IMG/VR virus record: IMGVR_UViG_3300044858_002462
Location: 1-32,213 of that record
Length of the DNA: 32,213 nucleotides
Direction: 5' to 3' (one strand)
Source: a virus
Part shown: piece after piece, positions 1-32,213 of the stretch
Layout of the letters: each line of letters starts with the position of its first letter
Position numbering within the stretch: position 1 is the stretch's first letter
The notes under the pieces: generated by a model
What the model saw: the letters and a program-made list of their open reading frames with translations, nothing else
What the model was told of the DNA's origin: nothing
Databases searched by the model: none
Translations under genes and position numbers: made by a program

Positions 1-50
1 AATCCCGTGGCAGCACCGCCCACAAGTGAAATAAGTTCTGGTGTAAACAT
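1..50 (-). CDS. Partial unknown protein, N-terminal 16 residues only
   Basis: Only the start is inside the window. The ATG at 48-50 on the minus strand reads MFTPELISLVGGAATG and then runs off the left edge. It is preceded by an AGAAAGGGG ribosome-binding stretch and by a late-type CTAAATA motif at 73-79, so it looks like the first gene of a late transcript. A short hydrophobic Gly-rich start like this resembles small membrane-associated or virion proteins of T4-like phages, but the fragment is too short to name. Confidence 0.6.
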   Translation of the reverse strand, partial: MFTPELISLVGGAATG

Positions 51-72
51 AAATACCCCTTTCTGCTAGAGG

Positions 73-79
73 TATTTAG
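73..79 (-). promoter_or_regulatory. Late-type promoter motif CTAAATA
   Basis: CTAAATA on the minus strand lies 22 bases before the ATG at 50. It matches the T4-like late promoter box (TATAAATA, often CTAAATA in marine relatives). It overlaps the stop codon of the 58-residue gene just upstream. Confidence 0.6.
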
Positions 80-252
80 GCTTTACGCTTCTTTCTCTTT
101 AAAATATTTGACTTGTTTACGGGTGGCATATCGGGGGGAAGCCCTGCAATCTTCGTGCCGTCTGCCACATTGGTGGGAGGTGTTACAGCCATAGGTGGGG
201 GGAATTCCTCACGCATGAAGGACGAAAACGGCTTGAGTTTACTGTGATCCAT
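76..252 (-). CDS. Small basic-tailed protein with possible capsid-targeting start
   Basis: The 58-residue ORF is too short for most gene finders but has an excellent ribosome-binding site (GGAGGAGGAAC) just before the ATG, and its start overlaps the end of the upstream fibre gene by 14 bases. The N-terminus contains KPFSSFMREEF, which fits the pattern F-x-x-(hydrophobic)-x-E seen at the starts of many proteins in this window and resembling the T4 capsid-targeting sequence. The middle is Pro-rich and the C-terminus is strongly basic (LKRKKRKA), which would suit nucleic acid contact. The function is unknown. Packaging into the capsid is an inference from the start motif. Confidence 0.7.
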   Translation of the reverse strand: MDHSKLKPFSSFMREEFPPPMAVTPPTNVADGTKIAGLPPDMPPVNKSNILKRKKRKA

Positions 253-1780
253 ATGTTCCTCCTCCGAACACCATGAAGTGTATCTTCTGCCGAAATCCAG
301 CCTGATACGGAGTAGATTGTCTGATCCAAGAGTTGTCTGTAGAGTTTTGCTTTAACACTATTGCTCTAAAACCGTTTCTGTTTTTAAATTCTCTACCAAC
401 AAGCAGCATAGAATATTCTGAAATTTGTGCGTAGTCTGGAGTCGCGGCTGACAGAGGTTCGTTTTCCGAACTCAAGATAACACAGTATGTGGAGCCAGTT
501 AGTGGTGTAGTAAATGTAATATCAAATACGCTATTTGAACTAGCACTTACTCCTTTAACATTAAAACTGTCTTCAACATAAGCAATAGGAGGAGTTACAT
601 TAGATGTTGCTGGTGGAACTACGATTGTTCCATACGCTGTAGCAATTCTTTTTGAAACAAGTGCAGGAATAACAGAATTATATGTTGCGCCAGTCACTCC
701 AAATCCTGCCGAATTTGGAACTAGTGATTTTTTAACATCTTGATTACCTAAAACCGGAACAACAGAACCAGTTTTTATGTACGGCGTTGCAACCGATCCC
801 TCTTCCATTTGAAATCCCCAAACATACAAGTCTAAATTTGCCATGTTTGGTGACATTGGTCTGAACAACGGAGCAGGAATGTTTGGAGTTGAAAAAGAGA
901 AAGAGCATCGTTTCCATCCACTATGAAGATGCTGCATATTAGCGGATGTTAATGTTGCTCCAACGGGAACATTGAATACTGTAACCCCACCATTTCCGCT
1001 TGTTCTACCAAGATCAAAAAAGCATCCAAAATTGTTTCCTGCCCCTCCAACGGTCATTTCAAGAGTTCTTCCTGTCCCTGCTCTGGCGTACATGGACCAG
1101 TTCCAAGTCTTGTTTACACTTGACACACTTTGACCAATGTATTCAGATCCTCCAGTTCCTGTCATTTTTGTTACAGGAGAACTATTTGATTTATATTCCG
1201 GAGGAATAATTTGAGAATCAGACTGCATCAGAGATGCTATATTGGTTGTTCTAAAATAGTTTGATGATGTAGTGAAGTCTTCGCTGTCTCTGGCATAGTT
1301 TGCTACCCTTACCACACGCAAATCATTGTTTGTTTTCATGCCAAACACAGCAAAATTTAGGTGTACTCCCTCGTCGTTTGCTCCACCAACAATAAAATCT
1401 CCTGCTTGTGCTGTGTTTCCTCCCGCAACAGCAGGACCAGGAAAACGACTAGTAACAAATCTTATACCATTAGTGGTTCCTGCTGCCGTGCTTCCTTCTG
1501 ATCCAACGCTTCTTCTCAATCCGGTGACTAATATTGGTATGGTATGGTCTTTGACTTCCGGTGTGTATATTACAACATATCCTCCACCACCCAAACTATT
1601 GGGAACAGAAAAAGAAACACCGTGTGTGCCTGTTGAAAGATAACGAACTCCAGAAACACCTACTCCATCTTGAAGCACTGCCGTAGTTGTTCCGTTTCCC
1701 AAACGAATGTGTCCCCAAGAATCACAGGCTATTTCTGGAACAGCCACGGAATAAAGATTTGCGTGTGAATATGCGGTCAT
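239..1780 (-). CDS. Tail-fibre or adhesin-like structural protein
   Basis: This 513-residue protein is rich in Gly, Ser, Thr and Asn, has few charged stretches and lacks long helices, as in beta-rich phage fibre and adhesin proteins. Residues roughly 150-340 (RDSEDFTTSSNYF through VWGFQMEEGSVATPYI) have the look of a carbohydrate-binding or lectin-like jelly-roll domain: such domains often carry a W.(M/F).AR... core and end in ..QxExGxxATPYI. The C-terminal 110 residues form a separate domain whose pattern (F.(I/V).FTTPL....Y.V) recurs in the neighbouring 156-residue protein. Its ATG lies inside the stop region of the upstream gene (ATGGCATGA), so the two are translationally coupled. Base composition is clearly more AT-rich than the rest of the window. 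A receptor-binding role is inferred, not shown. Confidence 0.8.
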   Translation of the reverse strand: MTAYSHANLYSVAVPEIACDSWGHIRLGNGTTTAVLQDGVGVSGVRYLSTGTHGVSFSVPNSLGGGGYVVIYTPEVKDHTIPILVTGLRRSVGSEGSTAAGTTNGIRFVTSRFPGPAVAGGNTAQAGDFIVGGANDEGVHLNFAVFGMKTNNDLRVVRVANYARDSEDFTTSSNYFRTTNIASLMQSDSQIIPPEYKSNSSPVTKMTGTGGSEYIGQSVSSVNKTWNWSMYARAGTGRTLEMTVGGAGNNFGCFFDLGRTSGNGGVTVFNVPVGATLTSANMQHLHSGWKRCSFSFSTPNIPAPLFRPMSPNMANLDLYVWGFQMEEGSVATPYIKTGSVVPVLGNQDVKKSLVPNSAGFGVTGATYNSVIPALVSKRIATAYGTIVVPPATSNVTPPIAYVEDSFNVKGVSASSNSVFDITFTTPLTGSTYCVILSSENEPLSAATPDYAQISEYSMLLVGREFKNRNGFRAIVLKQNSTDNSWIRQSTPYQAGFRQKIHFMVFGGGTYGSQ

Positions 1781-2247
1781 GCCATCACCACCACACCAAT
1801 ACTAGAAGTTGCATTAGACCATAGTGTTACCGTAGATATTTGATTGTTTGTTCTTGCGGCTGCTGTGGGAACACCAAGTACAGAATAATTCAATACTCCA
1901 CTACGAATATAAAATGAATGTTGTGTTTTTGGATATGTTACCGAATCTACTGCGTGAATCAGTTGACCAGAAGTCGAATAGGAGTTTACAAATATTTTGT
2001 ATCTGTTGTTTACCATTGGCGTAACGAAAGTAAATTTAAGGGCACCATCGTATCTGGCATTTCCGCTAGCAACAGTTCTGCTTTCGGTATCAAGATAAAG
2101 ATTATATCCATCCACAAAATTCACAGCGTCAAAACCACTCTGTGTGCTTTCTGATGAATTGTGATTGCTCACCAAAGCCCAAGCAGCAACACCAGAGTTG
2201 TGTCCAAATAAAACAGAAGGAATTGCAGACTGACTGAATGCGGTCAT
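1777..2247 (-). CDS. Small fibre-associated structural protein
   Basis: This is a 156-residue, Ser/Thr/Asn-rich, beta-type sequence. It begins MTAFSQSAIPSVLFGHN, close in style to the start of the following fibre gene (MTAYSHANLYSVAVPE), and its middle (LKFTFVTPMVNNRYKIFVNSY) matches the pattern of the fibre C-terminal domain. The two may therefore have arisen by duplication of a domain. It overlaps the upstream gene by ATGA and the downstream gene by four bases. The sequence shares the AT-rich composition of the fibre gene. The likely role is a short fibre or fibre-tip subunit; no motif proves this. Confidence 0.75.
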   Translation of the reverse strand: MTAFSQSAIPSVLFGHNSGVAAWALVSNHNSSESTQSGFDAVNFVDGYNLYLDTESRTVASGNARYDGALKFTFVTPMVNNRYKIFVNSYSTSGQLIHAVDSVTYPKTQHSFYIRSGVLNYSVLGVPTAAARTNNQISTVTLWSNATSSIGVVVMA

Positions 2248-2627
2248 AGTTTTCGTAGAACCTCTGCCAACTTCATGTCCATCGGGATGTCCGCGATCAC
2301 CGCTCCATCAATAATCATCCCTTCATGTATGTAGTTCAGGTACATGAGGCTTGTCTTCAGGGGAGGGTGTATGTCCCCTTCCAATTTGTGAAACAGCATT
2401 CGTGCAGCAGGATACGCACCAAACACATTCCCCATGATTACCATGTGGTTCAGCAGCAGGATGGGGCGTATCTTTCCGCTCCGCCGATATTTCTTCAGGA
2501 GCCGTTTGATGTATTTGATTTTTGAAAGGTCTTCCGTGAATTCACCCATGCCCGTGCAATCAGGATTGGTGTAGTTTCCCATTGCATAGAGCATGAAATT
2601 GTCGCGGGTTAGAACCTTGAAGTCCAT
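2244..2627 (-). CDS. Conserved T4-like phage protein of unknown function
   Basis: I chose the ATG at 2625-2627 (MDFKVLTRDNFMLYAMGNY). The longer reading frame would run into the end of the upstream gene. The 127-residue product is mostly alpha-helical, with a basic stretch (KYIKRLLKKYRRSGK) and a hydrophobic segment (LLLNHMVIMGNVFGAYPAARMLF). I recognise this arrangement from conserved proteins of marine T4-like phages that sit near structural genes; its role there is not established to my knowledge. There is no clear ribosome-binding site, so it may depend on coupling with the upstream gene, whose stop is 19 bases away. Confidence 0.8.
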   Translation of the reverse strand: MDFKVLTRDNFMLYAMGNYTNPDCTGMGEFTEDLSKIKYIKRLLKKYRRSGKIRPILLLNHMVIMGNVFGAYPAARMLFHKLEGDIHPPLKTSLMYLNYIHEGMIIDGAVIADIPMDMKLAEVLRKL

Positions 2628-2646
2628 GACGAAGAGGGGTTGTGGT

Positions 2647-4335
2647 TCACCAACGCATATCGTGCTTGGCAAGCGTGTGCTTGATGGCAGATTGGCGACC
2701 AATCACATTCGCCGCACCCGAACGGTCGGACTTCTGTGGTGTCTTCTGCTTGGGCTTGCGAGCCTTTGCCATTGCAGCCTCTGCCATCTTTACTGCCTTC
2801 TTGTGGAACCGCTTGCCCTTGCCGCTCTTGTCTGCCACAGCATCGCCTGGTGCAGGAGCCTGCAATGCCATGCCCGAAGCCATGTCAAGGTATTCCTTCA
2901 CGGGCTTCTTCTTGGAGCGGAGCATGGCAAAGTCCTGTGAGTCCAACCGCTTGTTCTTGTTCACATCAAGTCGCTTCTGACCGCCAATCAACGCTTCTTT
3001 CACGGGCTTCTTGGCTTGCTGCTGTCCGCGCTCACGCTGCTTTATCTTCTTCTTCAGTTCTGCTTCTCGCGCAACCAACTTTTCTCCGCCGTCTATGTGT
3101 CTGACATTGGCTCGCGCAGAGTCTACGCTTATCTGTCCTTCAGAACTTCTGGCGAAATTCTGTGCCTTGTGTTCCTGTTCGTCACGAACACTATCAAGTT
3201 CATCTCGCATCTTGTTGCTGCTGCGAACGGACTTTTCGTAGTAGGAGCGTTTGGTCTTTGCGCTCAACTCGTCAATCTGCTCAACCTCTTCTCTCATGCC
3301 ATGTTCAGCCTTGCGCCACTTGTCTAGATTGCGCTTGTCAACCTGATACGGGCTTCCTGTCTTGTCCGACTTTTTTCCGTATTTGTGGACAAGTTCAAGG
3401 TAGTTGATTCGTGAACCACGGGCGTATGCACGGTCGCGTTCAGCCGCTGTCTTGCCACGCATAATGGTTTTTGAAGCCTTCTTCTTTTCACGATCAATCA
3501 CAGCCTGACGAGCAGGAGTGAGTTCTTCATCAAGTTCCGCTTCTTCCTTCACACCCGTAGCCTGCTTGATGCCCTTGACGGCATTGGCTTGCTGCTTGCC
3601 CGTGAGTTGCTTGCCACGGGTGTGTCCGCTCAACATGGACGACAATTGCGAACCGCGCTTGGCAACATATGCGTCCTTCGTCTTCTTGCTCAATTCGTCA
3701 ATCTGCTCGGCTTCTTCTTTCATTGCGTGCTTCCGAGCAGCGGTTTCGGTTTTGTGAACCTTTACGGTCTTGCCCTTCTTGTTCACAACCGCCGGACCCT
3801 TGGGGTGGTGGAGATGGGTGTACAGTTTTCCTGATTCGTCTACCTGTTCAACACTCTCGGGCAGCACATCAGCCTTGGGCATGAGTTTGGCAGTCATGCG
3901 ATACAGACCGTCTTCGCCCACTTCCATCTGCACGGAAAGGGTGAACTGCATGAAGCCGTCAGGATTGTTAGCCTTGCCGTCCACGCGAATCTCGCCAGTG
4001 ATGGCATCCACACCGTCCACGCGACCGTAGCGGGTCACTGTGAGAGCCACATTACCCACGCCGCCGTCGTTCCACAGATACGGAGTCCACGGGAAGTCAA
4101 GCATGAACACATTCAGACGAGTCTTGATCTTGATGAAAGCCTCGTTGGGGTGCTGATACGAATAACGGTTGAGCGCGTTGAGAACGGCATTCACCTTCAT
4201 CAGCATGGACTGGTCAAACTTCACAGGACCAACATCGGTGTCAATGCCACGATTGGGATAGCCTGTGAGGACTTCCTTGTATTCGCTCTCGGTGAGTTCG
4301 TTACGGAACGACTTGAAACGCTTGTTTTCGCTCAT
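2647..4335 (-). CDS. Capsid-targeted repeat polyprotein (putative internal head protein)
   Basis: This 562-residue protein starts MSENKRFKSFRNELTESEY. FRNELTE fits a capsid-targeting sequence ending in an L-x-E cleavage site. Residues 1-150 form one ordered domain. The remainder is charged and Lys/Glu-rich, with a recurring acidic linker: VEQVDE near residue 160, EEAEQIDELS near 207, EEAELDEEL near 265 and EEVEQIDELS near 350. Each linker contains an (I/L/V)-D-E site that would suit a T4 gp21-type prohead protease. Near residues 455-470 lies an EF-hand-like loop (DVNKNKRLDSQDF). The paired KKPVKE repeats and basic C-terminus suggest DNA contact. EQIDELS-type repeats are common in T4-like marine phage head and scaffold proteins. 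Serial cleavage into small internal peptides is an inference. Confidence 0.8.
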   Translation of the reverse strand: MSENKRFKSFRNELTESEYKEVLTGYPNRGIDTDVGPVKFDQSMLMKVNAVLNALNRYSYQHPNEAFIKIKTRLNVFMLDFPWTPYLWNDGGVGNVALTVTRYGRVDGVDAITGEIRVDGKANNPDGFMQFTLSVQMEVGEDGLYRMTAKLMPKADVLPESVEQVDESGKLYTHLHHPKGPAVVNKKGKTVKVHKTETAARKHAMKEEAEQIDELSKKTKDAYVAKRGSQLSSMLSGHTRGKQLTGKQQANAVKGIKQATGVKEEAELDEELTPARQAVIDREKKKASKTIMRGKTAAERDRAYARGSRINYLELVHKYGKKSDKTGSPYQVDKRNLDKWRKAEHGMREEVEQIDELSAKTKRSYYEKSVRSSNKMRDELDSVRDEQEHKAQNFARSSEGQISVDSARANVRHIDGGEKLVAREAELKKKIKQRERGQQQAKKPVKEALIGGQKRLDVNKNKRLDSQDFAMLRSKKKPVKEYLDMASGMALQAPAPGDAVADKSGKGKRFHKKAVKMAEAAMAKARKPKQKTPQKSDRSGAANVIGRQSAIKHTLAKHDMRW

Positions 4336-4347
4336 ATGCTTTGCCTT

Positions 4348-5115
4348 TTACTCTGAAGTTGTGTCCGAATCTAACTCGTCCACGAAATTGAAGAATGTCT
4401 TACCTTCGCTTACGCTCTTCCATCCGCCGCCCTGTTCGTTGTACCACTTTACTGCCCAACCGTTGGCATAGGCAGACGGATACACATCGAACTTTGCACG
4501 GGCTTTGGCTTTGGCGCGTGACCACAGTTCAGGCTTCGTGGGCTTGTTCTTTTCCATTAGTGCCTGTGCGTCTTCACACAGCCACAGGAGGTCAAGCCCT
4601 TCCTGCGTGGGAACCTCAAACGACTCTTCCATGCCCTGCTTGCCCAGCGTAGCCTTGAACGCATTGAACAGGGTGGGCGAGCCAGTGATCTTCTTTACCA
4701 TTGAGTCCATCATGTCAATCATCATTTCACGATACAGGCGGGACGCGCTCATGGTCTTGGCTTTGGCAGGAGATTCAAGGGCACGACGAGCCGCAAGCAC
4801 ATCCTTCTTCTTTACAAGTCCGCTCTTCAGGAGAACCTTCTCGCGCTCCTTTTCCACCCCTTCGATCACGGTGGCAGGTTCCTTGGACAGGGAGGTGCGT
4901 AGAGCCGTATACAGCATCTTGTTGTTCAGCACACGGTCAACCACATCCACTAGGATTTCCTGCATGAGGAGGCGATACGCGGGATTCTTCATTGCCTTCT
5001 CGGGATCGGCAAACAGGGTCATGGCACGGCGCACATTGTTCTTGGACACCAAGCCCATGCGTAGCAGCGTGTTCAATTTAGATGTGATGGCAGACGATTT
5101 GCCCATTGGTTCCAT
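4348..5115 (-). CDS. Helical protein with C-terminal YPSAYANGW-type domain
   Basis: The product has 255 residues. Residues 1-175 are helical and appear to hold two related copies of the same unit: (L.(R/K)xGLVSKNNVRRAM...RLLMQEILVDVVDRVLNNK) and (LLKSGLVKKKDVLAAR...RLYREMMIDMMDSMVKKI). This points to an internal duplication. The C-terminal part (KPELWSRAKAKARAKFDVYPSAY and onwards through KWYNEQGGGW) is a small domain found widely in phages and large DNA viruses, of unknown function. The start is fixed by GGAG seven bases before the ATG and by a late-type promoter motif at 5137-5143 just upstream. It lies between the polyprotein gene and the nucleotidyltransferase gene. Confidence 0.8.
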   Translation of the reverse strand: MEPMGKSSAITSKLNTLLRMGLVSKNNVRRAMTLFADPEKAMKNPAYRLLMQEILVDVVDRVLNNKMLYTALRTSLSKEPATVIEGVEKEREKVLLKSGLVKKKDVLAARRALESPAKAKTMSASRLYREMMIDMMDSMVKKITGSPTLFNAFKATLGKQGMEESFEVPTQEGLDLLWLCEDAQALMEKNKPTKPELWSRAKAKARAKFDVYPSAYANGWAVKWYNEQGGGWKSVSEGKTFFNFVDELDSDTTSE

Positions 5116-5135
5116 AGGAGTCTCCTGTTGTCCCT

Positions 5136-6182
5136 TTATTTAGTTTTCTTCAGGTGGCTGGTCATGCGGGGAGCGTTGCCTTTTCCGCTCCGCTCGGTTT
5201 CCGGTTCCACCCGCCTTTTTTGAATTACCGCTCGCTTCTTCTCTTTGTCCGTCATTTCCCCTGCTGTTTCGGGGGTCTTGCTGCTTACCCGCGTGGACGG
5301 GCGGCATTTGGGATATTTGCCCTTGGAGGTGTCGTGGCGACCGCAGGGGGGATACTGCCCTGTCTTGGGGTCTTTCTTGCCGCCAATGTTCACCCATTTC
5401 TCTTTGAACCATCGGTCCAAGTCCTCGTCAATTTTGCACGGGGGAGTCGGGAATTTTTTATTGTGCTTGGAGAAGCCGCCTGTCTCGCCTGGTGTGGGTG
5501 GTCGGCGCTTGTATTTGTCGCTCTCCATCAGGCGCAGAGCGGCGGTGGCGTAGATGTCCGTGTAGTCTATGTCTTCCTTACGCACTGTTCGCATCCCCTT
5601 TTCCAAGTCTCGGTAGAGTGCTGCCACATCTGCGGAGTTGGCAGTGCTTGGCATACCGGTCTTGAAGCCCTTCATGTCCCCTGCTGCCACTGCTGCACGG
5701 AGTTTGGATGCACTCATACCCTGAACGCCCACCGCATCGGGATCACGATCACCTGCGCTCACCACCGACAGGGACTTGATCTTTAGCGGTTCTTTCTGCG
5801 TGGGCTTCATAAAGTTCTTGAAAGCCTCGTATTCGCCCTTGCGATCCTGACCGCCAACCATGACGATGTGGCTGTATCCCTTCTCCGCAAGCCAGTAAAG
5901 CATATCTACAGGTGTGCGAATCTTCTCAATGTCTTGGAAGTTTGCCTTCGGGAAGAACTTCTTCAGATACTTGAACTTCTGTTTAGGGGTGAGTGGATTC
6001 TTTTTGGGATCATTGGTTCGGCTGCTGAACATGGCGTGATCTGCGCCCATCTGTTTCGCAGTCTGAACCACTTTGTCAACGAGCAGTTGGTGACCAGAAG
6101 TTGGTGGCTGAAAGCGCCCGAACGCGACCACGATGGTCTTGTCGGAACTAGAATTAGATTTGCCTCTAACTTGTTTAGCCAC
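5136..6182 (-). CDS. Nucleotidyltransferase (HIGH-type, NMNAT/cytidylyltransferase-like) with extra C-terminal domain
   Basis: I chose the GTG at 6180-6182 because it lies 7 bases after GGGAGGTGATCC, a near-perfect anti-16S match. The 348-residue product has the T/HxGH-class signature at residues 22-31 (GRFQPPTSGH) after a hydrophobic beta strand (TIVVAF). A VMVGGQDRKGEY strand-turn follows, then an MSASKLR motif corresponding to the ISSTxxR nucleotide-binding motif of NMN adenylyltransferases and cytidylyltransferases. The C-terminal 90 residues (DLDRWFKEKWVNIGGKKD, then PPCGR and YPKCRP, then a basic tail) are a small Cys-containing domain seen in other phage proteins. The likely reaction is transfer of a nucleotidyl group from an NTP; the substrate is unknown. 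NAD salvage and nucleotide or sugar activation are both possible. Confidence 0.85.
   Translation of the reverse strand: MAKQVRGKSNSSSDKTIVVAFGRFQPPTSGHQLLVDKVVQTAKQMGADHAMFSSRTNDPKKNPLTPKQKFKYLKKFFPKANFQDIEKIRTPVDMLYWLAEKGYSHIVMVGGQDRKGEYEAFKNFMKPTQKEPLKIKSLSVVSAGDRDPDAVGVQGMSASKLRAAVAAGDMKGFKTGMPSTANSADVAALYRDLEKGMRTVRKEDIDYTDIYATAALRLMESDKYKRRPPTPGETGGFSKHNKKFPTPPCKIDEDLDRWFKEKWVNIGGKKDPKTGQYPPCGRHDTSKGKYPKCRPSTRVSSKTPETAGEMTDKEKKRAVIQKRRVEPETERSGKGNAPRMTSHLKKTK
5137..5143 (-). promoter_or_regulatory. Late-type promoter motif CTAAATA
   Basis: CTAAATA followed by AAGGGACAACAGGAGACTCCT and then the ATG at 5115. The motif overlaps the stop codon of the upstream nucleotidyltransferase gene. 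A transcript starting about 6 bases downstream would keep the ribosome-binding site. Confidence 0.65.
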
Positions 6183-6224
6183 TTGGATCACCTCCCGCTA
6201 TGCACTCCTGACACCAACTGCTCG

Positions 6225-7433
6225 TTACTCTTTTGCCCAGTTCTTGCTCACCGTGAAATTGGCTTGCGAGAAGTCAAGGCGGTCTACGAGTTTGACGGCA
6301 CTATTGCTCATGCGGTCTATTGCCACATATCCTTCGGGAGATGTGACGCGATAGCCTTTGCCGTCCCGAATGAAAGTTCCCACTTCACCCTTCAGCGACC
6401 CCAACTTCTGAAGAACCATCATCTTCAGTTGGGTCAGCGAATTATGTAGGGAGAAAACCTGAGCGACTTGGTTGCGATTGGTCTTGATCCACACCATCGT
6501 GGGCGTGGGAGCAGTGCTTGGGCGTTTGCGTCCTGCCTGTGCTTTGCGTTGCAGGAACACAAGCATATCGTTCACATCGGCATTTGCGCTGCTCTTTCCG
6601 CTCATCACAAGGCTGTTGATGTATTGCTTCATGCCGTCACGGACTCCCTGATTAGCAGAGATGGCAGTGAGAGTCTTGCGTAATCCCAAAGCGGTTCGCA
6701 TCACTACGGCAATCCTTCTCTGCACTCCTTGCGTTTCCGCAGCAGTGAACAGTCCGCTGCCGTTTGCGAATCGCAGGGTTGCGTTGTCATACCACACATC
6801 ACGGGGCTTCTTCAGTCCCGACAGGTCAGGATTGAACCGTGCTTGCAGAGTCTGTATGGAGTCGCCTTCATATGCAGTGTGGAACACCACGCCAATCTTC
6901 GCTGCGCTCATCCGTTTGCCGAGCGAACTCTTGGGGTCAACCGCGTATGTGATGGTGTTCGGGCGGAATGTGAGATATCCCTTGCCATCAATGGATTCCC
7001 GTTGCAGAGTGTCCTGATCGAACAGCAGGTCGCCCTGCAACACGCCCTTTATTCCCAACTTGGACAGGTGCTTCAGCGCCAGTTTGAGTTTGGAGTTCAG
7101 ACCAGGCGCAGGGTGATTCGCATCAATGTCTGCATCGGTGTAGTTTACTTTGGGGGTCACATTGAACAGGGACTTTGTAGCAACAAAGAATTTGCCGTTG
7201 CTTGGGTCAATGCCAGCAAACACCGCAGGGGCACCGTCCCATTTCACCGTGATGTCATAAGAGTTGGGTTCGTTTGCGGACAGCGTTTCCATTACACCAC
7301 GAACCGAAGCCACAGCACGCTGAAAGCCTGCGTAGCCACCATTGAGGATTTCATCCTCTAGGTGTTCCAAGTGGACATTCTTGCCACTTGACTTTTTTAC
7401 GGATTCCGTAAGGTGTTTGGTAAAGCCTATCAA
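6225..7433 (-). CDS. Capsid-targeted KWDG nucleotidyltransferase-like protein
   Basis: This 402-residue protein starts at a TTG codon behind a strong GGAGGACACC site; the resulting N-terminus MIGFTKHLTESV fits the capsid-targeting pattern with LTE as cleavage site. Residues 64-67 are KWDG in the context ITVKWDGAPAVFAG, like motif I (KxDG) of DNA and RNA ligases and capping enzymes. Residues 132-139 (LQGDLLFD) resemble motif III and residues 181-190 (GVVFHTAYEG) are a possible later strand. A C-terminal WIKTNRNQ could stand in for the Lys-containing motif V, but this is weak. Similar uncharacterised proteins occur in marine T4-like phages. A ligase or nucleotide-transfer role inside the virion or after injection is an inference. 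A late-type promoter lies at 7452-7458. Confidence 0.8.
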   Translation of the reverse strand: MIGFTKHLTESVKKSSGKNVHLEHLEDEILNGGYAGFQRAVASVRGVMETLSANEPNSYDITVKWDGAPAVFAGIDPSNGKFFVATKSLFNVTPKVNYTDADIDANHPAPGLNSKLKLALKHLSKLGIKGVLQGDLLFDQDTLQRESIDGKGYLTFRPNTITYAVDPKSSLGKRMSAAKIGVVFHTAYEGDSIQTLQARFNPDLSGLKKPRDVWYDNATLRFANGSGLFTAAETQGVQRRIAVVMRTALGLRKTLTAISANQGVRDGMKQYINSLVMSGKSSANADVNDMLVFLQRKAQAGRKRPSTAPTPTMVWIKTNRNQVAQVFSLHNSLTQLKMMVLQKLGSLKGEVGTFIRDGKGYRVTSPEGYVAIDRMSNSAVKLVDRLDFSQANFTVSKNWAKE

Positions 7434-7451
7434 GGTGTCCTCCGCTTTCCA

Positions 7452-7458
7452 TATTTAG
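7452..7458 (-). promoter_or_regulatory. Late-type promoter motif CTAAATA
   Basis: CTAAATA followed by TGGAAAGCGGAGGACACC and the TTG start at 7433. The motif overlaps the stop codon of the exonuclease gene. The predicted leader is about 13 bases and retains the ribosome-binding site. Confidence 0.65.
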
Positions 7459-8135
7459 GATGCGTAGGAACCCTGCTCCTCGCGGTATTGGCGAATAGTT
7501 TCCACCAATTGCTCCACATATTCCATTGGATCAGCGGTGAATACTTGACAGCCACCGTCTTCCACACCGATTAAAATAGCGATATTTCGCAATCGGTGCC
7601 CCGTTCGATCCTGCCACATAAGCGAATACGCCGTGGCTTGCATGAAATAATCCTGTATGGAATCTTCAGACTTGGGATAGTTGGATGACTTGAAGTCAAT
7701 AACCGATGGTATGCCGTCGAATTCTCCAATGCAGTCAGTTCTGCCAGCGAGTCCCACGGTATTAGACCACAGCGGGACTTCAATTGCGAATACTTTGCCG
7801 ATGCGGTCAATGTCTGCTTGCATGGCGGTGAAAAGATCGACCTCACTCGTAGCAGATTGAGTCTGCTGCGATAGTGATAGCGCAGCCTCCGTAAGATCGT
7901 TTCGGATATAGGTTTCAATGAGCGAATGTAGTTTCGTGCCACGGGACAGGACTCTCTTGGATTCTTCAGGGTTTTCACGCCGCCACTTTGCAAAAAATGC
8001 ACGCTTCTTCCACCCCGTCACGGTGGTCACGGACGGCAACAGTCCACCGGGTGTTTTGTATCGTCGCCCTTGCGGGGTGTCAATGCTTTCAATGTCACAG
8101 CCAACATCAATAAATTCATGGACAAATGATTTCAT
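7455..8135 (-). CDS. PD-(D/E)XK exonuclease, MGME1-like
   Basis: The 226-residue product matches the PD-(D/E)XK nuclease fold of the mitochondrial genome maintenance exonuclease 1/RecB type. A conserved GGLLPSVTTVTGW start is followed by GRTDCIGEFDG at 131-141 (metal-binding Asp134), VIDFKSSN at 145-152 (catalytic D147-x-K149) and a Q166 helix (DYFMQATAYSLM). Such enzymes cut single-stranded DNA in recombination and repair. The N-terminus MKSFVHEFIDVG resembles the capsid-targeting starts of its neighbours but has Asp where the cleavage Glu would be, so I do not count it as targeted. It follows the small 58-residue gene with a 1-base gap. Confidence 0.85.
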   Translation of the reverse strand: MKSFVHEFIDVGCDIESIDTPQGRRYKTPGGLLPSVTTVTGWKKRAFFAKWRRENPEESKRVLSRGTKLHSLIETYIRNDLTEAALSLSQQTQSATSEVDLFTAMQADIDRIGKVFAIEVPLWSNTVGLAGRTDCIGEFDGIPSVIDFKSSNYPKSEDSIQDYFMQATAYSLMWQDRTGHRLRNIAILIGVEDGGCQVFTADPMEYVEQLVETIRQYREEQGSYAS

Positions 8136-8136
8136 T

Positions 8137-8313
8137 TTATTCCTTGGGCTGTTCTTCTACAACCTCGGCACCTTCGGGCAGTCCGCTCCCCTCCTGTGGC
8201 TTCTGCTGCACAGGAGTCTGATTACGGTTCTGCCAAGCATTAGCAGCCTTCCACTCGGGATTGTTCTGCTGATTCTGCCGAAGCCACGCAAGGTAATTTC
8301 TCATGTTTGTCAT
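8137..8313 (-). CDS. Small Gln/Asn-rich protein of unknown function
   Basis: The ORF encodes 58 residues, MTNMRNYLAWLRQNQQNNPE followed by a Gln/Pro-rich and acidic C-terminus (VVEEQPKE). It is preceded by TAGGAGACATTT, a good ribosome-binding site, and ends directly at the exonuclease start, so it is translationally coupled to it. No known domain was recognised. The Trp- and Asn-rich first half could form one amphipathic helix. Confidence 0.65.
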   Translation of the reverse strand: MTNMRNYLAWLRQNQQNNPEWKAANAWQNRNQTPVQQKPQEGSGLPEGAEVVEEQPKE

Positions 8314-8339
8314 AAATGTCTCCTATCCTATGTAGGCGG

Positions 8340-9152
8340 CTAATCTAGAGGGTTGCCGCTATTATCTAAATATTCAGCAATCACTCCCTCACACACATCA
8401 ATATATTCACTGCTTGCGCGTGAGAAACGGGAAAACACGCTCTGCGTGAACGGGTGATTCTGTCCCAACTTTACCACCGCTGGCAGGAGTATGCAAGCAC
8501 AAAACTCCCGAATGTATGCGTAGCGGGTGTCGTATCCCCGTTCCGAGTCCTGTTTTTGTTTAATCCGCTCCAGTGCGCTGCCAAACGAGTCTCGCAGCAC
8601 CGTGAGCGAATCAAGGCTGTCCTGTGCTGCACCAATCATTTCTCCCACGCACCGAGCAGAGGTTCCGCGCAGGGTATAGTCGCACTCTTCTTTTATTGCC
8701 AAAAATTCAAACGGCTTTTTATTAGAACGAATCTCGCTCATCACCGCGTGATACGAGTAGAAGTCCAATTCTTCACCACGCGCACGAATAATGTCCGTCT
8801 TGCTCATGGCTTCAGAAAAACTGCACACTCGGTTGAACAGGTTTCGTGACGAGAACTGCTCTGCGTATACACTCTCCCGATCACTGCTCCAACACCGAAA
8901 CATCCTGCCGATTTTCGGAGTGTATCGCACATCGGTCTTTGTGCTGCCCACGATCAGCACCGATGGAGCAAATCGTTCTGCAAGGTTTTCAACCACTGCA
9001 CTTGCCACGCGAGTGCTGCTGCCTGCCGTGCAATGAGCAGACAACGACAGGGGATTGTTTGCGTTTGAAAGTGTGTAGTGGACGGTAGCGTTGCCTTGCG
9101 GCGAATTCACTGTAACCGATCCACCACAATCGGTCGGCTCATGCGTAATCAT
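8340..9152 (-). CDS. Hypothetical protein
   Basis: This 270-residue protein has a good ribosome-binding site (GAAAAGG). Residues 1-75 are beta-like, with many Ser and Thr (HYTLSNANNPLSLSAHC); the rest is helical and charged. Five or more Cys residues are scattered through it without a clear CxxC pair. I recognise no family. Its position between the basic internal-protein candidate and the exonuclease suggests a late or DNA-processing role, but nothing in the sequence proves it. Confidence 0.75.
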   Translation of the reverse strand: MITHEPTDCGGSVTVNSPQGNATVHYTLSNANNPLSLSAHCTAGSSTRVASAVVENLAERFAPSVLIVGSTKTDVRYTPKIGRMFRCWSSDRESVYAEQFSSRNLFNRVCSFSEAMSKTDIIRARGEELDFYSYHAVMSEIRSNKKPFEFLAIKEECDYTLRGTSARCVGEMIGAAQDSLDSLTVLRDSFGSALERIKQKQDSERGYDTRYAYIREFCACILLPAVVKLGQNHPFTQSVFSRFSRASSEYIDVCEGVIAEYLDNSGNPLD

Positions 9153-9155
9153 AAT

Positions 9156-9698
9156 TTACCTTTTCTTTCGCGGACGCAGCCCGAATGTGAGCCGCTTACG
9201 CAGGGACAATTTCCTCTTTCGTCTTGCAGATGCTTTCTTGCCACGCGCCTTTCGTGCGGATCGCTTGGCAGAGAGTTTGAGTTTTCTCAGGTTGGATGCG
9301 GGGCGCTTCACGCAGGTGCGCGGTCCCTTTTTCTTGAAACCAGGCGCACACTTGAAGATGATGCGCTTCTTGCCCTTGCGAACCACAATCTTTCGCTTCG
9401 CTGCAACCTCATTCAGCATTTCACTTTCAACCGAGAACTCTTCATCAAGGTCTTCGGTTTCCTCTTCTACTTCAACAGTGATGTCTGCTTCTTCCACAGG
9501 ATCAAGAATGTAGATGATGCCGTCTTTCTCTTCCCACTCAATGCCTTCACCGTCCAAATACTCCACCACATCTTCATGGGAAAAGTTGGGCATATCAAGC
9601 ACGATCTTTTCTTCGGTGAGTTCTGCATCGAACTCCTCAAAGATCATGCGCTGCAATGAGCAGAATGCGTGGTCGCGTAGTTCTTTGAATGGCTTCAT
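9156..9698 (-). CDS. Acidic-then-basic DNA-binding-like virion protein
   Basis: The 180-residue product has a striking charge split: residues 20-105 are acidic (VEVEEETEDLDEEF) and residues 108-180 are very basic. The basic half starts KRKIVVRKGKKRIIFKCAPG and ends RKRKLSLRKRLTFGLRPRKK. The pattern basic strand, CxPGFK, Cys, then a long Lys/Arg tail occurs in virion-associated proteins of marine T4-like phages. (I/L)-x-E sites lie in the acidic part (MIFEEF, ELTEE, MLNEVA), where a prohead protease could cut and release the basic tail onto DNA. That maturation model is an inference. The start has AAAGGC nine bases upstream. Confidence 0.75.
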   Translation of the reverse strand: MKPFKELRDHAFCSLQRMIFEEFDAELTEEKIVLDMPNFSHEDVVEYLDGEGIEWEEKDGIIYILDPVEEADITVEVEEETEDLDEEFSVESEMLNEVAAKRKIVVRKGKKRIIFKCAPGFKKKGPRTCVKRPASNLRKLKLSAKRSARKARGKKASARRKRKLSLRKRLTFGLRPRKKR

Positions 9699-9701
9699 GT
9701 G

Positions 9702-10547
9702 TTATGCCTTTACATCAAACCTGAATGCGACAGAGGTGATTCCACCGCGCGACTTGGCGCGAGCGTCGATCTTTACCTTGCTTGATACTGAACGAATATA
9801 TGTATCGTTTATGGGTGCAAACTTGTCGGCAGTAAGTATGTGTGTTGCTGACGCTAGGCTTCGGTCACCAAAAACCAATCGCCCACTCATGGCTTCACCG
9901 ACCAAATTGATCTTGAAGTCCTGATTCTTTTCCAAAAAAGCCAAGAATGATCCAAGCAGTTGTGGTTTGTTTTCCTTTAACCATATGGAATAGTTCTTGT
10001 CTTTTCTGATGTTCTTTCCACTTAGAAATTCATCCATTAGTTCTGGACGCTCTTTCTTCAGACGAGAAAGGTTGCTTTCGGAAAGCAGCCGCGTTGGAGT
10101 ATTTTTTATGTCCTCCACAATGCCCTTGATCTGTGCTTTTGCCGTGGGATTTAGATTGGTGTTGTCTACTACCCGCTCAATCATTGTAGCAGTGCTTCGA
10201 CCTTCGGCTGAGGACAACTGAATCGGTCCTTTCATCTTCACGCTGCATTTGATCCATTTTGCACCGTCCTGAAAGGCAACATCGGTTTTTGGCTCAGGAA
10301 CACCAGGCGGCAGATTCATGCTCAATTCGTCCGAGTGCTTCACGGTGGACAATATCTTTTTTGCCCTTGCGCCATAGGTTGACTTTATCTGCTCAACCGC
10401 AGCCTTTGCTTGCTTGGCGATGTCATTTCCGTATGGAAGAATCTTTGCATTTCTCTTTCTAGCAGAAACAGGAGTCATCCCTGATGCAATCAGAGAATGA
10501 AACACAATAGACCATTCAAGTTCAACGCCTGATCCAATTCCTGCCAT
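9702..10547 (-). CDS. Conserved phage protein, possible divergent nuclease fold
   Basis: The 281-residue product has a segment around residues 78-112 (EPKTDVAFQDG, then KWIKCSVKMKGPIQLSSAEG) that looks like the catalytic beta-hairpin of restriction-type PD-(D/E)XK proteins: an Asp after Lys-Thr, then a strand ending S-V-K-x-K. The acidic residue expected two before Lys is Ser here, so activity is uncertain. Proteins with a KTD...S(L/V)K.K..QL(M/S)S pattern occur in T4-like marine phages and are usually unannotated. The remainder is helical and basic. The start is supported by GAGGA before the ATG. It could equally be a structural protein. Confidence 0.7.
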   Translation of the reverse strand: MAGIGSGVELEWSIVFHSLIASGMTPVSARKRNAKILPYGNDIAKQAKAAVEQIKSTYGARAKKILSTVKHSDELSMNLPPGVPEPKTDVAFQDGAKWIKCSVKMKGPIQLSSAEGRSTATMIERVVDNTNLNPTAKAQIKGIVEDIKNTPTRLLSESNLSRLKKERPELMDEFLSGKNIRKDKNYSIWLKENKPQLLGSFLAFLEKNQDFKINLVGEAMSGRLVFGDRSLASATHILTADKFAPINDTYIRSVSSKVKIDARAKSRGGITSVAFRFDVKA

Positions 10548-10554
10548 TTAATCC

Positions 10555-12669
10555 TCACTTCTTCCGCTTTTGGCTTTCCATGCTTGCTTTGGTGTGGGTG
10601 CCAATCTTCTTCAGATCGGAGTCTCGGAGTTTCTTTCCGTATGGAAAGTAAACTTGCTTCTTTCTTTCGAATTCATCCGATGGGCTATCAAGCCCACGAC
10701 GAAACTCCATGATGGTTTCGCGTCCCACATCGGTGAGGTCTTCGCTCTCCCAAATCATGTCGTTGCCACGATCAAGATACACCCGATGGTTCTTTTTGTC
10801 AATCACTTGGAGTCCTGTTCCTGCCACACGCAGTTCAACAGGCGAGTTGCCTACGAGATACACCACATCACCCATCTTTCGAACCTTCTTCACCTTTACG
10901 GATATTTCCTTGCCGTTCTTCGATCCGTAGATTTCAATGGTGGTGCCTTCGGGCTTGGACTCAATGGTCTTCATCAGGTCTGCTGCGGTCTTCTCGTTTC
11001 GTGCCACAGCATTTGCTGCCCGAGCGTCCCGTGTCACCTGTGCAGGAATGCTGATGGGCTTGATGCCACGCTTGTCGGCTACGCTTGTCTTGCGAGAAAC
11101 CTGTGCCCCCACACCGAATGTGTTAGGTTGATCCATTTCAATCTTGGGTTTCTTGAACTTCTGCTTTGCGGCTTCGTTCAGTGACTCAACAAGATTCTGT
11201 GTGCGCTTGCTTCCAAATTTGCCCATAGCCCATTCCTTCTGTGTTTTCTGTGCTGGTTTCTTCTCAGGAATTGTTTCACCACCGCGAGTCTGACTGAGCA
11301 GCCCGATGTCCTTCTGAAACTTGTTGGAGAACTTGATGATCTCCTCAACGGGAACAGGCTTCCCGTCCTTCGTGATGGTGCGTGTCTTCATCGTGGTGTT
11401 TGCACCACTGCCGTTTGCAATGTCAACCGCGCACTGCGCTGCCCAACGGTGGTGTCCGTCAATCACATATCCATCGCTCACATAAATGGGTTCAAGCAGA
11501 CGCGAGGCTTGCTTTGCGTAAGTCTCGTCTTCCTGTGCTGCAAGGAGTGTGCCGTACATTCCTGCAATCTTCTCGCCCTTCAACTGCCCCTGAATTGGCT
11601 TCAGTTCGGTGACATTCACTTCCTGCTCTTCAATGGTGTACCCTGCGGCTTCAAGAGCGGCACGGAACTGCTTCTCCATGTTTACTTCTGCCTTCAGGTC
11701 TTCGGGTGTGACCTGATCGGGTGAAGTGTAGCCTTTGCCTGCCATGAGAGCCTTGAATGCCTCGGAGTCCTTGCGGCTTGGATCAACCTGCGACGAGAAC
11801 TGCGGCATCTGGTCACGGGGAATGCCCTTCGTGACTTCTTTCTTGCTCTTTGCGTCGTAGCAGAAGCCTACATCGGAGAATGCCTTTGCACACAACTCAA
11901 AGTCGTATGCGCGTTCGCCACGCATTGCAGCCAGTGCAGCGTGGTTCAATTCTTCAATGAATCGGCGTTCCTTTTCGGGATCACCAAACACCGAATCCCT
12001 AGTGCTTTGTGGTCCAGAGAAACGCCGCTGCTTGATCGCACGGGACACTATGTGTGCCTTGCGGATGTCTGGCTTGGCTTTTATCTTCTCCGTAGCCTTC
12101 GGGTCTTCTTTGAATTCAGAATCCCATTCTGTCTTTGGATTATCACGCGCTACTTCGGGATTCTCTTCTGCTTCGGGTTGCGCCGCACTTGCTTGCTGAC
12201 CTTGCGGTTGTGCTTGATGCTTCGTATCACCGGCTGCCGCTTGCGCTTTGGGAGCGGTTCCTCCAGTGGGTTGAGGTGCTGCGGGTCTTGCTCCTGCGGC
12301 TGCTGTGGGTTTTGCATTGGGCTTGGCTGCTCCTGTGGGTTTCTTCACTTCATAACCGTCAGCATCCAATTCCACCTTCGTGGAGGTGTCGCCTGGCTGA
12401 TCCATACGACCAGCAGGCTTGAACTGTCCGCTGACCCAGGCTTTGGCGTTGTCTTCCGAATCAAAGTAGTCGGTAACGCCGTCTTTGTTCTTTGCGCCGT
12501 ATGAACCACTGGCGGTCTGCCAAACCTCACCAGCCTTGTGACCCGCAGCAGCCGCAGGCTTCTTCTGTTCAGGCTTGCGCTTGCTGTCCGCTGATCGTGC
12601 AGCAGGGCGAGTAGCCGTTTGCACTTCAAGAATAACGGATTGCAGGGACTTGTATGGTTCGGTTTCCAT
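10555..12669 (-). CDS. Capsid-targeted large protein with ParB/Srx-like domain
   Basis: I chose the ATG at 12667-12669 (behind GGAG), which removes 26 residues that would overlap the upstream gene. The 704-residue product begins METEPYKSLQSVILEV, which fits a capsid-targeting sequence with cleavage after ILE. Residues 15-190 are low-complexity, rich in Ala, Pro, Gln and Lys, like a flexible linker. Around residues 360-415 lies a ParB/sulfiredoxin-like region: LKPIQGQLKGEKIAGMYG, then LLEPIYVSDGYVIDGHHRWA, with the DGHHRW motif near residue 405 typical of this nucleotide-binding fold. The C-terminal 200 residues are basic and beta-rich. ParB-like folds bind or hydrolyse nucleotides or cut DNA; which applies here is unknown. 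Confidence 0.8.
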   Translation of the reverse strand: METEPYKSLQSVILEVQTATRPAARSADSKRKPEQKKPAAAAGHKAGEVWQTASGSYGAKNKDGVTDYFDSEDNAKAWVSGQFKPAGRMDQPGDTSTKVELDADGYEVKKPTGAAKPNAKPTAAAGARPAAPQPTGGTAPKAQAAAGDTKHQAQPQGQQASAAQPEAEENPEVARDNPKTEWDSEFKEDPKATEKIKAKPDIRKAHIVSRAIKQRRFSGPQSTRDSVFGDPEKERRFIEELNHAALAAMRGERAYDFELCAKAFSDVGFCYDAKSKKEVTKGIPRDQMPQFSSQVDPSRKDSEAFKALMAGKGYTSPDQVTPEDLKAEVNMEKQFRAALEAAGYTIEEQEVNVTELKPIQGQLKGEKIAGMYGTLLAAQEDETYAKQASRLLEPIYVSDGYVIDGHHRWAAQCAVDIANGSGANTTMKTRTITKDGKPVPVEEIIKFSNKFQKDIGLLSQTRGGETIPEKKPAQKTQKEWAMGKFGSKRTQNLVESLNEAAKQKFKKPKIEMDQPNTFGVGAQVSRKTSVADKRGIKPISIPAQVTRDARAANAVARNEKTAADLMKTIESKPEGTTIEIYGSKNGKEISVKVKKVRKMGDVVYLVGNSPVELRVAGTGLQVIDKKNHRVYLDRGNDMIWESEDLTDVGRETIMEFRRGLDSPSDEFERKKQVYFPYGKKLRDSDLKKIGTHTKASMESQKRKK

Positions 12670-12671
12670 GT

Positions 12672-12992
12672 TCACACTCCGTAACTGCGGGTAATCGCAG
12701 TAATCTTGTCTATCTGTGCAGCAATCTTCTCTGCACGATTCTCCCACTTGATGTACGGCTTGTCGGGATTCTTCATCAGGTTCTGCAACAGGGGCAGGAT
12801 CATCCGTTCAACCGCTTGCAGTTTAGCCTTGCACTCTTCTCGCGTCACAGCACCGCTTTGCAGTGCTTCAATCTGAGTCTTTATCGCAGCAAGTTCAGGG
12901 TTTGCAACGGGTGCAGGAGGAGGAGTGGGAACGGAAAGCCCCAACTCCTCCTCGTCTACAGCCGTGAAGCCAAAATCAAACTCATCGGACAT
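12672..12992 (-). CDS. Small conserved T4-like phage protein, coiled coil
   Basis: The product has 106 residues. The acidic start MSDEFDFGFTAVDEEELG is followed by a Pro-rich linker, a helix (AIKTQIEALQSGAVTREECK) and a C-terminal piece (NPDKPYIKWENRAEKIAAQI). The FGFTAVDEDE start and the (N)PDKxYIxWxNR segment are features I know from small conserved proteins of cyanophage-like T4 relatives, where the function is not established. The gene lies between the 164-residue late protein and the ParB-like gene, with gaps of a few bases, so all three are probably on one transcript from the late promoter at 13533. Confidence 0.8.
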   Translation of the reverse strand: MSDEFDFGFTAVDEEELGLSVPTPPPAPVANPELAAIKTQIEALQSGAVTREECKAKLQAVERMILPLLQNLMKNPDKPYIKWENRAEKIAAQIDKITAITRSYGV

Positions 12993-13000
12993 GGGTTACT

Positions 13001-13495
13001 TTACGATACGGTGCCTGTGCTGCCAGCGGCTCCACCAAAGAACACACAAGCAGTGAATCCGCCGTTTACGGCATTTCCACCACCGAATGACTCAAATGTG
13101 GTGCCTGCGACTCCTGCGGAATTTGTAACAGTTGTGTCTTCACCGCTGCGGACAAACTTGCGGAGATATATTCCAACGGTTGCTCCGTTGCTGAATGTCC
13201 CAAGAGTGATTCCGTTTGCACGGGTCAGCCCTGCGGGGTTCTGCAACCGTGCGGTGAGGCTTCCGACTGTGAGTGCCACATTTGTTGTGGTGCCTGCGCT
13301 GCCGAATGGTGGGAAACCAGCACCAGTGGTCAGACCAGTGATGCCGAAACCCAGTTTCTTTGCGAGTTTTTCAACCTTCGCTGCGCCAGTGTAGCCTGAT
13401 GCCTGTGATGCGCCGAATTTCTGATACCGCTCGGAAAGGATTTCTGCCAGTCGGAGTGCCTTTGCGAGTTCGGGTGAGCCTGCTGTGAATGCCAT
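13001..13495 (-). CDS. Gly/Ala/Thr-rich structural protein candidate
   Basis: The 164-residue product has a helical N-terminus (MAFTAGSPELAKALRLAEIL) and a Gly-, Thr- and Val-rich beta-type remainder with almost no charged residues (TNVALTVGSLTARL, GGFTACVFFGGAAGS). This composition suits a decoration or tail-type structural protein. The expression signals are among the best in the block: a late-type CTAAATA box at 13533-13539, then AAAAGGAGAACTCTT before the ATG. The function is inferred from composition and position only. Confidence 0.75.
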   Translation of the reverse strand: MAFTAGSPELAKALRLAEILSERYQKFGASQASGYTGAAKVEKLAKKLGFGITGLTTGAGFPPFGSAGTTTNVALTVGSLTARLQNPAGLTRANGITLGTFSNGATVGIYLRKFVRSGEDTTVTNSAGVAGTTFESFGGGNAVNGGFTACVFFGGAAGSTGTVS

Positions 13496-13532
13496 AAGAG
13501 TTCTCCTTTTGAGTGATTTTGGCTTGTCCCAT

Positions 13533-13539
13533 TATTTAG
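13533..13539 (-). promoter_or_regulatory. Late-type promoter motif CTAAATA
   Basis: CTAAATA in the short intergenic gap before the 164-residue gene, 37 bases from its ATG, with a strong AAAAGGAG ribosome-binding site between them. It is one of the few leftward late motifs that lies fully outside coding sequence. Confidence 0.7.
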
Positions 13540-13565
13540 ACTGTTGGGTTGCCCCGAAATGCCAT

Positions 13566-13874
13566 TCAATTTTTCAATTTGACGATGAGTTTGCCGTTCC
13601 ATATCACGATGGAATCAGCACTTGGAAATATAGACCACGCAAGGTCAAGCAGTTCCGCTTCACGCTCGGTGCGTGTCTTGCGTGGCTGTCGCACCGAATC
13701 ACCCACAGGCATTCCGCCGTTCATACCGTTCCAAATACTGAAGTCTGGCGCGTTGGTGAAGTGTGGAGTCTCCATGAGCAGATCGTCCACGCGCAGCACA
13801 AGCACCTGACCAGGCGCGTGGCGTGGAGCAAAGAACAGGAGAATGCAGAATATGTAAGGAATTATTTTCGCCAT
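13566..13874 (-). CDS. Small exported protein of unknown function
   Basis: The 102-residue product starts MAKIIPYIFCILLFFAPRHA, a classic Sec signal (one Lys, a hydrophobic core of about 13 residues, then a small-residue stretch APG before Gln). There is no lipobox Cys at the expected place. The mature part has a charged helix (KTRTEREAELLDLAWSIF) and a short beta C-terminus. Its start (AAGGA site) overlaps the end of the HNH fusion gene by 13 bases. The overlap supports it being real and late. A periplasmic role in lysis or envelope change is possible but not shown. Confidence 0.65.
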   Translation of the reverse strand: MAKIIPYIFCILLFFAPRHAPGQVLVLRVDDLLMETPHFTNAPDFSIWNGMNGGMPVGDSVRQPRKTRTEREAELLDLAWSIFPSADSIVIWNGKLIVKLKN

Positions 13875-14584
13875 TTGTTGTTGTCCTTGGAGCGGTTTGT
13901 GTGTCGTGCCACCAAGCGCAGGTTCGATGGACGCGAATCCAGCGCGTTGCCATTCTTGTGGTCTATCTCTTTGCCGTCATTCGAGCGACCCTCCCGACCC
14001 ATGCGCCGCAGCACACGCTTACGAGCAGTCTTCTTCTTCATCGCACGGCGTTGCTTGGGCGTGGGATTGTCGCCGCCGTACATCTTGCGGTATTCAGCCT
14101 TGTAGTCACGCGCTTCTGCCAATCGTGCGCTGGTCACCGTGCGCTTGTTCTCAAGCGGTCCTTGACCGCTCACGAAACGATCCGCGATCTTGTAGCCGTA
14201 TTGTTTGCCGAATCGCCGCATCATTGCACTGTAGACCGCATCGCGCTTGCCTTCGCTCGTCTTGGACACCATGTCAAACTGTTTGGGTAACTCGTCAAAT
14301 GTTTCGGTGTGCCACTTCAGGAACATCTTCACCGCTTCAATCACCGTTGCGAGTATGCGATACGGCTTGCCTGCGTGGGTGAGTTCGTGTGAGCCGTCAA
14401 GCGTGAAATTGATTTCCCACCACTTGCCGATGTTCGTGATGTCAACCATCAAGTCCTGTCCATCATCCACCACCGCATGGTAGGTGACTTCCATCGTGGT
14501 CGCGCCGTGTCCGAGCCGCTTCAGTTCACGCACAGGAAACGGACGATCAAACAGTTCAGTCAGATAAGAGCGAAAGTCAATCAT
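13862..14584 (-). CDS. Capsid-targeted HNH-type endonuclease fusion
   Basis: The 240-residue product starts MIDFRSYLTELFDRPF, fitting a capsid-targeting sequence with LTE as cleavage site. Residues 20-135 form a mixed alpha/beta domain (MEVTYHAVVDDGQDLMVDIT, then a helix AVYSAMMRRFGKQYG) known in outline from T4-like marine phages. Residues 160-240 are a basic HNH-type module: RRAMKKKTARKRVLRRMGRE, then EIDHKNGNALDSRPSNLRLV, with Asp208, His209, Asn221 and Asn230 in the HNH positions. HNH enzymes nick or cut DNA with a metal ion. The gene overlaps its upstream neighbour by ATGA. Injection of a nuclease with the genome is an inference. Confidence 0.8.
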   Translation of the reverse strand: MIDFRSYLTELFDRPFPVRELKRLGHGATTMEVTYHAVVDDGQDLMVDITNIGKWWEINFTLDGSHELTHAGKPYRILATVIEAVKMFLKWHTETFDELPKQFDMVSKTSEGKRDAVYSAMMRRFGKQYGYKIADRFVSGQGPLENKRTVTSARLAEARDYKAEYRKMYGGDNPTPKQRRAMKKKTARKRVLRRMGREGRSNDGKEIDHKNGNALDSRPSNLRLVARHTNRSKDNNKWRK

Positions 14585-15651
14585 GCGCGTGCCCGTTTCA
14601 CTTTCCCGTGTAGTTGGCGATCAAAACGCCTGGAGCGGAAGTCCACCTGTTTCTCTGAGTATTGGGTGTCGCCGTATCCTCGCCATCCCAAAGCGGTGGT
14701 GACAAGATTTCCGCCAGTCATGCTGGACAGCACCAAATCGCTCACCTCCACGCGATCACCCATGCGGATGGGCGGCAGGGATTCCTTGCGATCACTCCTG
14801 CCGATGTAGCCCATGAGCATCCAGCCTTCGTCTGTCTGTATGCGAACGCGCCAACGCCACACGCTCATCTTCATGTCATACGCTTTTTGTCCAGGAGAAT
14901 CCACATACGGGCTGAACCCCTCCCGATCTCCAATGCGGAAACGCTTTCTCATGTACTCTCGTCCCTTCACGGGAATACCAAACACCGGATGCAACTGCAC
15001 AATCTTGCCGCCGATGCTGAACGGGCGGATGAAGTATTCAGACTTGGGCTTCGGAGTGTCGCCGTGTTCCACGCCTTCGCTCAATTCGCCTTCCACATCC
15101 ATGTCAATCACGGCATAGCCAGGGAACATACGGGCTAGCGTGTTCATCACGCGGTTCTTGCCACGCCGCAGTGCGCGGTCACGCAGCGGATGCTGTCCTG
15201 TTGCAGCGGAGATGATGGACACCACCTTGCGAAAGCGATCCACGCGACCCTGATAGTCAGTCATGCCGCTGGAGTGCCGTGCCTTGCTTGCTGCTGTGCG
15301 GTATTGGGGAACTTCGTCGTGTACCACATCCTGTGCGGTTTCGTTCGGTGGAATCTCCCACACCACGATCTTGCCGCTGTCCCACCACCACAGGAGCGGC
15401 AGATACTTGCGTAGTTCCTTTGGATCATCGGTGGGCGGAAGCCCCCACTTTGCAAGCCACCGTGCGTTCGGATTGTCGTGACCGGTGTCAAGGTAGCCTG
15501 TGAACTGCTTGCCGTCGTATGTGGTTTCTGCACGGAGCCGATCCAGTGCAGCCTTTGCAGCCTTTTTGTATCCGCGTGGCTGCTTTACCACTTTCTCCAC
15601 CTTCGTGCGGGAGATCACTGCTTCACGCAGATGCTGTGTGAACCTTTTCAT
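14581..15651 (-). CDS. Capsid-targeted protein of unknown function
   Basis: The 356-residue product begins MKRFTQHLREAVISRTKVEK; FTQHLRE fits the capsid-targeting pattern. Residues 60-120 contain a Trp-rich stretch (LLWWWDSGKIVVWEIPPNE). A central region (RVMNTLARMFPGYAVIDMDVEG) looks like a folded core, and the C-terminus is strongly basic (RSRRFDRQLHGKVKRARA). No family was recognised. The GGAGG ribosome-binding site and ATGA overlaps on both sides place it in the middle of a tightly coupled run of targeted genes. Confidence 0.75.
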   Translation of the reverse strand: MKRFTQHLREAVISRTKVEKVVKQPRGYKKAAKAALDRLRAETTYDGKQFTGYLDTGHDNPNARWLAKWGLPPTDDPKELRKYLPLLWWWDSGKIVVWEIPPNETAQDVVHDEVPQYRTAASKARHSSGMTDYQGRVDRFRKVVSIISAATGQHPLRDRALRRGKNRVMNTLARMFPGYAVIDMDVEGELSEGVEHGDTPKPKSEYFIRPFSIGGKIVQLHPVFGIPVKGREYMRKRFRIGDREGFSPYVDSPGQKAYDMKMSVWRWRVRIQTDEGWMLMGYIGRSDRKESLPPIRMGDRVEVSDLVLSSMTGGNLVTTALGWRGYGDTQYSEKQVDFRSRRFDRQLHGKVKRARA

Positions 15652-16406
15652 GCGTCCCTCCAGTTCCGTGGATCAAGCCGCTTGTACTGCTCCGCGTCCC
15701 GTGCCAAGCCCACAAGAGTGACATCCACACGCTGAAACCCACCACTGCTTTCGTGTATCTCGCGGAGTGCCGCACGAATGCTGTCGCGGCGGATGCCCTC
15801 AAGGATGGGGTTGCGACCGGTGGCGGTTCCGCTGTACACCTTCAGCCACCCATTCATGTACGCCAGACGGATCACATCATACGAAATGTCGATGCCGCCC
15901 ATAAGGATGCTTGCACGAACGGTTTCCGCGTCATGGGGGAACGGTGTGCCTTCCGCATCGTAGGCAGTGCGCCCCATACGCGCCTCGTACTGTGCTTGCT
16001 TGGCAAGTGCGCTCTTCAGTTCGCTCTCTGAAACCCCGAAACGCTTGGGGTTCCGCACCACCTCTGTGACATGGTAGTTGCCCCCTTCAGGCAGGAAGTG
16101 GCGGTGGGTGCCACCGTGGTCAAAGGTGAACCACTGCTCTTTGGGGTGCCACCACCCTGGCACTGCCTTGCTCACAGGCACCCACGGGAACGGATCACGG
16201 CGGGGTTCGCTCTTGCGTTTCCGCTCCGCTGCTGCGAGTGCCTGAGCCGCCAGCCGTGACATGACACCGCCGTATCGCTGTGCCTGCCGCCGCTCGAATG
16301 CACGATCCGCTGCGCTCCTCCGACCAGCAGTCTCTGGTGGGGTGTACGCATTGGGGTTGTCTTCAATGGACAGGCGTTCGGTGATGTAGGCGCGGAATCC
16401 CTTCAT
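15648..16406 (-). CDS. Capsid-targeted protein of unknown function
   Basis: The 252-residue product begins MKGFRAYITERLSIEDNPNA; FRAYITE fits the capsid-targeting pattern. It has a basic helical segment (RQAQRYGGVMSRLAAQALAA, then ERKRKSEPRRD), a His/Trp-rich stretch (WWHPKEQWFTFDHGGTHRHF) and a helical C-terminal part. No known family was recognised. The ATG lies only 5 bases after a CTAAATA late motif, so transcripts from that promoter would be leaderless or nearly so. A terminator just upstream isolates it from the previous gene. Confidence 0.75.
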   Translation of the reverse strand: MKGFRAYITERLSIEDNPNAYTPPETAGRRSAADRAFERRQAQRYGGVMSRLAAQALAAAERKRKSEPRRDPFPWVPVSKAVPGWWHPKEQWFTFDHGGTHRHFLPEGGNYHVTEVVRNPKRFGVSESELKSALAKQAQYEARMGRTAYDAEGTPFPHDAETVRASILMGGIDISYDVIRLAYMNGWLKVYSGTATGRNPILEGIRRDSIRAALREIHESSGGFQRVDVTLVGLARDAEQYKRLDPRNWRDA

Positions 16407-16411
16407 GCCCT

Positions 16412-16418
16412 TATTTAG
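16412..16418 (-). promoter_or_regulatory. Late-type promoter motif CTAAATA, very close to the ATG
   Basis: CTAAATA then AGGGC and the ATG at 16406. The motif lies directly downstream of the terminator at 16421-16446, giving the order terminator, promoter, gene. A start 6 bases beyond the box would put the first transcribed base at the ATG. Confidence 0.6.
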
Positions 16419-16420
16419 CC

Positions 16421-16446
16421 AAAAGAAAAACCCCCTTGCGGGGGTT
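16421..16446 (-). terminator. Rho-independent terminator for the leftward transcript
   Basis: On the minus strand a 7-bp stem (AACCCCC/GGGGGTT) with loop GCAA is followed by a T-rich run (TTTCTTTT). It ends the transcript of the 252-residue gene at 16472-17230. A second hairpin (GGGCTTG/CAAGCCC, 16447-16463) lies just before it. Confidence 0.85.
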
Positions 16447-16463
16447 GGGCTTGGTGCAAGCCC
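16447..16463 (-). repeat. Inverted repeat next to the terminator
   Basis: GGGCTTG, loop GTG, CAAGCCC form a perfect 7-bp stem directly upstream (minus strand) of the terminator stem. It lies in the short gap after the stop codon at 16472. It could strengthen termination or protect the 3' end. Confidence 0.6.
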
Positions 16464-16471
16464 CTAGTGGT

Positions 16472-17230
16472 TCAATAGCCCCACTTGCGGTCCCGCTTGT
16501 CCCCATCGTTCCACTTTGCACGCCGGGGAGAGTCTGCGGAACGGGTGGCATCCTGTCCACGAACCTTGCCCCCCTTGCCGTATATCTTTTTGCTGTCTCT
16601 TTCTTTTCTGTACTTTGCCACCGCTGCCTTCATCTTCTTTTTCGTCTTTGCGCCGGTGATTGCGGCGTAATGCTCACGCGATCTGCCCACGGTGGTTGCC
16701 ATCTCAAGGAGTTCTTCGGGGGTGATGCCCAGTTCCTCGCACACCACATCAAGTGCCCTATCAAGAGCGGATTCACCCACCACCCCTGCAATGGTCTTGT
16801 GGAGCCGCCGGTGTGCCCGTTTGCCCGCAGCACCAGGCTTGTCCTTCAGGTCTTCTGCATTAGCCGCCTTCAGCCGTTCCATTGCCCCCCGTTCACACGC
16901 GCTCGCTTCGTCCAGTGCGTGACCACCCCCCTTCGAGCGGAGGAGTCCACGAACATCCGCAAGTTCCCGTGCCGCGTCACGGTTCCCCTTTGCTACCTGT
17001 CCCTCGTACTTCTTTTTCAGTTCACGCAGACGAGCCACGCCTAACTTCTCCAGTTGGGCGCGAGTGTGGGATTCCTTCATCTCCCCCTTCTCCTTTTTCA
17101 CCCCGTACTTGCCGTGCTTGTCCTCTGGCTTGGTTGCGGAGGTGGGCTTTGGAGCCTTTGGAGACACGATTTCTGAAATCGCACGGGTAAGATCAGGGTG
17201 GGGATCGTTGCGGAACGGGTTCGTGGTCAT
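16472..17230 (-). CDS. Capsid-targeted basic protein of unknown function
   Basis: I chose the ATG at 17228-17230 (AAGGAC ribosome-binding site, ATGA overlap with the upstream gene), giving 252 residues. The N-terminus MTTNPFRNDPHPDLTRAISE fits a capsid-targeting sequence ending in ISE, although it is longer than in its neighbours. The protein is helical and Lys/Arg-rich. A middle helix pair (ESALDRALDVVCEELGITPE) is followed by REHYAAITGAKTKKKMKAAV and a very basic C-terminus ending KRDRKWGY. This suits an internal DNA-binding head protein. No family was recognised. Confidence 0.75.
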   Translation of the reverse strand: MTTNPFRNDPHPDLTRAISEIVSPKAPKPTSATKPEDKHGKYGVKKEKGEMKESHTRAQLEKLGVARLRELKKKYEGQVAKGNRDAARELADVRGLLRSKGGGHALDEASACERGAMERLKAANAEDLKDKPGAAGKRAHRRLHKTIAGVVGESALDRALDVVCEELGITPEELLEMATTVGRSREHYAAITGAKTKKKMKAAVAKYRKERDSKKIYGKGGKVRGQDATRSADSPRRAKWNDGDKRDRKWGY

Positions 17231-17466
17231 GGGCGGTCCTTTCGTAGAGACTGTAGCATTATGTAGGAGTGCAGGGGGTTTTTGGATTGAGATATCTGCC
17301 ACAGGGAGTTCAACCGTTCACGCCTCTTTGCACACTCTCCGCAATGGGGAATGCCCAGTGCCTGCGTTACGGCGTATACTGCGTCCCCCAAGCCAAAACC
17401 CTCACCGGTTGCGCCAGAATGGGGTTGTGGTGGAATATTTGAGAATGTAGCCCCACTTTGCTCCAC
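17227..17466 (-). CDS. Small conserved phage protein with CxxC and GLGD motif
   Basis: The likely start is GTG at 17464-17466, with AAGGTGG eight bases upstream; no ATG is available after the previous stop. The 79-residue product has GFGLGDAVYAVTQALGIPHC, then GECAKRRERLN. This fits a pattern I recognise from short phage proteins (GLGD, about 15 residues, GI, Cys pair, KRRE.LN); their function is unknown. It overlaps the next gene by ATGA. It is in the same frame as the zinc-ribbon gene just upstream, separated from it by one TAA and 18 further codons. Confidence 0.65.
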   Translation of the reverse strand: MEQSGATFSNIPPQPHSGATGEGFGLGDAVYAVTQALGIPHCGECAKRRERLNSLWQISQSKNPLHSYIMLQSLRKDRP

Positions 17467-17520
17467 TTTGCACCACCTTTCGGAATGGTTGAAAAAATAG
17501 GGCTGAGCGTGTGATACCGT

Positions 17521-17808
17521 TTATTGGGGTCCGTACTTGCGACCACGCAGACTAGCGGCGCGTTCCATGTTCTCCCGTGCCTTCGGTGGGAGTCCACGCC
17601 CCATCTTCCGCGCCAATTCCTTAAAGTCTGCACCTGGTCCCGCAGTAGCGTCCACACCACCCACCGGCGGCGTGATCCAAGCCCTCTGTACCTTTTTCTT
17701 TTTACACTCGGGGCACGGCAGTTCGCACGGTAGTTCCCGATCCCCTACAGACAGGAACGCTTCCCATCGGCTTCCACATCCCTCACACTGGTAATCATAA
17801 GTCGGCAT
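17521..17808 (-). CDS. FmdB-type zinc-ribbon protein
   Basis: The 95-residue product starts MPTYDYQCEGCGSRWEAFLS and has two knuckles, C8/C11 and C32/C35, in the FmdB/Zn-ribbon order (MPxYxYxCxxCG...CPxC). The second half carries ELARKMGRGLPPKARENMER, a helical basic tail. FmdB-like ribbons are thought to regulate transcription or bind nucleic acid, and are common in phages. It has a perfect GGAGGA site and a late-type CATAAATA box at 17828-17835. Confidence 0.85.
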   Translation of the reverse strand: MPTYDYQCEGCGSRWEAFLSVGDRELPCELPCPECKKKKVQRAWITPPVGGVDATAGPGADFKELARKMGRGLPPKARENMERAASLRGRKYGPQ

Positions 17809-17827
17809 GGTGTATCCTCCATGCGAC

Positions 17828-17835
17828 TATTTATG
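17828..17835 (-). promoter_or_regulatory. Late-type promoter motif CATAAATA
   Basis: CATAAATA followed by GTCGCATGGAGGATACACC and the ATG at 17808. This is the closest match in the leftward block to the T4 late consensus TATAAATA. It overlaps the end of the metallopeptidase gene. Confidence 0.65.
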
Positions 17836-18250
17836 GAGTGCGCGACAGTTTCCTCATGTACTTCTTGTGTTCTTTCAGTAGTACACGCCGTGGGATGGGT
17901 AATTTGAATTGGCGGCACAGTTGGAGTGCTTCACGCTCTGTGGCTACTTCCAATTTGTAATAGTCCCGTTCACGGTATACGGGATCGTCACGCATCCACT
18001 GGAGGAAGTGTGCGTATTCGTGTGCAAGGGTGTACAGCCAGTCCGTGGGACGGCGACCACCCACTGCTACACGGAGTTCACCGTGGTGCCCCTTGGAGTG
18101 CCACGGTTCCAAGAAATAGCCTTGGCACCGTTCGCCATCAGAATTTACTTCATAGCCGCTGGACAGGGTAAACCGTACATTACATTTTTTGCACTGGGAT
18201 CGGACGGTTCGGAGAAAGTGTTGAACTCGGGGATTCTTCAGGTAAGCCAT
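17831..18250 (-). CDS. Putative zinc metallopeptidase (HExxH)
   Basis: The 139-residue product contains TLAHEYAHFLQWM with HExxH at residues 77-81. Candidate third ligands follow in KLEVATEREALQL (Glu101 or Glu105), as in SprT/ImmA-type zinc peptidases. The N-terminal half has two or three Cys (QCKKCNV, ERCQG) and could hold a small metal site. It is the first gene of the leftward block, with GAGGAG before the ATG. Possible roles are processing of a phage or host protein; the substrate is unknown. Confidence 0.75.
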   Translation of the reverse strand: MAYLKNPRVQHFLRTVRSQCKKCNVRFTLSSGYEVNSDGERCQGYFLEPWHSKGHHGELRVAVGGRRPTDWLYTLAHEYAHFLQWMRDDPVYRERDYYKLEVATEREALQLCRQFKLPIPRRVLLKEHKKYMRKLSRTP

Positions 18251-18272
18251 TGGTACTCCTCGGGTTAGTGCT

Positions 18273-18301
18273 ATACTATGTTGTCTAGTTTACCCGGTAA
18301 A
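18273..18301 (-). promoter_or_regulatory. Possible sigma70-like promoter for the leftward block
   Basis: TTTACC and TAGTAT separated by 17 bases on the minus strand, each matching 4 of 6 consensus positions. The start would lie about 16 bases before the ATG at 18250 and keep the GAGGAG site. The match is moderate. Confidence 0.35.
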
Positions 18302-18371
18302 AACGGTTAAAAAAGTCTCCACCCAATACTTCACTGGGGTTGGATATTTGAATTCCGGAGCACTCTCGACA

Positions 18372-18440
18372 CGGCACGAGCAGTGGGGCAGTAGTTAAGC
18401 CATTAGGGGGCGGGGTAATGGCTTAAGTCGCACTGTGCCG
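18372..18440. repeat. Long nested inverted repeat
   Basis: A perfect 11-bp pair, TTAAGCCATTA (18395-18405) and TAATGGCTTAA (18416-18426), encloses a G-rich loop (GGGGGCGGGG). Outside it CAGTG (18381-18385) pairs with CACTG (18431-18435), and CGGCA (18372-18376) with TGCCG (18436-18440). All three pairs are nested and could form one long cruciform or RNA stem. Confidence 0.75.
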
Positions 18441-18457
18441 CACGCGGGCGCACGCTA

Positions 18458-18480
18458 GCCCTCCAGGGTGCTGGCAGGGC
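18458..18480. repeat. Inverted repeat
   Basis: GCCCT-CCAG, loop GGTG, CTGG-C-AGGGC: nine paired bases with one bulged C. It lies between the long nested repeat and the TTATCGGAC hairpin. There is no T-run, so it is not a typical terminator. Confidence 0.6.
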
Positions 18481-18507
18481 AATATTTGAAGGCGCTGGCG
18501 CACCCCG

Positions 18508-18527
18508 GCGAGGTTATCGGACCTCGC
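18508..18527. repeat. Hairpin presenting the TTATCGGAC element
   Basis: GCGAGGT (18508-18514), loop TATCGG, ACCTCGC (18521-18527). The perfect 7-bp stem places the intergenic element TTATCGGAC (18514-18522), which recurs upstream of two other early genes, across its loop. Confidence 0.55.
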
Positions 18528-18590
18528 TGTCCCCGTAAGTCCTTATATCCCAAGGGTTTACGAAATATCGCACGGTTTGCCCCCGTGGGC

Positions 18591-18619
18591 TTGCAGAAAT
18601 AGCCCTTTTCCAGTACAAT
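18591..18619 (+). promoter_or_regulatory. Early promoter giving a leaderless mRNA
   Basis: TTGCAG, 17 bases, TACAAT (18614-18619), then 6 bases (TGGGGC) and the ATG at 18626. A normal sigma70 start 6-8 bases after the -10 box would be at or next to the ATG. There is no room for a ribosome-binding site. Confidence 0.65.
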
Positions 18620-18625
18620 TGGGGC

Positions 18626-20977
18626 ATGGTTCCGACTCTCACTACCGCTGCTCCCACCGCTCCTACCGCCGCGAAGTCCATGCTGGCGCGTCTGCTTGCC
18701 ACCGAGAATATTTCGGTGGTTCACCAGAATGTGCCCACGGCATTCTTTGACCTGAAGACGCGCTCCCTCCACCTCCCGCTGTGGTCGAACGCCAGCGGTG
18801 CGCTCTACGATATGCTCGTCGGGCACGAAGTGGCTCACGCCCTGTTCACTCCTGCTGCGGGTTGGAAGGATGCCATCATTGCGGTGAGCGCCGCGACGGG
18901 TGCGTCGGAGGGCATTGCGAAGCAGTACCTGAACATCGTGGAAGACGCGCGCATTGAGCGCCTGATCCAGTCGAAGTTCCGTGGGCTGAAGGGCGACTTC
19001 ATGTCTGCCTACAAGACCCTGATGGAGCGGGAGTTCTTTGGCGACCTGTCGGACATCGGGAGCATGGTGTTCGCTGACCGCTTCAACCTCCACTTCAAGT
19101 GCGGTGTTCACGCTGGTACGGCTGTGCGCTTCACTGCGGAGGAGCAGGTCATGGTGGATCGTGGCGCTGCGATCACCACTTGGGAAGAGGTTGTGGCTCT
19201 CGCTACGGACATGATCCACTACGCCAACGAACAGGCGCAGAAGCAGAAGCAGCAGGAGGAGATGGAGCAGAGCGAGTCGGGTGAAACCGGCACTGCGGAC
19301 ATCGGTGAGGCTGGCGACGGTTCCGAGGGTGGCGAGGAGTCGGAGGACGGCGAGTCCAACACCGGCACTGCCGAGGGTGAGTCACAGGACGGCACCGATG
19401 GTGCGGAGAGCAAGCCCACTGCCGATCAGCAGGGCGAAGACAGCAACGCCAAGGGTGAGCCGTCGAAGCAGCACAAGACCCCCACGAACGCCATCACCGA
19501 CAGCGACCCCATCGCCCCGTCCACGAACGAAGCCCTTGAGCGGGCTCTTCAGGAATTCGCTGACACGAAGGGCGAGGTGCAGGAGATTGTCCGCATCACC
19601 ACCAACGATCTCGCGCAGTGCGCGAAGATCGTGGACTACAAGGGGGTTCTCGCGGATATGCGTGGCTGTGCCATGAGCCGCTACATGGGCACCCCTGTCC
19701 GCATCTCCGACTACACCACTGCGTCCGTCACGATGGCGACCGCGTTCAACCGCCGCAAGGCTGCTGACAACTGGCGCCGCACCACTGTTGCGAAGAGCGG
19801 TTCGCTTGATACCCTCCGCATGAACCAGTACAAGTGGACGGATGACATCTTCCGCCGCACCACGCGCATCGCTGACGGCAAGAACCACGGCATCGTGATT
19901 CTGCTTGACTGGTCGTCTTCCATGAGCAGCATCATGCAGTCCACGATGGGGCAGTTGTTCATCCTCGCGGATTTCTGCCGCAAGTGCAGCATCCCGTTCG
20001 AGGTCTACGCCTTCAGCGACGGACTGTATACGAGCAGCGGCAACTACTACGACAAGACCACTGCTGCGGAGCGCGAGGCATTCTACGCTGCGGATTCGGC
20101 TCGTCGTGAGAATTTCGCGGCTAACGCCTGCGCGGTCACGATGCTGAACCTCCTGTCCTCGCGCATGGGTGGCACGGAGTACGAAGCCATGAAGTCCTGC
20201 CTGTGGAACTGGCGGCAGATGGGCACTGCGGATTCGCGGTATTCCCTCAACGGCACCCCCACCACTGCGGGGCTGCTGGCTGCTGCGGACCTTGTGAAGG
20301 ATTTCATTGCCCGCACTCGCGTTCAGATTGCCCACACCGTGGTGCTGACGGACGGTGAGCCCACCGACGAACTGGCGTTCAATTGGCACAAGCACCGCCA
20401 GACGAACCCCAACACTGACCGCTACGGCACCGGCGTGGCTGTGGTGCTGACCGATCCTGTCACTGGCGCTGCCTACGACATGAACCCGGTTCAGCGCAAC
20501 ACGAAGGACGCGAACGGCTACCGCCAGCGCGACGGCTTCTACCAGTTCGGTGGCATGGATATCCCGAAGGGGCACAGTGGACACCTCCACTCGCTCATCG
20601 CGGTGGACATCGTGCGCCGTCGCACGGGTGCCCGTATGCACTGGGTCGGACTCCGCTACACTGGCGGTGGTCGCGTGAAGGTCACTCCCGAGTACTACGC
20701 GATGAAGTCCAAGAACGCTGATTGGAAGCGTGACGGCTACATCGCTGGCACTGTGTGGGGTTGGGACACGGCTATCGTGGTGGATGCTGACCGCATCCTC
20801 CGTGACGCGAACGGCACGGTGTCTTCCAACGCGCAGCGGATTCTTCAGAAGGCAAACGAGAAGATGGACAACGCCGGTTCGAACCGCACCCTTGCGAATG
20901 CGTTCATTGAATCGCAGATCGCGCAGGGTTCGCTCCGCACGGTGGCTACGCACATTGGAGAATTCCTCGCGGTCTAA
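18626..20977 (+). CDS. CobT-like VWA protein with HExxH domain
   Basis: The 783-residue product has an N-terminal putative metallopeptidase-like domain with GHEVAHALFTP (HExxH at 67-71) and NIVEDARIERLI (Glu106), typical of the phage CobT/peptidase family. A highly acidic, Gly/Ser-rich linker follows (about residues 205-290). The C-terminal half is a von Willebrand A domain with MIDAS residues in DWSSSMSS (Asp428) and LTDGEPTDE (Asp576). CobT with CobS forms the AAA+ part of cobaltochelatase, but no CobN is visible, so a MoxR-VWA style remodelling role is as likely. It is followed by the AAA+ gene. The first promoter gives a predicted leaderless mRNA. Confidence 0.85.
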   Translation: MVPTLTTAAPTAPTAAKSMLARLLATENISVVHQNVPTAFFDLKTRSLHLPLWSNASGALYDMLVGHEVAHALFTPAAGWKDAIIAVSAATGASEGIAKQYLNIVEDARIERLIQSKFRGLKGDFMSAYKTLMEREFFGDLSDIGSMVFADRFNLHFKCGVHAGTAVRFTAEEQVMVDRGAAITTWEEVVALATDMIHYANEQAQKQKQQEEMEQSESGETGTADIGEAGDGSEGGEESEDGESNTGTAEGESQDGTDGAESKPTADQQGEDSNAKGEPSKQHKTPTNAITDSDPIAPSTNEALERALQEFADTKGEVQEIVRITTNDLAQCAKIVDYKGVLADMRGCAMSRYMGTPVRISDYTTASVTMATAFNRRKAADNWRRTTVAKSGSLDTLRMNQYKWTDDIFRRTTRIADGKNHGIVILLDWSSSMSSIMQSTMGQLFILADFCRKCSIPFEVYAFSDGLYTSSGNYYDKTTAAEREAFYAADSARRENFAANACAVTMLNLLSSRMGGTEYEAMKSCLWNWRQMGTADSRYSLNGTPTTAGLLAAADLVKDFIARTRVQIAHTVVLTDGEPTDELAFNWHKHRQTNPNTDRYGTGVAVVLTDPVTGAAYDMNPVQRNTKDANGYRQRDGFYQFGGMDIPKGHSGHLHSLIAVDIVRRRTGARMHWVGLRYTGGGRVKVTPEYYAMKSKNADWKRDGYIAGTVWGWDTAIVVDADRILRDANGTVSSNAQRILQKANEKMDNAGSNRTLANAFIESQIAQGSLRTVATHIGEFLAV

Positions 20978-21063
20978 AAAACCCCAAGAATTTGCAAATG
21001 GCATAACTGCCCACAAAGCAACCACTTACACCAGTTATTATCGGACCCACTTTCACAAAAGCC
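20978..21063. other. Short gap with upstream element
   Basis: A gap of under 100 bases between the CobT-like and CobS-like genes. It holds TTATCGGAC at 21038-21046, the same sequence that lies at the same distance before the 29294 gene. No terminator stem with a T-run was seen. Confidence 0.5.
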
Positions 21064-21092
21064 TTGAAATACAGGCACTATTCCAGTACAAT
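21064..21092 (+). promoter_or_regulatory. Early promoter giving a leaderless mRNA
   Basis: TTGAAA (21064-21069), 17 bases, TACAAT (21087-21092), then 7 bases and the ATG at 21100. The upstream ATG at 21091 overlaps the -10 box, so it cannot be in the transcript from this promoter. Confidence 0.65.
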
Positions 21093-21099
21093 GAACCAC

Positions 21100-22455
21100 A
21101 TGAAGAACACCATGAAGACCGCTTCCTACACCGTTTCGTCCTCGCAGTTTGATTTCATCAATCTCGTCCGCACCCACCTTGCGAAGTTCGGCATCACTGC
21201 CGCGAACACCTGCAACGGGCAGTCCGTGCAGTTCTCGCCGCTCTTCAAGGCGGCAGTCGCTGCGCGGTACTCCGCAGTGCCCGCGTGGTGCATGAGCGCC
21301 GACCGCAAGGTGGCGCGTGGCGTGTACGCCATCCCCGAACTCTTTGCCGACCCGAAGGCGTTCACCGTGGTTGAGGTGAAGCGCGGTCGCAAGCCTGGCT
21401 CCACCAACGCGAAGCCGAAGGCGGAAGCCGCTGCTCCCGTGACCGTTCCCGCCACTGCGGTCACCGCTGACGCTCCCGCTGTTGCGGAGTGCAGTGCGGT
21501 CGCGCTGACCTCTGGCACGGACAGTGCGGAACTCGCTCGTACCATCACGCAGGGCGAGAGCGAGTCCTTCACTCCCGCCGTGGACGACAACTACATTCCG
21601 TGGGGCTACCACAACGAGATCAAGTCCATCATCAAGTCCAAGCGGTTCTGCCCTGTGTTCATCACGGGTCTGAGCGGCAACGGCAAGACCACGATGGTGG
21701 AGCAGGTGTGCGCGTCCCTCAAGCGCGAGTGCATCCGCGTGAACTTCACCGCCGCGACGGACGAGGACGAACTGCTCGGCGGCTTCCGCCTCATCGGTGG
21801 CGAGACTCGTTTCGTGCCTGGTCCCGTTCTCGTCGCAATGGAGCGCGGTGCAGTGCTGCTCCTTGACGAGATCGACCTCGGCGGTCACCTCATCATGTGC
21901 CTTCAGTCTGTCCTCGAAGGCAAGGGCAAGTTCGTGCCGAAGATCGGCAAGTATGTGCGCCCTGCGCCTGGCTTCACCATCGTCGCCACTGCCAACACCA
22001 AGGGCAAGGGCAGCGATGACGGGCGTTTCGCTGGCACGAACATCCTCAATGAGGCGTTCCTTGACCGTTTCGCGTTCACCTACGAGCAGGACTACGCTGA
22101 CCCGAAGGTGGAGAAGCGCATCCTGAAGAAGGTCGCGGACGGGCTCGGCGTGGACGATGATGCGTTCCTTGACAATCTCGTGTCGTGGGCTGACATCATC
22201 CGCAAGTCGTTCAAGCAGCAGGTGGTGAGCGAGATCATCACCACGCGCCGTCTGCGCGACATCGTGTTCGCGTACTCCGTGTTCGGTGACAAGATGACCG
22301 CGATTGAGCGGTGCGTGTCGCGGTTCGACCCCACCACGAAGGAGTCGTTCACCCAGTTCTACACGAAGGTGGACGCGGACGCGCAGCCGAAGCCCGCTGA
22401 CGCTGCGGCTCCTGCCGCGCCGAAGGCGAACGATCCCAACGCTTGCCCGTTCTGA
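21100..22455 (+). CDS. CobS/MoxR-type AAA+ ATPase with N-terminal DNA-binding-like domain
   Basis: I chose the ATG at 21100, 7 bases after the -10 box; earlier in-frame starts lie inside the promoter. The 451-residue product has an N-terminal domain (residues 1-105) ending in KRGRKPGS, an AT-hook-like basic motif. A variable linker follows, then an AAA+ ATPase: Walker A GLSGNGKTT (190-198, Lys196), the CobS/MoxR insert FTAATDEDELLGGF, Walker B LLLDEID (Asp256, Glu257), sensor ATANTKGKG and a C-terminal helical lid. CobS/MoxR rings hydrolyse ATP to remodel a partner through a VWA protein, here probably the preceding gene product. The C-terminus is Ala/Pro-rich. Confidence 0.9.
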   Translation: MKNTMKTASYTVSSSQFDFINLVRTHLAKFGITAANTCNGQSVQFSPLFKAAVAARYSAVPAWCMSADRKVARGVYAIPELFADPKAFTVVEVKRGRKPGSTNAKPKAEAAAPVTVPATAVTADAPAVAECSAVALTSGTDSAELARTITQGESESFTPAVDDNYIPWGYHNEIKSIIKSKRFCPVFITGLSGNGKTTMVEQVCASLKRECIRVNFTAATDEDELLGGFRLIGGETRFVPGPVLVAMERGAVLLLDEIDLGGHLIMCLQSVLEGKGKFVPKIGKYVRPAPGFTIVATANTKGKGSDDGRFAGTNILNEAFLDRFAFTYEQDYADPKVEKRILKKVADGLGVDDDAFLDNLVSWADIIRKSFKQQVVSEIITTRRLRDIVFAYSVFGDKMTAIERCVSRFDPTTKESFTQFYTKVDADAQPKPADAAAPAAPKANDPNACPF

Positions 22456-22466
22456 TTGGAGCGCAC

Positions 22467-22796
22467 ATGAAGACCAGTCCACATGGCGGCATCCGCATCG
22501 TGCATCGTCCCCAGGAAGGCAAGACGATCCACGAACACAATCAGATCAGGATTGCCTTCCCCAACGGATACGAAGCCAGCATCATCTACGGTGCCCTCGC
22601 GTATTCCACCAACGCAAACGGTGAGCGCATCACCGCACCGCTCGGAGACACAGAGTTCGCTTCCACTGTAGAGGTTCAAATCATCAGACCAAACGGCAAC
22701 CCCGTGCCGTTCAAAGACGGGGGCGAAGTAAAGGGATTTGTGTCCCTCGCTGAACTGTTCCAAATTCTCAACTGGGTCAACACCCAAAAGGACTGA
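22467..22796 (+). CDS. Small hypothetical protein
   Basis: The ATG at 22467 has GGAG six bases upstream and lies 11 bases after the AAA+ gene. The 109-residue product is beta-rich (IRIAFPNGYEASIIYG, TVEVQIIRPNGNPVPF) with a C-terminal helix (LAELFQILNWVNT). No family was recognised. Its place in the CobT/CobS-like operon suggests an accessory role. Confidence 0.8.
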   Translation: MKTSPHGGIRIVHRPQEGKTIHEHNQIRIAFPNGYEASIIYGALAYSTNANGERITAPLGDTEFASTVEVQIIRPNGNPVPFKDGGEVKGFVSLAELFQILNWVNTQKD

Positions 22797-22803
22797 AATT
22801 CAA

Positions 22804-23154
22804 ATGCTTAACTCTTACACCCCTGGTCAGATCGCGTTCATCAAGTTTCTTCAGGACAACCGCACCCGCATCACCGTGTTCAACGGCGATGTGGTGAGCC
22901 GCAAGGATTTGGTGGATGTGCTGTCGGGTTCGCCGTATGTGGCAGTCCCCGCGTGGATTGCTGCGGACAAGACGCGCCGCGCTGGTCGTGGCAACTACCA
23001 CCTGCCCGAACTCGCTGCTGATCTCTCGGCTCTCACCGTGAACACCAACAAGCGCGGTCGCAAGCCTGGCTCCCGCAACAAGAAGGGGCGCGAGGACGGC
23101 ACCGATGCCACTGCTGACACTGACTCTCCCGCACTCACCACCACCACTGCCTAA
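22804..23154 (+). CDS. Stand-alone copy of the AAA+ protein's N-terminal domain
   Basis: The 116-residue product (MLNSYTPGQIAFIKFLQDNR) matches the N-terminal domain of the CobS-like protein. AVPAWIAADKTRRAGRGNYH aligns with AVPAWCMSADRKVARGVYAI, then PELAADLSALTV with PELFADPKAFTV, then KRGRKPGSRNKK with KRGRKPGSTNAK. The RGRKPGS segment is AT-hook-like. The C-terminus is Thr/Ala/Asp-rich. It therefore looks like a duplicated DNA-binding or adaptor domain that could compete or oligomerise with the ATPase. The start has AAGGA ten bases upstream. Confidence 0.85.
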   Translation: MLNSYTPGQIAFIKFLQDNRTRITVFNGDVVSRKDLVDVLSGSPYVAVPAWIAADKTRRAGRGNYHLPELAADLSALTVNTNKRGRKPGSRNKKGREDGTDATADTDSPALTTTTA

Positions 23155-23429
23155 TGAAGACTGCTCTACTCGCACTCGCGGCTCTCGCTCTCGCGGGATG
23201 CCACACCAATACGCACATCACCCGCACCATCCACAGGGCTGACGGCTCTACGGAGATTTACGAGAACCGCTCGGACGGCTACAACTACAACCCCAATTTC
23301 ACGGGGCACATGGACAACAACTACCAGGTCCACTCCAGCACCCACACGAACGCTAACGCAAATTCGGAATACAACTCCTTTCAGCGCATCACGCTTCCGC
23401 CCAATGGACAGTACCCCGTCAACCAGTGA
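23154..23429 (+). CDS. Small phage lipoprotein
   Basis: The 91-residue product starts MKTALLALAALALAGC, a textbook lipoprotein signal with lipobox LAGC and lipidated Cys16. There is no Asp after Cys, so outer-membrane sorting is expected. The mature part is Asn/Thr/Tyr/His-rich and probably unstructured (NPNFTGHMDNNYQVHSSTHT). The start overlaps the previous stop as TAATG, so it is coupled to the AAA+ accessory gene. Phage lipoproteins such as T5 Llp block superinfection; such a role here is an inference. Confidence 0.85.
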   Translation: MKTALLALAALALAGCHTNTHITRTIHRADGSTEIYENRSDGYNYNPNFTGHMDNNYQVHSSTHTNANANSEYNSFQRITLPPNGQYPVNQ

Positions 23430-23433
23430 CCCC

Positions 23434-23661
23434 ATGCTCACGAAGACCACCATCACCATCCTCCGCGCCCGTAACACGCAACTCATGCACGAAAACGGCG
23501 TTCTCCGCCGCCGCGTGGCACGGTTGAGCCAACTCATCGACCTTGCGGGTGTGGAATTGGAGCCGCACCATCACGATCTGGACGAACTCACCCCCGACTA
23601 CGGACCAGGTGGGCAGGAGTGGATTGATCCCGCCAGCGGCGCGGACACTTGGAATCACTGA
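23434..23661 (+). CDS. Small coiled-coil protein
   Basis: The 75-residue product starts MLTKTTITILRARNTQLMHE and continues NGVLRRRVARLSQLIDL, one long amphipathic helix. An acidic tail rich in His, Asp and Pro follows. An ATG at 23404 would add ten residues but overlaps the lipoprotein gene. I chose 23434, 4 bases after that stop; no clear ribosome-binding site was seen for either. Coiled-coil leucine spacing suggests dimerisation. The function is unknown. Confidence 0.65.
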   Translation: MLTKTTITILRARNTQLMHENGVLRRRVARLSQLIDLAGVELEPHHHDLDELTPDYGPGGQEWIDPASGADTWNH

Positions 23662-23670
23662 AAAGAATTA

Positions 23671-23743
23671 GTTCCCGTAGCACAGAGGATAGTGCAGCCG
23701 CCTTCTAAGCGGCAGGTCATTGGTTCGAATCCAATCGGGAACG
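23671..23743 (+). tRNA. tRNA-Arg (UCU)
   Basis: It folds as a complete cloverleaf: acceptor GTTCCCG/CGGGAAC, D arm, anticodon stem GCCGC/GCGGC with loop CTTCTAA (anticodon TCT), and T arm ATTGG/CCAAT with loop TTCGAAT. The 3' CCA is not encoded. It reads AGA, which is likely rare in a GC-rich host. Confidence 0.92.
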
Positions 23744-23753
23744 CGATCACACC

Positions 23754-23960
23754 ATGAACACCAACTACACCACTGTTCGTAACGGAGTCGTGCTGCTGTG
23801 GCGGCACGGATGGAACTCGCCCTCTGCGTCCTTTGGACGGGACGCTGCCTCTGCTGTGACCTACGGTGACGAAATCGTAGTGAATTGGCGGAACGGCAAG
23901 TCCACTCTGTACCGCATCACCCCCAACGGCACGAATGCCGTGCCTGTCCGCACTCTCTGA
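23754..23960 (+). CDS. Small hypothetical protein
   Basis: The 68-residue product (MNTNYTTVRNGVVLLWRHGW...) is beta-rich, with repeated strand patterns (GDEIVVNWRNGKSTLYRITP). It lies right after tRNA-Arg. The ribosome-binding site is weak. No family was recognised. Confidence 0.6.
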   Translation: MNTNYTTVRNGVVLLWRHGWNSPSASFGRDAASAVTYGDEIVVNWRNGKSTLYRITPNGTNAVPVRTL

Positions 23961-23972
23961 GAAATCAATCCA

Positions 23973-24137
23973 ATGCCACGAATTCAATACTTCATCGAAG
24001 AGCCTGCCGCTGACGCACCCGAAACCGATTGGAACGCATTCTGCGCGTCCATTGACTCCGACTCTGATCCCCGCGAGGGCAAGCGCCCCGTGGAAGACGA
24101 TGAGTGGTGCGACGAAGACGATTACGACGGCGACTAA
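23973..24137 (+). CDS. Very small acidic protein
   Basis: The 54-residue product starts MPRIQYFIEEPAADAPETDW and ends EDDEWCDEDDYDGD, with very high Asp and Glu content, like DNA-mimic or inhibitor peptides. It starts 12 bases after the previous stop and ends just before a TTAAATA motif and tRNA-Leu. Coding status rests on length, spacing and composition only. Confidence 0.5.
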   Translation: MPRIQYFIEEPAADAPETDWNAFCASIDSDSDPREGKRPVEDDEWCDEDDYDGD

Positions 24138-24144
24138 TTAAATA
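24138..24144 (+). promoter_or_regulatory. Possible late-type motif TTAAATA before tRNA-Leu
   Basis: TTAAATAAATC lies so that a start 5-6 bases after the box would coincide with the first base of the tRNA (24149). The TAAATAAATC string is shared with the motif at 24587. Confidence 0.4.
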
Positions 24145-24148
24145 AATC

Positions 24149-24221
24149 GGCACTGTAGTCCAACGGCAGAGACATCCGACTCAAAATCGGTACAGTGTGG
24201 GTTCGAATCCCACCAGTGCTA
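24149..24221 (+). tRNA. tRNA-Leu (CAA), with short variable arm
   Basis: Acceptor GGCACTG/CAGTGCT (one G-U), anticodon loop CTCAAAA (anticodon CAA) on a 4-bp stem CCGA/TCGG, T arm GTGGG/CCCAC with TTCGAAT, and A73. The variable arm is only five bases, unlike normal class II tRNA-Leu. CCA is not encoded. Confidence 0.75.
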
Positions 24222-24234
24222 TTAAGGAAAACCC

Positions 24235-24594
24235 ATGCGATACGATAAATTCATGCTGCTAGTTGAAAAGGAAGGCGGCTTTGACCGCTATGCCCTGCTT
24301 GGACGGGGGGACACTGAAGTGACCATCCGCACGATATGGGCATCCGGTGGGAGCGAACAGTCCTATGTGTGGTTCTTTCTGTATGCGCCTGGTCATGTGG
24401 GCACCAGTGGGAACGGTGGGTGGAACTACGAGTGGAGCGTGGACGGCAAGCCCTACCGACTGACCCACGATTGGGGTGTGGCGTGGTATCGCACCAATGG
24501 GCGCAAACTATGGGCGCACCTCACACGCACAGGCTGGCAAACCCTCCGCACTGGTGGAATCGTGTCTGCCACTGGTGAACTCTTAACTAAATAA
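24235..24594 (+). CDS. Small hypothetical protein
   Basis: The 119-residue product (MRYDKFMLLVEKEGGFDRYA...) has a clear AAGGA site. It is rich in Trp, Tyr and Gly with alternating strands (SYVWFFLYAPGHVGTSGNGG, then WNYEWSVDGKPYRLTHDWG). It resembles a compact beta-sandwich. No family was recognised. Its stop codon overlaps a CTAAATA box. Confidence 0.75.
   Translation: MRYDKFMLLVEKEGGFDRYALLGRGDTEVTIRTIWASGGSEQSYVWFFLYAPGHVGTSGNGGWNYEWSVDGKPYRLTHDWGVAWYRTNGRKLWAHLTRTGWQTLRTGGIVSATGELLTK
24587..24593 (+). promoter_or_regulatory. Late-type motif CTAAATA with no following gene
   Basis: CTAAATAAATCT overlaps the stop codon of the 119-residue gene. The next gene is 330 bases away behind a terminator, so this box would only drive a short RNA (24599-24671). 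Confidence 0.5.
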
Positions 24595-24598
24595 ATCT

Positions 24599-24671
24599 GT
24601 AGCCCGCCGCATTTCGTTTGCGGATCGCTACAACGCCCCTGTCTGCCTACGCACAGACAGGGGCTTTTTTG
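24599..24671 (+). ncRNA. Candidate small RNA (hairpin plus terminator)
   Basis: A start 6 bases after the CTAAATA box is the G at 24599. The RNA would begin with GUAGC, which pairs with GCUAC (24627-24631) around CCGCA/TGCGG (24607-24611, 24619-24623), and end at the terminator 24635-24671. Length about 73. There is no ORF. Everything except the motifs is inferred. Confidence 0.4.
24635..24671 (+). terminator. Strong rho-independent terminator
   Basis: GCCCCTGTCTG (24635-24645), loop CCTACGCA, CAGACAGGGGC (24654-24664), then TTTTTT. It separates the tRNA/small-gene segment from the next early operon. Confidence 0.9.
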
Positions 24672-24886
24672 TTTCTACGCTGCGCTATGGGCTGTCGGAG
24701 AACAGTGCCTGGTGATGTGTGGTGGGGTTTACCAAGGCGTTTAGCACACCGAAAACAAATCCATTCATTTCAGTTTTAAAAATTGACCGTGGGACTCCCC
24801 ACCAAAACAGTTTTCAAATATTGGGTTCCCATACACACCACCCACACCTTTTCAAATATTGGTGCCGTGAAATAGCCGTCTTCCCC
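24672..24886. other. Intergenic stretch with direct repeats
   Basis: No gene was recognised between the terminator and the early promoter at 24887. It carries two copies of TTTTCAAATATTGG (24811-24824, 24849-24862), 38 bases apart. Related AATATT(T/G)GA(A) strings occur in other intergenic gaps. They could be activator or repressor sites. Confidence 0.5.
24811..24862. repeat. Direct repeat TTTTCAAATATTGG, two copies
   Basis: Copies at 24811-24824 and 24849-24862 lie 38 bases apart, close to four helical turns, directly upstream of an early promoter (-35 at 24887). The core AAATATTG also occurs near the promoter at 27690. Confidence 0.6.
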
Positions 24887-24914
24887 TTGCGCTGTCCCCA
24901 CACCCGTGTATACT
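24887..24914 (+). promoter_or_regulatory. Early promoter giving a leaderless mRNA
   Basis: TTGCGC (24887-24892), 16 bases, TATACT (24909-24914), 7 bases, ATG at 24922. It has the same geometry as the other early promoters. Confidence 0.65.
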
Positions 24915-24921
24915 CTGCTAC

Positions 24922-25377
24922 ATGACTACCACACCCGCTACACCCCCCGCGTACCCCTTCCCCTCCCGCTACGGACAGTTCCGCTCCATTACGGCACTAC
25001 CCCGCACTGGCGGTGCCACACGGCAATATATTATTCAGGGGGACACCCGCTACACCCGTGGGGGGGAGGGCATGATTGATTTTGAAGGGGGACCGTTCGT
25101 GTCCACCCATTCTTTTATTGATCCAGATGACACCGAAACCCCTGCGTTCTTGGAGCGGCAGATTGGTGCGTTTCCGTGCGTTGCCCCCGACGAGGTGGTG
25201 ATTGGGGCACAGTGGCTCACGACAGAGGAGGCAGAGTGGGCACTGGGAAACCCCCTCATGCGCCGTGAGCGGTACGGCTACGCACTGGTTACCACCGTGC
25301 CGTTTGCCCAGTGGGGAAGCGAACGGGAGGAAGCGAACGCGAACACTGCCGCGTGGAGGGTGGGCGATGGAGAGTAA
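24922..25377 (+). CDS. Hypothetical early protein
   Basis: The 151-residue product (MTTTPATPPAYPFPSRYGQF...) is the first gene of an early operon and has no ribosome-binding site. It contains an ITALPRTGGATRQYIIQGDT strand pair, a DPDDTETPAFLERQIG turn and a C-terminal LTTEEAEWALGNPLMRR helix that resembles the EEARRxW element in other small proteins here. The function is unknown. Confidence 0.75.
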   Translation: MTTTPATPPAYPFPSRYGQFRSITALPRTGGATRQYIIQGDTRYTRGGEGMIDFEGGPFVSTHSFIDPDDTETPAFLERQIGAFPCVAPDEVVIGAQWLTTEEAEWALGNPLMRRERYGYALVTTVPFAQWGSEREEANANTAAWRVGDGE

Positions 25378-25621
25378 TTCCACAAAGAGCCAATTTGACT
25401 CACTCACCCAGACCATCGGGGCACTCCGTGCCCAAGTAGCAGAACTACAGGTGCAGAACGAATTGCTGGAGTACCGCTTGGAGCGCAGCGAACGGGCACG
25501 GCGCGATCTGGAGCGCGAGGTGCAGGAACACCGTGCGTATTGGGGCACCTCTCGTATCCCTGATTTTTCACAATCAGTTTACGATCCCCGTGGTGGATGG
25601 GGCAAAGGCAAGGACGAATGA
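25367..25621 (+). CDS. Small coiled-coil protein
   Basis: The ATG at 25367 has GGAGGG upstream and overlaps the previous gene by 11 bases. The 84-residue product has a long helix (QTIGALRAQVAELQVQNELL, then EYRLERSERARRDLEREVQE) with heptad-like spacing. A Gly-rich C-terminus follows (RGGWGKGKDE). It probably forms a dimeric coiled coil. The function is unknown. Confidence 0.75.
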   Translation: MESNSTKSQFDSLTQTIGALRAQVAELQVQNELLEYRLERSERARRDLEREVQEHRAYWGTSRIPDFSQSVYDPRGGWGKGKDE

Positions 25622-25998
25622 CACCACACACTCCATACACCCTCACGGACGCACGGGGCGAGGTGTGGAGTTTTGAAGTCCATCCGTTGGCAGGCACGGT
25701 GATCGTGGTGTCCCCTGCGTGGAGCGGACGGCAACCCTTTCCCCTCCTGTACCGCAAAACCTTTCTGCGGGAGACACTGAAGCAGTTAAAGGATGTTCAG
25801 GTGGCACGGCTGTTTGATGACGCACGGGTGTTCTCCCGCTACTACTCCCCCGTGATAAATCCGTATGAACACGATGACTGGACGCGGAACACCGTTGAGA
25901 TCGGCATCCGCATACGGTTCACTCCCGAAAACCCGTCTGTGGTGATGGAGCGTGAGGACGCGCGGCGGCTGTGGGGGCTGCTGGCTTCAGCCGCATAA
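25618..25998 (+). CDS. Hypothetical early protein
   Basis: The 126-residue product (MTPHTPYTLTDARGEVWSFE...) starts in an ATGA overlap with AAGGA upstream. It has GTVIVVSPAWSGRQPFPLLY and a C-terminal MEREDARRLWGLLASA. These match the pattern of the 27724 protein (GSVIVVGFDG and LTPEEARRHWAE), so they look like distant relatives of one small family. The function is unknown. Confidence 0.75.
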   Translation: MTPHTPYTLTDARGEVWSFEVHPLAGTVIVVSPAWSGRQPFPLLYRKTFLRETLKQLKDVQVARLFDDARVFSRYYSPVINPYEHDDWTRNTVEIGIRIRFTPENPSVVMEREDARRLWGLLASAA

Positions 25999-26001
25999 AT
26001 A
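25994..26001 (+). promoter_or_regulatory. Late-type promoter motif CATAAATA
   Basis: The first of two late-type boxes before the capsid-targeted 26073 gene. It overlaps the stop codon of the previous gene. Confidence 0.55.
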
Positions 26002-26022
26002 GGGGCGGAGCGGGAGACAGCC

Positions 26023-26029
26023 CTAAATA
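26023..26029 (+). promoter_or_regulatory. Late-type promoter motif CTAAATA
   Basis: The second box, 43 bases before the ATG at 26073. A start 6 bases downstream falls inside the left arm of the hairpin at 26031-26050. Confidence 0.6.
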
Positions 26030-26030
26030 G

Positions 26031-26058
26031 GAGCGGCAGGAATGCCGCTCTTATTCTT
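26031..26058 (+). terminator. Possible terminator overlapping the late start site
   Basis: GAGCGGC (26031-26037), loop AGGAAT, GCCGCTC (26044-26050), then TTATTCTT. The stem is perfect but the T-run is broken. It could stop the upstream early operon. Confidence 0.5.
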
Positions 26059-26072
26059 TCAAGGACTCCCCA

Positions 26073-26459
26073 ATGAAATCATTCTCCACATTTGTTGCAG
26101 AAGCGTGTTGGAAAGGCTACAGAGCCAAGGGCACAAAACTCAAAGGTGGACGGCAGGTTCCGAACTGCGTTCCCGTACAAGAAGCCTCTCCTGCTTGGCA
26201 GCGCAAAGAGGGCAAGAACCCCGAGGGTGGCTTGAACGCGGCAGGCGTGGCTTCCTACCGCCGTGCGAACCCTGGTTCCAAACTCCAAACCGCTGTGACC
26301 ACAAAGCCGAGCAAACTAAAGCCAGGTTCAAAAAGCGCAAAACGCCGCAAGTCCTTCTGCTCTCGCATGAAGGGCATGAAGGCTAAACTCACCTCCGCGA
26401 AAACTGCGCGTGATCCGGATTCACGAATTAATAAATCCCTGCGGAAATGGAATTGCTAA
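26073..26459 (+). CDS. Capsid-targeted basic phage protein
   Basis: The 128-residue product begins MKSFSTFVAEACWKGYRAKG; FSTFVAE fits the capsid-targeting pattern, so this is the one rightward gene with such a start. It continues with SPAWQRKEGKNPEGGLNAAG, then SYRRANPGSKLQTAVTTKPS, and KRRKSFCSRMKGM, and ends LRKWNC. This order is typical of a small basic domain found in many phages and large viruses, whose function is unknown. Two late-type boxes upstream and a AAGGA site fit late expression. Internal packaging is an inference. Confidence 0.85.
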   Translation: MKSFSTFVAEACWKGYRAKGTKLKGGRQVPNCVPVQEASPAWQRKEGKNPEGGLNAAGVASYRRANPGSKLQTAVTTKPSKLKPGSKSAKRRKSFCSRMKGMKAKLTSAKTARDPDSRINKSLRKWNC

Positions 26460-26462
26460 ATA
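26456..26462 (+). promoter_or_regulatory. Late-type motif CTAAATA at the end of the 26073 gene
   Basis: The box overlaps the stop codon. Only about 100 bases follow before a strong terminator, so it would drive a short RNA. Confidence 0.5.
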
Positions 26463-26467
26463 CTTTA

Positions 26468-26584
26468 GTCATCGGGGCGGTAGCCGTAGACAGTGCGAAC
26501 TGGATTACGCTACTCATGCGTTGCGGGAACTTCGCTACCTGTTGACCGTTGGAGAGGGGAGCCGCAAGGCTCCCTTTTCTTTTA
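26468..26584 (+). ncRNA. Candidate small structured RNA
   Basis: The predicted start is about 26468 and the end is at the terminator 26557-26584. A hairpin at 26480-26513 has GTAGC/GCTAC, then GTA/TAC, then CAGT/ACTG closed by a GCGA tetraloop (GNRA type). A weaker hairpin follows near 26522-26534. A 32-codon ORF starting at 26447 overlaps the region but has a poor ribosome-binding site. Confidence 0.4.
26557..26584 (+). terminator. Rho-independent terminator
   Basis: GGGAGCC (26557-26563), loop GCAA, GGCTCCC (26568-26574), then TTTTCTTTT. It ends the 26073 transcription unit or the candidate small RNA. Confidence 0.85.
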
Positions 26585-26588
26585 AATA
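26581..26588 (+). promoter_or_regulatory. Possible late-type promoter TTTAAATA
   Basis: TTTAAATA differs from the T4 consensus TATAAATA at one position. It sits right after the terminator and could drive the outer-membrane protein gene at 26698. Confidence 0.4.
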
Positions 26589-26620
26589 ATGAAATGAAGT
26601 ATGAAAATAAAAATTCCTGG

Positions 26621-26637
26621 AGCGGGCTGCGCCCGCT
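26621..26637. repeat. Inverted repeat in the OMP leader
   Basis: AGCGGGC, loop TGC, GCCCGCT. A perfect 7-bp stem with no T-run, 77 bases before the ATG. It may be part of an RNA leader structure. Confidence 0.6.
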
Positions 26638-26656
26638 AGACTGCTCTAGATATGAC

Positions 26657-26682
26657 ACCCCTCAATTCCGAGGGGTCTTTTT
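26657..26682 (+). terminator. Terminator-like hairpin in the OMP leader
   Basis: ACCCCTC (26657-26663), loop AATTCC, GAGGGGT (26670-26676), then CTTTTT. It lies only about 15 bases before the ATG, just in front of the AAAAGGAG site. It could act as an attenuator, or as a stop for upstream transcripts if a promoter overlaps it. Confidence 0.7.
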
Positions 26683-26697
26683 GAAAAGGAGAGTCTG

Positions 26698-27432
26698 ATG
26701 AAGACACTACTATCAACACTTGCTGCGGCAACGGTTGCCGCATCTGCCAGCGCACAGGACGCAAACCCTGTGGCACAGAACCCTTTCTCCAACTTCACCC
26801 TCACCGAAACGGTGGGCGTGTACGCGAAGAAGGGGAGTGCCGATTCCGTGGCTGCTCTGAACACCCTGTTGGGCGTGAAGGCAGTGGGAATCGACTGGCG
26901 CGTGAACGCTCCTGTCTATGTGTCTGACAGCAGCGGCTACGGCAGCATTGAACTCGGTGCAGGGTGGGAGGCGTTCAAGGGGCTGAAGTTCCTCAACGCA
27001 GACACCACCATCACCGTGGACGGTGGGCTGTGGCTACCGACTGGTTCTGCTGACTACTTTGCCACCAATGTCAACCCACACATCGGTGTGGGCGCTGCGA
27101 TGGATTGGGGCGCGTGGTCTTTCAAGCAGACCTTTGACTGGCGGTTCATCACGGGTGGATCAATGTACGATCCTCTCATTGACCGCTTCTCGTCTGACCT
27201 TGCCACACTTGTGTCCAGCCTACAGTACGACTTGAACGAGTCGCTGAAGGTGGGCGTGGATCTGGGTCAGTATTACTTCAGCAACAGCGGCACTGTTATG
27301 CTTACTCCCAACGCTAAGTGGGCAGTGGCACAGTCCGTTGATGTTCAGGCGGGGATCGGTTTCCCGCTGTGGCAGGATCTCGCTGTAGAGAACAATCTTG
27401 TCGTGAACGCTGGTGTTTCATTCAAGTTCTAA
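26698..27432 (+). CDS. Phage-encoded outer-membrane beta-barrel protein
   Basis: The 244-residue product starts MKTLLSTLAAATVAASASAQ, a Sec signal with ASA before Gln20. The mature part shows alternating beta strands (IDWRVNAPVYVSDSSGYGSI, WSFKQTFDWRFITGG, LKVGVDLGQYYFSNSG) and ends VVNAGVSFKF with a terminal Phe, the BAM-complex recognition signature of outer-membrane proteins. The barrel likely has about 8-12 strands. The AAAAGGAG site is strong and the gene is followed at 19 bases by a small membrane protein. Possible roles are blocking superinfection, changing host permeability or aiding release. No sequence evidence selects among these. Confidence 0.85.
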   Translation: MKTLLSTLAAATVAASASAQDANPVAQNPFSNFTLTETVGVYAKKGSADSVAALNTLLGVKAVGIDWRVNAPVYVSDSSGYGSIELGAGWEAFKGLKFLNADTTITVDGGLWLPTGSADYFATNVNPHIGVGAAMDWGAWSFKQTFDWRFITGGSMYDPLIDRFSSDLATLVSSLQYDLNESLKVGVDLGQYYFSNSGTVMLTPNAKWAVAQSVDVQAGIGFPLWQDLAVENNLVVNAGVSFKF

Positions 27433-27451
27433 ATTCAAAAGGAGAAATAAA

Positions 27452-27604
27452 ATGAACAAGAACTCTTGCCCCGTTACTGGCTGCTTCTGCTGGAAGAACC
27501 CCCTGCACCTCGTTGCATTTTTTGCGGTGCTTCCGTTTGCAGTAAAGGGTGTCTCGTTTGTGTGGTCGGCTCTGACCAACACCATCGACACTCTCGTAAA
27601 GTAA
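27452..27604 (+). CDS. Small membrane protein paired with the OMP
   Basis: The ATG at 27452 has AAAAGGAG eight bases upstream. The 50-residue product starts MNKNSCPVTGCFCWKNPLHL and carries one membrane segment (about residues 18-40). Three Cys lie near the N-terminus (C6, C11, C13). It lies 19 bases after the OMP gene and before a terminator, so the two form one unit. Confidence 0.75.
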   Translation: MNKNSCPVTGCFCWKNPLHLVAFFAVLPFAVKGVSFVWSALTNTIDTLVK

Positions 27605-27630
27605 ATCCAAAAACTTAATGGATTAAGAAC

Positions 27631-27658
27631 TAGAGGCGGAAACGCCTCTATTTCTTTT
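27631..27658 (+). terminator. Rho-independent terminator after the OMP cassette
   Basis: TAGAGGCG (27631-27638), loop GAAA, CGCCTCTA (27643-27650), then TTTCTTTT. It closes the OMP/small membrane protein unit. Confidence 0.9.
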
Positions 27659-27689
27659 GGTAAAATATTGAAACAAATATTCGTGGGGC

Positions 27690-27717
27690 TTGCGCCCTGT
27701 GGCACGGGCTGTATAAT
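27690..27717 (+). promoter_or_regulatory. Early promoter giving a leaderless mRNA
   Basis: TTGCGC (27690-27695), 16 bases, perfect TATAAT (27712-27717), 6 bases (TTGGGC), ATG at 27724. Confidence 0.7.
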
Positions 27718-27723
27718 TTGGGC

Positions 27724-28173
27724 ATGACACCGAACGGCTACTACTTCCCCACCCCGCTTGACACCCTGAGCAAGCAGCACTACCTCACCCGATTTGACGG
27801 GCAGTGGCTGTGGGGCTACTTCCCGTGGAACGGCAGCGTGATCGTGGTGGGCTTTGACGGGTCGCGTCCAGACTCCCTTGAAAACATCAGGGAGAACTCC
27901 GTGACCGATCTGCTCACGCCTGAAGAGGCACGGCGGCACTGGGCAGAGCGCATCGGGTGGGGCTTTTCTGTAGTCTCACCGAATGAGTGCGACACCAAGA
28001 CCGCCACGCACCGAGGGGTGGTCTACGGACTGGCTCTGAAGTTCCGCGCCGCGCGGACGGCAAATGCAAAGGGGCTGATACAGGACTTGATGCACGAATT
28101 CTATTCGGGAAAGCAGAAGCCCGTGAACCGCAAGCACGAAACACCCAACACTCTATACGCACTGGAGGCTTGA
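27724..28173 (+). CDS. Hypothetical early protein
   Basis: The 149-residue product (MTPNGYYFPTPLDTLSKQHY...) is the first gene of its operon and has no ribosome-binding site. It contains FDGQWLWGYFPWNGSVIVVG and LTPEEARRHWAERIGW; both elements recur in weaker form in the 25618 protein. The C-terminus is helical and basic. The function is unknown. Confidence 0.75.
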   Translation: MTPNGYYFPTPLDTLSKQHYLTRFDGQWLWGYFPWNGSVIVVGFDGSRPDSLENIRENSVTDLLTPEEARRHWAERIGWGFSVVSPNECDTKTATHRGVVYGLALKFRAARTANAKGLIQDLMHEFYSGKQKPVNRKHETPNTLYALEA

Positions 28174-28176
28174 ACC

Positions 28177-28617
28177 ATGCACGACCAAGACGCAGTATAC
28201 GAAGATTGGAAGACACGATTCCCCCTGTGCTTTGAGCGCAAGGGCTGTTGTATGTCTTTTGGAATTGAACACGGCAGCGGATGGAACGGCATCATTGAGC
28301 GACTGCTCCAAAAGATTGAGGCGCATCTCGCGGAGAAGTATGCCGCAGGATTCCGCGATCCCGACTACGGATTTCAGATTGACCAGATCAAGGAAAAGTA
28401 TGGAACCCTGCGCTTCTATGTGATGGGCGCGGACGATCAGATTTTCCAATGGATTGACGAAGCAGAACGGGCAAGCGCATACACTTGTGAAAAGTGCGGC
28501 GCAACGGATGCACGGCTACACACCCGCACTGGTGGGTTTTGGCTGTATACCCGTTGCCCACAGTGTGCCGATCCCGCAGTGATGGAACCGTATAAGTCGG
28601 AACTCCATGATATCTGA
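28177..28617 (+). CDS. Conserved phage protein with C-terminal zinc ribbon
   Basis: The 146-residue product starts MHDQDAVYEDWKTRFPLCFE. It has a conserved core (GIEHGSGWNGIIERLLQKIE, then FQIDQIKEKYGTLRFYVMG) known from many phage and bacterial hypothetical proteins. A C-terminal zinc ribbon C104/C107 and C127/C130 (CEKCGA...CPQC) follows. The GGAGG site and a 3-base gap after the previous gene show coupling. The biochemical role is unknown; the ribbon suggests nucleic acid or protein binding. Confidence 0.85.
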   Translation: MHDQDAVYEDWKTRFPLCFERKGCCMSFGIEHGSGWNGIIERLLQKIEAHLAEKYAAGFRDPDYGFQIDQIKEKYGTLRFYVMGADDQIFQWIDEAERASAYTCEKCGATDARLHTRTGGFWLYTRCPQCADPAVMEPYKSELHDI

Positions 28618-29170
28618 AGAAGAACTGTTTGCTGCGATGCGGCGAGTGAACGCGCTGCACAAGCGCACACTAGAACGATTAGCCCAAACCGAAAACGGAG
28701 AACCCATGACACTGCCACACGAAGAAGTCCACAGTCTCCAAGCAGTCCGTAGATTTCTTTACGATCTGCTTGACCCCACTGCCACCCCGCGAGTCCCGAA
28801 GGAGATTCGTCAACGGGCACGGCGCGTGTGCAAGCACTTCCCGATGGACTACAGTATTCAGGAGCGTTACCCTGATGTATTCAACCCCGAGAGAAACATG
28901 AACACTACACCCAATACGATTGTTGCCGATGCCGCCCAAGAACTGCTTGATTCAGGAAAGACTGTTCAAGTGGAATTCACCAAGAAGGACGGAACCATTC
29001 GCTCCATGATCTGCACCCGTGACATGAAGCGCATTCCTGAAGATCGCCACCCGAAGGGCACGGGCAAGCAGCGGAGCGAGAACACCATCATTGCCTTTGA
29101 TTTGGAAAAGGGCGAGTGGCGTTCGTTCCTGCGCGAGTCCGTGCGCGTGGTGCGCGTGGTAGAGATTTAA
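28607..29170 (+). CDS. Two-domain regulator-like protein (possible fusion)
   Basis: The 187-residue product overlaps the previous gene by 11 bases. Residues 33-95 (TLPHEEVHSLQAVRRFLYDL, then TPRVPKEIRQRARRVCKHFP) match a small helical family known in Proteobacteria and phages. Residues 98-187 start MNTTPNTIVADAAQELLDSG and contain VEFTKKDGTIRSMICTRDMK and GEWRSFLRESVRVVRV. This matches a small SH3-fold phage domain usually found alone. An internal ATG (28898-28900) at the junction suggests fusion or an internal start. Confidence 0.8.
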   Translation: MISEEELFAAMRRVNALHKRTLERLAQTENGEPMTLPHEEVHSLQAVRRFLYDLLDPTATPRVPKEIRQRARRVCKHFPMDYSIQERYPDVFNPERNMNTTPNTIVADAAQELLDSGKTVQVEFTKKDGTIRSMICTRDMKRIPEDRHPKGTGKQRSENTIIAFDLEKGEWRSFLRESVRVVRVVEI

Positions 29171-29194
29171 ATATCGGATTTGTTGAGCCGCGCG

Positions 29195-29221
29195 AAAACC
29201 CCTGCAAACACAGGGGTTTTT
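29195..29221 (+). terminator. Rho-independent terminator
   Basis: AAAACCCCTG (29195-29204), loop CAAACA, CAGGGGTTTT (29211-29220), plus T. The symmetric A and T runs mean it could work in both directions. Confidence 0.88.
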
Positions 29222-29230
29222 CGTATATAA

Positions 29231-29239
29231 TTATCGGAC
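29231..29239 (+). promoter_or_regulatory. Shared upstream element TTATCGGAC
   Basis: It lies 25 bases before the -35 box of the 29294 gene. The same nine bases lie 26 bases before the -35 box of the 21100 gene and also at 18514-18522. This suggests a regulator site for early genes. Confidence 0.45.
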
Positions 29240-29255
29240 TTTGTGAATCCGCCTC

Positions 29256-29285
29256 TTGACGGCGACCCCGTGTTTCCAGTATAAT
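29256..29285 (+). promoter_or_regulatory. Early promoter giving a leaderless mRNA
   Basis: TTGACG (29256-29261), 18 bases, TATAAT (29280-29285), 8 bases (TTGGGCAT), ATG at 29294. This is the best sigma70 match in the window. Confidence 0.75.
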
Positions 29286-29293
29286 TTGGGCAT

Positions 29294-30073
29294 ATGGCTA
29301 CTGCCTCACCTACCCGCACTCGTCGCTCTCGCACCATGCCGAAGCCCTACACGCCGTACACGCTCAACCAGTCCGCGCTGCCCTACGGTCTGTGGATTGA
29401 CATCCCGTTCCGCAAGCGTGGCAGCACTGCCGTGCGTTCGGATGCGAAGCGGCGCGGTGCGCGGTTCTGCCCTGCCGCGAAGGGCAAGATCAAGTGGTGG
29501 ATGCCACGGAGCCACCTGAGCGTGGAAACCGTGAATTGGCTCAATGCGAACGAGATGATTCGCGGTGAGCGCAAGGCTCCCGCGTTTGATCCCAACGCGC
29601 TGAAGGTTTCGGACATTGACCTGTCCCACCCCTTCCGCATTTACCTCCATGTGCCGTTCGCAGACAAGGACACCGCGAAGGCACACGGTGCGCTGTGGAG
29701 CGCGGACGAGCGCAAGTGGTATTTCAATGCCACGAACCTCACGCCCCAACGCTTTGACGAGATGCTGAAGCGGGAGTGGGTGTTCTCGTTCCACGGGCAC
29801 ATCAAGGGTGTCAGCGGCATCACCTGTCGGTATTTCCGTGCGGAGGACAACGGCAGCGATGCTCCTGATGCTCCGCCGCCGTTCGTGTCCACCGAATGGG
29901 TTTTCTTCAAGGACGGGTGTTTCGTCACGATGCAGACCCTGCACGATGGGCGCATCGCTCTCGCGTCCGATCACGATGACTTCCATTCCGCCATCTACAC
30001 GAAGGACGCGGCGCGTAGCATTTGGAATGTGTTGATCGCGGAGGGTTGGGTTCTGAAGGGAAACATCAAGTAA
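29294..30073 (+). CDS. Protein with two DUF5710-like modules
   Basis: In this 259-residue product, residues 116-145 (IYLHVPFADKDTAKAHGALW, then SADERKWYF) match the small DUF5710/TraC-type module (L.VPFxxKdxAKxxGAxWdxxxKxWY). Residues 36-72 (DIPFRKRGSTAVRSDAKRRG, then ARFCPAAKGKIKWWMP) look like a degenerate first copy. The C-terminal part (CFVTMQTLHDGRIALASD, then KDAARSIWNVLIAEGW) resembles an element in other small proteins here. The module is common near DNA primases and plasmid transfer proteins; its role is unclear. The mRNA is predicted leaderless. Confidence 0.8.
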   Translation: MATASPTRTRRSRTMPKPYTPYTLNQSALPYGLWIDIPFRKRGSTAVRSDAKRRGARFCPAAKGKIKWWMPRSHLSVETVNWLNANEMIRGERKAPAFDPNALKVSDIDLSHPFRIYLHVPFADKDTAKAHGALWSADERKWYFNATNLTPQRFDEMLKREWVFSFHGHIKGVSGITCRYFRAEDNGSDAPDAPPPFVSTEWVFFKDGCFVTMQTLHDGRIALASDHDDFHSAIYTKDAARSIWNVLIAEGWVLKGNIK

Positions 30074-30085
30074 AGGAAAAAACAA

Positions 30086-30778
30086 ATGTGCGATTACGAA
30101 CACTGTGACAGTTGCGGTTGCCGCGTCAACGCCAAGGCGCGGATGGTTGTGGAGTCCCTGCCGTGTGATGTGGCTTCCGCCAATGTGGGCGAGAGTGCGA
30201 CCCTGTGCCGCCGTTGCTACGGCATCGTGTCGGGCAAGGACGCGCCTGTGTCTGACGACAACCTGAACCCGTGCCGCTGCTGCGGCGAAATCGTTTACGA
30301 CACCGACTACGACACCTGTGACACCTGTGAGGAGACTAACATGACCACCTTCATCACCAACAACACCACCATCACCACCACCAACGACAGGAAGAACATG
30401 AACATTGACAAGACCATCACCGTCACGGGCATCAAGTTTTGGAACTGGACGATCACGGCGAATGTGATTGCAACCTTTAATTACGATCCCAACACCAACA
30501 TCTTCTCTCACACGCAGAACAGCATCGGAACCAACGATGGAGACATCTTCGGTCAGGGGAACGAGCCGTCCATCCCCAACATCTCATTCAGCAACCATGT
30601 CACCGTTGATGCCGTTCGTTGGGCAAAGATTACCACCGATGCAGGAATGAACATCGGGCAGCGAGATGATTGGATTGATGCCATCTACACTTCTGCCGAG
30701 TTGAACTCTGCTGTGAAGGCAGAGTTGGATTTCCTGAATGCCGCCGCCACGATTGTCAAGGAGGACACCAATGCCTAA
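30086..30778 (+). CDS. Zinc-knuckle protein with internal in-frame starts
   Basis: The 230-residue product begins MCDYEHCDSCGCRVNAKARM. CxxC pairs at 7/10 and 41/44, then C63/C66 and C78/C81, suggest two zinc knuckles in residues 1-85. Residues 86-105 are Thr/Asn-rich. The rest is a separate beta-rich domain (ITVTGIKFWNWTITANVIAT). In-frame ATG codons at 30341 (behind GAGGAG) and 30398 (behind AGGAAG) could give a shorter second product. The first start has AAGGA. No family was recognised. Confidence 0.75.
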   Translation: MCDYEHCDSCGCRVNAKARMVVESLPCDVASANVGESATLCRRCYGIVSGKDAPVSDDNLNPCRCCGEIVYDTDYDTCDTCEETNMTTFITNNTTITTTNDRKNMNIDKTITVTGIKFWNWTITANVIATFNYDPNTNIFSHTQNSIGTNDGDIFGQGNEPSIPNISFSNHVTVDAVRWAKITTDAGMNIGQRDDWIDAIYTSAELNSAVKAELDFLNAAATIVKEDTNA

Positions 30779-31073
30779 CACCAAGAAGAAGACCAAGACC
30801 ACCCGCATCACCAAGATGGAGCGTCTGCGTATGGAGGCAGAGAAGACTCGTCCAACAGGCGTGACCGTTACTGTGGCAAGACACTACGAGGTGGAGATTG
30901 TTCCGTCATACGATTCCATGATGAATCGGCGCATGGCGGGGGTTCGTGCGGACTATTGGGGCGATCCCGATGACACCGCTGCACCGACCGTCTACATGGA
31001 CAATCCGAAGGATTTGCGAGTCCTTGCACAGGCTCTGCTTGCGGCAGCGGATTGGATGGAGGGTGGCAAGTGA
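30771..31073 (+). CDS. Small basic-headed hypothetical protein
   Basis: The ATG at 30771 has AAGGAGGACACC upstream and overlaps the previous stop. The 100-residue product starts MPNTKKKTKTTRITKMERLR, strongly basic. A beta part follows (GVTVTVARHYEVEIVPSYDS) with a C-terminal helix (VLAQALLAAADWMEGGK). It begins the tandem series of small genes at the right edge. Confidence 0.75.
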   Translation: MPNTKKKTKTTRITKMERLRMEAEKTRPTGVTVTVARHYEVEIVPSYDSMMNRRMAGVRADYWGDPDDTAAPTVYMDNPKDLRVLAQALLAAADWMEGGK

Positions 31074-31348
31074 GCGACGAAGAACGCGAATACCTGAACG
31101 AAACGATCAGAAGTCTCAACAATCAACTCGTTGATGCGTTGCGAGAGCGCGACGAGGCGAGGAGATATTCTTGCGATCTAGAAGCACGAATCACCATGCT
31201 TGAGGAGGATCGTCGTGATACATCAAATAACTTTGGCACGAATCCGTGCTCAGAGATTATTCTGCCAGACTATCCTCTTGCAAGAGATTCTAAAGAGATC
31301 GCAAAGCGAAAGGGTTGGGACTGCTTCCCACAGGAGGACGGCAAGTGA
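31070..31348 (+). CDS. Tandem coiled-coil family protein, copy 1
   Basis: It starts at GTG in a GTGA overlap with GGAGG upstream (MSDEEREYLNETIRSLNNQL). The 92-residue product has a charged helix with ALRERDEARRYS and a C-terminal WDCFPQEDGK. The (K/R)ERDEARR string recurs in the next two genes, and KERD in the fourth. It is probably an oligomeric coiled coil. Confidence 0.75.
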   Translation: MSDEEREYLNETIRSLNNQLVDALRERDEARRYSCDLEARITMLEEDRRDTSNNFGTNPCSEIILPDYPLARDSKEIAKRKGWDCFPQEDGK

Positions 31349-31656
31349 GCGACGAGATCGAACAACTCCACAAGAAGATCGCATATCTGACCGAACAGGC
31401 AGAGCGATGGGAAGATGATGCTCTCCGTCTGATGAAGGAGCGCAACGAGGCATTGGGCGAACTGCGGAAGGCTGAAACCGAATGCTCCATGCTCCGCGTT
31501 GAGTGTGGAGTAATCGCAAAGGAGCGCGACGAGGCACGGCGGGAAGTGTGCTTTCTGTTGTCTCGTAATGTCACACAGGGCTGTGATGGAGACACCCCAG
31601 AGTTTCATGCTACCGCCCGTGGGTGGTGCTACCTACTTGAGGAGGACGACGAATGA
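31345..31656 (+). CDS. Tandem coiled-coil family protein, copy 2
   Basis: It starts at GTG in a GTGA overlap (MSDEIEQLHKKIAYLTEQAE), with GGAGG upstream. The 103-residue product is a long charged helix with AKERDEARREV, then a short Cys/Trp-containing tail (GWCYLLEEDDE). The junction sequence before it (GACGGCAAGTGAGCGACGA) is nearly identical to that before copy 1. Confidence 0.75.
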   Translation: MSDEIEQLHKKIAYLTEQAERWEDDALRLMKERNEALGELRKAETECSMLRVECGVIAKERDEARREVCFLLSRNVTQGCDGDTPEFHATARGWCYLLEEDDE

Positions 31657-31991
31657 GAAACACCCAAACACCACGCACCGACGCAGCAGAAACAAACTGG
31701 TGGAGTGAGGACGGTCTGCGGTCGGCATTCATTGTTCGTGCAGAGTTTGCCCGTGAACTTGAACGCGAGATGGAACAACTCCGCAAAGAGCGCGACGAGG
31801 CAAGGCGGCTCCTGAAGGCTGTCGTGGACATGATGCGCGACAACATGGCTCCAGATGCCACGCACCCGAAGCACCTGTGCGACTTCGTCCACCGTCCAGA
31901 CATCGCCATGTGCAAGGTGTGCGAGAACTGGACGGATGCACTGGTGATGTGCTACCCCGATGATTTTCAGGACGAGGAGGACGGCAAGTGA
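31653..31991 (+). CDS. Tandem coiled-coil family protein, copy 3
   Basis: It starts in an ATGA overlap (MRNTQTPRTDAAETNWWSED). The 112-residue product contains RAEFARELEREMEQLRKERD followed by EARRLL, and a Cys-containing C-terminus (CDFVHRPDIAMCKVCENW) that may bind metal. The N-terminal TPRTDAAE...FARELER order is common in short phage proteins of unknown function. Confidence 0.75.
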   Translation: MRNTQTPRTDAAETNWWSEDGLRSAFIVRAEFARELEREMEQLRKERDEARRLLKAVVDMMRDNMAPDATHPKHLCDFVHRPDIAMCKVCENWTDALVMCYPDDFQDEEDGK

Positions 31992-32213
31992 GCGCACCCC
32001 TAACTGCACACATGAGCAACTTCGATCCCATTCCCCGACTACAACAGATTGCCGCAACCATTGAGGAGCGCGGCAGCGGAACCTTTGACTCCCCCGCCAC
32101 CGCAGCGCACTACATCAACTGCGCGATCAAGGAGATTGGGCAACTTCGCAAGGAGCGTGATGCTCTCATTCAGATGCGTGAACGACAATACGCTGCGGTA
32201 GTGATGGAGGACA
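31988..32213 (+). CDS. Tandem coiled-coil family protein, copy 4 (partial)
   Basis: It starts at GTG (GTGA overlap, GGAGGACGGCAA upstream) or possibly at the ATG at 32012, and runs off the right edge. It reads MSNFDPIPRLQQIAATIEER after the alternative start, with IKEIGQLRKERDALIQMRER further on. QLRKERD repeats the string in copy 3. Confidence 0.7.
   Translation, partial: MSAPLTAHMSNFDPIPRLQQIAATIEERGSGTFDSPATAAHYINCAIKEIGQLRKERDALIQMRERQYAAVVMED

Follow-up and report, generated by a model that had tools for sequence, protein, structure and literature searches.

Predicted leaderless first genes at promoter-start fusions in a clade of T4-like phages, on sigma70-like and on some late promoters

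The locus and its phage clade

The window analysed here is the whole of the IMG/VR virus fragment IMGVR_UViG_3300044858_002462, a stretch of 32,213 bases. Its left part carries, on the - strand, tail genes and others of T4-like phage families, and from 18.6 kb the + strand encodes a VWA/CobT-like 'peptidase' gene, a CobS-like AAA ATPase, two tRNAs and many small genes. Its relatives (L001-L007, L081-L084) are T4-like myoviruses: matches to T4-like families were obtained for DNA polymerase, portal, sheath, terminase and gp55, the nearest being in cyanophages and a Pelagibacter phage at ~50% identity. Homologues of gp55 were found in the relatives, in 7 of the 11 contigs searched and among them all those >90 kb, the window being a fragment. 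A search for psbA gave none in 12 records, several of which are fragments, and some cyanophages also lack this gene; a phage-encoded S21, a possible link to initiation, was looked for and none was found.

The labels "early" and "late" are assigned here from promoter type. TAAATA motifs of the T4 type are present in the + strand arm at 24139, 24588, 25996, 26024, 26457 and 26583, around the tRNAs and the genes at 26073 and 26698, which makes a purely early arm improbable.

Five promoters joined to start codons in the window

The first-pass annotation had described five sigma70-like promoters with spacers of 16-18 nt and an ATG 6-8 nt past the -10 box, three of them with a short (T)TGGG(G)C string after that box; all of this is borne out (Table 1), the G-rich discriminator containing GGGC belonging to the promoters at 18591, 27690 and 29256. 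A strict scan rule, defined after the five sites were seen, required a -35 box beginning with TTG, a -10 box with 5/6 matches, a gap of 6-8 nt and a pyrimidine before the ATG. Its + strand hits were precisely the five sites and the - strand gave none, whereas 300 dinucleotide shuffles of the window averaged 0.07 hits and never exceeded 2. The loose pattern TTG-N-TANNNT-N6-8-ATG, found 6 times against a shuffle mean of 1.2 and maximum of 7, shows a modest excess and is much weaker evidence than the strict one; the independent test of the five sites is provided by the relatives.

Table 1. Promoter-start fusions and associated elements in the window (distances in nt)
Feature	Position	Strand	-35	Spacer	-10 or late core	To ATG	ATG	Remarks
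T4-type late promoter core and start, 252-aa gene	16404..16417	-			TAAATA 16417-16412	AGGGC (5)	16406	
TATCGGAC	18515..18522	+						before the VWA promoter; conserved among the relatives
Imperfect palindrome GTAAGTCCTT-N-AAGGGTTTAC	18535..18562	.						upstream of VWA promoter, read by eye
Sigma70-type promoter and start, VWA/CobT-like 'peptidase' gene	18591..18628	+	TTGCAG 18591-18596	17	TACAAT 18614-18619	TGGGGC (6)	18626	gene 18626-20977
TATCGGAC	21039..21046	+						61 nt before CobS ATG
Promoter and start, CobS-like AAA ATPase	21064..21102	+	TTGAAA 21064-21069	17	TACAAT 21087-21092	GAACCAC (7)	21100	gene to 22455
Promoter and start, unknown 151-aa gene	24887..24924	+	TTGCGC 24887-24892	16	TATACT 24909-24914	CTGCTAC (7)	24922	
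Promoter and start, unknown 149-aa gene	27690..27726	+	TTGCGC 27690-27695	16	TATAAT 27712-27717	TTGGGC (6)	27724	
TATCGGAC	29232..29239	+						62 nt before DUF5710 ATG
Promoter and start, 259-aa gene with DUF5710 domain	29256..29296	+	TTGACG 29256-29261	18	TATAAT 29280-29285	TTGGGCAT (8)	29294	

A Shine-Dalgarno (SD) core (GGAG, GAGG or AGGA) precedes none of the five fused ATGs, and is found before 14 of the 21 other listed window starts on the + strand and 11 of the 22 on the - strand. The earlier statement that the remaining genes mostly carry SD sites therefore stands for the + strand and falls for the structural side, where half do.

Spacing, Shine-Dalgarno sites and initiator base across relatives

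Gene calling by a hexamer model, with the contigs pooled for training, gave 900 genes for the window and eight close relatives, and the distance of sigma70-like -10 boxes to in-frame ATGs was measured. Across these nine contigs 52 starts form a sharp peak at 6-8 nt (31 at 6 nt, 13 at 7 nt and 8 at 8 nt; 12-14 nt when counted from the first base of the -10 box), flanked by 7 starts at 3-5 nt and a single one at 9-11 nt. About three of the 52 look like false positives (G006 48175, which has an SD site, G003 111494 and G007 45309). Three more distant contigs (G010, G012, G013) likewise peak at 6 nt, and the first-gene regions of 12 contigs hold 34 promoter-ATG fusions versus 2.6 in shuffles. Sigma70-like promoters of the relatives form a second, lower peak at 18-23 nt, most of these with an SD site. 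Fused starts make up about 5-8% of called genes in the clade.

No SD site precedes 51 of the 52 starts at 6-8 nt, and for 49 of them there is no SD-preceded in-frame start up to 20 codons downstream either (present for 3/52). A pyrimidine (C or T) stands directly 5' of the ATG in 50/52, compared with 492/951 among all called ATG starts (p 5e-12), and GTG or TTG occurs at this spacing in 1 of 1178 candidates, versus 52 of 1351 for ATG (p 2e-13); both p-values assume independent sites and are too small, the 52 sites representing about 17 gene families of one clade. The pyrimidine before the ATG fits the preference of RNA polymerase for a pyrimidine-purine start, with the A of the ATG as the probable +1, and where the spacing is 8 nt, +1 may fall 1-2 nt upstream of the ATG. 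The restriction to ATG looks translational, as in E. coli, rather than a matter of choosing the transcription start, because GTG also begins with a purine and its G could serve as +1. Use of GTG beside ATG, a mycobacterial-type trait, was not seen (1 GTG versus 52 ATG); leaderless GTG starts in E. coli, unlike those in mycobacteria, have <10% of the activity of ATG (PMC4633059).

Conservation in orthologues and upstream elements

The fused layout is kept by the VWA gene in 9/9 contigs that carry it, by CobS at 6-8 nt in 7/9 orthologues (the G001 orthologue has 9 nt), by the 149-aa gene at 27724 in 5/5 orthologues, and by a UvdE-like gene and a 66-aa gene in 4/4 contigs each. The names UvdE-like, clamp-loader-like and RuvC-like are readings of translated sequences, with no database hits behind them. 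For the DUF5710 gene 7/8 orthologues are leaderless by layout, the exception being G015, whose SD-bearing copy follows another gene at a distance of 19 nt. The 24922 gene is leaderless by layout in G016 and probably in G003 (TAATAT, 6 nt), and of the SD type in G001, G014 and G015. These two families, the clamp-loader-like gene and an 89-aa gene switch, having SD sites and no adjoining leaderless promoter in several relatives, and most of the switched, SD-bearing orthologues lie inside an operon. Within operons the clamp-loader-like gene has an SD site in G007 and G015, though not in G006, and the 89-aa gene has one in G001, G006 and G014, with neither signal in G015 and G016. An orthologue inside an operon thus usually has an SD site instead of a leaderless promoter.

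In the window and, at matching places, in the relatives, TATCGGAC stands 61-62 nt ahead of the starts of CobS and DUF5710 and some 70-111 nt ahead of that of VWA, there with the variants TATTGGAC and TACCGGAC. It is rare elsewhere, most other leaderless promoters lack it, and it is a possible candidate for a regulator binding site. Palindromes similar to that in Table 1 were seen by eye before VWA and CobS in the relatives.

Late promoters with the same layout

Many starts have TAAATA, the T4-type late promoter core, 17-45 nt upstream, and when it lies within 5-60 nt an SD site is usual (97/124). A separate class has the ATG exactly 5 nt on, with 20 starts, none at 3-4 nt and 1 at 6 nt, and no SD site in any of the 20. 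Its members include a RuvC-like 192-aa gene (6/7 contigs), a family of roughly 550 aa (4/5) and a 252-aa gene (5/8); one of the 20, G003 115668, stands before the VWA promoter and may be chance. In the window the class is represented by the 252-aa gene at 16406 on the - strand, a candidate late leaderless start outside the range covered by the first-pass annotation, which has no SD site and the same layout in its orthologues of G007, G014, G015 and G016. The fixed distance of its TAAATA and the presence of gp55 in the relatives agree with a T4-type late promoter. Since these 20 late starts at 5 nt exist, the leaderless layout is not an early trait.

Discussion

The reading that we favor, at a probability of roughly 0.86, is that this uncultured clade carries promoter-start fusions whose first genes are leaderless and SD-independent, that these are also found on a subset of late promoters, and that they are a stable trait of the clade not limited to early genes. 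The original observation is real, and its reading as leaderless first genes draws strong support from the spacing, the initiator base, the lack of SD sites, ATG-only use and conservation, all read from the sequence; it is not special to early genes. The 5' ends, the leaderless translation, the acting sigma factor and the time of expression we infer. Under the favored reading host sigma70 RNA polymerase would initiate on the A of the ATG or no more than about 2 nt from it, and the first gene would be translated from a 5'-terminal AUG with no SD pairing, the ribosome and fMet-tRNA probably binding this AUG directly. Downstream genes of the operon mostly retain SD sites. The same layout is present on some T4-type (gp55-dependent) late promoters, with TAAATA exactly 5 nt before the ATG, and would represent a stable, inherited way to start selected units in this phage clade, beyond early genes.

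Several observations bear on the host. ARAGORN identified permuted tmRNAs in four relatives (L091:15190-15592, L097:6387-6801(-), L118:5046-5438, L121:5047-5439), with a match to Rfam RF04321 in the two scanned, tags ending in AMAA and many adjoining tRNAs; no similar phage record was found. Permuted tmRNA of this type is known from alpha- and some beta-proteobacteria and from cyanobacteria. Two MAG contigs came out of a GTDB contig scan, and their labels disagree (Betaproteobacteria and Bacteroidetes). On a 6.2-kb contig of the Betaproteobacteria MAG the same VWA promoter is present (L146:5140-5170, TACAAT-ATTGAT-ATG); this is likely a binned phage contig, and no permuted tmRNA was found in that MAG. 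The single-cell record AG-345-E15 was rejected as a host clue, because it is a cyanophage-like relative at a greater distance and lacks this promoter set.

It is possible, although we consider it unlikely, that the phage simply copies the habit of a host from one of the lineages where at least a fifth of genes are leaderless (Actinobacteria, Deinococcus-Thermus); its layout, leaderless all the same, would then be nothing unusual. The type of permuted tmRNA argues against such a host, as does the Betaproteobacteria label, which depends on binning and is weak evidence. In those lineages a TANNNT signal lies some 10-12 nt ahead of the start codon, as here (PMC3160421), whereas the use of ATG only, with no GTG, departs from mycobacteria, which use both (PMC4633059). 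It is quite improbable that leadered mRNAs from further upstream carry translation, with the near -10 boxes minor or inactive. CobS (21100) begins about 120 nt behind the VWA gene, so read-through is possible there, and the conserved upstream elements are compatible with more distant starts; but ATGs without SD sites would have no usual site on a leadered mRNA, the gene before VWA is divergent and offers no read-through, and promoter bases and ATG spacing are kept together. Marginally less probable again is the proposal of the first-pass annotation that leaderless initiation marks early units as a separate translation route suited to early infection: the window's sigma70-like promoters before first genes are all leaderless by layout, but the SD-led sigma70-like promoters in relatives and the conserved late leaderless class leave that proposal unsupported. 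A chance arrangement in AT-rich spacers is hardly credible, for although the loose pattern does arise randomly, the strict count, the sharp peak and the orthologue conservation speak against it and the relatives have already refuted it.

The layout resembles bacterial TA-led leaderless genes of Actinobacteria and Deinococcus-Thermus, in which the -10 box lies about 10-12 nt before the start with no SD site (PMC3160421, PMC12340547); unlike these, it belongs to a T4-like phage clade, in a small share of called genes, with ATG only and two promoter classes. Lambda cI mRNA offers a phage gene translated from a 5'-terminal AUG, as proposed here (PMC9031893), but it is a single gene of a temperate phage, whereas here many conserved genes of T4-like phages are concerned. 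T4-like cyanophages (Kyanoviridae, e.g. P-RSM4) share homologous VWA 'peptidase', CobS, DNA polymerase, portal and gp55, and their loci, unlike those of the clade, have leadered promoters with peaks at 21-25 nt (sigma70-like) and 18-24 nt (late). A control on 70 loci, with T4-like cyanophages predominating, had its sigma70 peak at 21-25 nt, no peak at six to eight and no five-nt TAAATA class, and the strong leaderless cases came mainly from a few other loci. The TAAATA core and gp55 homologue are common to T4 late promoters (TATAAATA, gp55) and the clade, which differs in a subset whose ATG follows TAAATA by exactly 5 nt, leaving no leader. Giant phage AR9 was ruled out as a precedent, its leaders being 26-491 nt long.

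Leaderless mRNA is of a known kind, and we did not find its systematic use in both promoter classes of a T4-like clade described; a literature search that took in few subscription papers gave no description of this layout in T4-like phages. To our knowledge, leaderless mRNA in phages is known mainly from single genes. This clade apparently uses leaderless starts in many conserved genes with two sigma factors, and offers ready-made material for experiments on the benefit of leaderless initiation. One speculative answer, which we regard as doubtful, is that a fixed leaderless set in both promoter classes (VWA/CobS, UvdE-like, RuvC-like 192-aa and others) would give SD-independent proteins while the rest remain SD-dependent, for instance when phage or host alters 30S subunits or initiation factors. 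For annotation, the promoter can serve to locate start sites in such phages, and SD-dependent gene callers may misplace some of them.
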